Positions 1-64,000 of a stretch of DNA of 64,000 bases are shown here, in pieces (the stretch's first letter is position 1; each line of letters starts with the position of its first letter). The translations under genes and the position numbers were made by a program. A model generated the notes under the pieces. It saw only the letters and a list, made by a program, of their open reading frames with translations, ran no database searches and had not been told where the DNA came from. Origin of the DNA: Clostridia bacterium. GTDB lineage: Bacteria > Bacillota > Clostridia > Lutisporales > Lutisporaceae. The stretch lies in the NCBI GenBank assembly GCA_035628995.1, contig DASPIR010000023.1:620001-684000 (forward strand). The letters are read 5' to 3'.

Positions 1-18
1 AGTCAGGCTAAAGTTCAT
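1..18 (-). CDS. Start of a gene leaving the window (5' fragment)
   Basis: An ATG at 18..16 is preceded on the minus strand by GAAGGAGGAAG at good spacing (GGAGG, 8 bases, ATG). It opens a frame reading M-N-F-S-L-T before the window ends. Six codons cannot identify a product. The strong Shine-Dalgarno sequence is the only support. Confidence 0.5.
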
Positions 19-240
19 AAATGCTTCCTCCTTCATTTCGGGACATGCAATTTCCCTTTTATAAAAACTTTTTATCAGCTATAAATAGTATTCTGAAGCA
101 ATAGCTTTCATTGTTAAATATTTAGCAATTATCGTGCCAGCTTTTACAGCAACGTCTATTATATTTCTTTGTCAAAATATTATCATGAATTTCAACGCCT
201 CAAAGCATCCTTGCGCCTATACAATAAAACCTGCAAAACG

Positions 241-273
241 ACAAAAAATGCAAGAGTGCCGGATAACCGGCAC
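241..273 (-). terminator. Intrinsic terminator downstream of the ornithine cyclodeaminase-like gene
   Basis: A perfect 7-bp stem (GTGCCGG / CCGGCAC, 256-273) with a 4-base loop is followed on the minus strand by a T-rich tract at 243-248. It lies about 150 bases after the stop of the minus-strand gene ending at 424. I see no gene between 19 and 423 apart from this signal. Confidence 0.7.
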
Positions 274-423
274 CGATTGATATATATTTAACATTTAATG
301 TAATTGTGTTCAGTCTACTTAATTTTTGCTAAGCTATCAAGCTGGCATTAGTAAAGCATTTTCAAGCTTTTTGACATGTGCAAAACTTTGGGCACTAATT
401 TTAGGCAGTCTTTTAAATTAATA

Positions 424-1434
424 TTAAACAACTTGCAGCAGCTGTTTTTCTTTTAGTTCTTTAACCAACAGGTTTAAAAACAACCCGACATCCGTAACTA
501 TTCCGGCAGCCTGACTGCTGCCTCTGTCGCTCAGCTTGGTCACAACCGCAGGATTTATATCTACACATACCATTTCTACACTTGCAGGAAGCATATTTCC
601 GGAAGCTATGCCATGCAGCATGCTGCCTAGTACTATTACTATGTCCGAGTTTATAAGATGCTTTGAATAAGCTTCCTGTGCCTTTATCATGTCTGTTATG
701 GTATCCGGCAGCGGTCCGTCATCCCTTAGGCTGCCTGCCAAAACAAACGGAATGCTGTGCTTAACACATTCATACATGATGCCCGAGTTTATTTCCCCTG
801 CATCTACTGCTCCTTTTATGCTTCCATACCTGTTCACCTGATTAATAGCCCTCATATGATTGCGGTAACCCTGCTGCACTGATCTGCCGGATTTCGCACA
901 TACTCCAAGGGAAGTTCCGTAAAGACTCTTTTCAATATCATGTACTGCAACAGCATTACCCGCAAGTATGCTCGAGACATACCCCTCCCGAATAAGCTCC
1001 CTAAGATATGCATCTCCTCCTGTATGTACCACAACAGGGCCTAATACAAGTATGACCTTCTTATTGTTATTGATAATGCTTTCTGCAAGCTCGCTAATAA
1101 TCAGCTCGTTTCTTCTCTCCGACGAAACACAATTGTTCATGAAACCAAAACTCTCCTTATCTCCGCCGTCCACCTGATCCAACACCCTAACTCCTGCATC
1201 TCCGCAGACCAGCCAATCTCCTTTTTTTATGTCACGCAGCTTCTTGCAGCATGCTCCACTCCCATTCACAACTATTATTGCATCCATCCTCTGGTTTTGA
1301 ACCGTTATCCAGCTTCCACCACTGAATATCATTGTAGTATGATTGGTTGTTGAGTAAAAATCATCGGGTACATATTTATCCATAATCGCTTCTTTAAGTA
1401 TTACCGAAGCTGTGTAATCATCATTATTCTTCAT
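424..1434 (-). CDS. TIGR00300-family protein (archaeal-type ornithine cyclodeaminase / LOR-SDH domain)
   Basis: 336 residues. The C-terminal two thirds carry the hallmark blocks of the TIGR00300 family: GPVVVHTGGDAYLRELI, LAGNAVAVHDIE, INSGIMYECVKH, FVLAGSLRDDGPLPD, and DINPAVVTKLSDRGSSQA followed by GIVTDVG. Known members include archaeal NAD-dependent ornithine cyclodeaminase (ornithine to proline plus ammonia) and the C-terminal part of cyanobacterial ArgZ/AgrE. The fold is an NAD-binding DHS-like Rossmann domain, so a cytoplasmic enzyme of arginine/ornithine/proline metabolism is expected. I chose ATG 1434 because TTGGAGGTA precedes it at ideal spacing; an in-frame extension to 1470 runs into the leader. 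The gene stands alone behind a T-box leader, so charging of a specific tRNA controls it. The family call is secure, the exact reaction inferred. Confidence 0.85.
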   Translation of the reverse strand: MKNNDDYTASVILKEAIMDKYVPDDFYSTTNHTTMIFSGGSWITVQNQRMDAIIVVNGSGACCKKLRDIKKGDWLVCGDAGVRVLDQVDGGDKESFGFMNNCVSSERRNELIISELAESIINNNKKVILVLGPVVVHTGGDAYLRELIREGYVSSILAGNAVAVHDIEKSLYGTSLGVCAKSGRSVQQGYRNHMRAINQVNRYGSIKGAVDAGEINSGIMYECVKHSIPFVLAGSLRDDGPLPDTITDMIKAQEAYSKHLINSDIVIVLGSMLHGIASGNMLPASVEMVCVDINPAVVTKLSDRGSSQAAGIVTDVGLFLNLLVKELKEKQLLQVV

Positions 1435-1471
1435 ATAAAATACCTCCAATATAAAAATATAAATCAGCAAA

Positions 1472-1735
1472 ATAAAAAACCTCCATCCCTAATAAAAGGG
1501 ACGAAGGCTATTCGCGGTACCACCCAATTTGAATATACATAAAAAACCCTCTCTAGAAAAGAGTTCAAATATATAATCCTCTTGAACGCCCATAACGCAG
1601 GTCTGCGGCAAGACTTTTCATCTGCAGCTTTAAGGGCGGGTTCAAGAAAAATAATCTCAGAAAACCTTTCAGCCGGTGAGTTTTCCTCTCTTTTAGAATC
1701 TTCTTCTCTACTGATCCTCTTCATCGCCGTAAAAT
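1472..1735 (-). promoter_or_regulatory. T-box leader, candidate proline specifier
   Basis: Read on the minus strand, the leader shows an AGTA motif in the lower part of stem I (near 1713), an apical stem (GAAAAC / GTTTTC) and a stem III (GTTCAA / TTGAAC). The invariant T-box TGGGTGGTACCGCG lies at about 1513-1526. A terminator (GTCCC, TTTTATTA, GGGAT, then TTTTTT) lies at 1475-1502. The start of the regulated gene is 40 bases downstream. By position in the specifier loop (TTGAA-NNN-GCCCTT) the specifier triplet is probably CCC (1640-1638), a proline codon; ACC (Thr) is the alternative register. T-box identity is secure. The specifier is my reading, not a folded structure. Confidence 0.88.
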
Positions 1736-1880
1736 GTAAATTTGTTTAATTCTACACTGACGGGAGAGTTATGTCAAGCATCATTTTTCCTAATTTTCAA
1801 ATTTTCAAATCCTTGCTATAATATAGTATTAGTAAATAGTAATTTAGTACATACTTGTAGAATAATGCGAAGTAGTAAAT

Positions 1881-2080
1881 GGGGAACGGGTACCACGGAT
1901 TTCCTTCGGAAAAACACTGAAACCCACTGAATACACGGTGAAAAATTCTCTGAAGTATTAGTAATAATCGATAATGAAGTAAGTATCAAAATTCTCTAGC
2001 ATTGCAATATATAATATTAAATAACCGTGTTATTCCGTAGGAATCCGTGGAACATCCGTGTGTTCAGTGGTTCCCGTTTC
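1881..2080. repeat. Dispersed MITE-like inverted-repeat element, copy A
   Basis: The left end (GGGAACGGGTA, then CACTGAAACCCACTGAAT and ACACGG) and the reverse complement of the right end (GAAACGGGAACCACTGAA, then CACACGG and CACGGATTCC) are related inverted termini around an AT-rich centre. Copy B at 58102-58210 shares both termini in the opposite orientation. No coding capacity is visible. It fills the divergent gap between the T-box leader and the DUF3810 gene. Confidence 0.7.
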
Positions 2081-2141
2081 TTCGGTTTCTTCGTCGCATC
2101 ATTTATTTATTGTGATTTTATATGGAAAGCTGGAACATAAA

Positions 2142-3254
2142 ATGAGAAACCAAATAATAATTAGAAAGCTTGCAATATCTTTACTACTTCCTTTAGGCAT
2201 GGTACTTATTTATATTTCTGCAAAAAGGCCAGACCTGGTTGAGAGACTCTACTCAGAAGAAGTGTATCCGCCTTTAGGCCGTATGCTCAGTAAAGTTACG
2301 GGCATACTTCCTTTTTCTGCTGCTGAGCTTATTTTCATACTTGTTCCTGCTGCTTTTATTGTTTATACCATAATTGTTCTGATAAAGTTTTTTTCTGGGC
2401 GAGCCAACAGCTTCATGCTGCTGATTGAATATGCAGTAAATATTCTACTTATAATCAGCATTGGGTTTTTCAGCTTTGTAGGCATATGGGGACTCAATTA
2501 TTACCGAATGCCCTTTGCAAGTATTGCAGGTCTTGAGGTCAGACCAGCTTCTGTCAAAGAGTTGGAGAGTTTGTGCCAGTCTCTTATTGAAAGGGCAAAT
2601 GCACTTAGAATCTCAGTTAGCACAGATTCAGTCGGCAACATGGATATACCTGGCAGCAGCCGTGATATTTTAAATAATTGCTATAAAGGTTATGAAGTGT
2701 TAGCCCCTAAATATCCGGCATTAGCAGGCAGCTACGGGAATCCGAAGCCAATTCTGCTTTCGGAATTGATGAATTATACCGGTATATGTGGCATATATTT
2801 TCCTTTTACCGGAGAAGCAAATGTGAATGTCTCAATACCCGATTCATCACTCCCCTCTTCGGCATCTCATGAGATGGCTCATCAGAGAGGCTTTTCCAGG
2901 GAGGATGAAGCCAACTATATTTCCTATCTGGCATGTACCGCCCACCCAGATGTGAACTTCAAATATTCCGGAATACTGCTGGCATTGGCAAACTCTATGA
3001 ACGCTCTTCATCAAAGCGATCCGGATTTATATTTAGAAATATCTAAGAATTACAGCAAAGAAGTCCTCCGAGACCTAAAAGCACTTAATGAGTTTTGGGA
3101 TAAGTACGAAGGGCCGGTGGAACGTACCTCAAACAGAATTAATAATACCTACCTTAAAGCCAATAATCAGAAGGATGGTGTCAAAAGCTACGGTAGGATG
3201 GTTGACCTGCTTATTGCAGAGCACAGGCAAACACATAAAGCCCACAGCTATTAA
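2142..3254 (+). CDS. DUF3810 family membrane protein with HExxH motif
   Basis: 370 residues. Three hydrophobic segments lie in the first 130 residues. A hydrophilic domain follows that carries HEMAH at residues 243-247, then QRGF and REDEANYISYLAC. This is the pattern of the DUF3810 family, whose HExxH and following acidic residue suggest a zinc metallopeptidase active site. Substrate and biological role are unknown. ATG 2142 is chosen over the upstream in-frame GTG/ATG codons because residues before it are encoded by the right end of repeat copy A and look non-coding; its Shine-Dalgarno (GGAA) is weak. The gene is monocistronic and ends in a strong hairpin. The protease function is inferred only from the motif. 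Confidence 0.8.
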   Translation: MRNQIIIRKLAISLLLPLGMVLIYISAKRPDLVERLYSEEVYPPLGRMLSKVTGILPFSAAELIFILVPAAFIVYTIIVLIKFFSGRANSFMLLIEYAVNILLIISIGFFSFVGIWGLNYYRMPFASIAGLEVRPASVKELESLCQSLIERANALRISVSTDSVGNMDIPGSSRDILNNCYKGYEVLAPKYPALAGSYGNPKPILLSELMNYTGICGIYFPFTGEANVNVSIPDSSLPSSASHEMAHQRGFSREDEANYISYLACTAHPDVNFKYSGILLALANSMNALHQSDPDLYLEISKNYSKEVLRDLKALNEFWDKYEGPVERTSNRINNTYLKANNQKDGVKSYGRMVDLLIAEHRQTHKAHSY

Positions 3255-3275
3255 GCAGTGGGCTTTATACATATT
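3237..3275. terminator. Bidirectional terminator between convergent genes
   Basis: AAAGCCCAC (3237-3245) pairs with GTGGGCTTT (3258-3266). The stem overlaps the end of the DUF3810 gene and faces the minus-strand gene ending at 3279, so it can serve both. Confidence 0.7.
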
Positions 3276-3278
3276 TTG

Positions 3279-3536
3279 TTATTGCAATTTAGTAGCATAC
3301 TCAAGTATTTTTTCCTTTTGATTAGTGTCCAAATGAGTCAAATCCGCATCAGATTTCAATCCAAGCTCACTTTCCACATAGTCTATGATTCTCTTCAGGT
3401 TCTGGGTGTTTATGCCTCCATACATATCCAGCAGAGCTTCCTTGAAGGTTTGAAAATCCTTATCATTGAATCTCGATGTCTCAAATAATACGTCCTCCAG
3501 CTGGTGCATATTCATATCATTCAATTCAATTCCCAT
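3279..3536 (-). CDS. Hypothetical protein, 85 aa
   Basis: A small acidic, probably all-helical cytoplasmic protein (MGIELNDMNMHQLEDVLFET..., ending KEKILEYATKLQ). I do not recognise a family. It has no membrane segment, Cys pair or repeat. ATG 3536 is preceded by AGGATAGGTGAAAGC, which fits it better than the in-frame GTG nine bases upstream. It lies alone between a bidirectional terminator and a repeat-bearing spacer of about 160 bases. The codon usage and a proper ribosome binding site make it a likely real gene. No function can be proposed. Confidence 0.6.
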   Translation of the reverse strand: MGIELNDMNMHQLEDVLFETSRFNDKDFQTFKEALLDMYGGINTQNLKRIIDYVESELGLKSDADLTHLDTNQKEKILEYATKLQ

Positions 3537-3599
3537 TGCTTTCACCTATCCTTACATAGTCTTTGACTTAAGGCTCAAGACACAGCCAGAACTTCGAAG

Positions 3600-3650
3600 C
3601 ACTTGTTCAAACCTCGAACCCCGCACCTCGAACCTCGTACCCACACTTAT
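3600..3650. repeat. GAACCTCG-type dispersed repeat
   Basis: CGAACCCCGCACCTCGAACC and CTCGTACCC occur here in the 160-base spacer after RarD. The same words recur at 7459-7483 and 16605-16630. It is strongly G-rich on the minus strand and lacks an open frame. All three copies lie downstream of a minus-strand gene. Confidence 0.6.
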
Positions 3651-3697
3651 TCTTGCCTGTTTATCAAAAACTATGTGATGCATCAGCTTTCTTTAGC

Positions 3698-4624
3698 TTA
3701 AGCAGCATTCTGTCTGCTAGCTCTTGAACCGCTCAATATCTTCATGTTTGAAAAGGAATATATAAGCAATCCTATCCAAATAAAGCCGAAACTCAATAAG
3801 TGGGTGCTGGTGAATTTCTCCCCATAGACGAATACTCCAAGAAAGAGGCTGATAGTCGGAGATATATATTGAAGAAACCCCATCGTTGAAAGCTTCACCC
3901 TTGCAGAACCCATAGCATACCAAAGCAGCGGAGTGGCAGTAGCAACCCCTGAAAAGAGCAATATTGCAAGGGTAGACAAGGAAACTGAATACAGTGCACT
4001 TTGTCCGCTGAAAAGCTTATAAAGTATATAGCCCAATGCCAGTGGCATCAGCGCTGTTGTCTCAAGCGCCATTCCTACCAAAGCCTCCGCTTTGAGAAGC
4101 TTCTTGAATAAGCCATATAGTGCAAAGGATGATGCAAGTAAGAGTGCAATCCAAGGAACTCTGCCATATTGTGTGGCTATAATAGTGACTCCCACAGCCG
4201 CAAAGCCTATAGATATATACTGAAAAACATTGAGCTTTTCTTTCAGCACTGACATTCCAAGCAGCACTACCATAAGGGGGTTTATATAGTAGCCCATACT
4301 CGACTCAAGAATATTGCCTGAGTTTACAGCCCATATATATGTACCCCAGTTAATCGTTATAAAGAATGCACATAAAAGTACGTTTCTTACGTTTTTCCTG
4401 TCCTTTAAGGTTTCCTTCAGTACTCCCATTCCATTTCTATATAGGAGTATTCCTCCTACAAATAGGAAGGACCAGAATATTCTATGAGCCAAAATCTCAT
4501 CTGCTGGTATTTCCTTCAGAAGCTTCCAGTACAGCGGAAGAAGTCCCCATGCGACAAAACCAATTGCTCCGTAAAATACACCAACTAAACCGTTTCTATC
4601 CTGTGCTTCGGTTTTCTTTTCCAT
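3698..4624 (-). CDS. rarD: RarD-type EamA-family permease
   Basis: 308 residues and about ten transmembrane helices in two EamA repeats (roughly 12-150 and 155-295). The opening GVFYGAIGFVAWGLLPLYWK and the HRIFWSFLF and NWGTYIWAV segments are typical of RarD (chloramphenicol-sensitive protein family) in the drug/metabolite transporter superfamily. It sits in the cytoplasmic membrane. The substrate is unknown; RarD was named for a drug-related phenotype, not a proven activity. The start follows AAAGGAGAAATTA. It lies 20 bases downstream of the PepD stop on the same strand, so the two may be co-transcribed. The family call is firm, the role open. Confidence 0.88.
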   Translation of the reverse strand: MEKKTEAQDRNGLVGVFYGAIGFVAWGLLPLYWKLLKEIPADEILAHRIFWSFLFVGGILLYRNGMGVLKETLKDRKNVRNVLLCAFFITINWGTYIWAVNSGNILESSMGYYINPLMVVLLGMSVLKEKLNVFQYISIGFAAVGVTIIATQYGRVPWIALLLASSFALYGLFKKLLKAEALVGMALETTALMPLALGYILYKLFSGQSALYSVSLSTLAILLFSGVATATPLLWYAMGSARVKLSTMGFLQYISPTISLFLGVFVYGEKFTSTHLLSFGFIWIGLLIYSFSNMKILSGSRASRQNAA

Positions 4625-4644
4625 TAATTTCTCCTTTATGAGGC

Positions 4645-6105
4645 TTATATATTCTTCATTTCCTTAAGTGCTTCCAATAGGAACTCCCATACCCTTTCAG
4701 TGGATTGTATGCTTAAATGCTCATTAGGAGTATGCACATCATACATGTTCGGTCCTAAGGATATTGCATCCAGTCCATTGATTTTATTCATGAAAACCCC
4801 GCACTCCAACCCTGCATGTATTGCAATTATCTCAGGCTCAGTCTGGTATTTTTCCTTATACACCTTGATAAACAAAGGTCTGAGCTTTGATTCGGGGTTG
4901 TACTCCCATTCAGGATATTCAGATTCCACCTTTACGCTGCCTCCCATAGAAGCCGCCAAAACTTCAACCTGACTAAAAGTATTTCTCTTCAGACTTTTTA
5001 CAGAGCTTCGTATCTCATTTACCAACCAAATCTCATTATCTTTTGTAGTCACAACGCCAAGGTTGGTGGAGCTCTCTACAAGCCCTGGTATTTCCATACT
5101 CATACTTTGAATGCCGTTGGGCAAAAGTACAATGGAGGATATAACCCTCTCTGCCATTTCTTTTGAAAAGACCTTCTCCACCTTATCATCAGCGTTTTCA
5201 AATCTTACATAAGAATCCGGGTCTGCCGCCCTCATTTCACCCCTGAATACAGACTCCAGTCCTTTTATTGCTGTTTCCAGCTTTAACTGGTTATCAGCCT
5301 TGGTGAGCAGCAGCACCTCTGCTTCCCTTGGTATCGCGTTGGATTTGAGACCTCCGTTGATTTCTGCTATATGTATTTCGCATTCCTTATTAATACTGTT
5401 TAGAAGCCTTCCCATTAGTTTGTTGGCATTTCCTCTGCCTTTGTCTATCTCCATTCCTGAGTGCCCGCCCTTGAGTCCTCCGATACTTAATCTATATACA
5501 GTCAGATTTTGAGGGGCTTTTTCCCACTTTATCGGAATAATCAGCTTTGCTTTCAAACCTCCTGCACTGCTGACCAATAGCCTTCCCTCTTCCTCAGAGT
5601 CCAAATTTATAAGCAGCTTGCCTTTGAGCTTTCCTGCATCTAAGGCTGGTGCTCCACTCATTGTATTTTCCTCATCGGAAGTGAACAGAACTTCAAGACT
5701 TGGATGTGGTATATCCTTTGACGCTAAGAGTACCAATGCGTAAGCTAGAGCAATTCCATTGTCGGCTCCCAGCGTAGTGCCTTGAGCATATATCATATCC
5801 TCAACAACCTTAAACTTTATCGGATCCCTATCAAAGTCATGAACTGTGCCTTTGTTCTTTTCACAAACCATATCCATATGTCCTTGGAGTATAACAGTAG
5901 GAGCATTTTCATACCCATGTGACGCAGGCTTTTTAATTATTATGTTTAAAGCATCGTCCTGAATAACCTCCAGACTATGTTTTCTGGCAAACTCGACCAT
6001 ATAGTCGCTTATTTGCTTTTCATTACCTGAACATCTCGGAATCGCAGATATTTCTTCAAAATATCTAAAAATCTCAGTGTACTTTGAATTCTTAAGTTTA
6101 TCCAT
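4645..6105 (-). CDS. pepD: Aminoacyl-histidine dipeptidase (M20 peptidase, PepD family)
   Basis: 486 residues, the normal length for PepD (Xaa-His dipeptidase, carnosinase type). It is a cytoplasmic dizinc metallopeptidase that releases amino acids from dipeptides with broad specificity. Zinc-site motifs are visible: HMDMVCEKN with H76 and D78, TLGADNGIA with bridging D115, catalytic E145 with zinc ligand E146 in FTSDEEN, D/E residues in INLDSEEEG, and the C-terminal HAGLECG. I start at ATG 6105, preceded by AGGAGAGGGTGTTAAC; the 39 upstream in-frame residues are not conserved-looking. It may share a transcript with rarD. It most likely supplies amino acids from peptides, in line with the oligopeptide-binding protein elsewhere in the window. 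Confidence 0.92.
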   Translation of the reverse strand: MDKLKNSKYTEIFRYFEEISAIPRCSGNEKQISDYMVEFARKHSLEVIQDDALNIIIKKPASHGYENAPTVILQGHMDMVCEKNKGTVHDFDRDPIKFKVVEDMIYAQGTTLGADNGIALAYALVLLASKDIPHPSLEVLFTSDEENTMSGAPALDAGKLKGKLLINLDSEEEGRLLVSSAGGLKAKLIIPIKWEKAPQNLTVYRLSIGGLKGGHSGMEIDKGRGNANKLMGRLLNSINKECEIHIAEINGGLKSNAIPREAEVLLLTKADNQLKLETAIKGLESVFRGEMRAADPDSYVRFENADDKVEKVFSKEMAERVISSIVLLPNGIQSMSMEIPGLVESSTNLGVVTTKDNEIWLVNEIRSSVKSLKRNTFSQVEVLAASMGGSVKVESEYPEWEYNPESKLRPLFIKVYKEKYQTEPEIIAIHAGLECGVFMNKINGLDAISLGPNMYDVHTPNEHLSIQSTERVWEFLLEALKEMKNI

Positions 6106-6243
6106 GTTAACACCCTCTCCTATTAACAAATTCCAATTATATATAGTATCTATTTCCATATTACCTACAAATATTATTATAGAGTTATATTCATATAAAA
6201 TCAATAAAGCCCTTATGTTCACTACAAAACTGTAGTGATATCA

Positions 6244-7374
6244 CTACGGCTTTAAAATTACCTTTATGCAATTATCCTTCTTCTCATCGAATATCTCATA
6301 TGCGTGCTCCCCCTGATCCAAGGAAAGCTTGTGGGTTATTATATCAGTTGCATCAAAGCTTCCGTCCTGTATCAGCTTAAGTATCCGCTCCACATAAGTA
6401 TGTGCGGGACATTGCCCCATCTTCAAGGTTATATTCCTTGCGAAAAAATCTCCCAATGGAAATGCATTGTACCTGGCCCCATACACACCTACAAGAGAAA
6501 CAGTGCCACCTTTCCGCACAGCCTGAGTTGCTATTTCGATGGCTGATTTGGAGCCACCCTGCAGCTTCAAGGCAGATTCCACCATCTCAACTACTGTCAT
6601 CTTGCCGTCCATTCCTACGCAGTCAATTACGACATCCGCTCCACCATGGGTTATTTCCTTTACATATTCTCCTGTATTGTCATAATCGTTAAAATTCAAT
6701 GCTTCAACTTTATTGTATTTCCTCGCATGCTCAAGCCTGTAATCTATATAATCAACAGCAATAACTCTTTCTGCGCCCATATACGCAGCCCATTTCTGCG
6801 TCAGCAGTCCCACAGGCCCACAGCCAAGCACTGCTACCGTGTCTCCTTTTTTGACTCCGCCTGTCTCTGCTCCCCAGTATGATGTAGGCAATATATCCGT
6901 AAGAAAAATCACCTGCTCATCTGTCAATTCTTCCGGCACCTTAAACGGGCCTACATTGGCGTAAGGCACTCTGAGATATTCCGCCTGACCTCCATCATAG
7001 CCCCCATAGGTCTTGCTGTAGCCGAATATGCCGCCTACCTCGCCGTTTGCATTGGAGTTGTCGCACTGGCTCCAGAGGTCATGCTCACAGAACCAGCAGT
7101 GCCCGCAGGAAATTGGGAAAGGCACTATTACTCTATCACCTTTCTTTACTCGGGTGACTTCCTTTCCTACTTCTTCCACAATGCCCATAGTCTCATGGCC
7201 CAATATGGACCCCTTGGGCATATTTGGAACCATTCCGTGAATCAAATGCAGATCAGAGCCGCATATAGCTGTGGATGTGACCTTTACTATTATATCATCA
7301 TCCTTCATTATCTCCGGATCTCCAACTTTTTTTACCTTAACATCCTTTACTCCTTGATACGTTATAGCTCTCAT
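6244..7374 (-). CDS. Zinc-dependent alcohol dehydrogenase (glutathione-independent formaldehyde dehydrogenase-like)
   Basis: 376 residues of the medium-chain dehydrogenase/reductase family. Catalytic zinc ligands C38 (ICGSD) and H60-E61 (GHE) and the four structural-zinc cysteines C90, C93, C96, C104 are all present. The nucleotide-binding GCGPVG lies at 184-189. The extended loop after residue 105 (GGIFGYSKTYGGYDGGQAEY) and PTSYWGAE resemble glutathione-independent formaldehyde dehydrogenases and related threonine/sorbitol-type enzymes. It is expected to oxidise or reduce an alcohol/aldehyde with NAD(P) in the cytoplasm; the real substrate cannot be read from sequence. It is separated from the hydrogenase-like gene by a repeat-filled 111-base spacer, so probably transcribed separately. 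The start follows AGGAGGTACAAT. Confidence 0.9.
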   Translation of the reverse strand: MRAITYQGVKDVKVKKVGDPEIMKDDDIIVKVTSTAICGSDLHLIHGMVPNMPKGSILGHETMGIVEEVGKEVTRVKKGDRVIVPFPISCGHCWFCEHDLWSQCDNSNANGEVGGIFGYSKTYGGYDGGQAEYLRVPYANVGPFKVPEELTDEQVIFLTDILPTSYWGAETGGVKKGDTVAVLGCGPVGLLTQKWAAYMGAERVIAVDYIDYRLEHARKYNKVEALNFNDYDNTGEYVKEITHGGADVVIDCVGMDGKMTVVEMVESALKLQGGSKSAIEIATQAVRKGGTVSLVGVYGARYNAFPLGDFFARNITLKMGQCPAHTYVERILKLIQDGSFDATDIITHKLSLDQGEHAYEIFDEKKDNCIKVILKP

Positions 7375-7400
7375 ATTGTACCTCCTGAATATTCAGTCTC

Positions 7401-7483
7401 ACGCAAAAGGCGAACACTGTTCGCCCCTACTACAGAACGCATGCAATGCGTTCCCTACACCCCGAACCTCGCACCTCGAACCA
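7401..7483. repeat. Two REP-like palindromes plus GAACCTCG repeat
   Basis: GGCGAAC-ACT-GTTCGCC (7409-7425) and GAACGCAT-GCA-ATGCGTTC (7435-7453) are each followed directly by CCTAC, so on the minus strand each palindrome is preceded by GTAGG. Next come CCGAACCTCGCACCTCGAACC words, ending two bases from the hydrogenase stop codon. The arms differ between copies but the CCTAC flank is constant. Confidence 0.75.
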
Positions 7484-7485
7484 GT

Positions 7486-8874
7486 CTATATATCCCTCCC
7501 CAAAAGTATATAACCCTTGCCTTCAATTATGTCTTCAGCATCCTTGATTCCAGTTCGCTCCATTATTGCAGCGATTCTTTCGTTGTCAATCGGATTTTTG
7601 AATACTGCTTCTTCACCATATTTACCCAGCGCTTCTGACGCACTTTCGATATTAAGTATCGACCTGGGCCCCCCTGCACAGCCTCCCTTGCAGCCCATAC
7701 CTTCAACAAAATTTGCCTCCAGAGTATTTGTCTTTAGTTTATCTAGTACTTCCTTGCACGCTTTTACTCCGTCTGCTTGAACCGCACGAAAATCAACATT
7801 TTCTCCTACAAGCCGCTTGACTACCATTTCAACTGACCTGCTCACTCCGCCTGTTCTCCCGTAGATTCTTCCTCCAAGTGAAGACTGCTCCTTATGGTCG
7901 TCAAGCATATTGTTGAGATTAATATCCAGAGCCTTAAAGATCTCCTCCATCTCCCTGAAGGTAAGTACAAAGTCCACTGCACCTTCAAGGTCCTTATCCT
8001 TAGCCTCGTTTTTTTTAGCAATACAAGGACCCAAGAATACTACAACAGTATCCTCACCAAGCTCCTTCAGCACTCTGCCGGTAGCAATCATCGGTGATAC
8101 AGCCGGAGAAAAATGCTCAAGCAGCTCCGGATACCCCTTTTGTACCATATTCATCCATATAGGACAGCAGCAGCTGGTTATCAGATAATCTTCCTTTTCA
8201 TGCACCAGCCTCTCAAATTCATATGCCTCCCTAAGTGTTAACAGATCCGCCAGCAGCGCAACCTCTATCATATCCCTGAAGCCCATATACTTAAGCGCAC
8301 TCCTTATCTGCCCGGCTTTAATATCTTGTCCAAACTGGCCAATAAAAGCAGGAGCCACAATGGCATACACATGCCGCTTTTTCTCCTTCAGATGCCTAAT
8401 GATAGGGACGAATTCAATCTTATCAGCAATAGCATCCAAAGGACAGTTCGGAATGCAGGAACCACAGGTAAGGCATTTGTCATTGTCAATCTTTATGCCT
8501 CGCTTTCCGCTGTAGTCCGTTGCCCCATGTCCGCAGCTTCCGCTGCACGGCTTTTCTTCATTTTCTTTTCTGCATATATCACATATCTCATCCAAAACAG
8601 AAACTAATGGTCTTTCAACTCTTCTTAGATTAAATGCAGCATCAATGTCCGCGGACATTTCCATATTCATTCCCTTAGGATCCAGGCCAAGAGAGATATC
8701 TATCTGTTTTTTCAATATAACTTCTTCCGACTCTTTGTATCTTCCACTTTTTATAAGTCTCGCTGCAAGCTCGTTGATTTCCTTGGCAGATCCGCCATTC
8801 CACAGTACTCTTACTATCTCCCTGAATAATTCCATCCTTCTTTTTTGGTAAAAATCTCTTCCCTTTTTTTCCAT
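7486..8874 (-). CDS. [FeFe]-hydrogenase-like protein with unusual CCC L1 motif
   Basis: 462 residues. The N-terminal helical region (1-90) is followed by cysteines C98, C101, C110, C114 and a classical 4Fe-4S ferredoxin motif (C134, C137, C140, C144). The H-cluster domain then shows L1 TSCCCPIW (C235-C237), L2 LGPCIAKKNE (C284) and L3 EGMGCKGGCAGGP (C395, C399). L3 carries MGCKGGC instead of the usual MACPGGC, and L1 has three consecutive cysteines. This resembles the divergent, possibly sensory or uncharacterised groups (C/D) rather than catalytic group A. It would be cytoplasmic. It follows the EndoQ gene by five bases and is probably translated from the same mRNA. Hydrogenase ancestry is certain; H2 turnover is not established. 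Confidence 0.85.
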   Translation of the reverse strand: MEKKGRDFYQKRRMELFREIVRVLWNGGSAKEINELAARLIKSGRYKESEEVILKKQIDISLGLDPKGMNMEMSADIDAAFNLRRVERPLVSVLDEICDICRKENEEKPCSGSCGHGATDYSGKRGIKIDNDKCLTCGSCIPNCPLDAIADKIEFVPIIRHLKEKKRHVYAIVAPAFIGQFGQDIKAGQIRSALKYMGFRDMIEVALLADLLTLREAYEFERLVHEKEDYLITSCCCPIWMNMVQKGYPELLEHFSPAVSPMIATGRVLKELGEDTVVVFLGPCIAKKNEAKDKDLEGAVDFVLTFREMEEIFKALDINLNNMLDDHKEQSSLGGRIYGRTGGVSRSVEMVVKRLVGENVDFRAVQADGVKACKEVLDKLKTNTLEANFVEGMGCKGGCAGGPRSILNIESASEALGKYGEEAVFKNPIDNERIAAIMERTGIKDAEDIIEGKGYILLGRDI

Positions 8875-8879
8875 AAATT

Positions 8880-10058
8880 CTAAGCCTCCACTCTTCCGTA
8901 TATACCTCCGCCTCCCGCATCTATTCCTATTCTGCCTTCTCTTGCGAGAATTATGTTTTCTGCTATATCATCCTTCACTACTTTTTTCAATTCCTCCAGA
9001 GTAGCCTGGTGTAAAATATTCATTTCATTCCCGAAGTGATTAATAAGCTTGTCAATGGTCTTGGGGCCTACCTTTGGCAGGAACTCCAGCGGGACTTGAT
9101 AATGGTACTGTGCCCTTTTTGAAGCTTCGGGCATATTTCTATCCTTTATCACTTCTATTCTGTCCCTTACCCCTACAACAAGGTCATGCTTCTCTGATAC
9201 AGGACACTTAAGAACCGGAGGCTCACCGGAAATTATAGAGTCACAGACAATGCAGAAGCTTCTATGATACTTGCCTAGCTTAGGGTTCAAACCATAATTG
9301 GCCTTTACTCTCCTTCCGCCGATCTCTTTCAGCGCTTTCACCAGTTCATAAAAGCTGGGCTCCTCCATTTCAAAGATGTTATATTCTCTGCCCATTTTAA
9401 TAAGAGAATGTGCATCAGAATTGCTGATAAAAGTCTTACCGTCAAGTTCGCTAAGCAAGCTTGCCATCGCTGCATCAGCGCTCAGCCCGAGCTCAACTGC
9501 AGTTATCCTGTCAAAGGCGGCTTCATTGAATATTTCATGCAGTGAGCTGCAGCAATTTCCGTAAAAGCTTTTATGGGGTGAGAACACATGGGCAGGTATA
9601 TATACCCCTCCAAGGCTGTCTACTATATCAAAAAGCTCCTGACCTCTTAGATGGCTCATAGAACTGAAGTGCCTCATATTCTTCACATGCTTTGACAATT
9701 CATCAGAGAAAGCTTTTAAAAGCTTCAATTTTGGAAAGAAGCACAAGGAGTGAGCGCTGCATCCAGCGATTTCATGGGTTTCTATTTCGGCGCCAAGGAT
9801 TAGGGTCTGTCCTCCCTTATAGTCCATTCCACCACCCTCTTTTTCTTTTATCTCCCCCTTATCCAGCAATTCCTCAATATCTTCTATAATGTACGGACAT
9901 GCACAATCCACTACACCTATCACATCAATTCCCTTCCTGTGATAGGATTCAAATGCTATGTTTTCAAAAGTGAGGTTTGCTGCAGTTGCCTTTTTTACTT
10001 CCTCGCCTTTAGAAGACCGCCCTACATGAACATGTAAATCCACATAATATTCCTTCAT
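8880..10058 (-). CDS. Endonuclease Q-family PHP-domain protein
   Basis: 392 residues of the TIGR00375 family. It opens with YYVDLHVHVG, the PHP metal site, and shows IGVVDCACP, LGAEIETHE, FISNSDAHS, then a zinc-type cluster FCIVCDS and LKCPVSEKHDL. A C-terminal helix-hairpin-helix LPKVGPKTIDKLINHFG follows. Archaeal and Bacillus members (EndoQ) cut DNA 5' of deaminated bases such as uracil, hypoxanthine and xanthine. ATG 10058 follows GGCAGGATTGTA; the frame stays open upstream to 10241 but crosses a terminator and reads as junk. It is the first gene of a pair with the hydrogenase-like protein. The family is secure, the lesion specificity inferred. Confidence 0.85.
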   Translation of the reverse strand: MKEYYVDLHVHVGRSSKGEEVKKATAANLTFENIAFESYHRKGIDVIGVVDCACPYIIEDIEELLDKGEIKEKEGGGMDYKGGQTLILGAEIETHEIAGCSAHSLCFFPKLKLLKAFSDELSKHVKNMRHFSSMSHLRGQELFDIVDSLGGVYIPAHVFSPHKSFYGNCCSSLHEIFNEAAFDRITAVELGLSADAAMASLLSELDGKTFISNSDAHSLIKMGREYNIFEMEEPSFYELVKALKEIGGRRVKANYGLNPKLGKYHRSFCIVCDSIISGEPPVLKCPVSEKHDLVVGVRDRIEVIKDRNMPEASKRAQYHYQVPLEFLPKVGPKTIDKLINHFGNEMNILHQATLEELKKVVKDDIAENIILAREGRIGIDAGGGGIYGRVEA

Positions 10059-10220
10059 TACAATCCTGCCTTCATTTACAGGTGCCTCTTTACAGAAAGT
10101 ATTCCTAATCCTGTAGAGGCACAACATTATGGATGTGCATTTATAACACTTGAATAGCTGTAAATTTGTTGTGTTATAAAGCACTTGATTAATATATCTC
10201 AGTATTCCAAGAATTCGGGA

Positions 10221-10264
10221 AAAAATCCAAAAAAGAAACAACCTGAGACTTTCGTCCCAGGTTG
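10221..10264 (-). terminator. Terminator of the Fur-family gene
   Basis: CAACCTG (10239-10245) pairs with CAGGTTG (10258-10264), with further GAC/GTC pairing inside. It is followed on the minus strand by TTTCTTTTTTGG. It lies 13 bases after the stop of the gene ending at 10278. Confidence 0.8.
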
Positions 10265-10277
10265 CATTAAATGAGTA

Positions 10278-10724
10278 TTATTCCTTACATTTGCTGCACG
10301 AACCGTTTACCGTAATATTCACGTCTCTAACATTCACATTCATCTTATTTTCCACTGAATCAACCGTTGTGGCAAATTCATGCGCTGCTTCAACATCATA
10401 ATAATCATAGAAGCTCCCGCACTTGTCACACTTGAAATGCACATAGACACACTTGCTCTCAGGCCTTTTCAATTCAAAGAATCTTTCTTTCCCAACACTT
10501 ATTTCCTTGACGATTTCATATTCCCTCAGCATTTCCAGTGTTCTGTATACCGTTGCTATCCCAATGCCCTTGCACCTAAGAAGCTTAAAAATTTCATCGG
10601 GCTTGTAGTGCCTTGGTTCTACAATAAATAAGCTCAATATTTCTTCTCTCTGCTGGGTGTGAGCTATACCGTGCTCCTCCAGCATTCTCTTGATACATGC
10701 AATGTCCTCACACAATCCGCTCAC
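10278..10724 (-). CDS. Fur-family transcriptional regulator
   Basis: About 148 residues with the winged-helix Fur fold: HTQQREEILSLF, HYKPDEIFKLLR and GIATVYRTLEMLREYEIV (recognition helix), then HFKCDKC and a C-terminal CSKCKE. The two CxxC pairs would hold structural zinc. Fur-family members sense Fe, Zn or peroxide (PerR). The H/D set needed to tell these apart cannot be judged safely here. I prefer GTG 10724 because AGGA lies six bases upstream; a TTG at 10754 has no ribosome site. The gene is monocistronic. A PerR-like box upstream of reverse rubrerythrin (55756-55784) is a possible target, by inference only. Confidence 0.88.
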   Translation of the reverse strand: MSGLCEDIACIKRMLEEHGIAHTQQREEILSLFIVEPRHYKPDEIFKLLRCKGIGIATVYRTLEMLREYEIVKEISVGKERFFELKRPESKCVYVHFKCDKCGSFYDYYDVEAAHEFATTVDSVENKMNVNVRDVNITVNGSCSKCKE

Positions 10725-10818
10725 CCTATTTCCTAAAATATCAACTTTGTTCAATATTTAACAATTATATTTTACCTTTTTGTTAAAGAAATATCAAGTA
10801 CTTTGTAATTTGCGGTTT

Positions 10819-11088
10819 TTATTCAGTATAAGCATCCACTATCTTTGCTACATAATCATCTTTGCCTTCCTTAACAACCATAACCAAATCAGGATTGTCT
10901 TCAGTTTCTGAAAAAGCCCTGTAGTATTTCAGCCTTGTTTCGTCATAGTCCTCATCAGTCCTAGAGGTTATCTGATACTGACCGTCCGGATTATATTCCT
11001 CCAGTACCCCTATAACTCTGTCTGTCACCATATCAGTAGGGCACTCTATACCAATTATCCGGCTTACAATATTGCTGTCCTTTGTCAT
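10819..11088 (-). CDS. Hypothetical protein, 89 aa
   Basis: A small acidic soluble protein (MTKDSNIVSRIIGIECPTDM..., ending DDYVAKIVDAYTE) with no membrane segment and no recognised domain. ATG is preceded by AAAGGAAGTAATAACA. It follows the DUF3892 gene by 29 bases on the same strand, so the two probably form one transcript. The regular alternation of charged and hydrophobic residues suggests a compact alpha/beta fold. I can propose no function. Confidence 0.65.
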   Translation of the reverse strand: MTKDSNIVSRIIGIECPTDMVTDRVIGVLEEYNPDGQYQITSRTDEDYDETRLKYYRAFSETEDNPDLVMVVKEGKDDYVAKIVDAYTE

Positions 11089-11117
11089 TGTTATTACTTC
11101 CTTTCTATGCTAAGTAT

Positions 11118-11348
11118 TTAAAAAGTAGGAATACTGTCAAGATTGTCCCCCTGTATGTCATTAGGGCTGCTTCTTAAATATTCTCTTCCGTTTTTTGCAT
11201 GTGCTGCATTTACGCCTGAAATCAGCCCATCCTTGGCCATTGTTAATGCTTCGTTAATTGAATATACATTTCCATTTTGAAGCATTACATCTGTTATATC
11301 CCCGTCTGGGTTCTTCTTGACCTTTATAATTCTGGCCTTTTCTTGCAT
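11118..11348 (-). CDS. DUF3892 family protein
   Basis: 76 residues. The pattern ARIIKVKKNPDGDITDVML, then NGNVYSINEALTMAKDGLI and GVNAAHAKNGREYLRS, matches the small DUF3892 family found in Firmicutes. It is cytoplasmic, and no biochemical role is known. It has a strong start (AAGGAGGTATTGATATG). First gene of a two-gene unit with the 89-aa hypothetical protein. Confidence 0.75.
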   Translation of the reverse strand: MQEKARIIKVKKNPDGDITDVMLQNGNVYSINEALTMAKDGLISGVNAAHAKNGREYLRSSPNDIQGDNLDSIPTF

Positions 11349-11505
11349 ATCAATACCTCCTTGAAAATTAGAAATACTTATACCTCTTAATTATCTGCAA
11401 TAGAAAAAAATATATTAGTATGTATTGTAACAAATTTCATGCATGTACATAGTATGTTATTGAGGAAAGGGTAACCAACCTGTATTTCTGAAAGGAGGTG
11501 GAATT

Positions 11506-11745
11506 ATGGCAAACGTTAATCCTGGCGTAGCAGCAGCTGGCTGCCTACCCGGACCAGCAGTATCACCTTTAGCAGGTCTTTGCCACAACAACGGCTTCCT
11601 GCTTCTGCTCCTGTTGTTCATACTTCTTGCAGCAGGTCCGTCTTGGGGTATAGACAATAACTTCTTCTTCATCATCATACTTGCGATTATCGCATTTGGT
11701 GGTTTTGGAAGAACTTTCGGCTTCGCTGGCCCACCAGTATATTAA
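11506..11745 (+). CDS. Small hydrophobic membrane protein (YjcZ-like architecture)
   Basis: 79 residues. A Pro/Gly/Ala-rich head with two cysteines is followed by two hydrophobic segments (GFLLLLLLFILLAAG, then FFFIIILAIIAFGG). AAAGGAGGTGGAATT precedes ATG at ideal spacing, and a strong terminator follows. The FxLLxxLFILLxxxGxSW pattern is reminiscent of small sporulation membrane proteins such as YjcZ, but the resemblance is short and I do not claim homology. It is probably an inner-membrane or forespore-membrane protein. Existence is well supported by its signals; function is unknown. Confidence 0.75.
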   Translation: MANVNPGVAAAGCLPGPAVSPLAGLCHNNGFLLLLLLFILLAAGPSWGIDNNFFFIIILAIIAFGGFGRTFGFAGPPVY

Positions 11746-11764
11746 AAGTCCTTCAGACCACTTT

Positions 11765-11802
11765 AAGCCCACCTGTCTCCCTGGTGGGCTTTAAACGTTT
11801 TT
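11765..11802 (+). terminator. Terminator after the small membrane protein
   Basis: AAGCCCACC (11765-11773) pairs perfectly with GGTGGGCTT (11783-11791), followed by TAAACGTTTTT. Confidence 0.85.
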
Positions 11803-11890
11803 GACTCAACAGTGGAATATTTCATGAAGGTTGTTGGCAATAATAGCTCCTGAAAGCCTCTATATAATGAGGTTATAAAGGACAATCAAT

Positions 11891-13333
11891 ATGGGAAATA
11901 AACGCATAACCTTAAAACGCGATACTATTGCATTCCTGCTTATTATAGCTGCCCTGATTATAATAAGGCTCTACCACATAGATATAGCCCCTTTAGAGGT
12001 AGAGGAAAGCTGGAGACAGGCTGATACTGAATCAATTGCAAGAAACTTTGTTCAATACAAGTTCAATATACTATATCCCAACTTCAATTATGATGGACCT
12101 TTTCCCAATGTCCCCGCCCTGGAATTTCAGATTACAACCTTTGCAATCGCAATATTATACAAGCTTTTCGGCTTCAGCTTCCTATGGGCACGCCTGGTTC
12201 CTATATGCTTCTTTATGATATCTGCCATCCTGCTCTACTTCTTTGCAAAAAAACACCTTGGCCAGACAGGAGCAATATTCAGCCTTATCGTATATGGCAC
12301 ACTCCCTATAAATGTATATTACTCAAGGGCTATAATGCCGGAAGCTGCAGGGCTGATGTTTTTCATTGGCAGCCTCTACTGTTTTGACTGCTGGATAACA
12401 TCAAAGAGGCTTGAAGTGCTGTTCCTAAGCTCAATTTTTACTGCCTTGGCTATTATGACTAAGCCTATGACAGTTTTTATCACAATACCGATGTTTTACA
12501 TGCTAGTCAGGCAATATAAGTGGGGGTGGCTGTTAAAAAAAGAGCTGTGGCTCTTTGCTTTTCTGGCGCTAGGACTCGCATTTACCTACTATTCTGTCAG
12601 TATACCCATTGCTGACTATAAATTCTCCCAAGGTCTCGCACAGAATGTGCTCTTTAAGAAGCTTCCCACAGCAATTACTGATTTGGAGGCTTATTCCTTC
12701 ATAGGCAAAAAGCTCATAATTCTTCTTACTCCTGCAGGCATTGCTCTTGCGTTTTTAGGGCTGTTAAGCTTCAATCGGCAGCAATCAGTCATACTCGTAT
12801 GGTTTGCTGCTATGTCACTGGAACTGGTTTTAGTAGTTACTTCGATTCGCATCAATTATTACTTTATCTTCTTCTCAGTTCCTTGCAGCATTCTTATAGG
12901 TCAGGGACTGGCTTATCTGTATGGCAAGCTGCAAACCAAAGCCTTCTCCATTATCCTGCTAATGCTTTTTTTACTCAACAGCTATGCATTTGCAAAACCT
13001 ATGTATTCTGTAAATACGACCATGCAAACCCAAGTAAGAATAGTTCAGGAGTATACCGGCAAGGAGGATTTGCTAATAATAGGTTCATTGGACCCCTGTC
13101 TTTTGAGTCTCTCTGACAGAAGAGGCTGGAGATTCAATGTCGGGATATATTCAAATATACCTAAGGATGACCTTGAGGAATTGAACTATTATATTAAAAA
13201 CGGAGCGAAATATTTCGTCCCCATCCAGGGAAGGATATATAAGGATGAAAATGGCGAAATACAGGAATACTTGGATATGAACTATGAAAGGATAGAAGCT
13301 GAAAAGGGCTATACAATATATAAACTGCATTAA
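11891..13333 (+). CDS. GT-C glycosyltransferase of the PMT/ArnT (GT39/GT83) type
   Basis: 480 residues. About eleven transmembrane segments follow a short cytoplasmic tail. The first extracytoplasmic loop (HIDIAPLEVEESWRQADTES) holds the acidic/Arg pattern typical of PMT_2 dolichyl- or undecaprenyl-phosphate-dependent transferases, and YSRAIMPEAAG is typical of ArnT-like enzymes. It should transfer a sugar from a polyprenyl phosphate to an acceptor on the outer face of the membrane. The next two genes, a GT2 synthase (24 bases on) and an SMR-type flippase (4 bases on), are what such an enzyme needs: donor synthesis and donor flipping. Acceptor and sugar are unknown. No clear Shine-Dalgarno is seen before ATG 11891. 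Confidence 0.85.
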   Translation: MGNKRITLKRDTIAFLLIIAALIIIRLYHIDIAPLEVEESWRQADTESIARNFVQYKFNILYPNFNYDGPFPNVPALEFQITTFAIAILYKLFGFSFLWARLVPICFFMISAILLYFFAKKHLGQTGAIFSLIVYGTLPINVYYSRAIMPEAAGLMFFIGSLYCFDCWITSKRLEVLFLSSIFTALAIMTKPMTVFITIPMFYMLVRQYKWGWLLKKELWLFAFLALGLAFTYYSVSIPIADYKFSQGLAQNVLFKKLPTAITDLEAYSFIGKKLIILLTPAGIALAFLGLLSFNRQQSVILVWFAAMSLELVLVVTSIRINYYFIFFSVPCSILIGQGLAYLYGKLQTKAFSIILLMLFLLNSYAFAKPMYSVNTTMQTQVRIVQEYTGKEDLLIIGSLDPCLLSLSDRRGWRFNVGIYSNIPKDDLEELNYYIKNGAKYFVPIQGRIYKDENGEIQEYLDMNYERIEAEKGYTIYKLH

Positions 13334-13357
13334 TATCCAACAGAAGGGGATTTTAAA

Positions 13358-14089
13358 ATGAAAGTGTTAATAGCATTGCCCGCATACAATGAAGAACCCG
13401 GAATCGCCTCAGTGCTGGGAGATATAATTAAGCTCCGAGAGCTTAGCAAGTACAGCATGGAAGTCTTGGTTGTAAATGACGGCAGTACTGATGAGACTGC
13501 AAATATTGTACATAACCTGTCCTTAGGCAGGGATTTCATAACTCTGATAAACCATGATATCAATAGGGGGCTGGGAGAAGCTGTCAAGACCATACTTCAT
13601 TATGCAGTGGATATTCTAGGTGATGATGATATACTTGTAACCCTCGATGCAGATAATACCCATACTCCAATGCTAATAGAAGACATGACAGATACATTAA
13701 TCTTAAACCAGCTTGATCTTGTGGTTGCCTCCCGCTTTATCGATGGCAGCATGGAAATCGGGCTAAGCAATATGCGCAAGCTATACAGCAGGGGGGCTAT
13801 GTATTATTTCAAATTGTTCTTCCCAATAGAAAACCTCAATGATTACTCCTCCGGCTACCGCGCTTATAGAATGAAAACCTTGCGGGAAGCCTACAACAAA
13901 TGGAATGGCCTCGTTACCACAAGCGGCTTCGAGTGTATGGCTGAAATAGCCGCCAAATTCAGCAGGATGAATATTCGTGCCGGTGAAGTCCCTCTGGTGC
14001 TAAGATATGACTATAAGAAAGGGAAAAGCAAGATGAATGTAGCCAATACTGTAAGAGGCTATTTTTCTCTGCTCAATAAGGTAAGATAG
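13358..14089 (+). CDS. GT2 polyprenyl-phosphate sugar synthase (DPM1/ArnC-like)
   Basis: 243 residues of a GT-A family 2 transferase: LIALPAYNEEPGIASVL, LVVNDGSTDET, the metal-binding TLDADNTHTP, VASRFIDG, and the acceptor region YSSGYRAYR. Unlike ArnC or GtrB it lacks C-terminal membrane helices, so it resembles single-domain dolichol-phosphate mannose synthase. It would join a nucleotide sugar to undecaprenyl phosphate at the inner leaflet. AGAAGGGGATTTTAAA precedes ATG. It sits between the GT-C transferase and the small flippase in one operon, which strongly supports the donor-synthesis role. The sugar is not predictable. Confidence 0.87.
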   Translation: MKVLIALPAYNEEPGIASVLGDIIKLRELSKYSMEVLVVNDGSTDETANIVHNLSLGRDFITLINHDINRGLGEAVKTILHYAVDILGDDDILVTLDADNTHTPMLIEDMTDTLILNQLDLVVASRFIDGSMEIGLSNMRKLYSRGAMYYFKLFFPIENLNDYSSGYRAYRMKTLREAYNKWNGLVTTSGFECMAEIAAKFSRMNIRAGEVPLVLRYDYKKGKSKMNVANTVRGYFSLLNKVR

Positions 14090-14093
14090 TTCA

Positions 14094-14444
14094 ATGATTT
14101 ATATAATAGCTCTTATCTCCATAGTTCTGGGCTCTGTAGGACAATTCCTCCTAAAGCTTGGCTCTGCTGATGTAAAATTAGACAGAGGGCTTGTGACTGC
14201 CGCTCTGTCCTTCATACTTAATCTCAATATTGTAATAAGTCTATTCTGCTTCTTCTCAAGCATGATAATTTGGGTATTGGTGCTTAAAAGACTGGAGCTT
14301 AGCATTGCCTATCCAATGGTCAGCCTGGGCTATATCATCACAATGACTCTTGCATTTCTATTCCTAAACGAACCGCTGCGGTTGACGAAGCTTTTGGGCA
14401 CTGCACTTATAATATTTGGAGTGATAGTGATAAACATCAGGTAG
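14094..14444 (+). CDS. SMR/EamA-type small transporter, candidate polyprenyl-phosphate sugar flippase (ArnE/F-like)
   Basis: 116 residues in four transmembrane helices with the small multidrug resistance pattern: GSVGQFLLKLGS near the N-terminus, LELSIAYPMVSLGYI, LNEPL, and GTALIIFGVIVIN. Position decides its likely job. It follows the GT2 synthase by four bases, as ArnE/ArnF follow the arn genes, so it probably helps move the lipid-linked sugar to the outer face for the GT-C enzyme. A drug/quaternary ammonium exporter is the alternative. No strong Shine-Dalgarno is present; translational coupling is likely. Confidence 0.82.
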   Translation: MIYIIALISIVLGSVGQFLLKLGSADVKLDRGLVTAALSFILNLNIVISLFCFFSSMIIWVLVLKRLELSIAYPMVSLGYIITMTLAFLFLNEPLRLTKLLGTALIIFGVIVINIR

Positions 14445-14487
14445 TTGGCTATAATATGTGAAGAAGTAATATTCAGGAGGTCATAGC

Positions 14488-14958
14488 ATGTCGGATGCGT
14501 TAATGGAATTAAAAGGGATAAACGGACAATTGGAGCTTTATGAAGATAAAATAGTAATGAAGCGAAAAGGTGCATTATCCAAGCTAACCCAAGGTTTTTT
14601 CAAGGGTGATAAAAGTATATATCTTAGCCAGATATCAGAAATACAAGTAAAACCCGGAACTTGGGCAACTAATGGATATATACAGTTTACATTATCTGGT
14701 GGCAACGAAAATACTAAAGGTATCTTTGATGCTACAAAAGATGAAAACGCTGTGATCTTTTCAAAGAAAGACAATGATTTGGTAAGTAGAATTAAAGACA
14801 AAATTGAAGAATTGAAGACGTCATTAAATAAAACTGGTACAGTAATAAATTCCCTAAGTCCCGCTGATGAAATTAAAAAATACAAGGAATTACTAGATGA
14901 CGGCATCATTACAGAAGAGGAGTTCAATAAAAAGAAGAAAGATTTGCTTGGTCTTTAA
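14488..14958 (+). CDS. PH-like (DUF4429) domain and SHOCT protein
   Basis: 156 residues. Residues 1-105 look like a bacterial PH-type domain (NGQLELYEDKIVMKRKG, then KSIYLSQISEIQVKPG). A C-terminal SHOCT motif (DEIKKYKELLDDGIITEEEF, ending KKKKDLLGL) follows. SHOCT helices are thought to mediate oligomerisation. The protein is cytoplasmic and its biological role is unknown. ATTCAGGAGGTCATAGC precedes ATG. It stands 43 bases downstream of the flippase gene and could be co-transcribed with the sugar module, but nothing ties it functionally to that module. Confidence 0.78.
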   Translation: MSDALMELKGINGQLELYEDKIVMKRKGALSKLTQGFFKGDKSIYLSQISEIQVKPGTWATNGYIQFTLSGGNENTKGIFDATKDENAVIFSKKDNDLVSRIKDKIEELKTSLNKTGTVINSLSPADEIKKYKELLDDGIITEEEFNKKKKDLLGL

Positions 14959-14999
14959 TTGCTTTTTGATATTGTATATAAAACTGTTCTTTATGCTTT

Positions 15000-15040
15000 A
15001 AAAGCACCTGTTCTACTGATCCAATAGTTCAGGTGCTTAA
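15000..15040. terminator. Hairpin between convergent genes
   Basis: AAGCACCTG (15002-15010) pairs with CAGGTGCTT (15030-15038) between the PH/SHOCT gene and glgA. A short T-run follows on the minus strand only (TTTTAAAG), so it best serves glgA. Confidence 0.6.
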
Positions 15041-15048
15041 ATAATCCT

Positions 15049-15090
15049 GTACCCATTGCCCATTGCCTATTGCCCATCCCCTATTGCCAA
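15049..15090. repeat. CCCATTGCC/CTATTGCC tandem short repeat overlapping the glgA stop
   Basis: CCCATTGCCCATTGCCTATT, then GCCCATCCCCTATTGCC: irregular 7-8 base units (CCCATTG / CCTATTG). The repeat runs across the last eight codons of glgA and supplies its TAG stop at 15067. It resembles no coding sequence. Confidence 0.65.
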
Positions 15091-16521
15091 TACTTTTCTA
15101 TACAGCTCCATATACTCCAATGCTGACTTGTTCCATGAGAAGTCCTGCTTCATTCCGTTCTTTATAATGACTTCCCAGGTAAACTTCTGCCCATAGAAGC
15201 TTATTGCACGTTTTATTGAGTCCAGCATTTCATGAGCATTGTAGTTTGCAAAGGTAAATCCTGTCCCTTCTTCAGTAAACTCATTGTATGACATGATTGT
15301 ATCATTAAGTCCACCAGTTTCCCTTACTATCGGAACTGTTCCGTATCTCAGACTGAAAAGCTGGCTTAAACCGCAGGGTTCATAAAGCGAGGGCATCAGA
15401 AACATGTCAGAGCCAGCATAAATTCTCTGAGCCAATACTCCATCATATTTCAAATTGGCAGATACCTTGTCGGGATATTTAGAAGCCGCCGCGCTGAACA
15501 TCTCTTCATACTTTTTATCTCCTGTTCCCAGCACCACCAGCTGTATATCCAACTGCAGCAGTTCGTCGAATACACAGGCTATCAGATCTAATCCCTTCTG
15601 GTCTACAAGCCTGGATACAATGCTAATTATGGGTATATCTTCTCTTTCAGGAAGCCCAAGGCTTTGCTGCAGCATCCTCTTATTCTCATACTTGCCCTTA
15701 ATATCCCCGGCATTGAAGTTCTGATAAATTCTTTTATCTGTCTCTGGGTCATTCTCCTGGTAATCTATCCCGTTCACTATTCCATAAAGACTGTCAGCAC
15801 GCTTGTTTATTATTCCATTCAGGTTCTCGCCAAAGAAGTCATTCTTTATTTCTTCCGCATAGGTTTTACTGACTGTTGTAATAATGTCCGAATACACTAT
15901 GGCTGCCTTCATGTAGTTTACACAGTCTTTAAACTCCAGTCCCTCAGCATTAAAATATTCCCAACCCAGTCCAAGTATATCCCCAAGGGTCTCCTTTGAG
16001 AAAATGCCCTGATATTTAAGGTTGTGAATTGTATAGACAGTCCGGATCTCCTTATAAAACTCCTCAAGTTTAAACTGAGCCTTCAAGAAAGCACCTACAA
16101 CTCCTGTCTGCCAATCATTGCAGTGTATAATATCAGGTTTAAAATCAATCATTGGAAGCACCTTAAGCAGCGCCTTGCTAAAAAAGGCAAACTGTTCTGC
16201 TTCATCAAAATGGCCATACAGTGTATCTCTATTAAAATAGTATTCATTGTCTATGAAATATACTACTACACCTTCATGCTCCAGTTTCAACACTGCACAA
16301 TACTGATGCCTCCAGGCAAGATCGACATACACATAGCCTATGTACTCCATCCTTTCTATGAAGCATTGCGGAATGGATTTGTACTTCGGCATTATAAGTC
16401 TTACATCAGCGCCAAGCTTAACAAGCTCCCGGGGTAAAGTGCCGGCAACGTCTGCCAATCCGCCTGTCTTTGCAAAAGGCACTGCTTCCGAAGCTGCAAA
16501 AAGTACCTTTATTTCACTCAT
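15067..16521 (-). CDS. glgA: Glycogen (starch) synthase
   Basis: 484 residues, normal for bacterial GT5 GlgA. It transfers glucose from ADP-glucose to the growing alpha-1,4-glucan in the cytoplasm. The N-terminal KTGGLADVAGTLPREL (ADP-glucose site), HCNDWQTG, YTIHNLKYQG, NGIDY and the C-terminal PSLYEPCGLSQLFSLRYGT with VRETGGLNDT are all present. ATG 16521 follows AAGGGAGGATAATT. No other glg gene lies in the window. The last residues (LAIGDGQ) are encoded by the CCCATTGCC repeat, so the native C-terminus may have been replaced; the catalytic core is intact. It could be read through from the sugar-sensing operon upstream, across a 110-base repeat-rich gap. Confidence 0.95.
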   Translation of the reverse strand: MSEIKVLFAASEAVPFAKTGGLADVAGTLPRELVKLGADVRLIMPKYKSIPQCFIERMEYIGYVYVDLAWRHQYCAVLKLEHEGVVVYFIDNEYYFNRDTLYGHFDEAEQFAFFSKALLKVLPMIDFKPDIIHCNDWQTGVVGAFLKAQFKLEEFYKEIRTVYTIHNLKYQGIFSKETLGDILGLGWEYFNAEGLEFKDCVNYMKAAIVYSDIITTVSKTYAEEIKNDFFGENLNGIINKRADSLYGIVNGIDYQENDPETDKRIYQNFNAGDIKGKYENKRMLQQSLGLPEREDIPIISIVSRLVDQKGLDLIACVFDELLQLDIQLVVLGTGDKKYEEMFSAAASKYPDKVSANLKYDGVLAQRIYAGSDMFLMPSLYEPCGLSQLFSLRYGTVPIVRETGGLNDTIMSYNEFTEEGTGFTFANYNAHEMLDSIKRAISFYGQKFTWEVIIKNGMKQDFSWNKSALEYMELYRKVLAIGDGQ

Positions 16522-16540
16522 AATTATCCTCCCTTACAAC

Positions 16541-16630
16541 AGGCGAACACTGTTCGCCCCTACTACCCGTAACCTCGTACGGGCGATTCATGAATCGCCC
16601 CTACTCCCCGCACCTCGAACCTCGCACCCG
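16541..16630. repeat. Two REP-like palindromes plus GAACCTCG repeat
   Basis: GGCGAAC-ACT-GTTCGCC (16542-16558) and the perfect 20-base palindrome GGGCGATTCATGAATCGCCC (16581-16600) are each followed by the constant CCTAC. They are flanked by GTAACCTCGTAC and by CCGCACCTCGAACCTCGCACCC. The block ends directly against the TAG of the binding-protein gene at 16632. The first palindrome is identical to that at 7409. Confidence 0.78.
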
Positions 16631-16631
16631 T

Positions 16632-17705
16632 CTAATTCCTATATACTTCTTCCATCATATGAAAACCGTCCTTAATTATCGTAGAATCCATATTCCCCTT
16701 ATCTACGGCTATTGGTTCAAGCTCATAATATGGAATGTCATACTTGCCATCGTAGATAGTCTTCTCTATTTTGAGATTTTCTCCCTTAGCAAGCAATACA
16801 GCCAGTCTGGCTGTTTCACCCGCCAACTTCTCTATTGGCTTATACACAGTCATAAGCTGAGTTCCTTCTACTATCCTCTGGCATGCTGACAGATCCGCGT
16901 CCTGTCCGACCACAAAAACCTTGCCGGCCATACGGTGCTCCGAGAGAGCTTCAATAGCACCCTCAGCCAGGCTGTCGTTTCCAGCTATGATGCCGTCAAC
17001 TCGCTTCCCATCCTGTATCACCTTTACTGTCTCTTCGAAAGCATATTCCTTCATCCAGTTGTCAGCCCATTCCTCCGCAATAATATCAATACTTTCATCC
17101 TTGACTTTATCTCCTAATACTTTATCATAGCCCTGCTTTATTATCTTAGTGTTATAATCCCGTTTTGCTCCGTTTACTATAAGCAAATTACCTTCGTGAA
17201 TCTTATCCACTACATATTTTGCCATTAGCTCCCCGACTCTTTCGTTGTCAAAGGATATATACAGGTCTGCATTGGATTTCAATACCAGCCTGTCATATGA
17301 TATAACCTTTACTCCCTGCCTTTTCGCCAGTTCAACCGCACTCAAGGCCTTCTCCAGGTCATTGGGAACTATAATAAGCACATCAATGTTTTGCTCCAGG
17401 AGGTATTTCACCTGCTTCAGCTGATCCTGGTCATCGTTGTTTGCATTCTGCACAATTATATCCGCTCCCATTTCTTTTACCTTCGCAATGAGAATATCCC
17501 TGTCCTTCAGCCACCGCTCCTCCTTAAGAGTACCCAGGGAAAAGCCAATTACCAGTTTTTCGTCCTTCTGTTCAATAGTATTTTGGCTAAAGTAGCTCTC
17601 AATATCTATTATATCCAATCTTTTCATTACAAAGTAAAAGAGCAGTACAAGTACGAAGATAAGCAAAACCAGTATTCCTTTCCGAAGTTTATCTTTCCGC
17701 TGCAA
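16632..17705 (-). CDS. Membrane-anchored xylose-type sugar-binding protein (XylFII-like)
   Basis: 357 residues. One N-terminal transmembrane helix (11-25) has no lipobox cysteine. A type I periplasmic-binding domain closest to D-xylose-binding proteins follows: LVIGFSLGTLKEERWLKDRD, VQNANNDDQDQLKQ, ISYDRLV, YISFDNERVGELMA. It overlaps the YesN-type regulator gene by 17 bases and starts at TTG 17705, preceded by GAGGTG. Anchoring by a helix, the absence of ABC transporter genes, and linkage to LytS/YesN genes match the XylFII sensor of clostridial XylFII-LytS/YesN systems, where the binding protein is a co-sensor rather than a transport component. Ligand identity (a pentose) is inferred from family resemblance. 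Confidence 0.85.
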   Translation of the reverse strand: MQRKDKLRKGILVLLIFVLVLLFYFVMKRLDIIDIESYFSQNTIEQKDEKLVIGFSLGTLKEERWLKDRDILIAKVKEMGADIIVQNANNDDQDQLKQVKYLLEQNIDVLIIVPNDLEKALSAVELAKRQGVKVISYDRLVLKSNADLYISFDNERVGELMAKYVVDKIHEGNLLIVNGAKRDYNTKIIKQGYDKVLGDKVKDESIDIIAEEWADNWMKEYAFEETVKVIQDGKRVDGIIAGNDSLAEGAIEALSEHRMAGKVFVVGQDADLSACQRIVEGTQLMTVYKPIEKLAGETARLAVLLAKGENLKIEKTIYDGKYDIPYYELEPIAVDKGNMDSTIIKDGFHMMEEVYRN

Positions 17706-19308
17706 AGTTCATCACCTCATCAGATTGTTGATTATCCCTGTATTCGGTAGGTGTCATGCCAGTCACTCTCTTGAATATCTTACAATAATAGTTGGGGTCA
17801 CTGTAGCCTATCTTGTAGCAGATTTCCTTAATGCTGTCATCGGTATCCCTTAGAAGCTCCCTGGATTTAGCTACCCTCAGCTCAGTCAGGTACTCTACAA
17901 AGCTCTTCCCTGTAGAATCCTTGAAAAACTTGCTGAAATAATGGTAGCTCAAGTTGGTTTCCTTAGCTGCATCATCCATACTGATGTCTTTATTAAAGTT
18001 CTCAATGATATATTTCTTCACCTTCGCGCTGAGGCTGTTTATTTCCATCTCCCTGGCTTCCCTCATGTCAGTTATTATCCGCTCGAGACGTCCTTTGCAA
18101 GTAACCTTCAGCTCACGCAAGTCTTGTGTTTTGAGTACGCTGTTCAAAAAGTCCTGCTCTCTTAAGCTGTCAATTTCCACATAATATGGCACTGACCTTT
18201 TTATAAGGAAAAACAACTCTATTATTCGTGACTTTATCCTGTCCATATCATCCTTATAATTCATAGTCAGCCATAGGAATATGCGTTCAAAAGCATCCAT
18301 GGCACCTTCTGCATCAGCTGATAGCAGCTTACGGATCAATTCCTTTTCCTGGCTCTCGGGATACATGTCCACAATACTGCCCTTTGTCATTATATCCTCA
18401 AAATGCATTACATTATCTTCTTTCTTCAAGGATGCTGACATGTTGGCCTCATTGCATGATTTGGAAAAATTACCGAGGTCATAGCCCCTTCCAATACCTA
18501 TGCTATATTTGATGTGAACATTCCTATTTATCTTTTCTACCAGTTTCGAGGCAATTTCAATGGACATATTTCTTATCTCATAGGCGTCGACTCTTTCATC
18601 TATCGGTATATAAGCCACGACTTTGTCCAGAAGGGGTGGACCTATAAGGCATTGGCACAGATTCTTCAGTTCAAGGCTGAATATATTATAAAACCTCTGC
18701 TTATCCAGGCTGATTTCCATAACCTCCTGAGATTCTTGGTTTTCCATATCATCCACAATTGCCATCATAACATAGCCATTACCAATTCCCATCCCGAATA
18801 CTTCTTCATAAAAGGCAGCATCCTTTACAGCATTCCCATCAAACAATTGTGAGTATATGAATTGACCTTCCAAGTGCGGTATTACCTTATTCATTTTTTC
18901 CTTCAGCAATATCTCCCTTTGAACAGCCTCTCTTTTTGAAGCAATTGCAGTGCAAATGCCTTCAAGTGTTTCTACCACCTTGCTCCTGTTTATAGGTTTG
19001 AGCAGGTAATCATGAACTCCAAGATTGATTGCTTCTTTTGCATAATTGAAATACTCATATGCAGTAATAATGACAAATACAGTATCACGGTTTATTGCCC
19101 TTATCTGCTTTATCGCCTCTATACCATCTATACCAGGCATGTGAATATCCATAAATACAATTTCCGGTTTGAGCTCCATGGCTTTTTCTATTGCTTCACG
19201 ACCTGATTTGGCTGTGCCTACCACTTCCACATTATCTACAAATCGCTCAACCATATATTTCAATGAGTCAATAACAAGGTACTCATCATCCGCAATCAAC
19301 AGTTTCAT
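17689..19308 (-). CDS. YesN-type response regulator (REC + AraC HTH)
   Basis: 539 residues. An N-terminal receiver domain has acidic pocket DDE and phospho-acceptor D54 (IVFMDIHMPG) with the KP signature LLKPINRSK. A long middle segment follows, then a C-terminal AraC double helix-turn-helix (NLSYHYFSKFFKDSTGKSF, ICYKIGYSDPNYYCKIFKR, TGMTPTEYR). It should activate sugar uptake or catabolism genes when phosphorylated by the adjacent kinase. The start lies inside the end of the kinase gene (overlap 23 bases), and tandem ATGs make the exact codon uncertain by one. It is translationally coupled to both neighbours. The target genes are not in this window. Confidence 0.9.
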   Translation of the reverse strand: MKLLIADDEYLVIDSLKYMVERFVDNVEVVGTAKSGREAIEKAMELKPEIVFMDIHMPGIDGIEAIKQIRAINRDTVFVIITAYEYFNYAKEAINLGVHDYLLKPINRSKVVETLEGICTAIASKREAVQREILLKEKMNKVIPHLEGQFIYSQLFDGNAVKDAAFYEEVFGMGIGNGYVMMAIVDDMENQESQEVMEISLDKQRFYNIFSLELKNLCQCLIGPPLLDKVVAYIPIDERVDAYEIRNMSIEIASKLVEKINRNVHIKYSIGIGRGYDLGNFSKSCNEANMSASLKKEDNVMHFEDIMTKGSIVDMYPESQEKELIRKLLSADAEGAMDAFERIFLWLTMNYKDDMDRIKSRIIELFFLIKRSVPYYVEIDSLREQDFLNSVLKTQDLRELKVTCKGRLERIITDMREAREMEINSLSAKVKKYIIENFNKDISMDDAAKETNLSYHYFSKFFKDSTGKSFVEYLTELRVAKSRELLRDTDDSIKEICYKIGYSDPNYYCKIFKRVTGMTPTEYRDNQQSDEVMNFAAER

Positions 19309-20815
19309 CATCCTGCACCACTTCCTCTTCATAAGGTATTTTCAAGGTAACCCTGGTTCCATGTCCTTGTGTGCTTTCTATTTCAATAACATCCTTAATA
19401 TCTGTTATATTATAATAAAGCTGCAGCCTCTCAGTAACATTTGATATTCCTATCCCTGTAACATGTTTTTTCTGCTGGTTTTCAACGTTTCTATGCGAGA
19501 GCAGTGCCGCTACCTGTTCCTCAGTCATCCCCTCGCCATTGTCCTCAACCTCTATCAATATACTTCCACCCCAGAGCCTTACAGAAAGTAGTATTTCTCC
19601 ATCCCTCTCCAGGTTCTGAAGTCCATGTATAAAAGCATTTTCTATAATCGGCTGTATTATAGTGCAGGGTATTTTTACATTCTGCACCCGCTCATCTACA
19701 TCAGTATGAAATTCTATCCTGCTTCCGAACCTTGTCTTCAGTATGAACATATAATTCTTGGCATATTTGATTTCATCAGCCAATGTCGCAGGCTCATCAA
19801 GCTTCCTGAGATTGTATCTGAAAAGCTCTGAAATATTCTCAACAAACTCAGAGGTTCTGTCTGCGCCCTCCATCATGGAAAGCTGTGATGCCGCATTCAA
19901 GGTATTGAAAAGAAAATGCGGGTTTATCTGAGACTGCAAGGATTTTAGCTCCGCATCCTTTAAAAGGCTCTTCATCCTCAGGTTTTGCATCTCCTGCTCT
20001 TTCAGGAGCTTTTCCACCTCTGCCTGACTCTTAAGCTCATCAATATAGCTTTTTATACTAATTATCATTTTGTTAAATGCAGTGGCAAGTATATTTATTT
20101 CATCGTCAGTTTTTATTTTCGACAGGTTTACGTCAAAATCACCTGCTGATACCCTTTCGGCCGAGTGGGAAAGCTGAATTATCGGTTTAGTCAGTCTATA
20201 TGTAGATACAACAGCGAGAGACAGGCTTATAAATACCGAGCCTATTATTATGAATAAGTTCACATAGCTCAGGTAATTCATATTTTTAGTAATTGCTGTG
20301 TATTTTTCAGAACCCTTTTGGAGCTTGTCCCCCAAAAGCATGTTTATATAAAACTTAATATTCTCGCTTATTTGGTTTGATCTGGTGAAATGTGAGATAT
20401 ATTCGCTGCTTATCCTGCCTCTCTTAGCTTTGACGGCATTATCCGCCTCAATAAGCAGGTTATCAATCATAAAGCCTATATCCTTCAGCATGAGATAATC
20501 ATTGTCATACAGTGCTTCTCTCGGTATATTCAATGACTTCTCCTGAAGGTTGTTGTAAATATTGTAATAGCTAAGAAGATTCTCTGAGGATTTGGTTGTC
20601 AGATACTTTTCAAGCTCTGTCATTAAGAGGTTTACGTTGCTGTTCAAGCTGTTCAGATACACATAGTCCGTAATAACCGTGTTCATCTTTATCAGTATGA
20701 CCTTAGCGTTATAATAGGAAAATAGACTTGTAACGCCAAGCAGCATAGTCATAATTAGATAATATATGATTAGTTTTTTTCTAATACCTGTAAATGTGAA
20801 CATTTCTTTATTCAT
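19286..20815 (-). CDS. LytS/YesM-type sensor histidine kinase
   Basis: 509 residues: transmembrane helix near 14-33, an extracytoplasmic helical sensor of about 150 residues, a second helix near 183-206, and HAMP (to about 260). A coiled coil leads to His_kinase QINPHFLFNTLN with phospho-acceptor H300, then an ATPase domain with PIIENAFIHGLQ, VEDNGEGM and GIGISNV. The extracytoplasmic part has no known ligand-binding fold, which fits a kinase that reads ligand through partner binding proteins. One such gene lies 11 bases upstream and another follows the regulator. It phosphorylates the adjacent YesN-type protein by inference. Confidence 0.9.
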   Translation of the reverse strand: MNKEMFTFTGIRKKLIIYYLIMTMLLGVTSLFSYYNAKVILIKMNTVITDYVYLNSLNSNVNLLMTELEKYLTTKSSENLLSYYNIYNNLQEKSLNIPREALYDNDYLMLKDIGFMIDNLLIEADNAVKAKRGRISSEYISHFTRSNQISENIKFYINMLLGDKLQKGSEKYTAITKNMNYLSYVNLFIIIGSVFISLSLAVVSTYRLTKPIIQLSHSAERVSAGDFDVNLSKIKTDDEINILATAFNKMIISIKSYIDELKSQAEVEKLLKEQEMQNLRMKSLLKDAELKSLQSQINPHFLFNTLNAASQLSMMEGADRTSEFVENISELFRYNLRKLDEPATLADEIKYAKNYMFILKTRFGSRIEFHTDVDERVQNVKIPCTIIQPIIENAFIHGLQNLERDGEILLSVRLWGGSILIEVEDNGEGMTEEQVAALLSHRNVENQQKKHVTGIGISNVTERLQLYYNITDIKDVIEIESTQGHGTRVTLKIPYEEEVVQDDETVDCG

Positions 20816-20826
20816 GCCATCACCAG

Positions 20827-21837
20827 CTATTCTTCCATTGTAGCGGATTTTTTCTCGTATTCATCAATGTTTTCCTTTGTGATAACCTTGACTCCGGTAT
20901 CTATAAAGGTGGAAACATTGTTCTTTTCCTTTATGTCTATCAATGCCTTGAGGCTTTCAAAACCCATCTTGTACGGATCACTCATAACTGTTCCGTAAAT
21001 GATGTCTTTGCTTATATATCTTAGAATATCCTCTGTATCTCCGTAGCCTACAATTGCTATGCTGCCAACCTTGTTCCGATCCACTATAAGCTGGGCTGAA
21101 CCTATTGTATCTACTGAATTCGTTGCGAATATCGCATTTATGTTGTCTTCACTGCTGACTATGGTCTGTGTGATTTCCTCAGCACTCAGTATTCCCATTC
21201 TGGAGGTATAGTTCTTAACAACCTTGATATCCGGGTAATTCTTTAAGGTACTTAAGAAGCCGTTCATTTTGAGGTTCTGGCTGGTCGAATCAAGCTCCTG
21301 GTCATTGCTTACAATAACAGCAATATTGGCTTTGCCCCCGGTGGCTTTTACCATTAGCTCTGCTGCTGCCTTTCCCTGCTGAAAGCTGCTGGTGCCGACG
21401 AAGGAATTCCTGTCGCTGTTTTTGTCATCATTCTCAATAGTCACTACAGGTATGCCATTATTTTTTGCTTTATTTATCAGCTCCGTAAAATCAGTCCCGC
21501 TGGACACATGGGTTATTATTCCGTCCACCTCCGACGTCACAGCTATGTCAAGGAACCTGAGCTCTTCCTGGTGGCTGTTGAATCTGGGAGCATTAAATTC
21601 AACCACAACCTTATTTTCTTTTGCAGCGTCCTCAAGGCCATGCCTGACTTCCTTCCAAAAGGGGTCCACTGAATTCTGAGCTATAAAATAAAAATGAAAC
21701 CTTGGCTTGGATATGAAGACATTGGCTTCCTCTCTCTGAATCCAGAAAAGAAAAGCGCTGGTCATACATATTAGAACCATCAGTATAAGAATTGCATGTC
21801 TATTTATATGATAAATCAATTTTTTTATTGCTTTCAT
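20827..21837 (-). CDS. Membrane-anchored sugar-binding protein (LacI/RbsB-type fold)
   Basis: 336 residues. A single N-terminal transmembrane helix (about 16-33) without lipobox precedes a type I periplasmic-binding domain (HFYFIAQNSVDPFWKEVRHG, VDGIITHVSSG, VTIENDDKNSD, FVGTSSFQQGKAAAELM). It resembles ribose/galactose-type binding proteins more than the xylose-type protein at the other end of the operon. It is first in the order binding protein, kinase, regulator, binding protein. I place the start at ATG 21837, with AGGGGGA 12 bases upstream. It probably docks on the kinase as a sugar co-sensor. No ABC permease or ATPase is nearby, so transport is unlikely to be its main job. Confidence 0.85.
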   Translation of the reverse strand: MKAIKKLIYHINRHAILILMVLICMTSAFLFWIQREEANVFISKPRFHFYFIAQNSVDPFWKEVRHGLEDAAKENKVVVEFNAPRFNSHQEELRFLDIAVTSEVDGIITHVSSGTDFTELINKAKNNGIPVVTIENDDKNSDRNSFVGTSSFQQGKAAAELMVKATGGKANIAVIVSNDQELDSTSQNLKMNGFLSTLKNYPDIKVVKNYTSRMGILSAEEITQTIVSSEDNINAIFATNSVDTIGSAQLIVDRNKVGSIAIVGYGDTEDILRYISKDIIYGTVMSDPYKMGFESLKALIDIKEKNNVSTFIDTGVKVITKENIDEYEKKSATMEE

Positions 21838-21990
21838 AGTTATGATATATTCCCCCTGAGCTCTAATGCATTCTTTCTCTTCTTTTGATATATTTCTGTA
21901 GTTAATAATTCTACAGAACAAACTATTCTCCTTCTTCTTAGCTGCTAGATTGTATTATCCTCTACAACTTTGCAATCCTAACATCTTCGC

Positions 21991-22908
21991 TCATTGAATA
22001 TCATATGCTGTATATCTGGTTAAACCGGCTTTTCTTGCAGCTTCAATTGCCTTCCTATACTCCTCCCTGGTGATCCTCCTGTTAAGCTCCGGAATTCCAT
22101 ATGCTTTGTGTTCTGGATAGTACTGGGCCATAATATTCACATATACATCCTTTGAGAGCTCCTTTGCAATGAACTCCATTATCTCTCCCGTACCCGCGAG
22201 ATTCTGAGGAAGCACAAGATGTCTTATAATAAGGCCTTTATACGCAATATTTTCCTCATCCGTCTTAAGGTTCCCAACCTGCCTGTACATCTCCTTCACT
22301 GCAGCACTTGAAATCTTAAAATATTCTTTCACCCCTATATACCGCATGGCAAGCTCATCATTAGAGAACTTGATGTCCGGCATATAGATATCAACAATGC
22401 CTTCTATAAGCATGAGAGTGTCAGTAAGGTCATATCCACCTGAATTATATACGATAGGTATTTTCAGCCCTGCCCGGGATGCAGTATAAATGGCTTCAAC
22501 TACCTGAGGTACTATATGGCTGGGAGAGACCAAATTGATATTATGGCATCCTCTTTGCTGAAGTGATAGCATGATTTCTGCAAGATCCTGCACTGACACC
22601 TCTTTCCCCTCTCCGCAGTAGCTTATCTCATAGTTCTGACAGAAAGCACACCTCAGATTGCAGTTAGAAAAGAATATTGTTCCTGACCCATTAGCTCCTA
22701 CCAACTCCTCTTCTTCTCCAAAATGCGGCTGAGCGCCCGACACTACTACGTTCTTTAGAGTTTTGCAGTATCCTTTTTCGCCCTTCATCCTGTTTACCTT
22801 GCATTGATGAGGACACAGCACACAGTCTTCAAGCATTTTATTTAATACCTCAACCCGACCTAATAGTTCGCCACTTTCAAGCAGTGTCAAATAACCAGCT
22901 TTATGCAT
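21991..22908 (-). CDS. Radical SAM protein, PflA-related (PflX/YgfZ-neighbour type)
   Basis: 305 residues. The radical SAM cluster motif is C83-x3-C87-x2-C90 (CNLRCAFCQN). A preceding cysteine group C29, C32, C36, C48 (CVLCPHQCKVNR, GYC) is typical of the PIRSF004869 family annotated as putative pyruvate formate-lyase activating enzymes. No glycyl radical enzyme gene is nearby, so the substrate is unknown. It is cytoplasmic and oxygen-sensitive by nature. ATG 22908 follows AAAGAGGAGCGGAAG; 11 upstream in-frame codons are excluded. It lies 153 bases upstream of the sugar-sensing operon and is probably independent of it. Confidence 0.87.
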   Translation of the reverse strand: MHKAGYLTLLESGELLGRVEVLNKMLEDCVLCPHQCKVNRMKGEKGYCKTLKNVVVSGAQPHFGEEEELVGANGSGTIFFSNCNLRCAFCQNYEISYCGEGKEVSVQDLAEIMLSLQQRGCHNINLVSPSHIVPQVVEAIYTASRAGLKIPIVYNSGGYDLTDTLMLIEGIVDIYMPDIKFSNDELAMRYIGVKEYFKISSAAVKEMYRQVGNLKTDEENIAYKGLIIRHLVLPQNLAGTGEIMEFIAKELSKDVYVNIMAQYYPEHKAYGIPELNRRITREEYRKAIEAARKAGLTRYTAYDIQ

Positions 22909-23116
22909 CTTCCGCTCCTCTTTCCTATTTTTATTAAGCATCTATAAGCCTCAAATCCTACATGTAAAACTATTGCTCCTTATTAGAAAGCTCAGACCAT
23001 AGAACCAAGAATAGTCATAATAATTAGCAATTTAGTGGTTAAAATATTTATATCTGAGCCTTTTTTATTATTTTTCTAAAGTAAAATCCTTTTATGCAAG
23101 GGAAGTGTGAATAGCA

Positions 23117-23698
23117 GTGGAGTTATCGCCAAGACTTTATCACCGTCTCATAAGGCCAACCTGGTTTTTGAACAGATATATTTATAATATTCTTAAAGAC
23201 AATTTTAATTTTGAGAATAAGAAAGTCATTGATTTTGGATGTGGAGTAGGTTCAAGCGCAGCATTATTCATGCCCTCGTCATATCTTGGTCTGGATTGTG
23301 ATATCAGGAGGGTGGTGTATGCAAGAAAAATCAACCCGGAATATAACTTTGGCGTATTGGCGGAAAACAAACTGCCGATTCCCGACTCATCGGTGGATTA
23401 TATCCTAGTTGTTTCTGTACTGCATCATATTTCTTCCATGGATGTGAACAGCTATTTGAATGAGTTTAGAAGGGTATTGACCTGCACCGGAAAAATATTG
23501 GTCATAGAGCCTTGTCTATTTAAGGGGAATTGTTTTAGCAACTTCTATATGTCTCGGTTTGATAAAGGGAAATATTTAAGAAGCGAAGATGAATATTTAG
23601 AAATGTTCGACCGATTTGACTATGAGACGCGGATCATGAAGCGTTTCAGTCAGTTACTCCTTTATAAAAAACTGTTTTTCGTCGCTGCCTTGAGCTAA
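23117..23698 (+). CDS. Class I SAM-dependent methyltransferase
   Basis: 193 residues. The Rossmann motif I VIDFGCGVGSSAA, motif II LGLDCD, NKLPIPDSSVDYILVVSVLHH, and EFRRVLTCTGKILVIEPC mark a Methyltransf_11-type enzyme that moves a methyl group from S-adenosylmethionine. The acceptor is unknown. It starts at GTG 23117 with AAGGGAAG upstream; no alternative ATG fits. It is monocistronic and divergent from the radical SAM gene across about 200 bases in which I see no other gene. Gene 3' space contains a REP-like palindrome. Confidence 0.8.
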   Translation: MELSPRLYHRLIRPTWFLNRYIYNILKDNFNFENKKVIDFGCGVGSSAALFMPSSYLGLDCDIRRVVYARKINPEYNFGVLAENKLPIPDSSVDYILVVSVLHHISSMDVNSYLNEFRRVLTCTGKILVIEPCLFKGNCFSNFYMSRFDKGKYLRSEDEYLEMFDRFDYETRIMKRFSQLLLYKKLFFVAALS

Positions 23699-23780
23699 TC
23701 GATTATCAAAAATGTAAAATACAAGCTTTTCCAAAAACTTGGTAACAATTATAGACCATGCATTTTTTCTTTGAAGCAGT

Positions 23781-23805
23781 GGTGAGTGGCAATACTCACC
23801 CCTAC
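23781..23805. repeat. REP-like palindrome overlapping a stop codon
   Basis: GGTGAGT-GGCAAT-ACTCACC (23781-23800) is followed by CCTAC. On the minus strand GTAG precedes the palindrome, and its TAG is the stop codon of the 2-hydroxyacid dehydrogenase gene (23802-23804). Confidence 0.7.
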
Positions 23806-24779
23806 TTCAGAACCTCCGGGTTAATACAAGCTTCAGGCATACCTCCTGTAAGCACACTGACGATGTTACGTGCTGCTATAAGTCCCATATTAGTCCTTGT
23901 TTCTATGGTAGCAGAAGCGATATGCGGTACTATAACAGCATTGTCCAGCTCTTTGAGTCCCGGCTCTATATCCGGCTCGTTCTCAAAGACATCCAGTCCT
24001 GCACCCCATATCTCACCATTCTTTAAGGCATATATCAGAGCCTTTTCATCAACAACAGGCCCACGGGAGGTATTAATGAACACTGCTGTATTCTTCATAA
24101 GCTTGAATTCCGTTTCACCTATATAGTGCCTCGTAGTTGGCGTCAAGGGTACATGAACGGATATAAAATCCGCTTCTCTTAGAAGTGTCTCTTTGTCAAC
24201 GAACCTCGCACCAAGCTGCTTTTCCATCTCGGCATTCGGTTTTGTACTGGTATATAAAATCTCCATATCGAAGCCCTTTGCCTTACTGGCAAAATTGAAG
24301 CCTATGCGGCCTGCTCCAATTACTCCAAGCTTCTTGCCAGTAATATCCCTGCCCAACAGCAGCATTGGCCCCCATCCCTTGAATTTTCCTGCTCTGGCAA
24401 ATCTGTCTGACTCAGCAATCCTTCTGGATACCGCGAACAAAAGCGCCCAAGCCAGGTCTGCCGTTGCATCATTGAGCACATCTGGAGTATTGGTAACTAT
24501 TATGCCTCTCTTTGAAGCCTCAGCAACATCAATATTATTGTATCCTACTGCATAGTTGGCAAATATCCTGCATTGTGAACCTGCGGCATCAAAAACCTCT
24601 GAATCTATTACATCTGTAAGCAAGCAAAGTACAGCGTCCATACCTCTTACTCCAGCCAGCAATTCTTCCCTTTCAAGTACTCTGTCGTGAGGATTTACTG
24701 TCACATCAAATTGTTCTCTCAAGCTATCAATTGCAGCTTCTGGAATCTGCCTTGTAACATACACTTTTTTTCTCATCAT
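23802..24779 (-). CDS. D-2-hydroxyacid dehydrogenase (glyoxylate/hydroxypyruvate reductase type)
   Basis: 325 residues. The NAD-binding fold has LGVIGAGRIG, and the catalytic Arg (FINTSRGPVVDE), Glu (DVFENEPD) and His (VPHIASAT) are all in place. Related to glyoxylate reductase GyaR, D-lactate dehydrogenase and phosphoglycerate dehydrogenase, but without the ACT/ASB domains of SerA. It likely reduces a 2-keto acid such as glyoxylate or hydroxypyruvate with NAD(P)H in the cytoplasm. Tandem ATGs follow TGGAGGAAGAAAG; I use the first. A REP-like element supplies the stop, so the last residues (CINPEVLK) may be shortened. The family is certain, the substrate not. Confidence 0.9.
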   Translation of the reverse strand: MMRKKVYVTRQIPEAAIDSLREQFDVTVNPHDRVLEREELLAGVRGMDAVLCLLTDVIDSEVFDAAGSQCRIFANYAVGYNNIDVAEASKRGIIVTNTPDVLNDATADLAWALLFAVSRRIAESDRFARAGKFKGWGPMLLLGRDITGKKLGVIGAGRIGFNFASKAKGFDMEILYTSTKPNAEMEKQLGARFVDKETLLREADFISVHVPLTPTTRHYIGETEFKLMKNTAVFINTSRGPVVDEKALIYALKNGEIWGAGLDVFENEPDIEPGLKELDNAVIVPHIASATIETRTNMGLIAARNIVSVLTGGMPEACINPEVLK

Positions 24780-24869
24780 CTTTCTTCCTCCACATTTGTC
24801 ATTCTACTTATATAATTATCGTTTCATCTGTTTAGTTTATTATATCAAAACGTATAATTGAACGCACTT

Positions 24870-24911
24870 ATAAAACAAAAAACCCATGAAGCTTTAACCC
24901 TCATAGGTTTT
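24870..24911 (-). terminator. Terminator of the PfpI-family gene
   Basis: AAAACC-ATGA arms (24878-24889 and 24899-24911) form an interrupted stem followed on the minus strand by TTTTTTGTTTTAT. It lies 14 bases after the stop at 24925. Confidence 0.65.
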
Positions 24912-24924
24912 AAATATTGAGTAT

Positions 24925-25446
24925 TTAGCTGTTACATAGAAGCTCCACATAAGCTTTCATATAATCAGGCAGATCCTGGGGCTTACGGCTCGAAACTATG
25001 TTGCTGTCCACCACCACAGGCTCATCTACCCATATCCCTCCTGCATTTGTCATATCATCCTTTATTCCCGGGGTGCTCGTTACCCTTTTACCCTTGAGAA
25101 TATTTGCAGAGATAAGTACCCAACCCGCATGACAGATTTGCCCAATAGGTTTTCCCGCTTCATTCATTCTCTTAACAAGCTCAAGCACTTCGGGGAATCT
25201 TCTCAATTTATCCGGTGCCCATCCACCCGGTACAAGAAGTCCATCATATTCATCACAACGTATGTCCGAGAAACAGAAATCTGAAACAGCAGGAACCCCA
25301 TATTTCCCAATATATTTGGTATTTGCCTTTTCCCCGACTATATGAACAGTGACACCTTCCTCTCTAAGCCTCAGAATCGGATACCACAGCTCCAAATCCT
25401 CAAATTGATCGTCTATGAGACAGATTACCCTGCAGTTTTTGTTCAT
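24925..25446 (-). CDS. DJ-1/PfpI family protein
   Basis: 173 residues, a single type-1 glutamine amidotransferase-like fold. Nucleophile C105-H106 lies in GQICHAGWVL, with acidic E16 in the DQFEDLELWYP region. PfpI/YhbO-type members act as stress-related proteases, deglycases or hydrolases, and activity cannot be assigned by sequence alone. It is cytoplasmic. The start follows TGGAGGTGTGGGTTA. It lies just downstream of the dhaKLM genes on the same strand (54 bases from DhaM), so methylglyoxal or aldehyde protection is a reasonable but unproven link. Confidence 0.87.
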   Translation of the reverse strand: MNKNCRVICLIDDQFEDLELWYPILRLREEGVTVHIVGEKANTKYIGKYGVPAVSDFCFSDIRCDEYDGLLVPGGWAPDKLRRFPEVLELVKRMNEAGKPIGQICHAGWVLISANILKGKRVTSTPGIKDDMTNAGGIWVDEPVVVDSNIVSSRKPQDLPDYMKAYVELLCNS

Positions 25447-25500
25447 TAACCCACACCTCCATCAATACCTTTGCTTACATATTACACCTTCTATTATTTA

Positions 25501-25902
25501 TCATCCATAAACTTTCTTAAGAAGGCTGCGGGATTCTTCTGCAGCAGCCAGTACGTTATCAATGCTATCGCCGATAGATGCCTGTACGGCAGCAATTATT
25601 GTCCCTTCCAGAATCGGAGCATCAGCAATTCTTATCCTTTTCCTAATACTGTCCTCCAAAAGCTCTATAGCTAAGGTACTGCTTAATACTGCGCTGCCAA
25701 GATCAACCATTACAACGACTCCATCGCCGGTATCAACTTTTTTTATAGCTTCCATAATTCTGATTGCATCTGTCCCAATACTTCCGTCCTCCAAACCGCC
25801 TACTGCAGCGATTGCTTCTTTTTCACCCGCCATTTGATCCGCCAATTCCTTAATTCCCTCAGCTGCTTTTGCACTATGGGACACAATTACTATACCAACC
25901 AT
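25501..25902 (-). CDS. dhaM: Dihydroxyacetone kinase phosphotransfer subunit DhaM (EIIA-man type)
   Basis: 133 residues, the short single-domain DhaM. Active-site H9 lies in GIVIVSHSAKAAEG; GDGVVVMVDLGSAVLSS is typical of the EIIA-mannose fold. It accepts phosphate from HPr and passes it to ADP bound in DhaL. The HPr and EI domains of E. coli DhaM are absent, as in most Firmicutes, so the general PTS must supply phosphate. It follows dhaL by three bases, third in the dhaKLM order. Cytoplasmic. Confidence 0.93.
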   Translation of the reverse strand: MVGIVIVSHSAKAAEGIKELADQMAGEKEAIAAVGGLEDGSIGTDAIRIMEAIKKVDTGDGVVVMVDLGSAVLSSTLAIELLEDSIRKRIRIADAPILEGTIIAAVQASIGDSIDNVLAAAEESRSLLKKVYG

Positions 25903-25905
25903 CTC

Positions 25906-26544
25906 TCATGCCTCCCGGATAGAGGATTTGCAATAATCCTTCAATACCTTGAGCAATATAAGGGAGGATGTTGCCCCGGGATCCTGATGCCCTATACTTC
26001 TTTCCCCCAAATACGAGGCCCTTCCTTTAGTAGCCTTTATCGTCTTTGTGTATTCAACTCCCTCTTCTGCCGCCTTACATGCCGACTCAAGACAGTCCGT
26101 AAGACTTTTATCCTCCTTTATTCCCCGAGAAAAGGCTTCGAGCGCAGGTTCAAGTGCATCCAGCATTGTCTTTTCACCCTTTACAGCCTTGCCTCTATCC
26201 TTTATACCCTGTATTGCTGCAGAGAGCATTTCCATAGCTTTTTCTCTGGTTATAAACCCAGCCCCTTGTGCTGCACTTGAAGCTCTTAAAAACGCAGTAC
26301 CATATAGAGGGCCTGAAGCTCCCCCAACTGTTGATATGAGGGTCATTCCTACTTTTTTAAGAACCGCCGAGATGTCTTCTTCCCCCGAATCCAAAAGCTT
26401 AGCTCTCACTGCATCAAAACCTCTTGACATATTTATGCCATGATCTGCATCTCCTATAGCCGCATCAAGGTTTGTAAGCATCTCTTTATTTTCATTTATG
26501 GCATCAGATATAGTATAAATTGCTTCATATATTTGGGAGTGCAT
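25906..26544 (-). CDS. dhaL: Dihydroxyacetone kinase ADP-binding subunit DhaL
   Basis: 212 residues. The Mg-ADP site acidic cluster NLDAAIGDADHGINMSRGF lies at about 26-43. GGASGPLYGTAFLRAS and the C-terminal GHQDPGATSSLILL are DhaL hallmarks. In the PTS-dependent system ADP stays bound as a cofactor that is re-phosphorylated by DhaM and donates to dihydroxyacetone held by DhaK. ATG 26544 follows GGGAGGGGAGTAAA. It overlaps nothing: the dhaK stop is 13 bases upstream. Confidence 0.93.
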   Translation of the reverse strand: MHSQIYEAIYTISDAINENKEMLTNLDAAIGDADHGINMSRGFDAVRAKLLDSGEEDISAVLKKVGMTLISTVGGASGPLYGTAFLRASSAAQGAGFITREKAMEMLSAAIQGIKDRGKAVKGEKTMLDALEPALEAFSRGIKEDKSLTDCLESACKAAEEGVEYTKTIKATKGRASYLGERSIGHQDPGATSSLILLKVLKDYCKSSIREA

Positions 26545-26557
26545 TTTACTCCCCTCC

Positions 26558-27553
26558 CTATATCTGAACAAAGGCTGGCGTATCAGCAGGAGCAAGCAGC
26601 AATTCCTTTAACTCCCCATCCAGCTTCAAGACAGTTATGGAGAATCCGGCCATTTCAAGTGAAGTCATATTGTTTCCTACATATGTGTGCACAATCTTTA
26701 TGCCCTTTTCGTTCAGCACTTCAGCTACTCTTCTGTTCACAATATAGAGCTCCATTAAAGGCGTACCACCCAAACCGTTTATCATAACTGCCACTTCATT
26801 ATCGGCATCTAAAGGCATATCTTCCAATATCTTCGCAAGCAAATGATCTGCAATCTCGTTGGCAGTTCTTATTTCTTCCCTGTGGGTACCTGGCTCCCCA
26901 TGAATTCCCATGCCAATCTCCACTTCATTTTCTTCCAAAGTAAAGCTGGATTTTCCGGCAGCTGGGACAATACACGGAGAAAGAGCCATTCCCATTGATC
27001 GCACGTTTGCAATTACTTTCTCTGCTGTCCGCTTTACTTCATTAAGCTCTGCTCCGGTTTCAGCCTTTGCACCCGCTACTTTATGGACAAAGATTGTGCC
27101 TGCTATTCCTCTTCTTCCCGATGTCCAAGTACTGTTTTCAACTGCAACGTCATCGTTTACAACAACACTGTCTACTTTTATGCCTTCAGCCTCGGCCATC
27201 TCTGCAGCCATTTCAAAGTTCAATATATCGCCTGTGTAATTCTTTATTACCAGCAATACACCCTTTCCACCATCTACAGCCTTTATTGCCTCAAAAACCT
27301 GGTCAGGAGTAGGTGAGGTAAATACAGCTCCAGCTACAGCTCCATCAAGCATACCTTTACCGACGAATCCCCCATGGGTAGGCTCATGCCCGCTTCCGCC
27401 GCCGCTCACCAGTGCAACCTTTGGGTTAGGAGCACTTGCTCTTACTAATACGTTTGTTCCTTCCAAACGTCTTATATAGGCAGGATGTGCAGCTACTACC
27501 CCCTTAAGCATTTCATCAACAACATTTTCAGGATTATTAATTATCTTTTTCAT
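26558..27553 (-). CDS. dhaK: Dihydroxyacetone kinase substrate-binding subunit DhaK
   Basis: 331 residues. The covalent substrate histidine is H218 (GIHGEPGTH), the same number as in E. coli DhaK; H56 lies in GGGSGHEPTHGGFVG. It forms a hemiaminal with dihydroxyacetone and yields dihydroxyacetone phosphate for glycolysis. First gene of dhaKLM; ATG 27553 follows AAGGGGGTTATCACA. No glycerol dehydrogenase, facilitator or DhaR/DhaS regulator is in the window. Three TTGTAC repeats 20-50 bases upstream look like an operator. Confidence 0.95.
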   Translation of the reverse strand: MKKIINNPENVVDEMLKGVVAAHPAYIRRLEGTNVLVRASAPNPKVALVSGGGSGHEPTHGGFVGKGMLDGAVAGAVFTSPTPDQVFEAIKAVDGGKGVLLVIKNYTGDILNFEMAAEMAEAEGIKVDSVVVNDDVAVENSTWTSGRRGIAGTIFVHKVAGAKAETGAELNEVKRTAEKVIANVRSMGMALSPCIVPAAGKSSFTLEENEVEIGMGIHGEPGTHREEIRTANEIADHLLAKILEDMPLDADNEVAVMINGLGGTPLMELYIVNRRVAEVLNEKGIKIVHTYVGNNMTSLEMAGFSITVLKLDGELKELLLAPADTPAFVQI

Positions 27554-27574
27554 TGTGATAACCCCCTTTTTTAT

Positions 27575-27603
27575 TTGTACTAAACTTGTACAGTAAATTG
27601 TAC
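27575..27603. promoter_or_regulatory. Triple TTGTAC direct repeat upstream of dhaK (candidate operator)
   Basis: TTGTAC occurs at 27575, 27586 and 27598, spaced 11 and 12 bases, one helical turn apart. On the transcribed strand it reads GTACAA three times just upstream of the dhaK ribosome site. The helical phasing suggests cooperative binding by a regulator. No regulator gene is adjacent. Confidence 0.5.
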
Positions 27604-27635
27604 TACGCTTAGTTCGAAATAAGACTAAAATTCCA

Positions 27636-27669
27636 AAGATAAAAAAGAAAAAACTGCCCTAAGGCAGTT
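27636..27669 (-). terminator. Terminator overlapping a stop codon
   Basis: AACTGCC (27652-27658) and GGCAGTT (27663-27669) form a tight stem followed on the minus strand by TTTTTTCTTTTTTATC. It begins at the stop of the 69-aa gene. Confidence 0.85.
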
Positions 27670-27878
27670 CAATCCCCCGCAGTCATTATACCCAAGGCCC
27701 CTTCTTCATCGATAATATCCTGAATCTTATCTACCTGAGATACTATCGCTCTGTTTATACTATGCTGAACAGTTGGGCTTTCCATATCCTTCACTGCAGG
27801 ATAGTCAATTGTCACCATATCGTCTTGAGTAGTAATCCTTCTCGTGGATATACGCACCGGATTTTGTATAACGCTCAT
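27669..27878 (-). CDS. Short protein resembling the start of DUF4163/RsiV-type domains
   Basis: 69 residues. VRISTRRITTQDDMVTIDYP, AVKDMESPTVQHSINRAI and VSQVDKIQDII resemble the N-terminal strand-helix unit of DUF4163 (PdaC/RsiV-type) domains. The protein stops after that unit and lacks the signal/transmembrane region and the DUF3298 part. A terminator overlaps its stop codon, so the short gene looks like a settled unit rather than a random break. The start follows GAAGCGGTGAGGT. It diverges from the GerP-like cluster. It is either a minimal stand-alone domain or the remnant of a longer gene. Confidence 0.6.
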   Translation of the reverse strand: MSVIQNPVRISTRRITTQDDMVTIDYPAVKDMESPTVQHSINRAIVSQVDKIQDIIDEEGALGIMTAGD

Positions 27879-27968
27879 ACCTCACCGCTTCTTTCTTTTC
27901 TCTATAGAAAATAAAGTCTATAACATCATATTCAACAACTTCCCTGGTTGTTCCGTCTGTTCTTGTGG

Positions 27969-27995
27969 CACTTGCCAAAAGCACGGCATATTATG
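27969..27995 (+). promoter_or_regulatory. Candidate mother-cell sigma (SigK/SigE-like) promoter for the GerP-like cluster
   Basis: GGCATATTATG (-10 like, 27985-27995), with CAC about 15 bases upstream, roughly matches the SigK pattern AC...CATAnnnTA. It lies 43 bases before the first gene of the cluster. B. subtilis gerP is expressed in the mother cell late in sporulation, which makes this plausible. The match is not exact. Confidence 0.35.
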
Positions 27996-28037
27996 TAGAG
28001 AGAAAATTTGCTTGTATTTACGAAAGGGGTGTACTGC

Positions 28038-28283
28038 ATGCCTGACCTGATTATTTTTAATTGTATTGCTGCAAACAACATGAATAAAAATGCTGCTATA
28101 TTCGTTGGGGATAATTCTGCCTCCGGCTGGGATTCCAATAACAAGATCGAGAATGTCATAAACCAGACTGTTGGCGCAGCAAACGTTTTTACAGCCATAC
28201 TGACAATGTTGAACGATAATGACATCATTGATACTCCGATTGTTGATAGTGATGTAGAATCAGCTCCAGCAGTTCAAGCATAG
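28038..28283 (+). CDS. GerPA/GerPF-like spore protein 1
   Basis: 81 residues. MPDLIIFNCIAANNMNKNAA is followed by IFVGDN, a GWDSNNK segment and an N-rich stretch, then LNDNDIIDTPIVD. The layout (short strand, G-N-ground core, D-D-D tail) matches the GerPA/GerPF family (PF10676), small spore-coat proteins needed for germinant access. ATG 28038 is preceded by GAAAGGGGTGTACTGC. It is the first of five related genes in the cluster and most similar to the second. The family match is by pattern, not by search. Confidence 0.68.
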   Translation: MPDLIIFNCIAANNMNKNAAIFVGDNSASGWDSNNKIENVINQTVGAANVFTAILTMLNDNDIIDTPIVDSDVESAPAVQA

Positions 28284-28295
28284 GATGTGATTTGT

Positions 28296-28598
28296 ATGCC
28301 TCAGAACAATATGGTCACTTTTAATAACATACTGGTAAATTCAGTGTATACAAACTCAGGGATTTTTGTCGGTACAAATTCCCAAGTTAATTGGAATTCC
28401 AACAATAATAACAAGTCAGGCTTCGGCTCCGTTCTGGGAGCCAGAAATGTAGTAAGCCATGCAGTCAATATATTCATGGACAACGACTTGATAGACACCC
28501 CAATTTTTAATGGGGCAGCACTGCCCCCCAGCACGAAGGGGAAGGATAATATAACAATCTATGGGTGCCATAGAATAAAAAAAGAACATGCCGATTAA
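28296..28598 (+). CDS. GerPA/GerPF-like spore protein 2
   Basis: 100 residues. MVTFNNILVNSVYTNSGIFV then GTNSQVNWNSNNNNKSGFGS and a MDNDLIDTPIF tail parallel gene 1 closely (NDNDIIDTP against DNDLIDTP), so they are tandem paralogues. The C-terminal tail after residue 75 is charged and differs. Spacing to gene 1 is 12 bases with AGGATGTG as ribosome site. As a GerPA/PF-type protein it would belong to the coat or coat-cortex interface of the spore. Its exact partner is unknown. Confidence 0.68.
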   Translation: MPQNNMVTFNNILVNSVYTNSGIFVGTNSQVNWNSNNNNKSGFGSVLGARNVVSHAVNIFMDNDLIDTPIFNGAALPPSTKGKDNITIYGCHRIKKEHAD

Positions 28599-28686
28599 AT
28601 TGTTTTGGCACAGATTTATGACTTTACTCATAAGATAATATAGAATGGCTGGATTCCATTCATATATAAAGCTTGGAGTGGTCTGA

Positions 28687-28956
28687 ATGCTTGTAGAAAA
28701 GCCACGTATCGATATCACTTTAAATAACATCTGCATAAACTCAATAGTGTCCAACTCCGGGGTATTTGCAGGGCGTAATATTCAATACCTGTGGCGTTCA
28801 AACAGAACCACTCAATCCGGCTTTGGTACTGTCACAGGGGAAAACAATACCTTGGAAAGCCCCTTTAATGTAGTAACCGATCCTGACAGCAGCAGCGAAC
28901 TGATAAAATACCTGGAAGAACTGTTAAGTGCAAGAATTGGAAAGCGGGGAATATAA
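28687..28956 (+). CDS. GerPA/GerPF-like spore protein 3
   Basis: 89 residues. Core: ITLNNICINSIVSNSGVFAG, RNIQYLWRSNRTTQSGFGTV, GENN. The SNSGVFxGxN...W.S......GFG pattern is shared with proteins 2 and 4. The C-terminal third is a short amphipathic helix (SSSELIKYLEELLSARIG). CTTGGAGTGGTCTGA precedes ATG. Its stop abuts the ATG of the next gene (no gap), so the two are coupled. Spore-coat role inferred. Confidence 0.68.
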   Translation: MLVEKPRIDITLNNICINSIVSNSGVFAGRNIQYLWRSNRTTQSGFGTVTGENNTLESPFNVVTDPDSSSELIKYLEELLSARIGKRGI

Positions 28957-29154
28957 ATGGTCAGAATAGAATTTGGGGACTTAATAATCGAGCAGCTTTC
29001 AGACTCCTCAGGGGTGTTTTCCGGTGACAATTTTCAGGCGAAGTGGCGTTCATGGATGAAAGTTGACGAGGGCTTCGGTACTTTAGAAGGAGATTTCAAT
29101 AATTCTTTAAATAATCAAAGTGCAGTAATAAGAACGTGCATGGAAGACAAGTAA
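28957..29154 (+). CDS. GerPA/GerPF-like spore protein 4
   Basis: 65 residues, the shortest paralogue: IEFGDLIIEQLSDSSGVFSG, DNFQAKWRSWMKVDEGFGTL, EGDFNN. It keeps the SSGVFxGxN, W.S and GFG positions of the set but lacks the D-rich tail. It starts directly after the preceding stop, with GGGGA in the end of the previous gene as ribosome site. Small, soluble, no membrane segment. Coat-protein role inferred from the cluster. Confidence 0.65.
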   Translation: MVRIEFGDLIIEQLSDSSGVFSGDNFQAKWRSWMKVDEGFGTLEGDFNNSLNNQSAVIRTCMEDK

Positions 29155-29190
29155 CAACCGCTGCTATTATGAGAGGCGGAGTGAATTCTG

Positions 29191-29502
29191 ATGGGAAAAC
29201 GTGATGAAAGTAATTCTGATAATCTCCTGCTGCGGGAAATCTACAAGAAGCTAATGTCTATCGAAGGAGAAGTGGAAAAGCTTAAAAGCAGACCTGAATA
29301 CCATATTAAAGTAGAAAAGTTGGATGTGCAGCAGCTGGAAAACCTCATTTTCCGCCTTGACACACTGGATATAAAGGATTTAAGCGGTACTCTAAATATA
29401 GGCAATAATTTCGATACAAAAAAAACTTCTTGCAACGTGGTTGAAAAAAACAGCAAAAAAGGCAAGGGCAAAAAAAACAGTAAAGACAAGGAGGAGTCCT
29501 AA
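29191..29502 (+). CDS. GerPC-like spore protein
   Basis: 103 residues. A helical N-terminal half (LLLREIYKKLMSIEGEVEKL) leads to RPEYHIKVEKLDVQQLEN and LDTLDIKDLSGTLNIGNNFD. The P-Y-x-I-x-KxxxL...L.GTLNIG pattern is the signature end of GerPC in Bacillus, which acts with GerPA/PF proteins in spore permeability to germinants. A Lys-rich tail (KKGKGKKNSKDKEES) is appended. GAGGCGGAGTGAATTCTG precedes ATG. The next gene starts one base inside its stop. This gene is the best evidence that the cluster is gerP-related. Confidence 0.72.
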   Translation: MGKRDESNSDNLLLREIYKKLMSIEGEVEKLKSRPEYHIKVEKLDVQQLENLIFRLDTLDIKDLSGTLNIGNNFDTKKTSCNVVEKNSKKGKGKKNSKDKEES

Positions 29503-29828
29503 TGGATAACCTATCTCCGGTATTTTTCATAGGTAATATCCGTATCGGCACAGTTGAGGGAGCTTCCTGCATTAATCTGGGCAATAACCTGCCTGTGGGT
29601 TTTCAGAGCTTTAAGAAGCAGAATCAGGGCTTTGGTTCTATATGCGGTGATAATAATGATATTGCTGAGTTGTGCTCAGTGCTTAAAGATACAAACGTGG
29701 TAGACATGCTGAATCAATCGGGCAATGATGAGGTTCCAGACTGGGTGAAGAGACTGGCCTCTGAAAAATTCAGCCTTGGTGATAAAGAATCATCCAGGCA
29801 GTCCAAATCCGAACACAAATTTAAATAA
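29502..29828 (+). CDS. GerPA/GerPF-like spore protein 5
   Basis: 108 residues. VFFIGNIRIGTVEGASCINL, GNNLPVGFQSFKKQNQGFGS and ICGDNND repeat the G-N...GFG.I.GDNN pattern of the neighbouring proteins. KDTNVVDML echoes the D-x-D tail, and a charged C-terminal extension follows. It overlaps the GerPC-like stop by one base (TAATG), with AAGGAGGAGTCC as ribosome site. Coupled translation with the GerPC-like gene suggests the two products act together. Confidence 0.68.
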   Translation: MDNLSPVFFIGNIRIGTVEGASCINLGNNLPVGFQSFKKQNQGFGSICGDNNDIAELCSVLKDTNVVDMLNQSGNDEVPDWVKRLASEKFSLGDKESSRQSKSEHKFK

Positions 29829-29870
29829 AAAATATCAAAATATAAATATAACTTATAGGAAGTGATTTTG

Positions 29871-30413
29871 TTGAGTAATCCCGGACAATACTATGATCCC
29901 ACACAGATGAGCGCCAAGCTTAAAAATATGTTTTTGAAAGGCGATACATCAGAGCTTCCCAGCTTCATTCAGGAGGTATTGATGCAGTCCATCGCCAATC
30001 CATTGACTCAGGCTCTGTTGGCTCCTTTGGCCCAATCCTTGGCGGCACCCCTTTCTCAGTACTTCAGCAGTCCAATGTCTCAGAATGTAAAAAGTGAGTC
30101 TGTGATATATGCGGAGCCTACACCAACAAACACAAACAGCTTGAATCCACAGCTTTTTGAGATACATGGCTTTGTGGTCATTAGAACTCCAATACCTGAA
30201 GGTGTAGACGAGAATGATATTAAAGTATTAATCGCACCCAGCCATGTAACTATAAAAGGTGATCCTTCTGGCAACGACCACATTATCCCTCTTCCACAGG
30301 GTACAAAAAAAGAAGGTGCTACTGCAGCCTTCAAGAATAGAATATTGGAGGTTCAAATTCCAAGGGAAATAGAAGCTCTAACTTTCGATGAGGTTACTGT
30401 ACAATATCTGTAG
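29871..30413 (+). CDS. Hsp20-fold protein with repetitive Leu/Ala/Pro N-terminus
   Basis: About 180 residues. The N-terminal half contains an ALLAPLAQSLAAPLSQYFSS repeat-like amphipathic stretch. The C-terminal half (FEIHGFVVIRTPIPEGVDEN, VLIAPSHVTIKGDPSG, RILEVQIPREI) has the strand order of an alpha-crystallin/Hsp20 domain, but the classic A-x-x-x-n-GvL motif is altered to FKNRILEVQIP. I choose TTG 29871, with AGGAAG eight bases upstream; GTG 29862 is the alternative. It follows the GerP-like genes and converges with a second Hsp20 gene. A spore-coat chaperone (CotM/CotP-like) is possible. Confidence 0.65.
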   Translation: MSNPGQYYDPTQMSAKLKNMFLKGDTSELPSFIQEVLMQSIANPLTQALLAPLAQSLAAPLSQYFSSPMSQNVKSESVIYAEPTPTNTNSLNPQLFEIHGFVVIRTPIPEGVDENDIKVLIAPSHVTIKGDPSGNDHIIPLPQGTKKEGATAAFKNRILEVQIPREIEALTFDEVTVQYL

Positions 30414-30422
30414 ACAGAGACG

Positions 30423-30866
30423 CTATTCACTAAAATTAATTGATATTTCTTTTTCATCTCCAACTGTAAGCCTTGGTATGTGGATTTCCACAAGGCCGCC
30501 TTTGAATTGTGCCTCTATAGGACCATCGGGAACAATATCATCAGGCAATAGAATTTCTCGTTTGAAGCTCCCACGAAACCTCTCCCTTTGAAGAATTTCC
30601 TCCTCTGTTACCGTGTATGTCGTAGGAATTTCACCACTGATAAAGAGCTTCATCCCTTTAATTCTTATTGTCAATTTATCCGCCGACATAAGCCCCGGTG
30701 TCTCAACCACTACAACCACCTGTTCATCTGTCTTATATATGTCAATAGGTGGTCCCTGCTTTGGAATCATTTTGTTTATCTCGTACCAAAAGTCTTCCCC
30801 CAATATCTGCTGTGCCTTTTCAGGCATACCCTTCCATTCAAATATCTTTCCTTTTCCATCCGGCAT
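30423..30866 (-). CDS. Hsp20 family protein (small heat shock / spore coat type)
   Basis: 147 residues. The alpha-crystallin domain spans about 35-147: PPIDIYKTDEQVVVVVETPG, ADKLTIRIKGMKLFISGEIP, then RGSFKREILLPDDI and FKGGLVEIHIPRL. The latter matches the conserved GxLxxxxP motif. These ATP-independent chaperones hold unfolding proteins; in Bacillus some (CotM, CotP) are coat proteins. ATG 30866 follows TTGGAGGTGTTTGGTA; TTG 30872 is too close to the site. It converges with the Hsp20-like gene ten bases away and lies beside superoxide dismutase on its own strand. Confidence 0.85.
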   Translation of the reverse strand: MPDGKGKIFEWKGMPEKAQQILGEDFWYEINKMIPKQGPPIDIYKTDEQVVVVVETPGLMSADKLTIRIKGMKLFISGEIPTTYTVTEEEILQRERFRGSFKREILLPDDIVPDGPIEAQFKGGLVEIHIPRLTVGDEKEISINFSE

Positions 30867-30900
30867 TACCAAACACCTCCAAGTTATAGCTGCCTGTCAG

Positions 30901-31392
30901 CTAGACTGCACTTATCACCCCGCAGCCCAGCCTTTTTCCCGCGTTGCCTGCAGGCTGAGATCTGTAATCGTCAGGGCTTTCGTGGATTATTACTGCTTTC
31001 CCGATTATATCGGCAACCCTGAACTTATTGGTAAAGAAGCACATCCTTGCTATGCCATTGTTTGAAAACAATACCGGGAAATCTCCTGCATGGTTGCCAT
31101 GAGGCTGATTTGTTGGATTCCAATGTTCTCCTGCCGCTTTGAAAGGTTCCTTAGGATCCCCGACTTCACAGCTTCCGCTGCCATGAATATGAAAGCCGTG
31201 AGGGCCTATCGGCTGTTTGACCTCTTTGCCCGGCTGATATTTGGGAAGTCCCTTTACATTTACACATATCCAGACTCCACCAGGTACGTTTCTGAACATA
31301 ACCATCCCTTCCAACTGTGGTGCAAGAGGACCGCCTTTTATTCTTGCAACAGCCGTCTGCGCCTTGTCCTGTCTATATTCCCTATAATACAT
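30901..31392 (-). CDS. sodC: Cu/Zn superoxide dismutase family protein without signal peptide
   Basis: 163 residues. All expected ligands are present: Cu ligands H68 and H70 (GFHIHG), bridging H90 (GEHWNP), Zn ligands H98 and H101 and D104 (PHGNHAGDFP), Cu ligand H137 (IIHESPDD), disulfide C75/C157 and the GNAGKRLGCGVI end. Catalytic superoxide dismutation is therefore plausible. No secretion signal precedes the domain, unlike most bacterial SodC. Next to GerP-like and Hsp20 genes it may be a spore-coat enzyme, comparable in context to B. subtilis coat-associated oxidative enzymes. ATG 31392 follows AGGGGTGGGTAAT. Confidence 0.88.
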   Translation of the reverse strand: MYYREYRQDKAQTAVARIKGGPLAPQLEGMVMFRNVPGGVWICVNVKGLPKYQPGKEVKQPIGPHGFHIHGSGSCEVGDPKEPFKAAGEHWNPTNQPHGNHAGDFPVLFSNNGIARMCFFTNKFRVADIIGKAVIIHESPDDYRSQPAGNAGKRLGCGVISAV

Positions 31393-31541
31393 ATTACCCA
31401 CCCCTAATAACAATATATATTCATATTATTCAAACAGCCGGAAAATGTGCTATTTTGCTTGTTCTCCTTGATTATTGCTGTTTTAAGTATTACAATTGTT
31501 TATAAGAATTTTTGTTTGAATTTTTTAATGGGGTGAAATGA

Positions 31542-32699
31542 TTGAGACATACTTCAAAATGGGTACAATACATAGGTTTTATCTCAGTAGGCATCATTGC
31601 AAATATCATAGGTCCTCTCCTTCCTGCAATACGCACTGATATCAACATCAACTACAGTCAGGGAGGATTATTACTTTCAGGACAGTTTGTAGGAATGCTC
31701 ATTACGGCACTTATTGGCGGATACTTTATGGACAAATCAGGAAAGAGGCCTTTTATGCTTGCCGGCAGTGCAATGATAATTGTCGGACTTGCGGGCTCCA
31801 TGACTGCTAAAAGCTTTATGTTCTTATATGCATTAAATCTTATAACAGGCTTTGGATATGGTATATATGAAGTAGGAATAAATGCTCTATGTGCGGATTC
31901 ATCTGAGGAAAACAAAGGCAGCGATATGAATTTCTTACATTTCTTTTACGGAGTCGGTGCTATAGCTGCTCCCCTACTCGCATTTGCAAGTACTGAATAC
32001 TTGGGCAATTGGAAATATTGCTTTGGATTTGCACTGATTGCTCCTGTTATTGTAAGTATCTTACTAATAAGAAATAGAATTGAAGAGCATAAGCTTATCC
32101 ATGAAAAAGTCAAGAAAGCTGGAAATAAAAACTCCAACCCATACAAAAGCCTTTTTCTGTGGACTGCTGGACTTACCGCATTTTTCTATGTAGGTGTGGA
32201 AGTGTCTACAGGCGGTTGGATTTCAGTTTATTGGAATACAATGATTCCTGACAGTGCTATACCAGCATCCTTGACTGCTACTATATTCTGGCTTTGCCTT
32301 ACAGTAGGGAGACTGTTCTCTGGTAAAATCGCGGATCGCATAGGCCTTTCAAAATACATGCTTGCAGCAGGTTTCGGAACGCTGCTGCTATCGGCTTTAT
32401 GGAGTGTTCTGCCTGCAGGGAACTGGACTCTGGTTATAGTCGGCGTATTGGGACTTATGCTGTCAGGTCAGTATCCAACTGCTATGGCAATTGCAACTGC
32501 TCATTTCCCGGGAAAATCGGGTGTGACTGCTGCATTTATTTCAGTATTCGCAGGCCTAAGTGGTTTCTTCATTCCGGCTCTAATCGGGCGAGCAGCTGAT
32601 ACCTTCAGCATTGCCGTGCTCTCATACGCAATGCTGGTACTATCCTTGCTGCTTGTGATATTCGCTTATACTTTAAAAAAAGGTTCTATGCAGTCTTAG
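31542..32699 (+). CDS. MFS transporter (FucP/Bsc6-like sugar or drug family)
   Basis: 385 residues with twelve predicted helices. The MFS motif A between helices 2 and 3 is GGYFMDKSGKRPFML; a second copy, SGKIADRIGLSKYML, lies in the C-terminal half. NLITGFGYGIYEVGINAL resembles the fucose/glucose permease branch. It starts at TTG 31542 with GGGGTGAAATGA ahead. The substrate is unknown and no catabolic gene adjoins. It converges with azlD across a shared terminator that overlaps its own stop. Confidence 0.85.
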   Translation: MRHTSKWVQYIGFISVGIIANIIGPLLPAIRTDININYSQGGLLLSGQFVGMLITALIGGYFMDKSGKRPFMLAGSAMIIVGLAGSMTAKSFMFLYALNLITGFGYGIYEVGINALCADSSEENKGSDMNFLHFFYGVGAIAAPLLAFASTEYLGNWKYCFGFALIAPVIVSILLIRNRIEEHKLIHEKVKKAGNKNSNPYKSLFLWTAGLTAFFYVGVEVSTGGWISVYWNTMIPDSAIPASLTATIFWLCLTVGRLFSGKIADRIGLSKYMLAAGFGTLLLSALWSVLPAGNWTLVIVGVLGLMLSGQYPTAMAIATAHFPGKSGVTAAFISVFAGLSGFFIPALIGRAADTFSIAVLSYAMLVLSLLLVIFAYTLKKGSMQS

Positions 32700-32717
32700 C
32701 ATAGGACCTTTTTTTAT
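32675..32717. terminator. Bidirectional terminator between MFS gene and azlD
   Basis: AAAAAAAGGT-CTATGC (32675-32691) and GCATAG-ACCTTTTTTT (32699-32716) form a near-perfect stem with A- and T-runs on both sides. It spans the MFS stop and the azlD stop. Confidence 0.85.
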
Positions 32718-33016
32718 ATCAGCCAGTTGCATAATAACACCCCGCCAATTCCTCCGAATACCACAAATATGACATTCAGTCTATAATAGGCAAATATAAT
32801 AGAAACCAAACCTCCCACAGCTGCTGTAAGCCTGTCTCCTGTAGAATCCAGTATCCCGGGAAAAATCAATGCCCCAAGCGCTGCGTAGGGTATATATTTC
32901 AGAAATACTTCAAGCTTTGCCGGAAGCTTGATGCCGTTCAGGAACAGCATTGGGATTAACCTTGGTATATATGTCACCAGCGCCATTAAAATCACTATAA
33001 CAAACAATCTAGTCAT
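32714..33016 (-). CDS. azlD: Branched-chain amino acid export protein AzlD
   Basis: 100 residues, four transmembrane helices: LMALVTYIPRLIPMLFL, KYIPYAALGALIFPGIL, VGGLVSIIFAYYRLNVIFVV. This is the standard small AzlD subunit (PF05437) that pairs with AzlC to export branched-chain amino acids or analogues. It overlaps azlC by eight bases, so translation is coupled. Its stop lies in the terminator shared with the MFS gene. Confidence 0.9.
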   Translation of the reverse strand: MTRLFVIVILMALVTYIPRLIPMLFLNGIKLPAKLEVFLKYIPYAALGALIFPGILDSTGDRLTAAVGGLVSIIFAYYRLNVIFVVFGGIGGVLLCNWLI

Positions 33017-33722
33017 TGGTCACCTCTCCCTTCCCATCCAGGAATGAACCAAGCAAAGCAGCAGTTACAGTTGAGATTATAATCGCCCAGCTTGGGGAGA
33101 CAAAGCTTAATACAGGTACGAAATAAAATGCGGAATTCACAGCCATAGCTGCCAAAGCAACTATAAGTATGGGACTTGCAGTCCTCATACTGGGAACCAC
33201 TAACCCGATAAACATAGCATATAGCGCAATTCCCATTCCGTTTATTATGTATTCAGGTATCCATGAGGACATAAGCAGCCCTGTAAGGGTCCCTATATTC
33301 CAGAAACAGAAAGCCATAAGATTTAATCCAAGCATGAATTGAGGACTTATTTCCCCTTTTTCTTCTATAGAAGCCACAGCAAAGGTTTCATCTGTAATCC
33401 CAAAGGCCAGGTAGGGCATAAGCTTCTTTGAAGTACCCTTTTCCAGGTTTTGCGCAATAAATGAAGTCATGAGAAAATGCCTCAAGTTCAATATAAATGT
33501 AGCCAGTACGATTTCAATTGGCAGCGCTCCAAGGCTCATAAGCTTGATGCCGACAAACTGGCTTGCTCCAGCAAACACAATCAAAGACATCAACATCGCT
33601 ACAATACTTGGTATTCCCAAGGTTTTTGCCAACACTCCGAAGGCTATGGCTATTGGCAGATATCCTACCGCAATAGGAACCCCCGCTTTTATTCCTCTTT
33701 TAAAACTTGTCCCAGCTTCCAT
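33009..33722 (-). CDS. azlC: Branched-chain amino acid exporter large subunit AzlC
   Basis: 237 residues, about six to seven helices, with the AzlC pattern RGIKAGVPIAVGYLPIAIAF, IVFAGASQFVGIKL and LNLRHFLMTS. The partner AzlD follows at once. In B. subtilis AzlCD mediates 4-azaleucine resistance and branched-chain amino acid export. ATG 33722 follows GAAAGAGGTAATATC. Upstream lies a strong hairpin with a T-run (33762-33811) and no intervening gene, suggesting transcription attenuation, but no known riboswitch class is recognisable. Confidence 0.9.
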   Translation of the reverse strand: MEAGTSFKRGIKAGVPIAVGYLPIAIAFGVLAKTLGIPSIVAMLMSLIVFAGASQFVGIKLMSLGALPIEIVLATFILNLRHFLMTSFIAQNLEKGTSKKLMPYLAFGITDETFAVASIEEKGEISPQFMLGLNLMAFCFWNIGTLTGLLMSSWIPEYIINGMGIALYAMFIGLVVPSMRTASPILIVALAAMAVNSAFYFVPVLSFVSPSWAIIISTVTAALLGSFLDGKGEVTND

Positions 33723-33761
33723 GATATTACCTCTTTCCTGCATAATCTCCTACAGGCCTTT

Positions 33762-33811
33762 CAAAAAATATTAAAGCCCTCATCCCTTTGACTTCACGTC
33801 TCAAGGATGAG
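33762..33811 (-). promoter_or_regulatory. Terminator-like hairpin in the azlC leader (possible attenuator)
   Basis: On the minus strand CTCATCC-TTGA (33811-33801) and TCAAA-GGGATGAG (33791-33779) form a long stem around GACGTGAAG, followed by GCTTTAATATTTTTTG. It ends about 40 bases before azlC. No gene precedes it on this strand, so it would only make sense as leader control or the end of a small RNA. Confidence 0.55.
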
Positions 33812-33870
33812 AGCTTAGCCTTACGTAAATTACTATATATTATATTTACATAAAGCATTTTTGTCAACTA

Positions 33871-34058
33871 TGTGCCCTGTAATAGAATTCGTTTCTGGCA
33901 GCAGGGCACAACATCGATGACCGGATTAAAAGCTCCCTATTAAAGCACAGGAATGCATTTAACCTTGGAATTCAAATTTTTTGATTACATTTATGAATAA
34001 AATAGATATATAAATCACCTCCCGCAGAAATTATATTTTACGGGAGATTTATTTTTTT
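33871..34058 (+). other. Gene-free spacer with a strong hairpin and a plus-strand terminator (possible small RNA)
   Basis: TGTGCCCTG (33871-33879) pairs with CAGGGCACA (33902-33910). About 110 bases on, CTCCCG (34019-34024) pairs with CGGGAG (34041-34046), followed by ATTTATTTTTTT. No protein-coding gene precedes this terminator on the plus strand. A short non-coding RNA or a leader for the 50-aa gene at 34144 would explain it. No promoter is convincing. Confidence 0.35.
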
Positions 34059-34143
34059 GTAGATAGTACCTCACATATTTTCATTTTCTTATGTGAAAAA
34101 TAGAAGGGATTATAAATACGTATAAACAAAGGAGGCGAAACAA

Positions 34144-34296
34144 ATGGAAATAAATAAACATTTTCATCTTGCAGAAGTCAAGGAAGATAAAAAAACAATA
34201 CAATTGCTAACTGAGTTTGAAAACAAGCTTGGAGAACAGATAGGCGGGGATGTAGTTCTGATTGCCTATAAGCGTAATGATGAAGAGAATAGCTAG
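34144..34296 (+). CDS. Small conserved-looking protein, 50 aa (paralogue A)
   Basis: Reads MEINKHFHLAEVKEDKKTIQ..., with the core LLTEFENKLGEQIGGDVVLI followed by AYKRNDEENS. ATG 34144 is preceded by AAAGGAGGCGAAACAA, an excellent site. The following gene encodes a clear paralogue (FGEDVVLIAYKRD against IGGDVVLIAYKRN). Duplication with conserved sequence shows it is a real gene despite its size. It is charged, soluble and of unknown function. Confidence 0.75.
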   Translation: MEINKHFHLAEVKEDKKTIQLLTEFENKLGEQIGGDVVLIAYKRNDEENS

Positions 34297-34332
34297 TACA
34301 AATTTTGCAGCCATAAGAGGAGTGTTGAATAA

Positions 34333-34491
34333 ATGAAAGCAAACGAACATTCTCATCCTTCTGATATTGAGAGAGATAAAAGAATAGAAAAAAGGCTCTC
34401 TGAATTTAAGAACAAGTTTGGAGAGGAGTTTGGCGAAGATGTAGTTTTGATAGCCTACAAGCGGGATAAACCAGAAGGCAGCTGGCATTAA
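34333..34491 (+). CDS. Small conserved-looking protein, 52 aa (paralogue B)
   Basis: Reads MKANEHSHPSDIERDKRIEK..., then RLSEFKNKFGEEFGEDVVLI and AYKRDKPEGSWH. It aligns along its whole length with the 50-aa protein encoded 36 bases upstream. AAGAGGAGTGTTGAATAA precedes ATG 34333. The most conserved block is xEFxNKxGExxGxDVVLIAYKR. The pair probably forms one transcript ending at the strong hairpin at 34506. Function unknown. Confidence 0.75.
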   Translation: MKANEHSHPSDIERDKRIEKRLSEFKNKFGEEFGEDVVLIAYKRDKPEGSWH

Positions 34492-34505
34492 GAAAGCGCT
34501 CTATA

Positions 34506-34551
34506 AAGTGCACCCCAAAGGTTAGACACATCTAATATTTGGGGTGCACTT
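34506..34551. terminator. Strong hairpin between convergent genes
   Basis: AAGTGCACCCCAAA (34506-34519) pairs perfectly with TTTGGGGTGCACTT (34538-34551), 14 bp. It lies between the small paralogue pair and the TtcA-like gene; a T-run follows at 34564-34569 on the plus strand. Confidence 0.8.
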
Positions 34552-34584
34552 CACTAAGGAGCTCTTTTTTAATTTTATATCTCA

Positions 34585-35478
34585 TTATTCTTCAGAAATT
34601 TCCGACTCCAATGCTTCATCATCATAGAAGTCCAGATAGGAATACTGCTTTCCGCCTTTATGCCAGCCCAATATAGCTTCCATGTTGACGTTCTGCGTAG
34701 CTCTGAGAATATTAGTATCCACGTTTTCTATCTTTTCCTTCAATTCCTTTATCAAAGCTTTTATTTCATGGCGTTTGTTGGCTATCTTCCCTGCAGAAAC
34801 CATGCAGGCACAGTTCAAAGGCCATATGCCGCTGTTCTGTGTGAACCTTTCAATATAAAGCTCATCAACAAAGTAAAGCGGTCTAATAAGCTCCAGACCC
34901 TTGAAGTTTGCGGATTTCAACTTTGGCAGCATCGTCTTGAAGCTTCCGGTATATAGTATATTCAACATCGTAGTCTCAATTGCATCATTGAAATGATGTC
35001 CCAGGGCAAGCTTGTTGCAGCCCAGCTCCGTCGCCTTTGAGTAAAGTGCACCTCTGCGCATTTTAGCACACATATAGCAAGGGTAGTCCTTTGCGATTTT
35101 GTCTACAATCTCGAATATTCCTGATTCAAACAAATGAATAGGTATATCAAGATATTTGCAGTTTTCTATCAGAAGCCCCTTAATATTCTCATGATAGCCC
35201 GGGTCCATAGCTATGAACTCCAGCTCAAAGGGGACGTTTCCATGCTTCTGCAGCTCTTGAAAGAGCTTGGCCATAAGCATGCTGTCCTTTCCTCCCGAAA
35301 CACCCACTGCTACCTTATCCCCTTCTTCAATAAGGTTAAACTCCCTTATTGCTTTTAAAAACTTTGACCATATGTGCTTTCTATATGTCTTTATAATACT
35401 TCTTTCTATTTCAGGAAGCGGCTTCCTTTCACTGAAAGGCACCAGTATTTCACAGCCTTCTCCGGCTATATCGCTCAT
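34585..35478 (-). CDS. TtcA-family ATP-dependent tRNA thiolation-type protein
   Basis: 297 residues. The PP-loop GVSGGKDSMLMAKLF (ATP pyrophosphatase) is followed by PCYMCAKMRRGALYSKA (CxxC of the TtcA/TtuA group) and LALGHHFNDAIETTMLNILY. E. coli TtcA uses a 4Fe-4S cluster on conserved cysteines to make 2-thiocytidine-32 in tRNA; clostridial relatives are annotated the same way without proof. Further cysteines in PLNCACMVSAGK may complete the site. Cytoplasmic. The start follows GAAGGGTGATGTTTAAATA. Monocistronic. The family is firm, the tRNA target inferred. Confidence 0.85.
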   Translation of the reverse strand: MSDIAGEGCEILVPFSERKPLPEIERSIIKTYRKHIWSKFLKAIREFNLIEEGDKVAVGVSGGKDSMLMAKLFQELQKHGNVPFELEFIAMDPGYHENIKGLLIENCKYLDIPIHLFESGIFEIVDKIAKDYPCYMCAKMRRGALYSKATELGCNKLALGHHFNDAIETTMLNILYTGSFKTMLPKLKSANFKGLELIRPLYFVDELYIERFTQNSGIWPLNCACMVSAGKIANKRHEIKALIKELKEKIENVDTNILRATQNVNMEAILGWHKGGKQYSYLDFYDDEALESEISEE

Positions 35479-35654
35479 TATTTAAACATCACCCTTCGTA
35501 CTGCTTTTTGATTATCAATACTTTAATATTATCCCATATCATAATATATCCTACAATCCTTAGTAAAACAATACTTCACCTTATTTATCCCCTTCATTGG
35601 TCATTATAAGAAGTATTTGATATAATTTAATTAATTATAATGCTGTGAGGTGTT

Positions 35655-35918
35655 TTGATAGGTGGGGATGAAATCAATATTATTGATGGCTATGTAGGCA
35701 GAGGGTATGCCTTAAGCCGTCAAGAGGAGCTTGATTTCATTCATTCTCTGGCTAAATCGGAGGGAGTAATCCTTGATCCTGTTTATACCGGAAAGGCTAT
35801 GTACGGACTAACAGATGAGATAAAGAAGGGAAGGTTTAAGGATTATAAAAATATCCTCTTCATTCATACCGGAGGACTTTTCGGACTCTTTCCAGAGATA
35901 AATTTGTTTGAATTCTAG
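35655..35918 (+). pseudogene. C-terminal remnant of a D-cysteine desulfhydrase / ACC deaminase-type PLP enzyme
   Basis: 87 residues starting at TTG. GYVGRGYALSRQEELDFIHS, LDPVYTGKAMYGLTDEIKKG and ILFIHTGGLFGLFP are the last part of D-cysteine desulfhydrase/1-aminocyclopropane-1-carboxylate deaminase family proteins (usual length about 330). The PLP lysine and N-terminal domain are missing, and the upstream 176 bases up to the TtcA gene cannot hold them. A terminator still follows. GAGGTG lies before the TTG, so a short product may be made, but it cannot be an active PLP enzyme. I call it a decayed gene after an N-terminal deletion. Confidence 0.82.
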
Positions 35919-35955
35919 AAACAACCTCTCCCCTGCAACGGGAAGAGGTTGTTTT
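35919..35955. terminator. Terminator between PLP-enzyme remnant and SprA-like gene
   Basis: AAACAACCTCT (35919-35929) pairs with AGAGGTTGTTT (35944-35954), with additional C/G pairing in the loop. Convergent genes lie on either side. Confidence 0.8.
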
Positions 35956-35968
35956 ATAATCATATAAT

Positions 35969-36502
35969 CTATACTTTTATATCGATATACTTTCCATAAT
36001 GATTTCCGAAGAATTTTCTCATATTATTCAAAAAATAATCGTCATTCTTATTATCTGTTTTTGTAGTCGTAGTGGTCTTTCCTCCAGATGTATATGCCCT
36101 TCCGCATTCCGGGCACACATCCATAAAAATCTGGACAGACTGCGATGTAACCGCTCGCCCTTCAACCTGTGCTTTTGCACCTTCCCTTGAAACATGTTCC
36201 TGCTCATGAGCCATTACCGCTGCACCTGAGCTTTCTGGAGAAACATGGGTAGGAGCTTTAAAGGATACCCCTGGATCGTCAGACCCGTCAACATACTTAC
36301 GGTTCTGGCAGGTTGAGCACTCTACCGCACCCATCTTCTTCATCAATATCGCTTCCTGGCTGTTTCCGACAGCAGACGTTTGCTCATTAGCATTATTTGC
36401 ACCTGGCGCTTGCTGTTGTGCTGAAGCGTCAGGTACCCCTGGATTGTTTTTCGAATATTGACTTATAAAGTTATACCCACCTGAACCTACTTGAAGGGAC
36501 AT
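35969..36502 (-). CDS. SprA-related putative metalloprotease
   Basis: 177 residues. A low-complexity Gln/Ala/Asn-rich N-terminus (about 20-50) precedes C62-x2-C65, the HExxH motif H99-E100-x2-H103 (VMAHEQEHVSREGAKAQVEG) and C130-x2-C133 (CPECGRAYTSGG). This layout fits the SprA-related putative metalloprotease catalytic domain (PF12118). A zinc ion at HExxH and a second at the two CxxC pairs are expected. No signal peptide is present. Substrate unknown. AAAGGGGAGATTTAT precedes ATG. Monocistronic between terminator and spacer. Confidence 0.8.
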   Translation of the reverse strand: MSLQVGSGGYNFISQYSKNNPGVPDASAQQQAPGANNANEQTSAVGNSQEAILMKKMGAVECSTCQNRKYVDGSDDPGVSFKAPTHVSPESSGAAVMAHEQEHVSREGAKAQVEGRAVTSQSVQIFMDVCPECGRAYTSGGKTTTTTKTDNKNDDYFLNNMRKFFGNHYGKYIDIKV

Positions 36503-36575
36503 ATAAATCTCCCCTTTTTAATAAATAATATATATATTATACCACATATTTCTATTGATTAAAATATTATCCAGT

Positions 36576-36944
36576 CTAATCCCCATGTCGTATCTTATCA
36601 TCGTCCGAGTCCAAATCAATCGTAAAGTTGCTCATACTGTATCCTGCCAGCCATCTGCAGCAAATCCTGCCTTTGACCCTATCCCGGTATCCTGCCTTAA
36701 GCTTGCCCAGAAGCTCAGTGGCTGACTGTCCCAGCTCAACATGTACAGTATAATTGAAGTCTATGGTCACTATTCCGTTTTCATCCGGTTCACTTACTAT
36801 TGGATGCTTTTCAGCAAAATCCTTTGTACCCTTCCAATTCAAAATCTGGCGAAGGCAGCTGCCCTTCCCCAGCATTTCCTGAAGAAAAGCCTTGTTCTCC
36901 ATCTTTATATAACCACCGACTATATAAAACTCCAGCTCTAACAT
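36576..36944 (-). CDS. Hypothetical protein, 122 aa
   Basis: Soluble protein (MLELEFYIVGGYIKMENKAF...) with VTIDFNYTVHVELGQSATEL, GRICCRWLAGYSMSNFTIDL and an acidic C-terminus. The alternating strands suggest a beta-rich fold. No family is recognised. ATG 36944 follows GGGAGTGCGTATTT; an internal ATG (MENKAF, 14 codons on) is an alternative start without a better site. No operon partners. Function cannot be proposed. Confidence 0.6.
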   Translation of the reverse strand: MLELEFYIVGGYIKMENKAFLQEMLGKGSCLRQILNWKGTKDFAEKHPIVSEPDENGIVTIDFNYTVHVELGQSATELLGKLKAGYRDRVKGRICCRWLAGYSMSNFTIDLDSDDDKIRHGD

Positions 36945-37039
36945 AAATACGCACTCCCAAATCCAATCAACATTGTTATTTTTTTAACATTCTTGATTAT
37001 ATTATATTTCATACATTTGCAAAAGTAAATAATATATGC

Positions 37040-37065
37040 AAAAAAACAACCGGTATTTCCGGTTG
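37040..37065 (-). terminator. Second minus-strand hairpin after the oligopeptide-binding gene
   Basis: CAACCGG (37047-37053) and CCGGTTG (37059-37065) form a stem followed on the minus strand by TTTTTTTGC. It lies about 65 bases beyond the first terminator. Either a back-up terminator or the end of an unseen short transcript. Confidence 0.7.
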
Positions 37066-37129
37066 TATAACTCAGATTCAGCATTTTCTAATACATCTTA
37101 TGAGGATTGTACATGCTGTGACCCTATAG

Positions 37130-37168
37130 AAAAAGGCTTTACCTGATCTCAAGTGATCAGATAAAGCC
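37130..37168 (-). terminator. Terminator of the oligopeptide-binding gene
   Basis: GGCTTTACCTGATC (37135-37148) pairs with GATCAGATAAAGCC (37155-37168), then TTTTTCTA on the minus strand. It starts 15 bases after the stop. Confidence 0.8.
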
Positions 37169-37182
37169 CGGTTCACATTCTA

Positions 37183-38823
37183 TTACTTTTTCCCTTCGAT
37201 ATAGCTGTAAATAAAATCTATATCAGGTGCAAAGGAATCCCTCTTAAAATTCTTAACATAACTCTTGACTGCATAATCCTTATACCTGAAATACAAAGGT
37301 CCTATCGGCATTTCATCCATGAGAAGCTGCTCAGCCCAATGCAGCAATACAGATCTTTTTGCCTTGTCCGGCTCAGCCTTTGCTGCACTGATATACGAAT
37401 CATACTGTGCGTTGCTGTACGCTGCATCGTTGACCCAACCATCTGTTACAAACAAATCCAAAAACGTCATAGCGTCTGGATAATCTGCACCCCAACCCGC
37501 TAACGAAATCTGATAATCTTGTTTACTTTGTCTTTCTATCCTTTCAACTGCTGTAACCGCCTGAATTTCTACATTCACTCCGAGATTCTTCTTCCACATT
37601 TCTATGAATGCTTTCCCATACGACTGCGCAGATTCGGTGTCATTAACCAACAGCGTAAGTTTTGGTAATTCTTTCAGTCCAAGTTCCGCCATGCCTTGAT
37701 TCAGAAGCTGTTTTGCTGTTACAACATCATTATCCGTGAAATAAACCGGCTTCTTTTCTCCAAATGTCTTTCCATCAGCGTCGAGCACAATACCCGGTGT
37801 TACAAATGCAAGCGCGGGCTTCCAAGGCATTTCTGCCACATTATTGATGAACTCTTGCCTATTTATGGCATATGTCAAAGCTTTTCTAATATTCTTATTC
37901 TTCAAAACCGCATTTGTGCAGTTAAAATCAAAATACCAAACACTAGCGTCACTATATGATCCTAACTCATCCTTGGAGAAAGTCGACTTATCGGTGTAAT
38001 ACAAATGATTAATCATGTCAAGAGCACCGGTTTTATACATCGAAACCTCAGTTTCCTCATCATCGGTTAAAATACCAGTAACCTTCTCAAGCTTAATGTT
38101 TACTGCATCCCAGTATGTGGGGTTTTTCACAAAGACCATTTCGCTTTCCAGTTCCCATTTCTCCAATTTAAAAGGCCCATTTGTTACAAGGTACGCTGCC
38201 TCTGTATTGTAGTTCTCTCCATACTTTTCAAACACGTCCTGCCTTACAGGGGCAAAAACAGGGAATGATACCAAATAATCAAAGTATGTAACCGGTTGCT
38301 CCAATGTGACCTTTATGGTCTTATTATCAACTAGCTTGATACCGACATCTTCCATTTTGGCATCACCGATACTGTATTCTTCAGCATTTACTATGTCATA
38401 CAAAAAGTATCCATAATCTTTTGGATCTTCCGGGTCTATAGCCCTAAACCAGCCATACACAAAATCCTGTGCTGTAATTACTTTGCCATCCATCCACTTT
38501 GCGTTCCGCAAATGAAATGTCCACTCTTTACCGTTAGGGCTCACTTCCCATTTTTCTGCTATGCCAGGCTTTATCTTTCCGTTCCCTGCGTGTCTGGTAA
38601 GACCCTCCATTATCCAATTATAAACTTGGATATCCCCTGTGTAATAAGCTGCCTGGAAATCAAGAGTCTCCGGAACATCATACAGACTGATGTTAAGCTC
38701 CTGCTTATCTTTTAGAGGCGTATTCACAACACTGTTTGTTGAGGTGTCTGCGAAAACCATCATCATAGATGACAGTATAAGTATAACCGACAAAGCTATT
38801 GACAAAATTCTTTTATTTTCCAT
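37183..38823 (-). CDS. Oligopeptide-binding protein (OppA/DppA family), not lipidated
   Basis: 546 residues. The signal peptide (about 1-26, ending MMVFA-D) has no lipobox cysteine. The mature part is an SBP_bac_5 cluster-C binding protein: DVPETLDFQAAYYTGDIQVY, GIAEKWEVSPNGKEWTFHLR, WMDGKVITAQDFVYGWFRA, RKALTYAINRQEF. It should capture peptides outside the membrane. Gram-positive OppA proteins are usually lipoproteins, so this one would be secreted or wall-held. No opp permease or ATPase genes adjoin. I start at ATG 38823 because GAGGGG lies nine bases before it, whereas it abuts the ATG at 38832. Monocistronic with a double terminator. Confidence 0.87.
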   Translation of the reverse strand: MENKRILSIALSVILILSSMMMVFADTSTNSVVNTPLKDKQELNISLYDVPETLDFQAAYYTGDIQVYNWIMEGLTRHAGNGKIKPGIAEKWEVSPNGKEWTFHLRNAKWMDGKVITAQDFVYGWFRAIDPEDPKDYGYFLYDIVNAEEYSIGDAKMEDVGIKLVDNKTIKVTLEQPVTYFDYLVSFPVFAPVRQDVFEKYGENYNTEAAYLVTNGPFKLEKWELESEMVFVKNPTYWDAVNIKLEKVTGILTDDEETEVSMYKTGALDMINHLYYTDKSTFSKDELGSYSDASVWYFDFNCTNAVLKNKNIRKALTYAINRQEFINNVAEMPWKPALAFVTPGIVLDADGKTFGEKKPVYFTDNDVVTAKQLLNQGMAELGLKELPKLTLLVNDTESAQSYGKAFIEMWKKNLGVNVEIQAVTAVERIERQSKQDYQISLAGWGADYPDAMTFLDLFVTDGWVNDAAYSNAQYDSYISAAKAEPDKAKRSVLLHWAEQLLMDEMPIGPLYFRYKDYAVKSYVKNFKRDSFAPDIDFIYSYIEGKK

Positions 38824-38930
38824 TAATATCATCCCCTCTCATATTCTTACATCAATATGTATAATTGTAACCAAATAAATTATTATTGTCAAATTATGTC
38901 TAACTATAGGTAATAACGCCTAAAGCATGA

Positions 38931-40202
38931 TTATGCCTTCCATGACTGGTCTTGGCGCTGCTCAAGCACCCTTATTTCCCGGCTTCTTTCATAGTGTCTC
39001 AGCCAGAGCATAAAAAGCCCCGATGCAAATGTAAGTGAAAAGCATAGAATCCACAATTCGAATAATCCAAATGCGGTTATATATTTGCCGAAAAAGAATG
39101 GGCCTAATGCATTTCCTGTACCCATTATCATCGTAATAAGTGCATTGAACCTTCCCCTGTGAGTTATCGGAGAATGGTTGGCAATATACACCCCTGCGTT
39201 TGTGGCTTCCAATACCTCCCCCACCGTAAAAATAAATGCAGACAGCAGGAATAACGGCAATGTGCCTATGAATCCAATCATACCAAAGCCTACAGCATAG
39301 AAGAAGCCTGCAAGAGCCATGTTTATCAGCGGCTTCAGCCTTAAAGTAAGCTTTGTCGCAGGTACTGTAAAGGATATGACCACAAGACCAGTGAAAGACA
39401 TTATAATGCCAAAATACCTCGGTCCCAAGCTGCTCCCAAAGCTTTTTGCAAGCTGAAGAGGTATTGCAAACCCTATGCATGAATAAACCAACTGATTGAT
39501 TAGCCGACCCACACTGAAAAGCATAAGTACAGGCCTTTTCTTAAAGGCATCCCATGCGCTTCCTTCCTCAGCGGCCTCGTCATCCCCTTCAGCTTCCTCC
39601 TGCTCCATATCCTCTGCATTCGGCATTGTCTCTTTAATGAAAAGCAATATTAACACTAAAGATATCAATATGGCAAAAGCGTTTCCGTAAAAAATCCAGT
39701 TTGTATGGTTCCTATATAAAAAACCAGCTATCATAGGACCTATGGAAAAGCCTATATTTGTACCCATGTAAAGCAGTGAGAACGCTTGTCTTCTGTTGTC
39801 CTTGTTCGTAAGATCGGTTAACATAGCCGAACTCACCGGCTGTGCCGCCCCAGCAAACATTCCTGACAATATGAGAAATACAGGAATTAGTATTGAGCTG
39901 CCTAAAAAAGGACATGGAAAAAAGCATAAAGCCGACAGTCCCAAAAATCCCAGAAGCAGCTTCTTCCTCCCTATATGGTCAGTGAGCTTGCCCCCCGTTA
40001 TGGAGCCTACCATTTGAAAAACCGCACTTAGCAAAAAAAACTCGCCGGCAGCTTCTGCGCTGAAACCCAATCTTTCAGTCAGAAAGAATGTAAGAAACGG
40101 ATAGACAAAGTTGCCCATCGCATTTATTATTCTTACGATGAAAAGCACATATATCGACCTTGGAAGTCCTGAATATATGTGCAACCTCTTATTTAACCCC
40201 AC
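38931..40202 (-). CDS. MFS transporter (multidrug/major facilitator, MdtH-like)
   Basis: 423 residues, twelve helices. Motif A GGKLTDHIGRKKLLL follows helix 2, and FGSSLGPRYFGIIMSFTGLV and GRFNALITMIMGTGNALGP lie in the C-terminal half. The central loop is long and acidic (NAEDMEQEEAEGDDEAAEEG, about 195-215). The family exports varied solutes; the substrate is unknown. It starts at GTG 40202 with TTAGGGGGTTGTATC before it. Monocistronic, divergent from the nitronate monooxygenase-like gene across about 190 bases with no visible gene. Confidence 0.85.
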   Translation of the reverse strand: MGLNKRLHIYSGLPRSIYVLFIVRIINAMGNFVYPFLTFFLTERLGFSAEAAGEFFLLSAVFQMVGSITGGKLTDHIGRKKLLLGFLGLSALCFFPCPFLGSSILIPVFLILSGMFAGAAQPVSSAMLTDLTNKDNRRQAFSLLYMGTNIGFSIGPMIAGFLYRNHTNWIFYGNAFAILISLVLILLFIKETMPNAEDMEQEEAEGDDEAAEEGSAWDAFKKRPVLMLFSVGRLINQLVYSCIGFAIPLQLAKSFGSSLGPRYFGIIMSFTGLVVISFTVPATKLTLRLKPLINMALAGFFYAVGFGMIGFIGTLPLFLLSAFIFTVGEVLEATNAGVYIANHSPITHRGRFNALITMIMGTGNALGPFFFGKYITAFGLFELWILCFSLTFASGLFMLWLRHYERSREIRVLEQRQDQSWKA

Positions 40203-40393
40203 GATACAACCCCCTAAGAAATAAAAAACAAATAAAGTCCTAAACTATATTCATATTTATACACCTAATAGAACCATTTAACCACTAAATTAAAAAAACT
40301 TCAATATTCACAAGCATTCAGTTATGATATACTACAGTAAAAGGCAATAATGTACAATATAAGCTAAAGATTATACATAATTGGGAGGTTTTT

Positions 40394-41494
40394 ATGAACA
40401 TCAATGGACTAAGGGAATTAAAAATAGGTGATCTGACGGCTAGACTGCCTATTATACAGGGGGGCATGGGAGTTGGAATATCACTGTCCGGTCTTGCAGC
40501 AGCGGTAGCAAACGAAGGCGGTGTTGGCGTAATAGCAGCAGCTGGAATCGGTATGTTAGACTACGATTTCTCCACTAAATTTCTGGAAGCAAATCTTGAA
40601 AGGTTGAAAAGTGAAATAAGAAAAGCACGAGAGAAAACCAAAGGCATCATCGGTGTTAATATAATGGTTGCTTTGACTAACTATGCAGAGTTTGTAAAGG
40701 CCTCTATTGAAGAAGGCATAGATATAATTTTTTCTGGTGCAGGTCTTCCTCTCAATCTTCCGCAGTATCTGGAGGGAAAGTATGAAACCAAGCTGGTTCC
40801 TATTGTATCTTCAGCACGCGCAGCCAGTGTTATCTGCAAAAAATGGCTGGATAAGTACAACTATCTTCCAGACGCTATAGTTGTGGAAGGTCCTAAGGCC
40901 GGTGGACACTTGGGCTTCAAAGAAGATCAAATATACAATCCCGAATACTCACTGGAAAAAATTATTCCCGAAGTTATAAACGAAGTAAAACCCTATGAGG
41001 ACAAAGTCGGCAGACCGATTCCTGTAATAGCCGGCGGCGGCATATATTCCGGTGAGGATATTTATAAGTTTATGAAGCTTGGTGCTTCCGGAGTTCAAAT
41101 GGCAACACGTTTTGTTACAACAGAAGAGTGCGATGCCTCTATAGATTTCAAGAACACTTACATCAACTCCAAAAAAGGAGATGTGACTATTATAAAGAGT
41201 CCTGTAGGCATGCCGGGTAGGGCTATCAGAAATGAGTTCACCGATGATATCTCCATGGGTGCGAAAAAACCATTCAAATGCCCATACCATTGCATAGTCA
41301 CATGTGATTATAAGAATAGCCCCTATTGCATAGCTATGGCATTGACAAATGCACAAAAAGGCGACCTTGAAAATGGCTTTGCCTTTGCAGGAGAAAATGC
41401 TTACAGATCGGATAAAATCGTTTCTGTGAAAGAGCTTATGAACACACTTCAAAAAGAATATGCTGATGCTGCAGATAATGAAAAGTCGCTTTAA
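40394..41494 (+). CDS. Nitronate monooxygenase / 2-nitropropane dioxygenase family flavoprotein
   Basis: 366 residues of the FMN-binding TIM-barrel NPD family: LPIIQGGMGVGISLSGLAAA, GGVGVIAAAGIG, GVNIMVALTNY, catalytic-type His in GPKAGGHLGF, VIAGGGIYSGEDI, GVQMATRFVTTEEC. Known members oxidise nitronates or, as FabK, reduce enoyl-ACP. An insert after residue 290 (KKPFKCPYHCIVTCDYKNSP) adds cysteines typical of the clostridial long form. No fab genes are near, so a nitronate- or quinone-type flavoenzyme is likelier than FabK. TGGGAGGTTTTT precedes ATG. Confidence 0.88.
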   Translation: MNINGLRELKIGDLTARLPIIQGGMGVGISLSGLAAAVANEGGVGVIAAAGIGMLDYDFSTKFLEANLERLKSEIRKAREKTKGIIGVNIMVALTNYAEFVKASIEEGIDIIFSGAGLPLNLPQYLEGKYETKLVPIVSSARAASVICKKWLDKYNYLPDAIVVEGPKAGGHLGFKEDQIYNPEYSLEKIIPEVINEVKPYEDKVGRPIPVIAGGGIYSGEDIYKFMKLGASGVQMATRFVTTEECDASIDFKNTYINSKKGDVTIIKSPVGMPGRAIRNEFTDDISMGAKKPFKCPYHCIVTCDYKNSPYCIAMALTNAQKGDLENGFAFAGENAYRSDKIVSVKELMNTLQKEYADAADNEKSL

Positions 41495-41507
41495 GGCGAC
41501 TTTTTTT
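41483..41507 (+). terminator. Terminator of the nitronate monooxygenase gene
   Basis: AAGTCGC (41483-41489) and GCGACTT (41496-41502) surround the stop codon and are followed by TTTTTTT. Confidence 0.88.
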
Positions 41508-41508
41508 A

Positions 41509-41934
41509 TTAATGTATGAAACCGCTCAATTTTCCTACATGGCTGCGGTCTTCCTCCAACAAACCCTTTATCAGCTTCATGCTTTCCGCATCCAAGTCCC
41601 CCTTCACTACCTCCTCAGCCATCTGAATTCCTCTGTATTCTCCATTTCCAGCATCCTTTAGAATAAACTTCGTATCATCACTGTTTCTTTTCACTAAATT
41701 CTTCATGTCAGCCATTGTTCCCATCAAGCCAGCACCTTTTACTGGGGTACCTCCGAGACTGCGTATCCTATCGGACACCTTAGAAGCGTGCTGCTTATGA
41801 TCCCTTTGAATTTTCTGCAGCTCCAGCCTCATAGCAGGATCTTTAATTCTATGTATGAAGCTATCATATGCTTTTATTGCCATATACTCACCTTTTAAAT
41901 ATGCATTCAATTCATTTATGACTTTCTTATCCAT
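41509..41934 (-). CDS. DUF2383 ferritin-like protein
   Basis: 141 residues, four helices, with carboxylate/His pairs of a ferritin-like diiron bundle: LKGEYMAIKAYDSFIH (E and Y/H), LELQKIQRDHKQHASKV (E-x-D-H-x-x-H), GIQMAEEVVKGDL, GLLEEDRSHVGKLSGFI. Similar DUF2383 proteins (PA2169 family) occur in spore formers and in stress operons; activity is unproven. Cytoplasmic. The start follows ATAGAGGAGCGTAGGAG. It is convergent with the previous gene. Oxidative-stress or metal role inferred from fold. Confidence 0.8.
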   Translation of the reverse strand: MDKKVINELNAYLKGEYMAIKAYDSFIHRIKDPAMRLELQKIQRDHKQHASKVSDRIRSLGGTPVKGAGLMGTMADMKNLVKRNSDDTKFILKDAGNGEYRGIQMAEEVVKGDLDAESMKLIKGLLEEDRSHVGKLSGFIH

Positions 41935-42042
41935 CTCCTACGCTCCTCTATCATTACTTTAAATTAGATTTCCCTGCCCATAAGTATTTATCCGAATAGA
42001 TAACATTCAACAATATTCAGCAGAATTAATAAGGGAATAATC

Positions 42043-42071
42043 TTTACATCAGAATATTGTTATGTTAAAAT
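42043..42071 (+). promoter_or_regulatory. SigA-type promoter of the FMN riboswitch/ribU unit
   Basis: TTTACA (42043-42048), 17 bases, TAAAAT (42066-42071). The predicted start, about 42078, lies just upstream of helix P1 of the riboswitch at 42092. Confidence 0.65.
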
Positions 42072-42091
42072 TATCTCATAAACTGAATATA

Positions 42092-42265
42092 ATCTTCAGG
42101 GCAGGGTGAAATTCCCGATCGGCGGTAACGCAGTCATTGAACTGTTAGCCCGCGAGCGAAAGCAGACCCGGTTAGATTCCGGGGCCGACAGTAAAGTCTG
42201 GATAGAAGAAGATGCATTTTTTGAGCAAGTTGACATTCCCTGAGATTATTCTTCAGGGAATTTTT
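42092..42265 (+). promoter_or_regulatory. FMN riboswitch (RFN element) with terminator
   Basis: The aptamer runs from ATCTTC (42092) to GAAGAT (42213), which close P1. It carries AGGGCAGGGTGAAATTCCCG, ATCGGCGGTAA, AGCCCGCGAGC and GATTCCGGGGCCGACAGTAA, all hallmarks of RFN. ATTCCCTGA (42235-42243) and TCAGGGAAT (42253-42261) plus TTTTTAT form the OFF-state terminator just before ribU. FMN binding is expected to stop transcription of the riboflavin transporter gene. Confidence 0.96.
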
Positions 42266-42286
42266 ATATTTTCGGAGGGTTTTATA

Positions 42287-42850
42287 ATGAATAATAACAC
42301 AAACAAACTGGTTAGAATCGCTATGCTTTCAGCACTTTCTATTGTGCTGGTAATGCTGGTCAAGTTCCCCATCATTCCATCAGCACCATTCCTGGAGTAT
42401 GAGCCAGGAGATGTACCGATGCTGATAGCAGCCTTTATGTATGGTCCCTTGGCAGGTCTCGCTATGACTGTTATTGTATCAACCATACAAGCCTTTACTG
42501 TAAGTGCTGCAGCAGGCTGGGTTGGATTGGTGATGCACGTGATAGCTACTGGCACCTTTGTTGTCGTATCCGGTGCCATCTACAGAAGATTCCACACAAT
42601 CAAGGGAGCCTTTGCAGCTTTGGCAGCAGGTTCAATTTGCATGACACTTGTAATGATACCCTGCAACCTGTTTTTCACAGTAAAATTTTACGGGGTTCCA
42701 TATGATGCAGTAGTAGCAATGCTTCCGACTGCAATCCTGCCATTTAACCTGATTAAATCCTTGGCTAACTCAATAATAGTAATATTGGTTTACAAGCCAT
42801 TGAGCAGATTCTTCAAAGGTGCAGACAGAGCACAAAAGAACGCAGCTTAG
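42287..42850 (+). CDS. ribU: Riboflavin ECF transporter substrate-binding subunit RibU
   Basis: 187 residues, six helices. The N-terminal NKLVRIAMLSALSIVLVMLV region, LEYEPGDVPMLIAAFMYGPL and IVSTIQAFTVSA are typical of RibU S-components. It binds riboflavin in the membrane and works with a shared EcfA/A'/T energy module encoded elsewhere. The FMN riboswitch directly upstream confirms the vitamin. ATG 42287 follows TTCGGAGGGTTTTATA; an in-frame extension upstream would be inside the terminator hairpin. A terminator follows 12 bases after the stop. Confidence 0.94.
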   Translation: MNNNTNKLVRIAMLSALSIVLVMLVKFPIIPSAPFLEYEPGDVPMLIAAFMYGPLAGLAMTVIVSTIQAFTVSAAAGWVGLVMHVIATGTFVVVSGAIYRRFHTIKGAFAALAAGSICMTLVMIPCNLFFTVKFYGVPYDAVVAMLPTAILPFNLIKSLANSIIVILVYKPLSRFFKGADRAQKNAA

Positions 42851-42861
42851 CACTCAAATGC

Positions 42862-42903
42862 AAAAGAGGCTGGTGGGTTCCCCCATTAGTCTCTTATTTT
42901 TTT
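42862..42903 (+). terminator. Terminator of ribU
   Basis: AAGAGGCTGGTGGG (42864-42877) pairs, with G-U pairs, to CCCATTAGTCTCTT (42882-42895), followed by ATTTTTTT. Confidence 0.8.
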
Positions 42904-43091
42904 ACATATTTTAGAAAAATCCTGTGCATATATAATAATTGAGTGACTAAAAAATCAAGGGATTAACGATAGTTATTATCGTAAAGTCTTCCAATAACTA
43001 ATTAAACGGCGTGACTGGCACTAATTCTCAGCAAAATTAACAATGAATATTATTATCTGCTTTTAACCCAATATTTGCGCGTTTTTACAGA

Positions 43092-43120
43092 TTGACAATC
43101 ATATAACAATTTTGTATTAT
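43092..43120 (+). promoter_or_regulatory. SigA-type promoter of the FMN-binding lipoprotein gene
   Basis: Consensus TTGACA (43092-43097), 17 bases, TATTAT (43115-43120). The gene starts 36 bases on. This near-ideal promoter indicates strong expression independent of ribU. Confidence 0.75.
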
Positions 43121-43156
43121 AATAGATGAATAAATGAAAATATGGGGGAATTATCT

Positions 43157-43654
43157 ATGAAATCACAAAAACTAATTACATTGGCTCTTGCTGTTGTTCT
43201 TGTTCTGAGCCTTGCAGCATGCAGCCCAAGCGCACCTGCAGCAGTTGAACCAACTCCTGCACCAACCGTAGAACCTACAGCAGCACCTACTCCTGCAGCA
43301 GAACCTGCTCCTGCAGCAAACGGCCTTAAGGATGGATCATACAATGCTGCACAAGACAAATATGATGATTACGGCTGGAAGGGACAGATAACAATTGAAG
43401 TAAAGGATGGCAAAATCGGCACTGTTGATTTTGACTATGTAAACAAAGAAAATAAGTTGAAATCAGAGGATCAGGGCTACATAAAAGCAATGGAAGATAA
43501 GACAAAGGTAAACCTCGCAAAGGCTATGGTAGAGCTTGAAAGCTCACTCCTTAGCAAACAGGATGCAGCAGCTGTAGATACAGTAACTAGTGCCACAGCT
43601 ACAAGCAATGACTTCAAAACCTTAGCAGCTAAAGCACTTGAGAGTGCAAAATAG
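43157..43654 (+). CDS. FMN-binding-domain lipoprotein (PplA-like)
   Basis: 165 residues. A lipoprotein signal (LVLSLAAC, C22) is followed by a Pro/Ala/Glu/Thr-rich spacer (25-55). A single FMN-binding domain follows: GLKDGSYNAAQDKYDDYGWK, ITIEVKDGKIGTVDFDY. The covalent flavinylation site DTVTSATATS has T147 as the likely FMN-carrying residue. Such lipoproteins (for example Listeria PplA) carry FMN attached by ApbE/FmnB and pass electrons outside the cell. The riboflavin transporter gene 300 bases upstream fits that need for flavin. ApbE, EetA/B and Ndh2 are not in this window. ATG follows TATGGGGGAATTATCT. Strong own promoter. Confidence 0.88.
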   Translation: MKSQKLITLALAVVLVLSLAACSPSAPAAVEPTPAPTVEPTAAPTPAAEPAPAANGLKDGSYNAAQDKYDDYGWKGQITIEVKDGKIGTVDFDYVNKENKLKSEDQGYIKAMEDKTKVNLAKAMVELESSLLSKQDAAAVDTVTSATATSNDFKTLAAKALESAK

Positions 43655-43674
43655 AACATTATAAATCCGAAAAT

Positions 43675-43711
43675 AAGCGGGGTACTGAGAAATTCTCAGT
43701 ACCCCGCTTTT
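43675..43711. terminator. Strong bidirectional terminator
   Basis: AAGCGGGGTACTGAG (43675-43689) pairs perfectly with CTCAGTACCCCGCTT (43695-43709), 15 bp. It lies between the FMN lipoprotein gene and the convergent GMC oxidoreductase gene. Confidence 0.9.
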
Positions 43712-43718
43712 GCCTATC

Positions 43719-44996
43719 TTACACATATCGCTCCATTATAATTTTACTGACTCTCTTAGCCATAGCCATTATAGTAAGTATAGGCGGATTTCCCAAAGAC
43801 TCGGGGAACAGCGTTGCATCGGCAATATACAGATTTTCAGGAAGCTTAGGATTGTGAAAGGTTTCCGCTTCCTGTCCTGTGAGCGGCAGCATACCACCGG
43901 GATGTCCGGCATTTATCGTTCCAAGGAAAATATTGTCCTTTCTTATACCATACCTGCCAAGTATCTCCCTGCAGATCTCTACTCCCTCCTGCAGTCTTTC
44001 TTTATCAATATCTGTAAGTGTTTTTTTGATATTTTTATTATCAATGCTTCCGATACTTGAATCTGCCAGCTTAATCATTAGTGTCAGCGTATCCGAAGCA
44101 GGATATCGCCAGCTTTTATTAAAGAAAAAGCTTAGATAATCAAAATACGGGGATAAGATATAATGCTCCCTCTGCACGGCAAAGGGCATGGAAAGCTCTT
44201 TATTCTGAAGGCTTCCCTTCTGCTCGGCAGCTACGCAGAGGACCGGATCAACAAACAGTCTGCTTTCACATTCAATACCAGAATTCTGAAGGATTACAGG
44301 GGTTGAAAAGCCGCCTGCCGCAAGTATGACAATATCAGCCGGATAGAAGTCCTTCTGCACCTGTACTCCCTTGACGAAACCCTTCTCTGCAACAACCTTT
44401 GTAACCTTGCAGCCTGTAACAAGTTTCGCTCCCGAATCCTGTGCAGCCGTAAGCATTCGGCGGCTGTCCCATTTCACACCGTACTGACAGCCAAGGACGC
44501 ATCTTCCGCAGCTGGTGCAGGTACTATAATCTCCAAGTTTCGGTATAGGTTGGGGGTTCAGTTCCATTTCCCTGCATATCTCAAACAATCTCTTTGTGGT
44601 ATCCCGCCATTTGTTTTGATGATTCTTTGTAATGGGAATCTCCTTATAAAGCTCCTCGAATTCATCGTCCAAATCAATTCCAAGCGCCTTTAGCCCTTTG
44701 TCCATACGAAGCGCATTTCCCGCAGAAAGCGTAGTAGTTCCACCCAAACCGCTCCCTCTGACCATAACCATCCTATCTTCGGTTTTATGCACTCTCATTG
44801 ATGGAAACAGCAGCTGTATTTCCCTTTCATCAAAAAACAGTCCTGTTTTTTTCAGCTTTTCCAGGACAGACAAATTAGAGGAAAAAGGCTTGAACTCTCT
44901 GCCTGCCTCCAGGACGGTCACTTGAAATTTCCCCTGCAGCTTCTTGGCGGCGGCTGCTCCGCCTGCACCACTGCCAACCACTATCACTCTTTTCAT
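43719..44996 (-). CDS. GMC-type FAD oxidoreductase with a 4Fe-4S-like cysteine cluster
   Basis: 425 residues. The FAD-binding VVGSGAGGAAAAKKL lies at 7-21, the GMC motif RGSGLGGTTTLSAGNALR at about 80-97, and DIVILAAGGFSTPVILQNSG mid-protein. The C-terminal catalytic region is GTINAGHPGGMLPL and GNPPILTIMA. C160, C163, C166, C170 (CTSCGRCVLGC) look like an inserted iron-sulfur or ferredoxin-contact cluster, unusual for classical GMC enzymes but found in anaerobes. It would oxidise or reduce an alcohol-like substrate with electrons routed to an iron-sulfur carrier. Last of four overlapping genes (ATGA overlap with the preceding gene). Substrate unknown. Confidence 0.82.
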   Translation of the reverse strand: MKRVIVVGSGAGGAAAAKKLQGKFQVTVLEAGREFKPFSSNLSVLEKLKKTGLFFDEREIQLLFPSMRVHKTEDRMVMVRGSGLGGTTTLSAGNALRMDKGLKALGIDLDDEFEELYKEIPITKNHQNKWRDTTKRLFEICREMELNPQPIPKLGDYSTCTSCGRCVLGCQYGVKWDSRRMLTAAQDSGAKLVTGCKVTKVVAEKGFVKGVQVQKDFYPADIVILAAGGFSTPVILQNSGIECESRLFVDPVLCVAAEQKGSLQNKELSMPFAVQREHYILSPYFDYLSFFFNKSWRYPASDTLTLMIKLADSSIGSIDNKNIKKTLTDIDKERLQEGVEICREILGRYGIRKDNIFLGTINAGHPGGMLPLTGQEAETFHNPKLPENLYIADATLFPESLGNPPILTIMAMAKRVSKIIMERYV

Positions 44997-45535
44997 TTCA
45001 AAGCCCTCCCGCTTAAATATCCTTTACAGCAGCTGCCGCCTTCAGTGATTCTTTCATAAAAACACAGCCTGCCTCCTGAAAGTCCTGCTGCCAGTCCTTC
45101 ATCCAGTGAAGAAATAAGGTTGCAAACTCCTTCGGAATAATATTTACTGAAATAGCACTGTTTGATTATAATTTCACCCTGCCTATCACATTGAAAATCT
45201 ATTCCGATGAGCTTATAAATAACCTTAAGTGCCGTAATAGCTTCTTCCCAGGTTGCTATATGAAGGCTTTTTCTCAGGTTCTGTCCAAAAATATAAGAAT
45301 TTTGATACAACCGGTTTTTTACTTCTTCAATTGGACCTCTGCTCTGCAAATAGCTCTCAGCCTGCTCCTTTGTAAATAAAGCATACTTTAACAAGCACTC
45401 CTCAAAAGAAAGCCCCGTGATCTCCGACGGCTCACTTTGGAAGGCATAACCCGTCAAGCAGAACAGTTCATTCAGCTTTTTCCTCTTAATAAATCCCGGT
45501 ATGTAGAGCTGCATTATTTTCAGGAGCATAATCAT
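44993..45535 (-). CDS. Hypothetical protein of the radical SAM/GMC operon, 180 aa
   Basis: A soluble protein with helices up front (LFCLTGYAFQSEPSEITGLS, ATWEEAITALKVIYKLIG). The Cys-rich end has IIIKQCYFSKYYSEGVCNLI, LDEGLAAGLSGGRLCFYERI and TEGGSCCKGYL. The spacing of cysteines in strands (C...C...C...CC) recalls ligand- or metal-binding domains such as V4R or ATC-hydrolase-like proteins, but I do not claim either. It shares ATGA overlaps with both neighbours (4 bases each), so it is made in step with the membrane protein and the GMC enzyme and probably acts on the same substrate. Confidence 0.6.
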   Translation of the reverse strand: MIMLLKIMQLYIPGFIKRKKLNELFCLTGYAFQSEPSEITGLSFEECLLKYALFTKEQAESYLQSRGPIEEVKNRLYQNSYIFGQNLRKSLHIATWEEAITALKVIYKLIGIDFQCDRQGEIIIKQCYFSKYYSEGVCNLISSLDEGLAAGLSGGRLCFYERITEGGSCCKGYLSGRALK

Positions 45536-45933
45536 ACTCCTGCTTTCTTCATCTTCATGAGGTATAATGCTGCAATACCTATAAAACCGTCAACAATAAA
45601 GTTGGCGAAATATATCAAGTAATGCTGGTGAATTACGAATAGATAAATAGAAATAATTGAAGATGCCAGTTTGGCTTGAGCCAATAAAAACGGATAAATA
45701 TTATTCTCAGGATAGCGGTACATCAGGCATGCAATCAAAGTCACAAGGTACATATATGCAGAAGCCAGCGTCAAATAAAAGCCGGTGCCTTGTACTGGTG
45801 ATTGGGGCAATCCGAAATAACTCGAAATACTGTTAAAAAAAATCAGGGCTGAATCTGGAAAAAATAGAAAGATCACGCCCACAACGGCAAATATCGCTGC
45901 TGCTGTAAGACTGAACAGTTTATACAATCTCAT
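45532..45933 (-). CDS. Four-helix membrane protein of the radical SAM/GMC operon
   Basis: 133 residues. Hydrophobic segments lie at about 7-28, 50-72, 82-103 and 107-126 (LFSLTAAAIFAVVGVIFLFF; GFYLTLASAYMYLVTLIACL; FVIHQHYLIYFANFIVDGFI). His-rich VIHQHYLIYF sits near the membrane surface. No family is recognised; the layout is DoxX-like in size only. It starts 18 bases after the radical SAM stop with GGAGGTGTAAGT and overlaps the next gene by four bases. It could hold a quinone, lipid or terpenoid substrate for the operon's enzymes; this is speculation from topology. Confidence 0.6.
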   Translation of the reverse strand: MRLYKLFSLTAAAIFAVVGVIFLFFPDSALIFFNSISSYFGLPQSPVQGTGFYLTLASAYMYLVTLIACLMYRYPENNIYPFLLAQAKLASSIISIYLFVIHQHYLIYFANFIVDGFIGIAALYLMKMKKAGV

Positions 45934-45951
45934 ACTTACACCTCCATACTT

Positions 45952-47145
45952 TCATCGCTTATATAACATTCGTGAAAACTCGGACAGCGGGCTAAACTGG
46001 ACTTCCTTCATCATTTCCATGGTATCTTCTTTACTGATGGGAGACTGTCCCTTATAATATTTTTTCAGCAATTCATAGTTTTTGTTAATAAAACAGCAGC
46101 TTTCCGACGGAAAATGCTCTTTCATCTCTGAAAAAACGGCTTGCACCGACTTATCCCGTACATTTCCAAAGGTCATGGGCGTAAATACACAGGGGCTGAC
46201 CTCTCCAAATGCATCTATATAGACCATTTTATTGCCTGCATTACAGCCGAAGTGCTCTCCTCCCTCAAAATGTCCAAGATAATTTACCGTAATTTTTCCC
46301 TCTTTATTGTATTTATCCTGCAAGCGTACAAGGCTCAGCCTTTCCTCTTCGGTAATGACTGAAGCCTCGTTCCAGAAGGCCTCTACCGTTGGCTTGGTTT
46401 CACTCAGCCAGGCTTCATGGATATCAAGGCTTATCAGGAAATTTAGAAATTCCTGTACCTGATTTCCCTGGAGCATCTTCCTGGATATGACTGCTGATAC
46501 ACTTACATGAACTCCTACGTTTTTAAATATTTCTATCGCTCTGAGCGCTGTCCGGAAGGCCCCTTTTGATCCCCTGATCCGGTCATGTTCTTCTTCTTCC
46601 CAATGGTCCAGGCTGATTGATACATACAAAAGACCTGCTTCCTTAAGCTCCGCTGCCAGTTGCTCCGTAAGATTGGTACCTGTGGTAAACAGCTTTATTG
46701 CGCAATCATCCCCGACACTTTTTACAATCTCAACAATATCTTTGTTCAAAAGTGGCTCCCCACCGGTGAAGCCCAGCCAGAAAACGCCCATTTTCTTCAG
46801 CTCCTGTATGAGCTGCTTGATTTCAGCCGTATTTAGAAGCTCCCCGCTTCTATTCTTATTGTAACAATATCGGCAATTCTGGGGGCAGACATTGGTCAAG
46901 CAAATTTGAGCGTGGGAGGGTCCCGACCTCTTTGCCAGCAGCTGCTCATTTATGAAGCGGGTAAAGGCTTTGCTGTTCACCGAAGGCAGATGCGAATGAA
47001 TTATGAGCTGCCCGCCTACATTCAACAAATTGAACTTCCCCATATACTTAGTCAGGAACCAATTGATTGAAGGCTTTACCCTTATGATCTGAATATTTGA
47101 CAATAGTGTTTTAACCAAGATAATTTTATTTTTAAATCCAGCCAT
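45952..47145 (-). CDS. Radical SAM protein with SPASM-like C-terminal cysteines
   Basis: 397 residues. N-terminal 75 residues resemble a membrane-associated or recruitment segment (KPSINWFLTKYMGKFNLLNV). The radical SAM site is C87-x3-C91-x2-C94 (TNVCPQNCRYCYN), followed by GFTGGEPLLNKDIVEIV, TTGTNLT and SISLDHW. The C-terminal GCNAGNKMVYIDAFGEVSPC and SESCCFIN give SPASM/Twitch-like auxiliary cluster ligands. Such enzymes include NirJ/AhbD-type heme enzymes, HpnH-like lipid enzymes and RiPP maturases such as mycofactocin MftC. ATG 47145 follows TGTGAGGTTTAGAAAC. First gene of the four-gene operon. No precursor peptide is visible upstream. Substrate unknown. Confidence 0.85.
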   Translation of the reverse strand: MAGFKNKIILVKTLLSNIQIIRVKPSINWFLTKYMGKFNLLNVGGQLIIHSHLPSVNSKAFTRFINEQLLAKRSGPSHAQICLTNVCPQNCRYCYNKNRSGELLNTAEIKQLIQELKKMGVFWLGFTGGEPLLNKDIVEIVKSVGDDCAIKLFTTGTNLTEQLAAELKEAGLLYVSISLDHWEEEEHDRIRGSKGAFRTALRAIEIFKNVGVHVSVSAVISRKMLQGNQVQEFLNFLISLDIHEAWLSETKPTVEAFWNEASVITEEERLSLVRLQDKYNKEGKITVNYLGHFEGGEHFGCNAGNKMVYIDAFGEVSPCVFTPMTFGNVRDKSVQAVFSEMKEHFPSESCCFINKNYELLKKYYKGQSPISKEDTMEMMKEVQFSPLSEFSRMLYKR

Positions 47146-47314
47146 GTTTCTAAACCTCACAAATTAAATATTTAACATTATACTCCAATTATACGAAATT
47201 AATTTTTCAATGTCTGAAATTTTTAATGTCAGCTTCATATTCTTTAAACCCTTATAAAAATTATTAAATAAATTGAAAACCTTAAGGCAAATTATTGGAC
47301 GCTCTTACATGGAT

Positions 47315-47338
47315 AAAACAAAAACCCCCAAGTGGGGG
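47315..47338 (-). terminator. Terminator of the flavodoxin gene
   Basis: CCCCC (47325-47329) and GGGGG (47334-47338) form a GC-only stem followed on the minus strand by TTTTTGTTTTATCC. The 47146-47314 spacer before it shows no gene. Confidence 0.75.
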
Positions 47339-47375
47339 CGATGAAACACGAAAACCGATGATATGCTTTTCTATC

Positions 47376-47858
47376 CTATTTTGATAAAATATTTTTAGCG
47401 TACTTGTCAATCTTATCTTTCGAAAGCCTTGAATAATCTTGTGTTATTCCTTTTACAATCCGTATCACATGCTTTTCGATAAAGCTTATCTTATCAATAT
47501 GCAATTCGCCACCAAATGTTTCCATTATAACAGCATGGCTAAATAGCTCTTCAGGAAAAGAAGCTTTTAATTCTTTTTCTATTATAACAGAGTCTTGCTC
47601 TCCAGCACAGATAAATAATCCAAGTCTCTTTGTCTTTAATTCTTCTGCATGCTTAAGCATATATTTGTGCATTTGTTTTTGGATTTTACCTACGTATATA
47701 GAACCACCCAGAATCACAGTGTCATACTCTTTAAGTTCCGGCACCTTATCTTTCATAATATTAATCGATGAAACATTTTCACCCAGCTTTGATTTTAATA
47801 ATGTTACAGCCTTTTGAGTACAGCCATATTTTGTTGCATATATAATAAGTATTTTCAT
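47376..47858 (-). CDS. Flavodoxin-domain protein (HemG-like)
   Basis: 160 residues. The FMN phosphate loop YATKYGCTQKA at 7-17, YDTVILGGSIYVGKI and GLFICAGEQD are typical of the flavodoxin_5/HemG-like group. E. coli HemG is a protoporphyrinogen oxidase, but in an anaerobe without visible heme genes nearby a generic FMN electron carrier is as likely. Cytoplasmic. The start is preceded by AAAAGGTGGTTTTTTT. Monocistronic. Confidence 0.85.
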   Translation of the reverse strand: MKILIIYATKYGCTQKAVTLLKSKLGENVSSINIMKDKVPELKEYDTVILGGSIYVGKIQKQMHKYMLKHAEELKTKRLGLFICAGEQDSVIIEKELKASFPEELFSHAVIMETFGGELHIDKISFIEKHVIRIVKGITQDYSRLSKDKIDKYAKNILSK

Positions 47859-48025
47859 AAAAAAACCACCTTTTCATATTCTTTATACATTTCATTTATT
47901 CTATCATATACTGTTTTTCCCAATTATTCAATATACTTTGTCTATAGTCTTCTTTATTTTTAGACAATTGTTAAGTGTTTCCATAAACTTTTTTATCCAT
48001 TAATCATTCAGATCCCTAATTCAGA

Positions 48026-48712
48026 TTATGCAATTACGCCATCTCTGACATTGATAATTCGGTCACTGTATTCTGCAGCCTCAACAGAGTGGGTCACCAT
48101 AATAATAGTTTTATTGCTATCTTGATTGATTTCGCGTAACAGCTCTATAATTTCAGCGCCGGTTTTGCTGTCCAAGTTACCTGTTGGTTCATCAGCAAAG
48201 AGAATTTCGGGGGTGTTGATCAATGCTCTGGCGATTGCTACTCTTTGCTGCTGGCCACCGGACAATTCCCATGGAGTGTGTTTCCTTCTGTCGGTCAGTC
48301 CAACGATGTCCAATATTTCATTGAGCTGATGTTTATAATCCTTCATACTCTTCCCGTCCAGAAGTACAGGCAAGAGAATGTTTTCTTCCACATTCAGGTT
48401 TGGAATCAAATTATAAAATTGAAATACGAATCCAATGTTTCTTCTTCGCATGACGCTTTTTTGACTGTCATCAAACTTTGAAATATCCTTGCCGTTCATA
48501 AGCACACTTCCTCTTGAAGGATTATCCAGCCCTCCTAGAATATAAAGGAGCGTGCTTTTCCCTGAGCCTGATGGCCCCATAATGGAAACAAATTCTCCCA
48601 CTGTGACTTGCAGGGATACATCTTTCAATACTCTAGACACGACATCTCCCATCTTGTATTCTTTAATGATGTTTCTTCCCTCTATGGCATAATGCCCATT
48701 TAAGCGATTCAT
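48026..48712 (-). CDS. ABC transporter ATP-binding protein (MacB/LolD type)
   Basis: 228 residues. Walker A GPSGSGKST at 46-54, Q-loop FVFQFYNLIPNL, signature WELSGGQQQRVAIARAL, Walker B ILFADEPTGNLDS and switch MVTHS are all intact. It belongs to the MacB/LolD/BceA type that pairs with FtsX-like permeases. It follows the permease gene by 19 bases on one transcript. It energises a mechanotransmission-type exporter, probably for peptides, lipoproteins or antibiotics. The start follows GGGAGGAAAGCAC. Confidence 0.93.
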   Translation of the reverse strand: MNRLNGHYAIEGRNIIKEYKMGDVVSRVLKDVSLQVTVGEFVSIMGPSGSGKSTLLYILGGLDNPSRGSVLMNGKDISKFDDSQKSVMRRRNIGFVFQFYNLIPNLNVEENILLPVLLDGKSMKDYKHQLNEILDIVGLTDRRKHTPWELSGGQQQRVAIARALINTPEILFADEPTGNLDSKTGAEIIELLREINQDSNKTIIMVTHSVEAAEYSDRIINVRDGVIA

Positions 48713-48731
48713 GTGCTTTCCTCCCGATTAC

Positions 48732-51248
48732 TTATTCAAATTTAATTTCCTCGACAATTTTCATCTGTGAGCCTTTTAGAATGGGTACGATTGAGCCGAT
48801 CAATGTGATAACAATTCCCATAGCACCCGCCATGATAAATACGGACGCTTCAAGCTCCGGCTCCATTGAGATTCTCGGACCCGCAACAAGAAATATAGTT
48901 TTGATTTCCAAATATGCTACTGCGATTCCAAATATCGCTCCGATTAAGCCGGATGAAAAACCCTCTATCAGCGTTATCTTTATATTTTGCTTGTTACTGA
49001 GTCCGACCGATTTATACATTGCAATGGAATGACGCTTTTGAATGTAGTTAATGAGTAGGTTATTGATAATTCCTATAGCGGCAAGCAGCAGGATAAAATA
49101 GGTGAGCTTTCTCAGTGGTTCCAGAAACGCACCGACAACACCAAGTGCATCGGCATTAAATTCTTTTACCGTCCGGCTCCAATTTGTCTTATTGCCGAAT
49201 AAATCCCGAATTTGAATCATAGCCGCATCAGGATCGACAGCTTGAAAAGCTAAAAAGCCGTAATCTGTAGCTCTAAAGTCATTCACCCCACATGCGGATG
49301 GGATAATCGCCGCCGCACTGCTTGCTCTTGATTTGTAACTGCCAATGACATGGTATTCGTACTCTGCGCCGCTGAAAGAAAGGCTTACTGTGTCACCAAC
49401 TTTTATACCTTGCCGACGTATGGAATCGCTGCTTAATAAAATGTTCCTTGCGTTGCTAAAAGACGTTTCTATATCATTTCTGATGTTTTCACTGTCATAT
49501 TTTATGGCAAGCATAGAATTATACAGACTTAAATCTTCTACTGCTTCCACTCGTCCTAAAGACTGCCCATCCGCAAGAATATTGCCATTCAAAACATAGA
49601 CAGGCAATACCGCCTTCATGCCTTCTATATTTTTTACCTCCCGGACAAACACTTTATCCATATTCGCATCGGCAAACCCATCTAAATCCGCACCTTTAAA
49701 AACATCACCTATATAGGTGTTTACAAAGCTGCCGACCACACTTATTGCAATTATTGCCGATATGCTGATGAACAACAGTGTAATATTCTGATTGATATTT
49801 TTATTCCATTTCATATTGCGAGCCGCCAATCGCCCCTCATTGCCCAAAACAATCCCATATACCCGTTCAAGCAAAGATGAAAGACCTGTCATGATATAGG
49901 GAATTACAACAATCGTTGCAATAATCAAGCCTAACAATGAAAATCCTCCTGCAAGTATCAACATCTGCCCACCGGCAATACGGGGCAGTATAATGGACAG
50001 AGCAAGGAGGATCATGCCAAAACCAGATTTTGCCGAATTTGATATATTTTCTTCTTCTGCCATTCCCAAGACAACATCCTTTACGGGAAGTTTGCTTGCA
50101 CGTTTTACAGGAATATAGGCACTGAGCAGCGATACGACAATCGCCGCAACACAGGACAGGAAAATGTTCAAAGGGGATACAACCATTGGTATCTCAACAC
50201 CCTGCCACGAGGATTCTCCCAATCCCCCAAGCATAAGCTTCAAGACTGCAAAACCGAGCGGTATCCCAAGCAGTCCCCCAAATATTCCATATAGAAGGCT
50301 TTCTATCATTAGTATTTTGGTAACTGCCTTTTCGGTGGCTCCTATGCTTCGGAAGGTTCCTATCACCGGCAGCCTTTCTATCGTAATAACTTTGTAGCTG
50401 CTGTAAATAATAAAAACACTCATGGTCAATGCAAAAAAGCTAATGAGGAAAAAGGGCATTGATTTTTCCCTTGCGTCTGCTTCAACCTGCTTTTCATTAA
50501 CAACTTTTTTAACTCGGTAGCTTTCAGACGGCAGAGAATCAGATAGTTCTGATTCTAAAGTATCTGTATCTACTCCAACGCTTGGCTCTATTAATATTTC
50601 GCTATACCCGTTCTGAGTGTTCAATATCTTTTCCAGAGTAGCTTTGGGAATCAATGCGTTAAATCCCCGTGTCTGACGCAAAAACACCGTATCGTAAGCA
50701 GCAATGGCAGCTACATGAAATTCGAAGGAGCTTCCTCCGATTCGCAGCTTTACATTGTCTCCTGCTTGAGTGCCGTATTTAAATGTAAATTTTTCTGGCA
50801 GAACAACCTGGTAGCCTGTAAAATCATGCAGCTCACCACCATCCATTAGTCGTGGCTTGTTGATTTGGCTCAACTTGTTCAAATCTGCGGCTATAATATC
50901 GAAGTTTTCAAAATATCCATCCTCATTGTAAAGTCCTGGTGTCTGCAAAATGCCAACTTTATATTTAATTGAAGCAAGCTTGGGTATGGCTTCTTCTGAA
51001 ATCCTGCCCATTTCACCATTCGCATCCGGCAAAGCCGAAACAGATATGGCAGCCGTTCCAGCGATTCCTTTTGCCATTTTTTTCTGTGCACTTGAATATG
51101 AATCGCCAATGGCAAGGGAAACAAAAAGCAACGTTGTGGCAAGGACGACCGACAACAACATGACAGCTGTTCGCGTTTTCCTTTCTTTCAAATTGTTTAA
51201 TAAGTATTTCAGAATGATTTTCAAATAAGCACCTGCTTTCCTTGTCAT
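48732..51248 (-). CDS. FtsX-family ABC permease (MacB-like, duplicated)
   Basis: 838 residues. An N-terminal helix (MLLSVVLATTLLFVSLAIGD) is followed by a large extracytoplasmic domain and FtsX helices at about 265-390. A second extracytoplasmic domain comes next, then FtsX helices at about 715-830. Motifs such as ERLPVIGTFRSIGATEKAV and RHSIAMYKSVGLSNKQNIKI mark the FtsX coupling helices. It forms an exporter with the next gene. The likely true start may be TTG 51224 (AGGTG five bases upstream); ATG 51248 has a weaker site. It lies behind a perfect 16-bp hairpin that separates it from the two-component genes. Confidence 0.88.
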   Translation of the reverse strand: MTRKAGAYLKIILKYLLNNLKERKTRTAVMLLSVVLATTLLFVSLAIGDSYSSAQKKMAKGIAGTAAISVSALPDANGEMGRISEEAIPKLASIKYKVGILQTPGLYNEDGYFENFDIIAADLNKLSQINKPRLMDGGELHDFTGYQVVLPEKFTFKYGTQAGDNVKLRIGGSSFEFHVAAIAAYDTVFLRQTRGFNALIPKATLEKILNTQNGYSEILIEPSVGVDTDTLESELSDSLPSESYRVKKVVNEKQVEADAREKSMPFFLISFFALTMSVFIIYSSYKVITIERLPVIGTFRSIGATEKAVTKILMIESLLYGIFGGLLGIPLGFAVLKLMLGGLGESSWQGVEIPMVVSPLNIFLSCVAAIVVSLLSAYIPVKRASKLPVKDVVLGMAEEENISNSAKSGFGMILLALSIILPRIAGGQMLILAGGFSLLGLIIATIVVIPYIMTGLSSLLERVYGIVLGNEGRLAARNMKWNKNINQNITLLFISISAIIAISVVGSFVNTYIGDVFKGADLDGFADANMDKVFVREVKNIEGMKAVLPVYVLNGNILADGQSLGRVEAVEDLSLYNSMLAIKYDSENIRNDIETSFSNARNILLSSDSIRRQGIKVGDTVSLSFSGAEYEYHVIGSYKSRASSAAAIIPSACGVNDFRATDYGFLAFQAVDPDAAMIQIRDLFGNKTNWSRTVKEFNADALGVVGAFLEPLRKLTYFILLLAAIGIINNLLINYIQKRHSIAMYKSVGLSNKQNIKITLIEGFSSGLIGAIFGIAVAYLEIKTIFLVAGPRISMEPELEASVFIMAGAMGIVITLIGSIVPILKGSQMKIVEEIKFE

Positions 51249-51270
51249 TTTTCAACCCTTTTTTGCATAC

Positions 51271-51314
51271 AAAAAGGTTGATGGCTTATATCTAAACGAT
51301 AAGCCATCAACCTT
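51271..51314 (-). terminator. Perfect 16-bp hairpin between kinase and permease genes
   Basis: AAGGTTGATGGCTTAT (51274-51289) pairs without mismatch to ATAAGCCATCAACCTT (51299-51314), with TTTTT following on the minus strand. It stands 20 bases after the kinase stop and about 23 bases before the permease ATG. It should terminate or attenuate transcription into the ABC genes. Confidence 0.85.
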
Positions 51315-51334
51315 ATTCTATCTTTCAGTAAACC

Positions 51335-52756
51335 TTAATTTAATCTTAAGTTTGAATGAGGAAACTCCACAAAAAAGCTTGTGCCGATTCCCAGCTTGCT
51401 TTCTACAAAAATACTGCCGCCGTGAAGTTCAATGATTTGCTTGGCAATCGCCATGCCAAGCCCTGACCCTTCCGGCTTTTCTCCCGTATTTGTTCCCCGA
51501 TAATATCGTGTAAATAAATTTCTAAGTTCTTCTTCGCTCATGCCCCTGCCGTTGTCCTGAATGCGGATTTGTATCTTATCTTCTGCTTTTATAGAAATGG
51601 CAATTTTAGTTTCTTTACTATTATGAACAAGTGCGTTATAAATCAGATTGTTCAATGCCCGTTTTAAAAGCATAGAATCAAAGATTAAAGTAATATCCTC
51701 ATTTCCGCTGTAAAAGCTAATATTTCTGGATTCATACTCAGGATGATTCAGAATATCTATCACAATTTCCTTAGTAAATCTTACAATGCTATTTTCTCTT
51801 TTATTCAGTGGTATCATTTCATTTTCAAGCTGATAGGTTAATTTCAAATCATCAATGAGTTCTTCTGCATAAGCTGTGTTTTTTAGTATCATTTTTCCAT
51901 ATTTTTTTATTTGATCTAACGTAATTTCATAATTAGGATCGGTGATAAGCTCAGCATAGCCTTTTATGGGTGATATGGGCGTTTTCAAGTCGTGAGTGAT
52001 ATTGGCAATCCATTCTTCGCGTGCCTTCTCATTTCTTTCACGCACTTCATCACTTGCCTTAATTTCAGCATCCAGAGCATTTAAACTGTCGTACACATCA
52101 CGAAATGCCCCTTTGCTTTCGATTGGACTATATGACCTCGACGCAATTTCCCCAACTGCACTTATCATTCGTGACATCCGTTTTGTTATCCAAAGCCCGT
52201 AAACCACACCGGAAATAATGACCAATAGAAACATTATTCCCATTAGCCCAATGAAAATGGACTTGCCTCCGGTAAATTTGTCTGCATTCAAGTATGCGGT
52301 AACTTTTGAAATCCGCACAGGAAAGCCAATGATATATGTCCAGTCCGTACCCCCATGTTGTATACCTCCAATAAAAACCGTTGAATTTCCATTACCACCT
52401 GTTTGATACAAATATAACAGTTCGGATGGCGTATAGTGGTTCAAAGCCTTCTGTGGTGTTCTGTAGCTGAGCACTTCTACACCATCTTCATCGATGACTT
52501 GAAGCCATAAATTATTCTTTTTCAGTTCTTCCAGTCCAGACTGCTTCACTTGCGGTTTGTTTCCAGCAAAAACAATCTGTTCGGAGAAGTCTTGGGTAAA
52601 AACTTTCGGCCAGTTGCTTAAGTCTGACTGTCCATCCGGCTTCTGTATGGTAAATACATAAAAGAGCATGCCTATACCTGCCGCAATCATACCAATCAGC
52701 AGAATGAAAAAAATAAGGTATATATGAAAAACTGATTTGTAGCCTGATCTTTTCAT
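51335..52756 (-). CDS. Sensor histidine kinase (HisKA type)
   Basis: 473 residues. Helix 1 at about 11-34, an extracytoplasmic domain of about 130 residues, helix 2 at about 166-190, then HAMP-like linker. HisKA H-box has H255 (ANITHDLKTPISPIKGYAEL). The N-box is LNNLIYNALVHNS, G1 IQDNGRGM, G2 GEKPEGSGLGMAIAK. The start ATG directly follows the regulator's stop codon. It phosphorylates the adjacent OmpR-type regulator and presumably senses the substrate or stress handled by the ABC exporter downstream. A resistance role (BceRS-like arrangement) is inference; the extracytoplasmic domain is larger than in Bce kinases. Confidence 0.92.
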   Translation of the reverse strand: MKRSGYKSVFHIYLIFFILLIGMIAAGIGMLFYVFTIQKPDGQSDLSNWPKVFTQDFSEQIVFAGNKPQVKQSGLEELKKNNLWLQVIDEDGVEVLSYRTPQKALNHYTPSELLYLYQTGGNGNSTVFIGGIQHGGTDWTYIIGFPVRISKVTAYLNADKFTGGKSIFIGLMGIMFLLVIISGVVYGLWITKRMSRMISAVGEIASRSYSPIESKGAFRDVYDSLNALDAEIKASDEVRERNEKAREEWIANITHDLKTPISPIKGYAELITDPNYEITLDQIKKYGKMILKNTAYAEELIDDLKLTYQLENEMIPLNKRENSIVRFTKEIVIDILNHPEYESRNISFYSGNEDITLIFDSMLLKRALNNLIYNALVHNSKETKIAISIKAEDKIQIRIQDNGRGMSEEELRNLFTRYYRGTNTGEKPEGSGLGMAIAKQIIELHGGSIFVESKLGIGTSFFVEFPHSNLRLN

Positions 52757-53521
52757 CTAATCATCTCTCTCTACAAGCTTGTACCCAAGCCCTTTTACAG
52801 TTAAAAGTATTTGAGGCTTTGATGGATCATCTTCTATTTTTTCTCTCAAATGTCTGATATGGACCATAATCGTATTGTCACAGATAGCACCGTATTCTCC
52901 CCAAACCTGTTCATACAGCCGTTCTTTACTGATTATTTTATTAGCGTTTTCTGCCAGAAACATAAGTAGTCCAAACTCTCTTGCCGTCAATTCTATCTCG
53001 ATTCCGTTTTTATATACCTGGTAGCCATCGGAATCAATAAATACATTTCCTATTTGGAACGTTTTTGATTCCAAGTTTTTCTTAGCAGCTTGACTGTACT
53101 GCTGTCTTCGAATTTGCGCTTTAATGCGGAACACAATTTCCCTTGGACTAAAAGGTTTTGTCACATAATCATCCCCACCGCTATTCAGTCCAAGGATTTT
53201 ATCAATATCATCATTTTTCGAGGATAGAAAGAGAATCGGACAATACGAAAATTCACGAATCCGTTTGCATACCTCAATTCCATCGATATCGGGGAGCATG
53301 ATATCCAATATAATTGCTTCGGGGTTATGGTTCCTACACAAATCAATTGCATCCATACCATTGTACGCCTTGATAATATTATGAAAACCATCTATTCTCA
53401 GCACTTCTTCAATCAAATCTGTAATGTCTTTTTCGTCGTCTACAAGCATTATTTTTTTGTTTGAAACATCTGCCCAGTCTTTTTTTTCTTTTGGTACTGA
53501 GCTTCTATTATCCTCAAACAA
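52757..53521 (-). CDS. OmpR-family response regulator
   Basis: 254 residues. An N-terminal receiver has phospho-acceptor D73 (AIILDIMLPDIDG) after VDDE and a K in YVTKPFSPRE. The C-terminal winged helix has ELTAREFGLLMFLAENANKI and TIMVHIRHLREKIEDDP. It has a non-standard N-terminal tail of about 20 residues. I take TTG 53521 as start because GGAGG lies eight bases before it; ATG 53536 overlaps that site. First gene of the TCS pair. Likely controls the ABC exporter genes that follow. Confidence 0.92.
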   Translation of the reverse strand: MFEDNRSSVPKEKKDWADVSNKKIMLVDDEKDITDLIEEVLRIDGFHNIIKAYNGMDAIDLCRNHNPEAIILDIMLPDIDGIEVCKRIREFSYCPILFLSSKNDDIDKILGLNSGGDDYVTKPFSPREIVFRIKAQIRRQQYSQAAKKNLESKTFQIGNVFIDSDGYQVYKNGIEIELTAREFGLLMFLAENANKIISKERLYEQVWGEYGAICDNTIMVHIRHLREKIEDDPSKPQILLTVKGLGYKLVERDD

Positions 53522-53625
53522 TGATCTCACCTCCATTGTTAATTTTACCTTACATCATTTATAAACAGCATGCTGTACGGAAATATAATAACGCACACCA
53601 ATCCTTCAAAATTGAATTTAACTAT

Positions 53626-53811
53626 ATTATATATGGAGAAACAAATAAACGGAATGGAATAATTCATAAAAATGGAAAAACCTGCGGCTGTAGCCCCAAT
53701 ATTCGAGAAGAGTTAAGTAAAGTTGAGATTCCCGAGACTAAATATTATCTTAAAGGTGATGCTGATCAGGGCTTAAACAGGATGGAGGGAAAATTGACAG
53801 CACAAAGCTAG
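53626..53811 (+). pseudogene. Possible gene remnant in a 460-base gap
   Basis: In this frame the bases read like protein (KRNGIIHKNGKTCGCSPNIR, ELSKVEIPETKYYLKGDADQ, GLNRMEGK), ending at TAG 53809-53811, but no start codon with a ribosome site exists. Upstream in-frame sequence back to the regulator promoter looks random. The patch contains CGCS and is unlike its AT-rich surroundings. It may be the end of a lost gene. I cannot name a family. Confidence 0.3.
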
Positions 53812-53917
53812 GTAACTTAAGCTTGACGGTTATGATGCATCTAAGAATGTCAGTGGCGGTGATAATAAGTACTCCGAATTCTCATTGTAAAATTTATCAA
53901 GTTGCCCATAATATGGA

Positions 53918-53946
53918 TTGACAAGTTATTAACATTGGCATAAAAT
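53918..53946 (+). promoter_or_regulatory. SigA-type promoter of the secreted protein gene
   Basis: TTGACA (53918-53923), 17 bases, TAAAAT (53941-53946). The start codon is 40 bases on, with TTTAGGAGGGATTTT before it. Near-consensus, so strong expression is expected. Confidence 0.78.
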
Positions 53947-53985
53947 TAATAATGAATATCAAATTCATTATTTAGGAGGGATTTT

Positions 53986-55101
53986 ATGAAAAAACTGATT
54001 GCGACTCTTGTGGCTACAACCTTAGTTTTGTCTACCTTAGGCGTGACTGCATTGGCTGAAGACCCAACAACAAGAGGACAAGGTATTTATCCTGATGTTG
54101 TATCTACTGCTTCGGTAAATCTTACAGCTGAACAAGAATTACAGAACTCCTTGGGAGAAAAAGGAACTTGGATTACTACACTTGGTAGCAATGTTACTGT
54201 TTCAAATGATCTTGTATGGTCAGGTGACATTAGAAAAGAGGGTGGTACAGCACCAGGTAGAAAACTTGGTTTATACTATCACTCAGCACCAAATATTGGT
54301 GGCGAACAGTTGTTTACATTAAAAGTTCCTGTTTTGATTGTTAACGCTGAAAACGCAAATCTTGCTTATGGAACACTTGATGGCAACGTAAGGGTTCAAG
54401 CTAAGGGCTTTAATCTCACTAACTGTACTATCACAGGTCAATTGGGCTTTGCTACACAAGAACTATATGATTCTGCAAAGTTCAATGACGTTACGATCAA
54501 AGGCGATGTTTGGGTAGCTGGAAATAAGCTTCCAAGTAATCTAAAACCTCAAACCATTACAAACTACGCTAAGTACAGTGAATCTGCTACAAGCGGTGAC
54601 ATGATGAAAGCTGCTGTTACTTTCAAAGATGGCAAAGCTCATAATGTTTTGATAGATGTTATGGGTCCTGCTTACTTCATGAAACCAGGTATTTTATCTT
54701 CAGGCGGACAAGGAAACTGGGGCAAAGTATCTTATTCAAAAGCAGGTCAATATGTTATGGTACAACCTTCTGCTGAGAGACCAGCAGATACGATTTTATC
54801 TTGGGATAAACAAATATCAGCTGTGATTGCTGCATACATAAAATCTGGTTTTGATATAAGCCAATTCCCAACTTCTCAAAGAGATGCAAATCACCCATCT
54901 GTTCTTGACTTCAATAAGATGCTTGATGGTAAGTATAAGGCTTATACAGTAAGTGAAACAAATGGAGCAATTGATACAACAAAACTTAAAGGTGCACAAA
55001 GATCAGAAGCTGCAAAAGTTGACGCCATCACAAGTTGTTCCGTTGATGTAGGCAAATATCTGAAATTGGCTGATAGCATTATTAAAGCTGGAACTAAATA
55101 A
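53986..55101 (+). CDS. Secreted beta-rich protein with FMN-attachment-like C-terminal tail
   Basis: 371 residues. The signal peptide (1-24, ending ALA-ED) has no lipobox. The central part (about 100-190) has stacked short strands (NAENANLAYGTLDGNVRVQA, NLTNCTITGQLGF, FNDVTIKGDVWVAG) that suggest a right-handed beta-helix. The tail (about 340-371) reads KVDAITSCSVDVGKYLKLAD, similar to the end of FMN_bind domains (compare DTVTSATATS in the lipoprotein at 43157). S352 replaces the usual flavin-bearing Thr, with C351 beside it. A near-consensus promoter and strong ribosome site suggest an abundant product. No known family is identified; flavin binding is inference. Confidence 0.7.
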   Translation: MKKLIATLVATTLVLSTLGVTALAEDPTTRGQGIYPDVVSTASVNLTAEQELQNSLGEKGTWITTLGSNVTVSNDLVWSGDIRKEGGTAPGRKLGLYYHSAPNIGGEQLFTLKVPVLIVNAENANLAYGTLDGNVRVQAKGFNLTNCTITGQLGFATQELYDSAKFNDVTIKGDVWVAGNKLPSNLKPQTITNYAKYSESATSGDMMKAAVTFKDGKAHNVLIDVMGPAYFMKPGILSSGGQGNWGKVSYSKAGQYVMVQPSAERPADTILSWDKQISAVIAAYIKSGFDISQFPTSQRDANHPSVLDFNKMLDGKYKAYTVSETNGAIDTTKLKGAQRSEAAKVDAITSCSVDVGKYLKLADSIIKAGTK

Positions 55102-55118
55102 TTTATTTTAGTAATTAA

Positions 55119-55158
55119 AAGTCTTGATACTCACAAGCTGAGTGTCAAGACTTTTTTT
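55119..55158 (+). terminator. Terminator of the secreted protein gene
   Basis: AGTCTTGATACTCA (55120-55133) pairs with TGAGTGTCAAGACT (55139-55152), one mismatch, then TTTTTTT. It also lies at the end of the convergent rubrerythrin gene. Confidence 0.9.
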
Positions 55159-55180
55159 AGGTAGATTTGAAATGATATGA

Positions 55181-55735
55181 CTATATTGACTTACCGAAAT
55201 ACCTCTTCAAAAGCCCTTCAAATGCTGATCCATGTCTTGCTTCATCCTTGCACATTTCATGTACAGTATCATGAATTGCGTCATAGTTCAGTTCTTTTGC
55301 TCTTGTTGCCAAGTGCTTTTTGCCGGTACATGCACCGAACTCTGCTTCTGCTCTGAGTTCAAGATTTTTCTTTGTATCCGGGAATACGACTTCCCCGATA
55401 AGCTCAGCGAATCTGGCTGCATGATCTGCTTCTTCAAAAGCATATCTCTTAAACGCTTCAGCAATCTCCGGATAACCTTCTCTATCAGCCTGACGGCTCA
55501 TTGCCAGGTACATTCCTACTTCAGTGCACTCTCCCATAAAATTAGCCTTAAGTCCCTCATAAACCTCAGGATCTACATCCTTTGCCACACCTATTCTATG
55601 TTCATCAGCCCACTGACGTGCACCTTCTTCTTTTACTGTGAACTTTTCTTTTGCTGCCTTACACTGAGGACAGTTCTCCGGTGCCTCCATTCCCTCGTGA
55701 ACATACCCACATATCGAACATACAAACTTTTTCAT
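55181..55735 (-). CDS. Reverse rubrerythrin (rubredoxin domain N-terminal)
   Basis: 184 residues. An N-terminal rubredoxin-type Fe(Cys)4 site (C6, C9, C22, C25) precedes a ferritin-like diiron domain ([51 protein letters not shown]). The order rubredoxin-then-diiron defines reverse rubrerythrin, a main NADH-linked H2O2 (and O2) reductase in clostridia, where PerR represses it. The upstream region holds PerR-box-like sequence. Cytoplasmic. AAAGGAGATAGTAAA precedes ATG. Monocistronic. Confidence 0.93.
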
Positions 55736-55755
55736 TTTACTATCTCCTTTATATT

Positions 55756-55784
55756 TAATTATTATCTATAAATAATTATTATCT
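55756..55784 (-). promoter_or_regulatory. PerR/Fur-box-like operator upstream of reverse rubrerythrin
   Basis: AGATAATAATTA occurs twice in tandem on the minus strand. The upstream copy extends to AGATAATAATTATTT with the palindromic core ATAATAATTAT, close to the PerR consensus TTATAATnATTATAA. It lies 20-50 bases before the gene. AT-richness makes chance matches possible. Confidence 0.45.
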
Positions 55785-55872
55785 CTATTAATAATTTACC
55801 ATATCGACTTAATTTTATCAAGAGGGTTTTTAAAATATATTTTAAATGATAAACTATAATGTAGAGGAAAAC

Positions 55873-55896
55873 GGGCGATTCGTGAATCGCCCCTAC
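55873..55896. repeat. REP-like palindrome upstream of topB
   Basis: GGGCGATTC-GT-GAATCGCCC (55873-55892) is followed by CTAC. It differs by one base from the palindrome at 16581. It ends 15 bases before the topB start and next to its ribosome site (AAAGGAGAAATAA), so it lies in the 5' untranslated region. Confidence 0.78.
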
Positions 55897-55911
55897 GCAA
55901 AGGAGAAATAA

Positions 55912-58101
55912 ATGGGAAAAATATTGGTATTGGCTGAGAAACCGTCTGTTGGACGGGACTTGGCAAAGGTTTTGAACTGCAATCAAGGTGGAAATGGCTG
56001 TCTGATGGGTCCAAAATACATAGTGACTTGGGCTCTTGGCCACTTGGTAACTCTGGCTGACCCTGAAGCCTATAACAATAAATATAAAACATGGAACCTT
56101 GAAGACCTGCCGATGCTGCCTGATAAAATGGAGCTGGCTGTAATTAAGGAAACCTCAAAGCAATACGGAATTGTCCGCGGCCTTTTGAAGCAGCCTGACA
56201 TCGATGAGCTAGTAATTGCAACTGATGCAGGGCGTGAAGGTGAATTGGTAGCCCGTTGGATTATGGAAAAGGCAGGCTTCAGAAAGCCGGTAAAACGATT
56301 ATGGATATCCTCTCAGACTGACAAGGCGATTAAGGATGGTTTTAACCAGCTCAAGCCCGGCAAAGAATATGAAAATCTGTATAGAGCAGCCCAGTGCAGA
56401 GCCGAAGCTGATTGGCTGATTGGTCTTAATGTGACCCGTGCTCTTACGTGCAAGTACAATGCGCAACTGTCAGCAGGCAGAGTTCAGACCCCTACCTTGG
56501 CACTGATTGTACAAAGAGAAAATGAGATAAAAAGCTTTATACCCAAGGATTATTGGACTATTGAAGCTAAAGTCAATGGGTTCTCATTGCTTTGGAGAGA
56601 CAAATCCAGCAGCAATACACAGTTGTTTGATAGGGAAAAGGCGGAAGCGATTGTTTCAAAGCTTAAAGGACAGACAGGCGAAATAACGGACATAAAGAAG
56701 GAAGCAAAAAGTGAACTCCACCCGTTAGCTTATGACCTGACGGAATTGCAGAGGGACGCCAACAAGCGATACGGCTATTCTGCCAAACAGACGCTGTCCA
56801 TTATGCAGGCTTTGTACGAGCGTCACAAGATATTGACTTATCCCAGGACCGACTCCCGCCACATTACAACGGATATCGTTCCGACACTGCCGGACAGGCT
56901 AAAAAGTATAGCGGTAGGACCCTATGCCCCAATGGCACAAAACCTGCTTCGAAGCAGAATAAATACCACAAGCCGCTTGGTAGATAACAGCAAGGTCAGC
57001 GACCATCATGCGATTATTCCCACTGAGCAGCCTGTAAAGCTCTCTGGTTTGAGTACCGAAGAGCGCAATATATTTGACTTGGTTGTCAAGCGCTTTCTTG
57101 CAGTCCTGAGCCCTGCCTACATGTATGAGCAGACCACGGTAAAGGTTGAAGCTTCCGGTGAACAGCTCTTTGCTAGGGGTAAAGTGACCAAAGCCATGGG
57201 TTGGAAGGCTGTGTATGATGACAGAGGCAATTCAGAGGGTGATAGTTCTGAGGAAGATAGAGAACAGTCCCTTCCCCCTATGCAGAAGGGTGATAAACTT
57301 AAGTTCGCATCTGTTAACTCTAATAATAGAAAAACAAAGCCTCCGGCACGTTATACAGAGGCAACTCTGCTAACTGCAATGGAGCATCCGGGTAAATTTA
57401 TCGAGGATGAAGCTCTTAAAGAAGCGCTTGATAGAACCAGCGGCTTAGGCACTCCCGCTACCAGAGCAGATATCATTGAAAAATTGTTCAACACCTTTTA
57501 TGTGGAAAGAAGAGGCAAGGATATTTTCCCCACGGCAAAAGGAATACAGATTATAGATCTTGCTCCCTCGGAGCTTAGGTCAGCTGAGCTCACTGCCAAA
57601 TGGGAGCAGCAGCTATATGATATAAGTAAGGGAAAGGCTAATGCCAGTGCTTTCATGACTCATATCAGAACTCATGCCTCCAAGCTGGTCTCCTCAGTTG
57701 TAGCCAGCACCGAAGCATATAAGCACGACAATATTACCCGTTCACGTTGTCCTGAGTGCGGAAAGTTCTTATTGGAGGTCAACGGAAAAAAGGGCAAAAT
57801 GCTGGTCTGTGCAGATAGGGATTGCGGCTACCGCAAAGGTGTGGCTCAGCAATCAAACGCCCGATGCCCTGAGTGTAAAAAAAGAATGGAGCTTAAAGGC
57901 GAAGGAGAAGGCAGACTCTTCACTTGCAGCTGCGGCTTCCGCGAGAAGCTTTCCAGCTTCAACAAGCGCATGGAGGAAAGAACTGAGAGCAGCGACAAAC
58001 GAACGGTTCAAAGTTACATGCAGCAGCAGAAAAAAGAAGAGCCTGTAAACAACGCCATGGCTGATGCCTTGGCAAAGTGGAAAGCATCACAGGAAAAATA
58101 G
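55912..58101 (+). CDS. topB: DNA topoisomerase III
   Basis: 729 residues, type IA topoisomerase. The Toprim domain has LVLAEKPSVGRDLAKVL and ATDAGREGELVARWI. The catalytic Tyr is Y310 (ILTYPRTDSRHI). SAGRVQTPTLALIV, HHAIIPTEQ and GLGTPATRADIIEKL follow. Two C-terminal zinc ribbons (CPECGKFLL...CADRDCGY and CPECKKRM...CSCGF) precede a short basic tail. It decatenates or relaxes single-stranded-region DNA; topB copies occur both in chromosomes and on mobile elements. No conjugation genes are near, so this is a chromosomal-type copy. A REP-like palindrome lies in its leader and repeat copy B begins at its stop codon. Confidence 0.95.
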   Translation: MGKILVLAEKPSVGRDLAKVLNCNQGGNGCLMGPKYIVTWALGHLVTLADPEAYNNKYKTWNLEDLPMLPDKMELAVIKETSKQYGIVRGLLKQPDIDELVIATDAGREGELVARWIMEKAGFRKPVKRLWISSQTDKAIKDGFNQLKPGKEYENLYRAAQCRAEADWLIGLNVTRALTCKYNAQLSAGRVQTPTLALIVQRENEIKSFIPKDYWTIEAKVNGFSLLWRDKSSSNTQLFDREKAEAIVSKLKGQTGEITDIKKEAKSELHPLAYDLTELQRDANKRYGYSAKQTLSIMQALYERHKILTYPRTDSRHITTDIVPTLPDRLKSIAVGPYAPMAQNLLRSRINTTSRLVDNSKVSDHHAIIPTEQPVKLSGLSTEERNIFDLVVKRFLAVLSPAYMYEQTTVKVEASGEQLFARGKVTKAMGWKAVYDDRGNSEGDSSEEDREQSLPPMQKGDKLKFASVNSNNRKTKPPARYTEATLLTAMEHPGKFIEDEALKEALDRTSGLGTPATRADIIEKLFNTFYVERRGKDIFPTAKGIQIIDLAPSELRSAELTAKWEQQLYDISKGKANASAFMTHIRTHASKLVSSVVASTEAYKHDNITRSRCPECGKFLLEVNGKKGKMLVCADRDCGYRKGVAQQSNARCPECKKRMELKGEGEGRLFTCSCGFREKLSSFNKRMEERTESSDKRTVQSYMQQQKKEEPVNNAMADALAKWKASQEK

Positions 58102-58210
58102 GAAACGGGTAACACCGAACACACGGATTTCTCACGGAAGACCACGGCAATAATATATTTCCCAGCCGTGTATTCAGTGGATTTCAGTGTTTTCAGTGTT
58201 ACCCGTTCCT
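58102..58210. repeat. Dispersed MITE-like inverted-repeat element, copy B
   Basis: Left end GAAACGGGTAACACCGAA (then CACACGGATTTC and CACGG) and the reverse complement of the right end (GGAACGGGTAACACTGAA, then CACTGAAATCCACTGAAT and ACACGG) form long imperfect inverted repeats. It shares both ends with copy A (1881-2080), but the centre is shorter. It fills the whole gap between the topB stop and the 3' end of the StnA-like gene, and may act as a terminator hairpin. Confidence 0.75.
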
Positions 58211-58224
58211 TTTCTATTTTATAC

Positions 58225-61200
58225 CTATGATTTTAAACCATTTTCAGCCAAGTACTCTTCAAATTGCATCTGAATTGTATCATAAATCTTTCTTTCTTTA
58301 AACATATGCCCATCTTCAGGAATGCTGAGGTTTGCCTTCTTGTCTTCCGTCATGAAGCCTTCTGTGTGCAGTACCTGTGAACCCTCAACATTATCTCTGC
58401 TGCAAGGAGTATATATATCAATACCCTTCACAGCTGCAGCATATAATCCGCCGTAAGGTCTTACCTCGTTGGCTATCTTTTCATCTGCCTTCTTAACCGT
58501 TTCAATAACCACGCCCATCTGTGCACCCAGCTTTGAAAGTATATCAAAGGTATTCCTGACCGTCAATGGTTTAACAGCTGCTGCTAGTCTCTGAATTTTC
58601 CTGTCTGACCTTGTAAAGGTTCCCTCTGATTCAGCTGCACTGCTTACAGGTATAACAACGTTTGCAAGCTTTGCAGTCTTTGTCATGAAAAGATCTAAGC
58701 AAACTGTAAATTCCAGCTTGGCAATAAGCTTCCTGGTCTTTTCATCAGCACCTGCCAAATCTTCACCTATTATAACAGCACCTTTGATTTCTCCTTTTTC
58801 GATGCCTGAAAGAAGCTGGTTTGCCGGAGTTGTAAAGCCCATATCGATTATTCCCTGGGTATTAGCCTTCGAACGGACAATAATAATACCTCTGTGCGGC
58901 TTTCCAACCTTTTCCGTTATAACAGCTGCATCAGCAATGAGCTTAATGCCAGCTTCGGAAACTGTATCCTCATCAACTACGATTATGGCTTTCTTGGCTT
59001 CACCGTACATTTTTGCAACTTTTGCAGCATCCGTATTGTCGGCAGCCTTTTTAACAAACTCAGCTAATGCGTCAAAGCCGTTGGCTATCTTCTCAATCTT
59101 ATCCTTGTCTGCAAACTTCTGATCCATCAATGACTTAATGAAGCTTTTCAGGAATTCCATGTTGTTCTCTATCTTCAGAGCAACATTCGCATGTTCAGCC
59201 AATCTAGTGTCTGAATTGCTGATTGATACTAACTTAGCCTTCTTCGCTGCTGCATCCTTCATATTTATTCCTAACACAGGATGGTTTTCCGCAACATTGC
59301 CTATAGAAATAATCAGGTCTGTGTTATATAGCTCGTCATAGCTGTTGGTGGAAGCATTGCAGCCAAGAACTGCCTTTATTCCGGATGCTTCTTTTACTGA
59401 CATGGTTCCGATTATTTCAGTATCTAGCTTATCGGCAATTTTTTTCGCAACATACGCCTCTTCATTAGTAAATTTAGGAGATATAAACATTGCAATGCTG
59501 TTCTTGCCATATTGTCCTCTAATAAGCTGCAGCTTCTTGGCAGCAAGAGCTATTGCATCATCAAATTCTGCTTCAACAGTATTGTCACCTCTTCTTATTA
59601 TCGGTTTCAGCAATCTCTTCTCATCATTAATATGGTAGATGCCGAAACGGCCTTTTGCACATAATGTCTCTTCGCCTTTTGCCTTATTAGGTCGTGATTT
59701 AAATACCAGGCTGCCCTTTGACTGATGAATTATATTACATCCAACTCCACAGTAGCTGCAAATGGAAGCTGAGTCCTCAAGTTCTACGGGAACCTGCTTT
59801 TTAATAGCTTCTTTTTCCATGCATGCACCTGTCGGGCAGACATCTACGCAATGTCCGCAGGATATACAGGCACTTTCCTCAAGCGGCAAGCCGAATTCAG
59901 GAATAACCACTGAATCAAAGCCTCTGTCCAGAAGTCCAAGAGCAGTTACTCCGGTTACTTCTTCACATGCCCTGAAGCACAGACCACAGAGTATGCACTT
60001 TTCCGCATTCCTCTTAATGAATGGATGTGTATCTGCTTCTTCTTCCCTGTGGATCTCACCCTTTAATGCCTTAGTGTCAATGTCATGCTGTCCTATATAT
60101 TTAACAAGCTTGCATTCAAAATAGTCATGGCAGCCGCATTCCAAGCACCTGGAAGCTTCCTTTACAGCAGCTTCTTCATCAAAGGTCTCTGAAATTGCTC
60201 CGAAACTCATTCTTCTTGTCTGTGCCGGTATTACCTTAAGGTGTTCTCTGTCTTTCTTTTCTCTGTCTGCAAAATCTTCAGCGGTTAAATCTTCCTGCTC
60301 AATGTAGCACGGATTTGCAACTGATCTTATTTCTCCATTTAAGTAGCTGTCGATTACATGAGCCGCATTCTTACCCTGAGCAATAGCTTCTATAGCTATC
60401 TTTGGCCCGGTTACAGCTTCGCCGCCGGCGAAAATTCCCGGCATACTGGTCGCAAAGGTATTAGCATTAGCTGAAATCGTACCCTTCTTCGTAATATCCA
60501 ACTCTTTTACATTTTCTGCATTTACTCTCTGACCTATTGCAGAAACTATAAGATCTGCAGAAATTGTAACTTCGTCTCCGGGAATAGGTTCCGGGCTTCT
60601 TCTTCCTGACTTGTCAGGAGCACCCAGCTTCATTCTCTGGCATCTTACAGCCTTTGCCCTTCCATTCCCTTCAATAACTTCTATAGGAGCAACAAGATAA
60701 GTGAATTCTACGCCTTCTTCTTCTGCTTCATCTATTTCTATTTCCTCTGCAGGCATTTCATCCCTGGTTCTTCTGTATAGAACCTGAACATGCTCTGCAC
60801 CCAATCTCACTGCTGTTCTGGCTACGTCCATGGCTGTGTTTCCGCCGCCTATGACTATAACGTGCTGCCCCAGATATATCGGCTCTGCAAGGGTAGCTTT
60901 TCTCAAGAATTCAATACCACCCATTACACCTTCCATATCTTCGCCTTTGCAGCCCATATTCATGCTTGCCCAGGCACCTATTGCAACAAATACAGCATCA
61001 TAAGTCTTCTTGAGGTATGTTATTGTAATATCTTCACCGAGTTTTACGTTGCACTTAAGGTCTACTCCCATTTTTGTAAGAGTATCTATTTCTGCATCCA
61101 AAAGCTCTTTCGGGAGACGATACTGAGGAATTCCGTATCTCAGCATTCCACCGGGATATGGCTTATCCTCATATAATACTACCTTGTGACCTTTTGCTGC

Positions 61201-61833
61201 CAGGAAGTATGCACATGAAACTCCGGCAGGTCCCGCTCCTACAACAGCAACTGTTTTCCCTGTAGGCTCCTCCATATCCGGTACATAGGTTCCTTGCTTA
61301 ATATCAATATCACCAATGAATCTCTTAATATCTGCAATTGCTATAGGCTCATCTACATTTGCCCTTCTGCATGCAGTTTCACAAGGATGCGGGCAAACTC
61401 TTCCTATGCTTGCAGGCATCGGAATAACAGCTTTAACTAATTTGATAGCTTCATCATACTGTCCATTTGCAACTAGTCCTACATATCCCTGACAATCCGT
61501 ATTCCCCGGACAAGCAGTTGCGCAAGGAGGACGACAATCTCCCTTGTGATCCGATGATAGTAAAGTAAGCGCTGTCTTTCTTGCAGCAATGGTTCTTGGA
61601 GTATCTGTCTTTATTATCATTCCATCCATTGCAGGAGTTGAACAGGCTCTTACCAGCTTTGGATTTCCTTCCACTTCTACTACGCACATGCCGCAAGCGC
61701 CGTAAGGCTTGAGATTTTCATCATAGCAAAGATTCGGGATATCAATTCCGTTATCTAATGCAATTTTTAATATTGTACTGCCTTCATTGGCAGCTAATTC
61801 CCTATTATTAATATTTACTCTGACCAGTGCCAT
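58225..61833 (-). CDS. StnA-like transhydrogenase subunit (NuoG-type FeS + GltD/NfnL-type flavin module)
   Basis: 1202 residues. Order: [2Fe-2S] domain (C36, C47, C50, C64); NfnL/GltD-like module with Cys-rich head (CRPPCATACPGNTDCQGYVG, 100-119), FAD site VVGAGPAGVSCAY (198-210), NAD(P) site VIGGGNTAMDVART (327-340) and YRRTRDEMP (NADP phosphate contact, 353-361). Two 4Fe-4S motifs (C613-C623, C656-C666) and a molybdopterin-type 4Fe-4S site (C692, C695, C699, C725) lead to a NuoG-like end without an evident catalytic Cys/Sec. This fusion matches StnA of Sporomusa-type electron-bifurcating transhydrogenase, which links NADPH, NADH and ferredoxin. ATG 61833 follows AAAGGAAGTGAGAAA. Cytoplasmic. 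Last gene of the visible order NuoE-, NuoF-, StnA-like. Confidence 0.82.
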   Translation of the reverse strand: MALVRVNINNRELAANEGSTILKIALDNGIDIPNLCYDENLKPYGACGMCVVEVEGNPKLVRACSTPAMDGMIIKTDTPRTIAARKTALTLLSSDHKGDCRPPCATACPGNTDCQGYVGLVANGQYDEAIKLVKAVIPMPASIGRVCPHPCETACRRANVDEPIAIADIKRFIGDIDIKQGTYVPDMEEPTGKTVAVVGAGPAGVSCAYFLAAKGHKVVLYEDKPYPGGMLRYGIPQYRLPKELLDAEIDTLTKMGVDLKCNVKLGEDITITYLKKTYDAVFVAIGAWASMNMGCKGEDMEGVMGGIEFLRKATLAEPIYLGQHVIVIGGGNTAMDVARTAVRLGAEHVQVLYRRTRDEMPAEEIEIDEAEEEGVEFTYLVAPIEVIEGNGRAKAVRCQRMKLGAPDKSGRRSPEPIPGDEVTISADLIVSAIGQRVNAENVKELDITKKGTISANANTFATSMPGIFAGGEAVTGPKIAIEAIAQGKNAAHVIDSYLNGEIRSVANPCYIEQEDLTAEDFADREKKDREHLKVIPAQTRRMSFGAISETFDEEAAVKEASRCLECGCHDYFECKLVKYIGQHDIDTKALKGEIHREEEADTHPFIKRNAEKCILCGLCFRACEEVTGVTALGLLDRGFDSVVIPEFGLPLEESACISCGHCVDVCPTGACMEKEAIKKQVPVELEDSASICSYCGVGCNIIHQSKGSLVFKSRPNKAKGEETLCAKGRFGIYHINDEKRLLKPIIRRGDNTVEAEFDDAIALAAKKLQLIRGQYGKNSIAMFISPKFTNEEAYVAKKIADKLDTEIIGTMSVKEASGIKAVLGCNASTNSYDELYNTDLIISIGNVAENHPVLGINMKDAAAKKAKLVSISNSDTRLAEHANVALKIENNMEFLKSFIKSLMDQKFADKDKIEKIANGFDALAEFVKKAADNTDAAKVAKMYGEAKKAIIVVDEDTVSEAGIKLIADAAVITEKVGKPHRGIIIVRSKANTQGIIDMGFTTPANQLLSGIEKGEIKGAVIIGEDLAGADEKTRKLIAKLEFTVCLDLFMTKTAKLANVVIPVSSAAESEGTFTRSDRKIQRLAAAVKPLTVRNTFDILSKLGAQMGVVIETVKKADEKIANEVRPYGGLYAAAVKGIDIYTPCSRDNVEGSQVLHTEGFMTEDKKANLSIPEDGHMFKERKIYDTIQMQFEEYLAENGLKS

Positions 61834-61849
61834 TTTCTCACTTCCTTTA

Positions 61850-63607
61850 CTATTCAACATTTATTGCACCAAACTTGCAAGTGATAGCGCAGTTTCCGCA
61901 TTTTGTACATTTTTCCGGATCAATGCTATGAGGTTTCTTTATTTCACCGGAAATAGCTGCTGTTGGGCATTTTCTTGCACATGCTGTACAACCGGTGCAC
62001 TTATCCTCGAGGATACTATACGTGATAAGGCTCTTGCACTGCTTGGCAGGGCACTTCTTATCCTTAATATGAGCTATATATTCATCCTTAAAATATCTCA
62101 GGGTTGTAAGCACCGGATTCGGAGCTGTCTGTCCAAGCCCGCACAAGGAACCGTCTTTAATGCTGGTGCAAAGCTGCTCCAGTTCATCGATGTCTTCCAT
62201 CCTGCCTTCTCCATGAGTAATTCTCTCAAGGATTTCAAGCATTCTCTTTGTACCAATCCTGCAATATATACATTTCCCACAGGATTCCTTACAGGTAAAA
62301 TCAAGGAAGAATCTTGCCATGTCAACCATACATGTAGTTTCATCCATAACAACCATACCGCCGGAGCCCATTATTGCCCCTGTTTTGGTAATAGACTCAT
62401 AATCAACAGGAGTATCAATCAGCGACTTTGGTATACACCCGCCTGAAGGTCCTCCCATCTGGACAGCTTTGAAATCCTTGTCCTTCTTGATTCCGCCGCC
62501 GATTCCATATATTACATCCTTTAAAGGCATTCCCATTGGAACTTCAACCAAACCGCCGTTCTTAACCTTTCCGGCAAGAGCAAAAACCTTGGTTCCATTA
62601 CTCTTTTCTGTTCCGTAAGCAGCGAAGGCTGCTCCGCTGTTTCTCATTATCCATGGCACATTTGCATAAGTTTCAACATTGTTTATGTTTGTAGGCTTTC
62701 CGAAATAACCCGACTGAGCTGGGAATGGCGGCTTAAGCCTTGGCATTCCTCTTTCTCCCTCGAGGGATGCAATAAGAGCAGTCTCTTCGCCACATACAAA
62801 GGCTCCTGCACCCTTCTTAATCTTGATATTGAAGTTAAAGCCTGAACCCAATATATTTTCGCCCAGGTAATTGGCAGCGTGAGCCTGAACTATTGCTCCC
62901 TCAAGCCTTTCTATAGCCAGAGGATATTCTGCTCTGCAATAAATATATCCATAGTTCGCGCCTATGGCATATCCTGCGATAATCATTCCTTCAAGAAGTC
63001 CATGGGGGTCTCCCTCAAGTACGCTTCTGTCCATGAATGCACCGGGGTCTCCCTCGTCAGCATTACAAACTACATACTTTTCATTTCCCTTTGCCTTCCT
63101 TGCAGCATCCCATTTGAACCAGGTTGGAAAACCGGCTCCGCCTCTTCCCCTTAAACCTGATTTTTTAATCTCTTCAATTACTTCCTCAGGCGTCATTTCA
63201 TTAACACACTTATTAAGTGCTTTATATCCATCGTTTGCTAAATAGTCCTCAATTTTTTCAGGATTTATAACACCACAGTTCTGAAGAACAACTCTAACCT
63301 GTTTATCTAACTGCTGGAATGGTTTTTTACTGGTTGATGCAATATACCTCTCTATTGGAGTGCCGTTTATAATATGTTGTTCTACAATCTCTTTTGCCAT
63401 CGCCGGTGTAACATTTACGTAGGTTGATACTTCACCTTCATCATCAATTACATCCAGCAAAGGCTCATAGAAGCACATTCCAATACATCCTGTTGATGAT
63501 ATTTCAATATCGAATCCCTTTTCTTTCAAACAATTCAGCAAAGCTTCCTTGATTTTTCTTCCGCCAGCTGCAATGCCGCAACTGCCGAGACCTATCCTTA
63601 TCTTCAA
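61850..63607 (-). CDS. StnB/HydB-like NuoF-type flavoprotein subunit
   Basis: 585 residues. N-terminal thioredoxin-like [2Fe-2S] domain (GSCGIAAGG, STGCIGMC), then NuoF core: GRGGAGFPTWFKW, CNADEGDPGAFMD, GAGAFVCGEETALIASLEG (FMN/NADH), SCGKCIYCRIGTKRM (4Fe-4S), and two C-terminal ferredoxin motifs (CTGCTACARKCP, CTKCGNCAITC). This is the architecture of HydB/HndC/StnB, where FMN is the NADH site and the probable bifurcation point. It overlaps the NuoE-like gene by four bases and ends 16 bases before the StnA-like start. Cytoplasmic complex. Confidence 0.93.
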   Translation of the reverse strand: MKIRIGLGSCGIAAGGRKIKEALLNCLKEKGFDIEISSTGCIGMCFYEPLLDVIDDEGEVSTYVNVTPAMAKEIVEQHIINGTPIERYIASTSKKPFQQLDKQVRVVLQNCGVINPEKIEDYLANDGYKALNKCVNEMTPEEVIEEIKKSGLRGRGGAGFPTWFKWDAARKAKGNEKYVVCNADEGDPGAFMDRSVLEGDPHGLLEGMIIAGYAIGANYGYIYCRAEYPLAIERLEGAIVQAHAANYLGENILGSGFNFNIKIKKGAGAFVCGEETALIASLEGERGMPRLKPPFPAQSGYFGKPTNINNVETYANVPWIMRNSGAAFAAYGTEKSNGTKVFALAGKVKNGGLVEVPMGMPLKDVIYGIGGGIKKDKDFKAVQMGGPSGGCIPKSLIDTPVDYESITKTGAIMGSGGMVVMDETTCMVDMARFFLDFTCKESCGKCIYCRIGTKRMLEILERITHGEGRMEDIDELEQLCTSIKDGSLCGLGQTAPNPVLTTLRYFKDEYIAHIKDKKCPAKQCKSLITYSILEDKCTGCTACARKCPTAAISGEIKKPHSIDPEKCTKCGNCAITCKFGAINVE

Positions 63608-64000
63608 TTGGAGGCACCTCCTTTTTCTTTTTCGTAAATACCTCTAATCACTTCTCTTACGCTATTAGGAGTAAGATTACCGTATGCTTCTCCATTGATC
63701 ATCATAACCGGTGCTAAGCTGCAGCAGCCGAGACAAGCAACATCCTCCAAGGTAAACATCCCGTCAGAGCTTGTCCCCCCTGGTACTATTCCCAGCTCGT
63801 CACATATGGCTTCGCTTATTTTATCAGAGCCGTTTACATGGCAGGCAGTTCCTTGGCATTGAAGTATTATATACTTGCCTGTAGGATCCAATCTGAACTG
63901 AGAGTAGAAGGTTGCAATACCGTATATCTTTGCTTTCTTGTTCCCTGTTCTTTCAGCTATGACTTTCAATGCTTCCAGTGGCAGATATCCGTAAATACCT
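63604..64000 (-). CDS. StnC/HydC-like NuoE-type [2Fe-2S] subunit (N-terminus outside window)
   Basis: 132 codons seen; the frame stays open to the window edge (GIYGYLPLEALKVIAERTGN), which is normal NuoE sequence, so the true start lies beyond 64000. The thioredoxin-like [2Fe-2S] ligands are present: CQGTACHVNGS (two Cys) and VACLGCCSLAPVMMING (two Cys). YGIATFYSQFRLDPTGKY is standard NuoE. It passes electrons between the NuoF-type flavin and other clusters in the bifurcating complex. It overlaps the next gene by four bases. A TTG at 63969 should not be taken as start. Confidence 0.93.
   Translation of the reverse strand, partial: GIYGYLPLEALKVIAERTGNKKAKIYGIATFYSQFRLDPTGKYIILQCQGTACHVNGSDKISEAICDELGIVPGGTSSDGMFTLEDVACLGCCSLAPVMMINGEAYGNLTPNSVREVIRGIYEKEKGGASN

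Follow-up and report, generated by a model that had tools for sequence, protein, structure and literature searches.

We analyzed a stretch of 64,000 nucleotides from a Clostridia bacterium (further called the window) and focused on four genes which fill positions 47145-43719 of its minus strand in the 5' to 3' order rSAM-M133-C180-GMC (Table 1). A previous reading of these letters, made from the sequence alone (further called the sequence-only reading), had described the same four genes, and their coordinates, strand, overlaps and gap were confirmed. There were 18 bases between rSAM and M133, and 4 bases were shared by M133 and C180 as well as by C180 and GMC. The four co-directional genes form a single transcription unit. 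The start codon of rSAM is ATG at 47145 with a GAGGT ribosome-binding site upstream; a GTG at 47160 sits within this ribosome-binding site. M133 has the ribosome-binding site GGAGGTG, located 5 nt upstream. Two putative signals were recognized in front of the operon. The promoter scan of the region gave 19 sites of such kind, with 10.1 expected, and the hairpin scan gave 4 sites, with 3.8 expected. Since the terminator-like hairpin lies between the flavodoxin gene and the operon, the operon is probably transcribed separately from its upstream neighbor. The flavodoxin gene (47376-47858) was also rejected as a fifth gene of the operon: the hairpin intervenes and flavodoxin homologues did not recur beside the operon elsewhere.

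Table 1. Operon genes and candidate transcription signals, in positions of the window.
Feature	Position	Strand	Description
rSAM	45952..47145	-	radical SAM enzyme, 397 aa
M133	45532..45933	-	membrane protein, 133 aa
C180	44993..45535	-	Cys-rich soluble protein, 180 aa
GMC	43719..44996	-	FAD-dependent GMC oxidoreductase, 425 aa
Candidate sigma-70-like promoter	47188..47216	-	CAGACA-17-TATAAT, consensus match only
Intrinsic-terminator-like hairpin	47324..47339	-	between upstream flavodoxin gene and operon; consensus match only

The sequence-only reading proposed that the products of these genes act together, and a lack of co-occurrence in every other genome would have refuted it. Such a refutation did not come about. 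The rSAM-M133-C180-GMC block, with order and strand kept, was present in approximately 20 independent loci of unrelated anaerobic bacteria. The carriers belong to Bacillota (Dehalobacter and Ca. Formimonas among them), Kryptoniota/Bacteroidota and Calditrichota, and their flanking genes were usually unrelated. In the window's own family C180 was detected in 3 of 22 genomes, each time within the whole block. When the GMC alignment was used to scan 84,980 species genomes, 11 loci were obtained; C180 adjoined GMC in all of them (11/11) and the full ordered block was found in 9. Phylum searches, together with searches around a Bacteroidota/Kryptoniota carrier, added 12 further loci, whose block is whole, cut off where the contig ends or, at a single locus, fused. 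We also performed independent profile searches of 391 class genomes for M133 and for C180, and both were clearly present in the same four (G000, G008, G012, G271), an overlap that holds apart from one weak fragment of each protein elsewhere. We disregarded weak fragments of C180 in G056 and G1109 (E ~1e-4) and of M133 in G315. Pairwise protein distances among the four operon proteins were highly correlated (r=0.89-0.96, 19 loci); the pairs are non-independent, and the value is evidence of joint descent, not a probability. No relative of C180 was found on viral contigs, and no C180 on the plasmids searched. The neighborhoods compared across phyla revealed no known pathway, as the sequence-only reading had anticipated, and no gene family beyond the block recurred in a consistent position. 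The operon is thus more than a chance arrangement, and its conservation as one unit in several phyla strongly supports the proposals that the products act together and that they belong to no known pathway.

The rSAM protein matched the Pfam models Radical_SAM (1e-27) and SPASM (3e-6), and in this respect the earlier assignment to SPASM-type radical SAM enzymes was right. However, the SPASM match was partial (44/67 positions), C301, C319 and C351 were the only invariant cysteines of the C-terminal part, and the full set of seven SPASM cysteines (two auxiliary clusters) was not present. This C-terminus is consistent with one auxiliary cluster of a 'twitch'-like type. The CxxxCxxC motif of the radical SAM cluster (C87/C91/C94) was invariant in 19 loci, and the N-terminal 75 aa were conserved, with an invariant HSHLP. 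The closest solved structures were SkfB (6efn, E 2e-17) and MoaA. The best curated models were TIGR04053, AhbD, NirJ2 and PqqE, and all scores were far below the cut-off. The nearest named families (AhbD, NirJ2, PqqE) are heme and cofactor enzymes, not lipid enzymes, which counts against the lipid-like substrate that we propose below.

The two small proteins had been said to match no known family. We can agree with this, as neither M133 nor C180 gave any match in Pfam or NCBIfam (even at E<=1) or in PHROG. M133 is predicted to have 5 helices and its model is a confident helical bundle, for which no match in the PDB was found. The structure of C180 was predicted with AF2 (pLDDT 90.3). The best Foldseek matches of this model were Bet3/TRAPPC3 chains (1wc8, E 9e-4, prob 1.00), among them 6aq3, in which palmitate is covalently bound; the next PDB matches were MJ1460, a V4R protein, and the sensor domain of MopR, a sensor of aromatics. 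The TM-scores were moderate (0.42-0.53). The predicted fold of C180 is thus that of the Bet3/V4R group, a fold that binds hydrophobic ligands, and such ligands are thought to bind V4R domains (PMC2253512).

Five residues of C180 were invariant in 19 loci (C127, C138, D145, R162 and C170). A collinear C...C...D...C pattern is shared with ATC_hydrolase proteins. The C180 homologue in L024 reached E 0.0022 against ATC_hydrolase (PF14196), with 19.3 bits vs a cut-off of 28.1, and for C180 of the window there was no Pfam match to this model. We rejected C180 as a member of ATC_hydrolase, as profile-profile comparison was non-significant (hhalign E 0.12), although the fold search backs the wider V4R/Bet3 group. 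The predicted fold of C180 is like that of the V4R/Bet3 (TRAPPC3)/ATC_hydrolase superfamily, but its sequence match is marginal, and C180 makes a family of its own, tied to GMC.

The GMC protein matched GMC_oxred_N (PF00732, E 1e-18, 68 bits vs a cut-off of 23). Its catalytic pair H365/N403 is intact, with H365 invariant and N403 near-invariant. Cholesterol oxidase was among its weak matches. The extra CTSCGRCVLGC cluster pointed out by the sequence-only reading is present and provides the Fe-S ligand set C160/C163/C166/C170 (CxxCxxCxxxC), but the motif is not unique to the operon, as a similar one was found in a stand-alone GMC enzyme of Photobacterium. The latter is a distant relative which appeared in the plasmid search. 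In the alignment to 8hdd/6a2u, and following PMC6719666, C160/C166/C170 fall on C212/C218/C222, the three 3Fe-4S ligands of Burkholderia FAD-glucose dehydrogenase (BcGDH). Because of this correspondence, GMC should be a dehydrogenase which exports electrons via an Fe-S relay. C163 could be a fourth ligand of the cluster.

The likeness to BcGDH alpha/gamma/beta extends further. In both cases the catalytic subunit is a GMC protein with the His/Asn pair and with Fe-S ligands that align, and the genes next to it encode a membrane component as well as a small partner. In contrast to BcGDH, a fourth cysteine (C163) is present in GMC of the operon, the small partner C180 is no TAT-exported hitchhiker protein, there is no cytochrome c subunit, rSAM is added, and a sugar is unlikely to be the substrate.

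We observed a second arrangement (type II cassette), in which C180 and GMC were kept while rSAM and M133 were replaced by a fusion of a fatty-acyl reductase and an acyl ligase. In L024 and L083 the order was PS_pyruv_trans (a polysaccharide-pyruvyl-transferase-like gene) - NAD_binding_4/AMP-binding fusion - C180 - GMC. In L025, too, C180-GMC came after such a fusion. L024 comes from a Betaproteobacteria MAG and L083 from a relative of a Lachnoclostridium MAG (different phyla), and their fusions were 46% identical. The type II cassette is known from three loci, two of which are closely related. As the type II members did not form one supported group in the GMC tree, type I and type II cassettes may have exchanged partners. 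The ether-lipid enzyme ElbD of Myxococcus (FAR + ACS + ACP + AT; PMC9131029) likewise begins with a reductase domain followed by an acyl ligase domain. In contrast to ElbD, the fusion has FAR-ACS only, without the ACP or acyltransferase domain. No FAR-ACS-ACP-AT protein was found in the type I loci, and an ElbD-like partner is absent from the operon of the window. The three type II fusions link the C180-GMC module with chemistry that reduces and activates fatty-acyl groups, and point to an acyl-chain-like substrate for this module.

Our tentative explanation, to which we give slightly less than an even chance, is a self-contained, membrane-associated pathway of anaerobes, in which a hydrophobic lipid-like substrate is modified by rSAM, its chain is presented by C180 and its alcohol is oxidized by GMC. 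In such a pathway rSAM would perform a radical C-H modification of a substrate bearing an acyl or alkyl chain. Within the cytoplasmic membrane, M133 would hold or present this substrate or serve as the anchor of the complex. C180 would bind and shield the hydrophobic chain and dock with GMC, which (with FAD and H365/N403) would oxidize an alcohol on the substrate, and the neighboring Fe-S cluster would pass the electrons on to a carrier, like that of BcGDH. The C180-GMC module shared by both cassettes would accept a hydrophobic alcohol or aldehyde, with GMC oxidizing its head; the substrate would be prepared by rSAM and M133 at the membrane in type I, and by the fatty-acyl reductase/ligase in type II. 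The gene block with its co-occurrence, the protein families, the cysteines shared with BcGDH and the predicted fold of C180 come from computation; we infer that the substrate is lipid-like, in which order the steps occur, that a complex forms, and what M133 and the conserved cysteines of C180 do.

The heme-related matches of rSAM (AhbD, NirJ2 and also NirJ1 are among its best models) would suit a tetrapyrrole or corrinoid pathway, in which rSAM would trim or modify a heme- or corrin-like ring, C180 would carry this ring and GMC would perform a redox step. V4R-type domains are described as general binders of hydrophobic ligands; aromatics or tetrapyrroles are also possible ligands, and hydrophobic does not equal lipid. 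In two loci of the Dehalobacter genus (L057, L058), genes for corrinoid methyltransferases are found at a distance of 3-5 kb, L015 has a URO-D-like gene, and the gene upstream of rSAM in Kryptoniota-type loci encodes a TonB receptor. However, every heme model is far below its cut-off for rSAM, most loci have no corrinoid genes beside the operon, and type II cassettes couple C180-GMC to fatty-acyl chemistry. We rejected a link between the corrinoid methyltransferases and the operon, as it is confined to a few loci, and we find the tetrapyrrole or corrinoid pathway unlikely. The gene of the TonB receptor (CarbopepD_reg_2 + Plug) is directly upstream: it shares 4 bases with rSAM in L022 and L063, is present in L023, L062 and L066, and its last codons are recognizable upstream of rSAM in L061 and L064. 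This could point to a compound being taken up from outside, and the operon would then serve to import an external hydrophobic alcohol (e.g., a terpenoid, steroid or aromatic) and to oxidize it anaerobically. The patchy distribution of the operon and the weak resemblance of GMC to cholesterol oxidase would fit such catabolism, yet Bacillota have no outer membrane, their loci share no transporter, and neither beta-oxidation, CoA ligase nor other catabolic genes recur in the neighborhoods. We regard it as improbable.

The sequence-only reading suggested a membrane lipid, quinone or terpenoid as the substrate. The support for this is only indirect: C180 has the predicted Bet3/V4R fold, M133 is a membrane protein, and C180-GMC sit beside the fatty-acyl-reductase/ligase fusion in type II. 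Modification of a quinone or polyprenyl at the membrane by rSAM and GMC would make use of M133 and of the hydrophobic-ligand fold of C180, but no quinone-biosynthesis gene was seen in the neighborhoods and the type II cassette indicates acyl chains, which makes it very unlikely. The same reading doubted a mycofactocin system, with good reason. As in mycofactocin, a radical SAM enzyme and a GMC flavoenzyme come from one gene cluster (MftC-like and MftG-like, respectively), and SkfB, the closest structure to rSAM, is a peptide maturase; rSAM would then mature a peptide into a redox cofactor, which GMC would re-oxidize. MftG is a mycofactocin dehydrogenase that passes electrons to an acceptor other than oxygen (PMC11778925), and GMC would resemble it in this respect. 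However, the scores were far below the cut-offs (MftC model TIGR03962, 90.8 bits vs 265; MftG models TIGR04542, 58.8 vs 400, and TIGR03970, 35.3 vs 387), and none of the four proteins gave a PqqD/RRE (MftB-like) match. The locus has no MftA peptide or MftB, the overlapping genes leave no space for a peptide gene inside the operon, and no small ORF was common to the genera within 400 bp upstream or downstream of the operons. In addition, GMC of the operon has the Fe-S ligand set, and the V4R-fold and membrane proteins are extra. Judged by their sequences, the operon loci lack the features which define a mycofactocin system, and we see hardly any chance for such a pathway.

Returning to the lipid-like substrate, its product may be an unrecognized anaerobic membrane lipid or cofactor. 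It is possible, though doubtful, that radical SAM chemistry yields a membrane lipid of a novel bacterial class, or a redox molecule borne on a lipid, and that an Fe-S GMC enzyme fed by the Bet3/V4R-fold C180 oxidizes it; pathway, substrate and product would then all be new, and the pathway would have spread horizontally among anaerobes including cultured Dehalobacter. Pairing an Fe-S GMC dehydrogenase with its own Bet3/V4R-fold protein would be a novel means of supplying a redox enzyme with a hydrophobic substrate. No description of this gene set was found in the open-access library searched, and the paper on the Ca. Formimonas metaproteome, when searched as text, did not mention the operon genes. 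The enzymes belong to known superfamilies, while the pathway as a whole may prove new. The operon is a fixed four-gene unit of several phyla with two protein families lacking models, and as bacteria already under study, namely Dehalobacter strain DCA and Ca. Formimonas warabiya, have it in their genomes, the question is directly testable.

We observed that GMC oxidoreductases with the cysteine motif of the operon enzyme (CxxCxxCxxxC, predicted Fe-S ligands) were not confined to the four-gene operon. Plasmid pDA100 of Photobacterium sp. DA100 carried a lone GMC gene with a similar motif, and neither the radical SAM (rSAM), membrane protein (M133) nor Cys-rich (C180) gene was found close to it. 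Judging by the motif, Fe-S GMC enzymes are thus more widespread than the operon. At three loci C180 and GMC were accompanied by an NAD_binding_4/AMP-binding fusion, forming a second cassette, which at L024 and L083 additionally contained a PS_pyruv_trans-like gene.

We also recorded the neighbors of the operon. In Kryptoniota/Bacteroidota loci a TonB-dependent receptor gene (CarbopepD_reg_2 and Plug) preceded the rSAM gene (L022, L063, L023, L062 and L066), and receptor remnants were detected upstream of rSAM at L061 and L064. Corrinoid methyltransferase genes were located no more than a few kb from the operon at two Dehalobacter-genus loci and one locus of the window's own family. In the window, genes for an ECF transporter S component and an FMN-binding lipoprotein-like product lay next to each other, in convergent orientation to the operon; the two may be a pair for flavin or quinone-related transport.

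Two rSAM genes were aberrant. At L016 the final ~65 residues, including auxiliary-cluster cysteine C351, were missing, and M133, C180 and GMC were intact; this may reflect degeneration, real variation or assembly error. At L066 rSAM, ending after the first auxiliary cysteine region, was fused in frame to C180, and M133 was lost, possibly through deletion or misassembly.

The window's own genome also encoded a true ATC_hydrolase-family domain, which lay in a 326-aa frame whose N-terminus is Cys-rich and whose two ends carry hydrophobic segments.

Coordinates of the features at the compared loci
Feature	Locus	Position	Remark
Second cassette	L024	13-5674	
Second cassette	L083	4165-10084	
Second cassette	L025	4757-9269	
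TonB-dependent receptor	L022	3325-5814	4-base overlap with rSAM gene
TonB-dependent receptor	L063	11343-13841	4-base overlap with rSAM gene
Corrinoid methyltransferase genes (MtrH-like/pterin-binding, B12-binding, CobW)	L057	422-4310	Dehalobacter genus
Corrinoid methyltransferase genes (MtrH-like/pterin-binding, B12-binding, CobW)	L058	15123-18770	Dehalobacter genus
URO-D-like gene	L015	6103-7092	Window's own family
ECF S component and FMN-binding lipoprotein-like gene	Window	42212-43654	
Lone GMC oxidoreductase	L085	7701-9017	pDA100
Shortened rSAM	L016	7241-8314	Genome G012
rSAM-C180 fusion	L066	9401-10807	Genome G403
ATC_hydrolase domain	L069	G000:C34:176607-177038	Window's own genome
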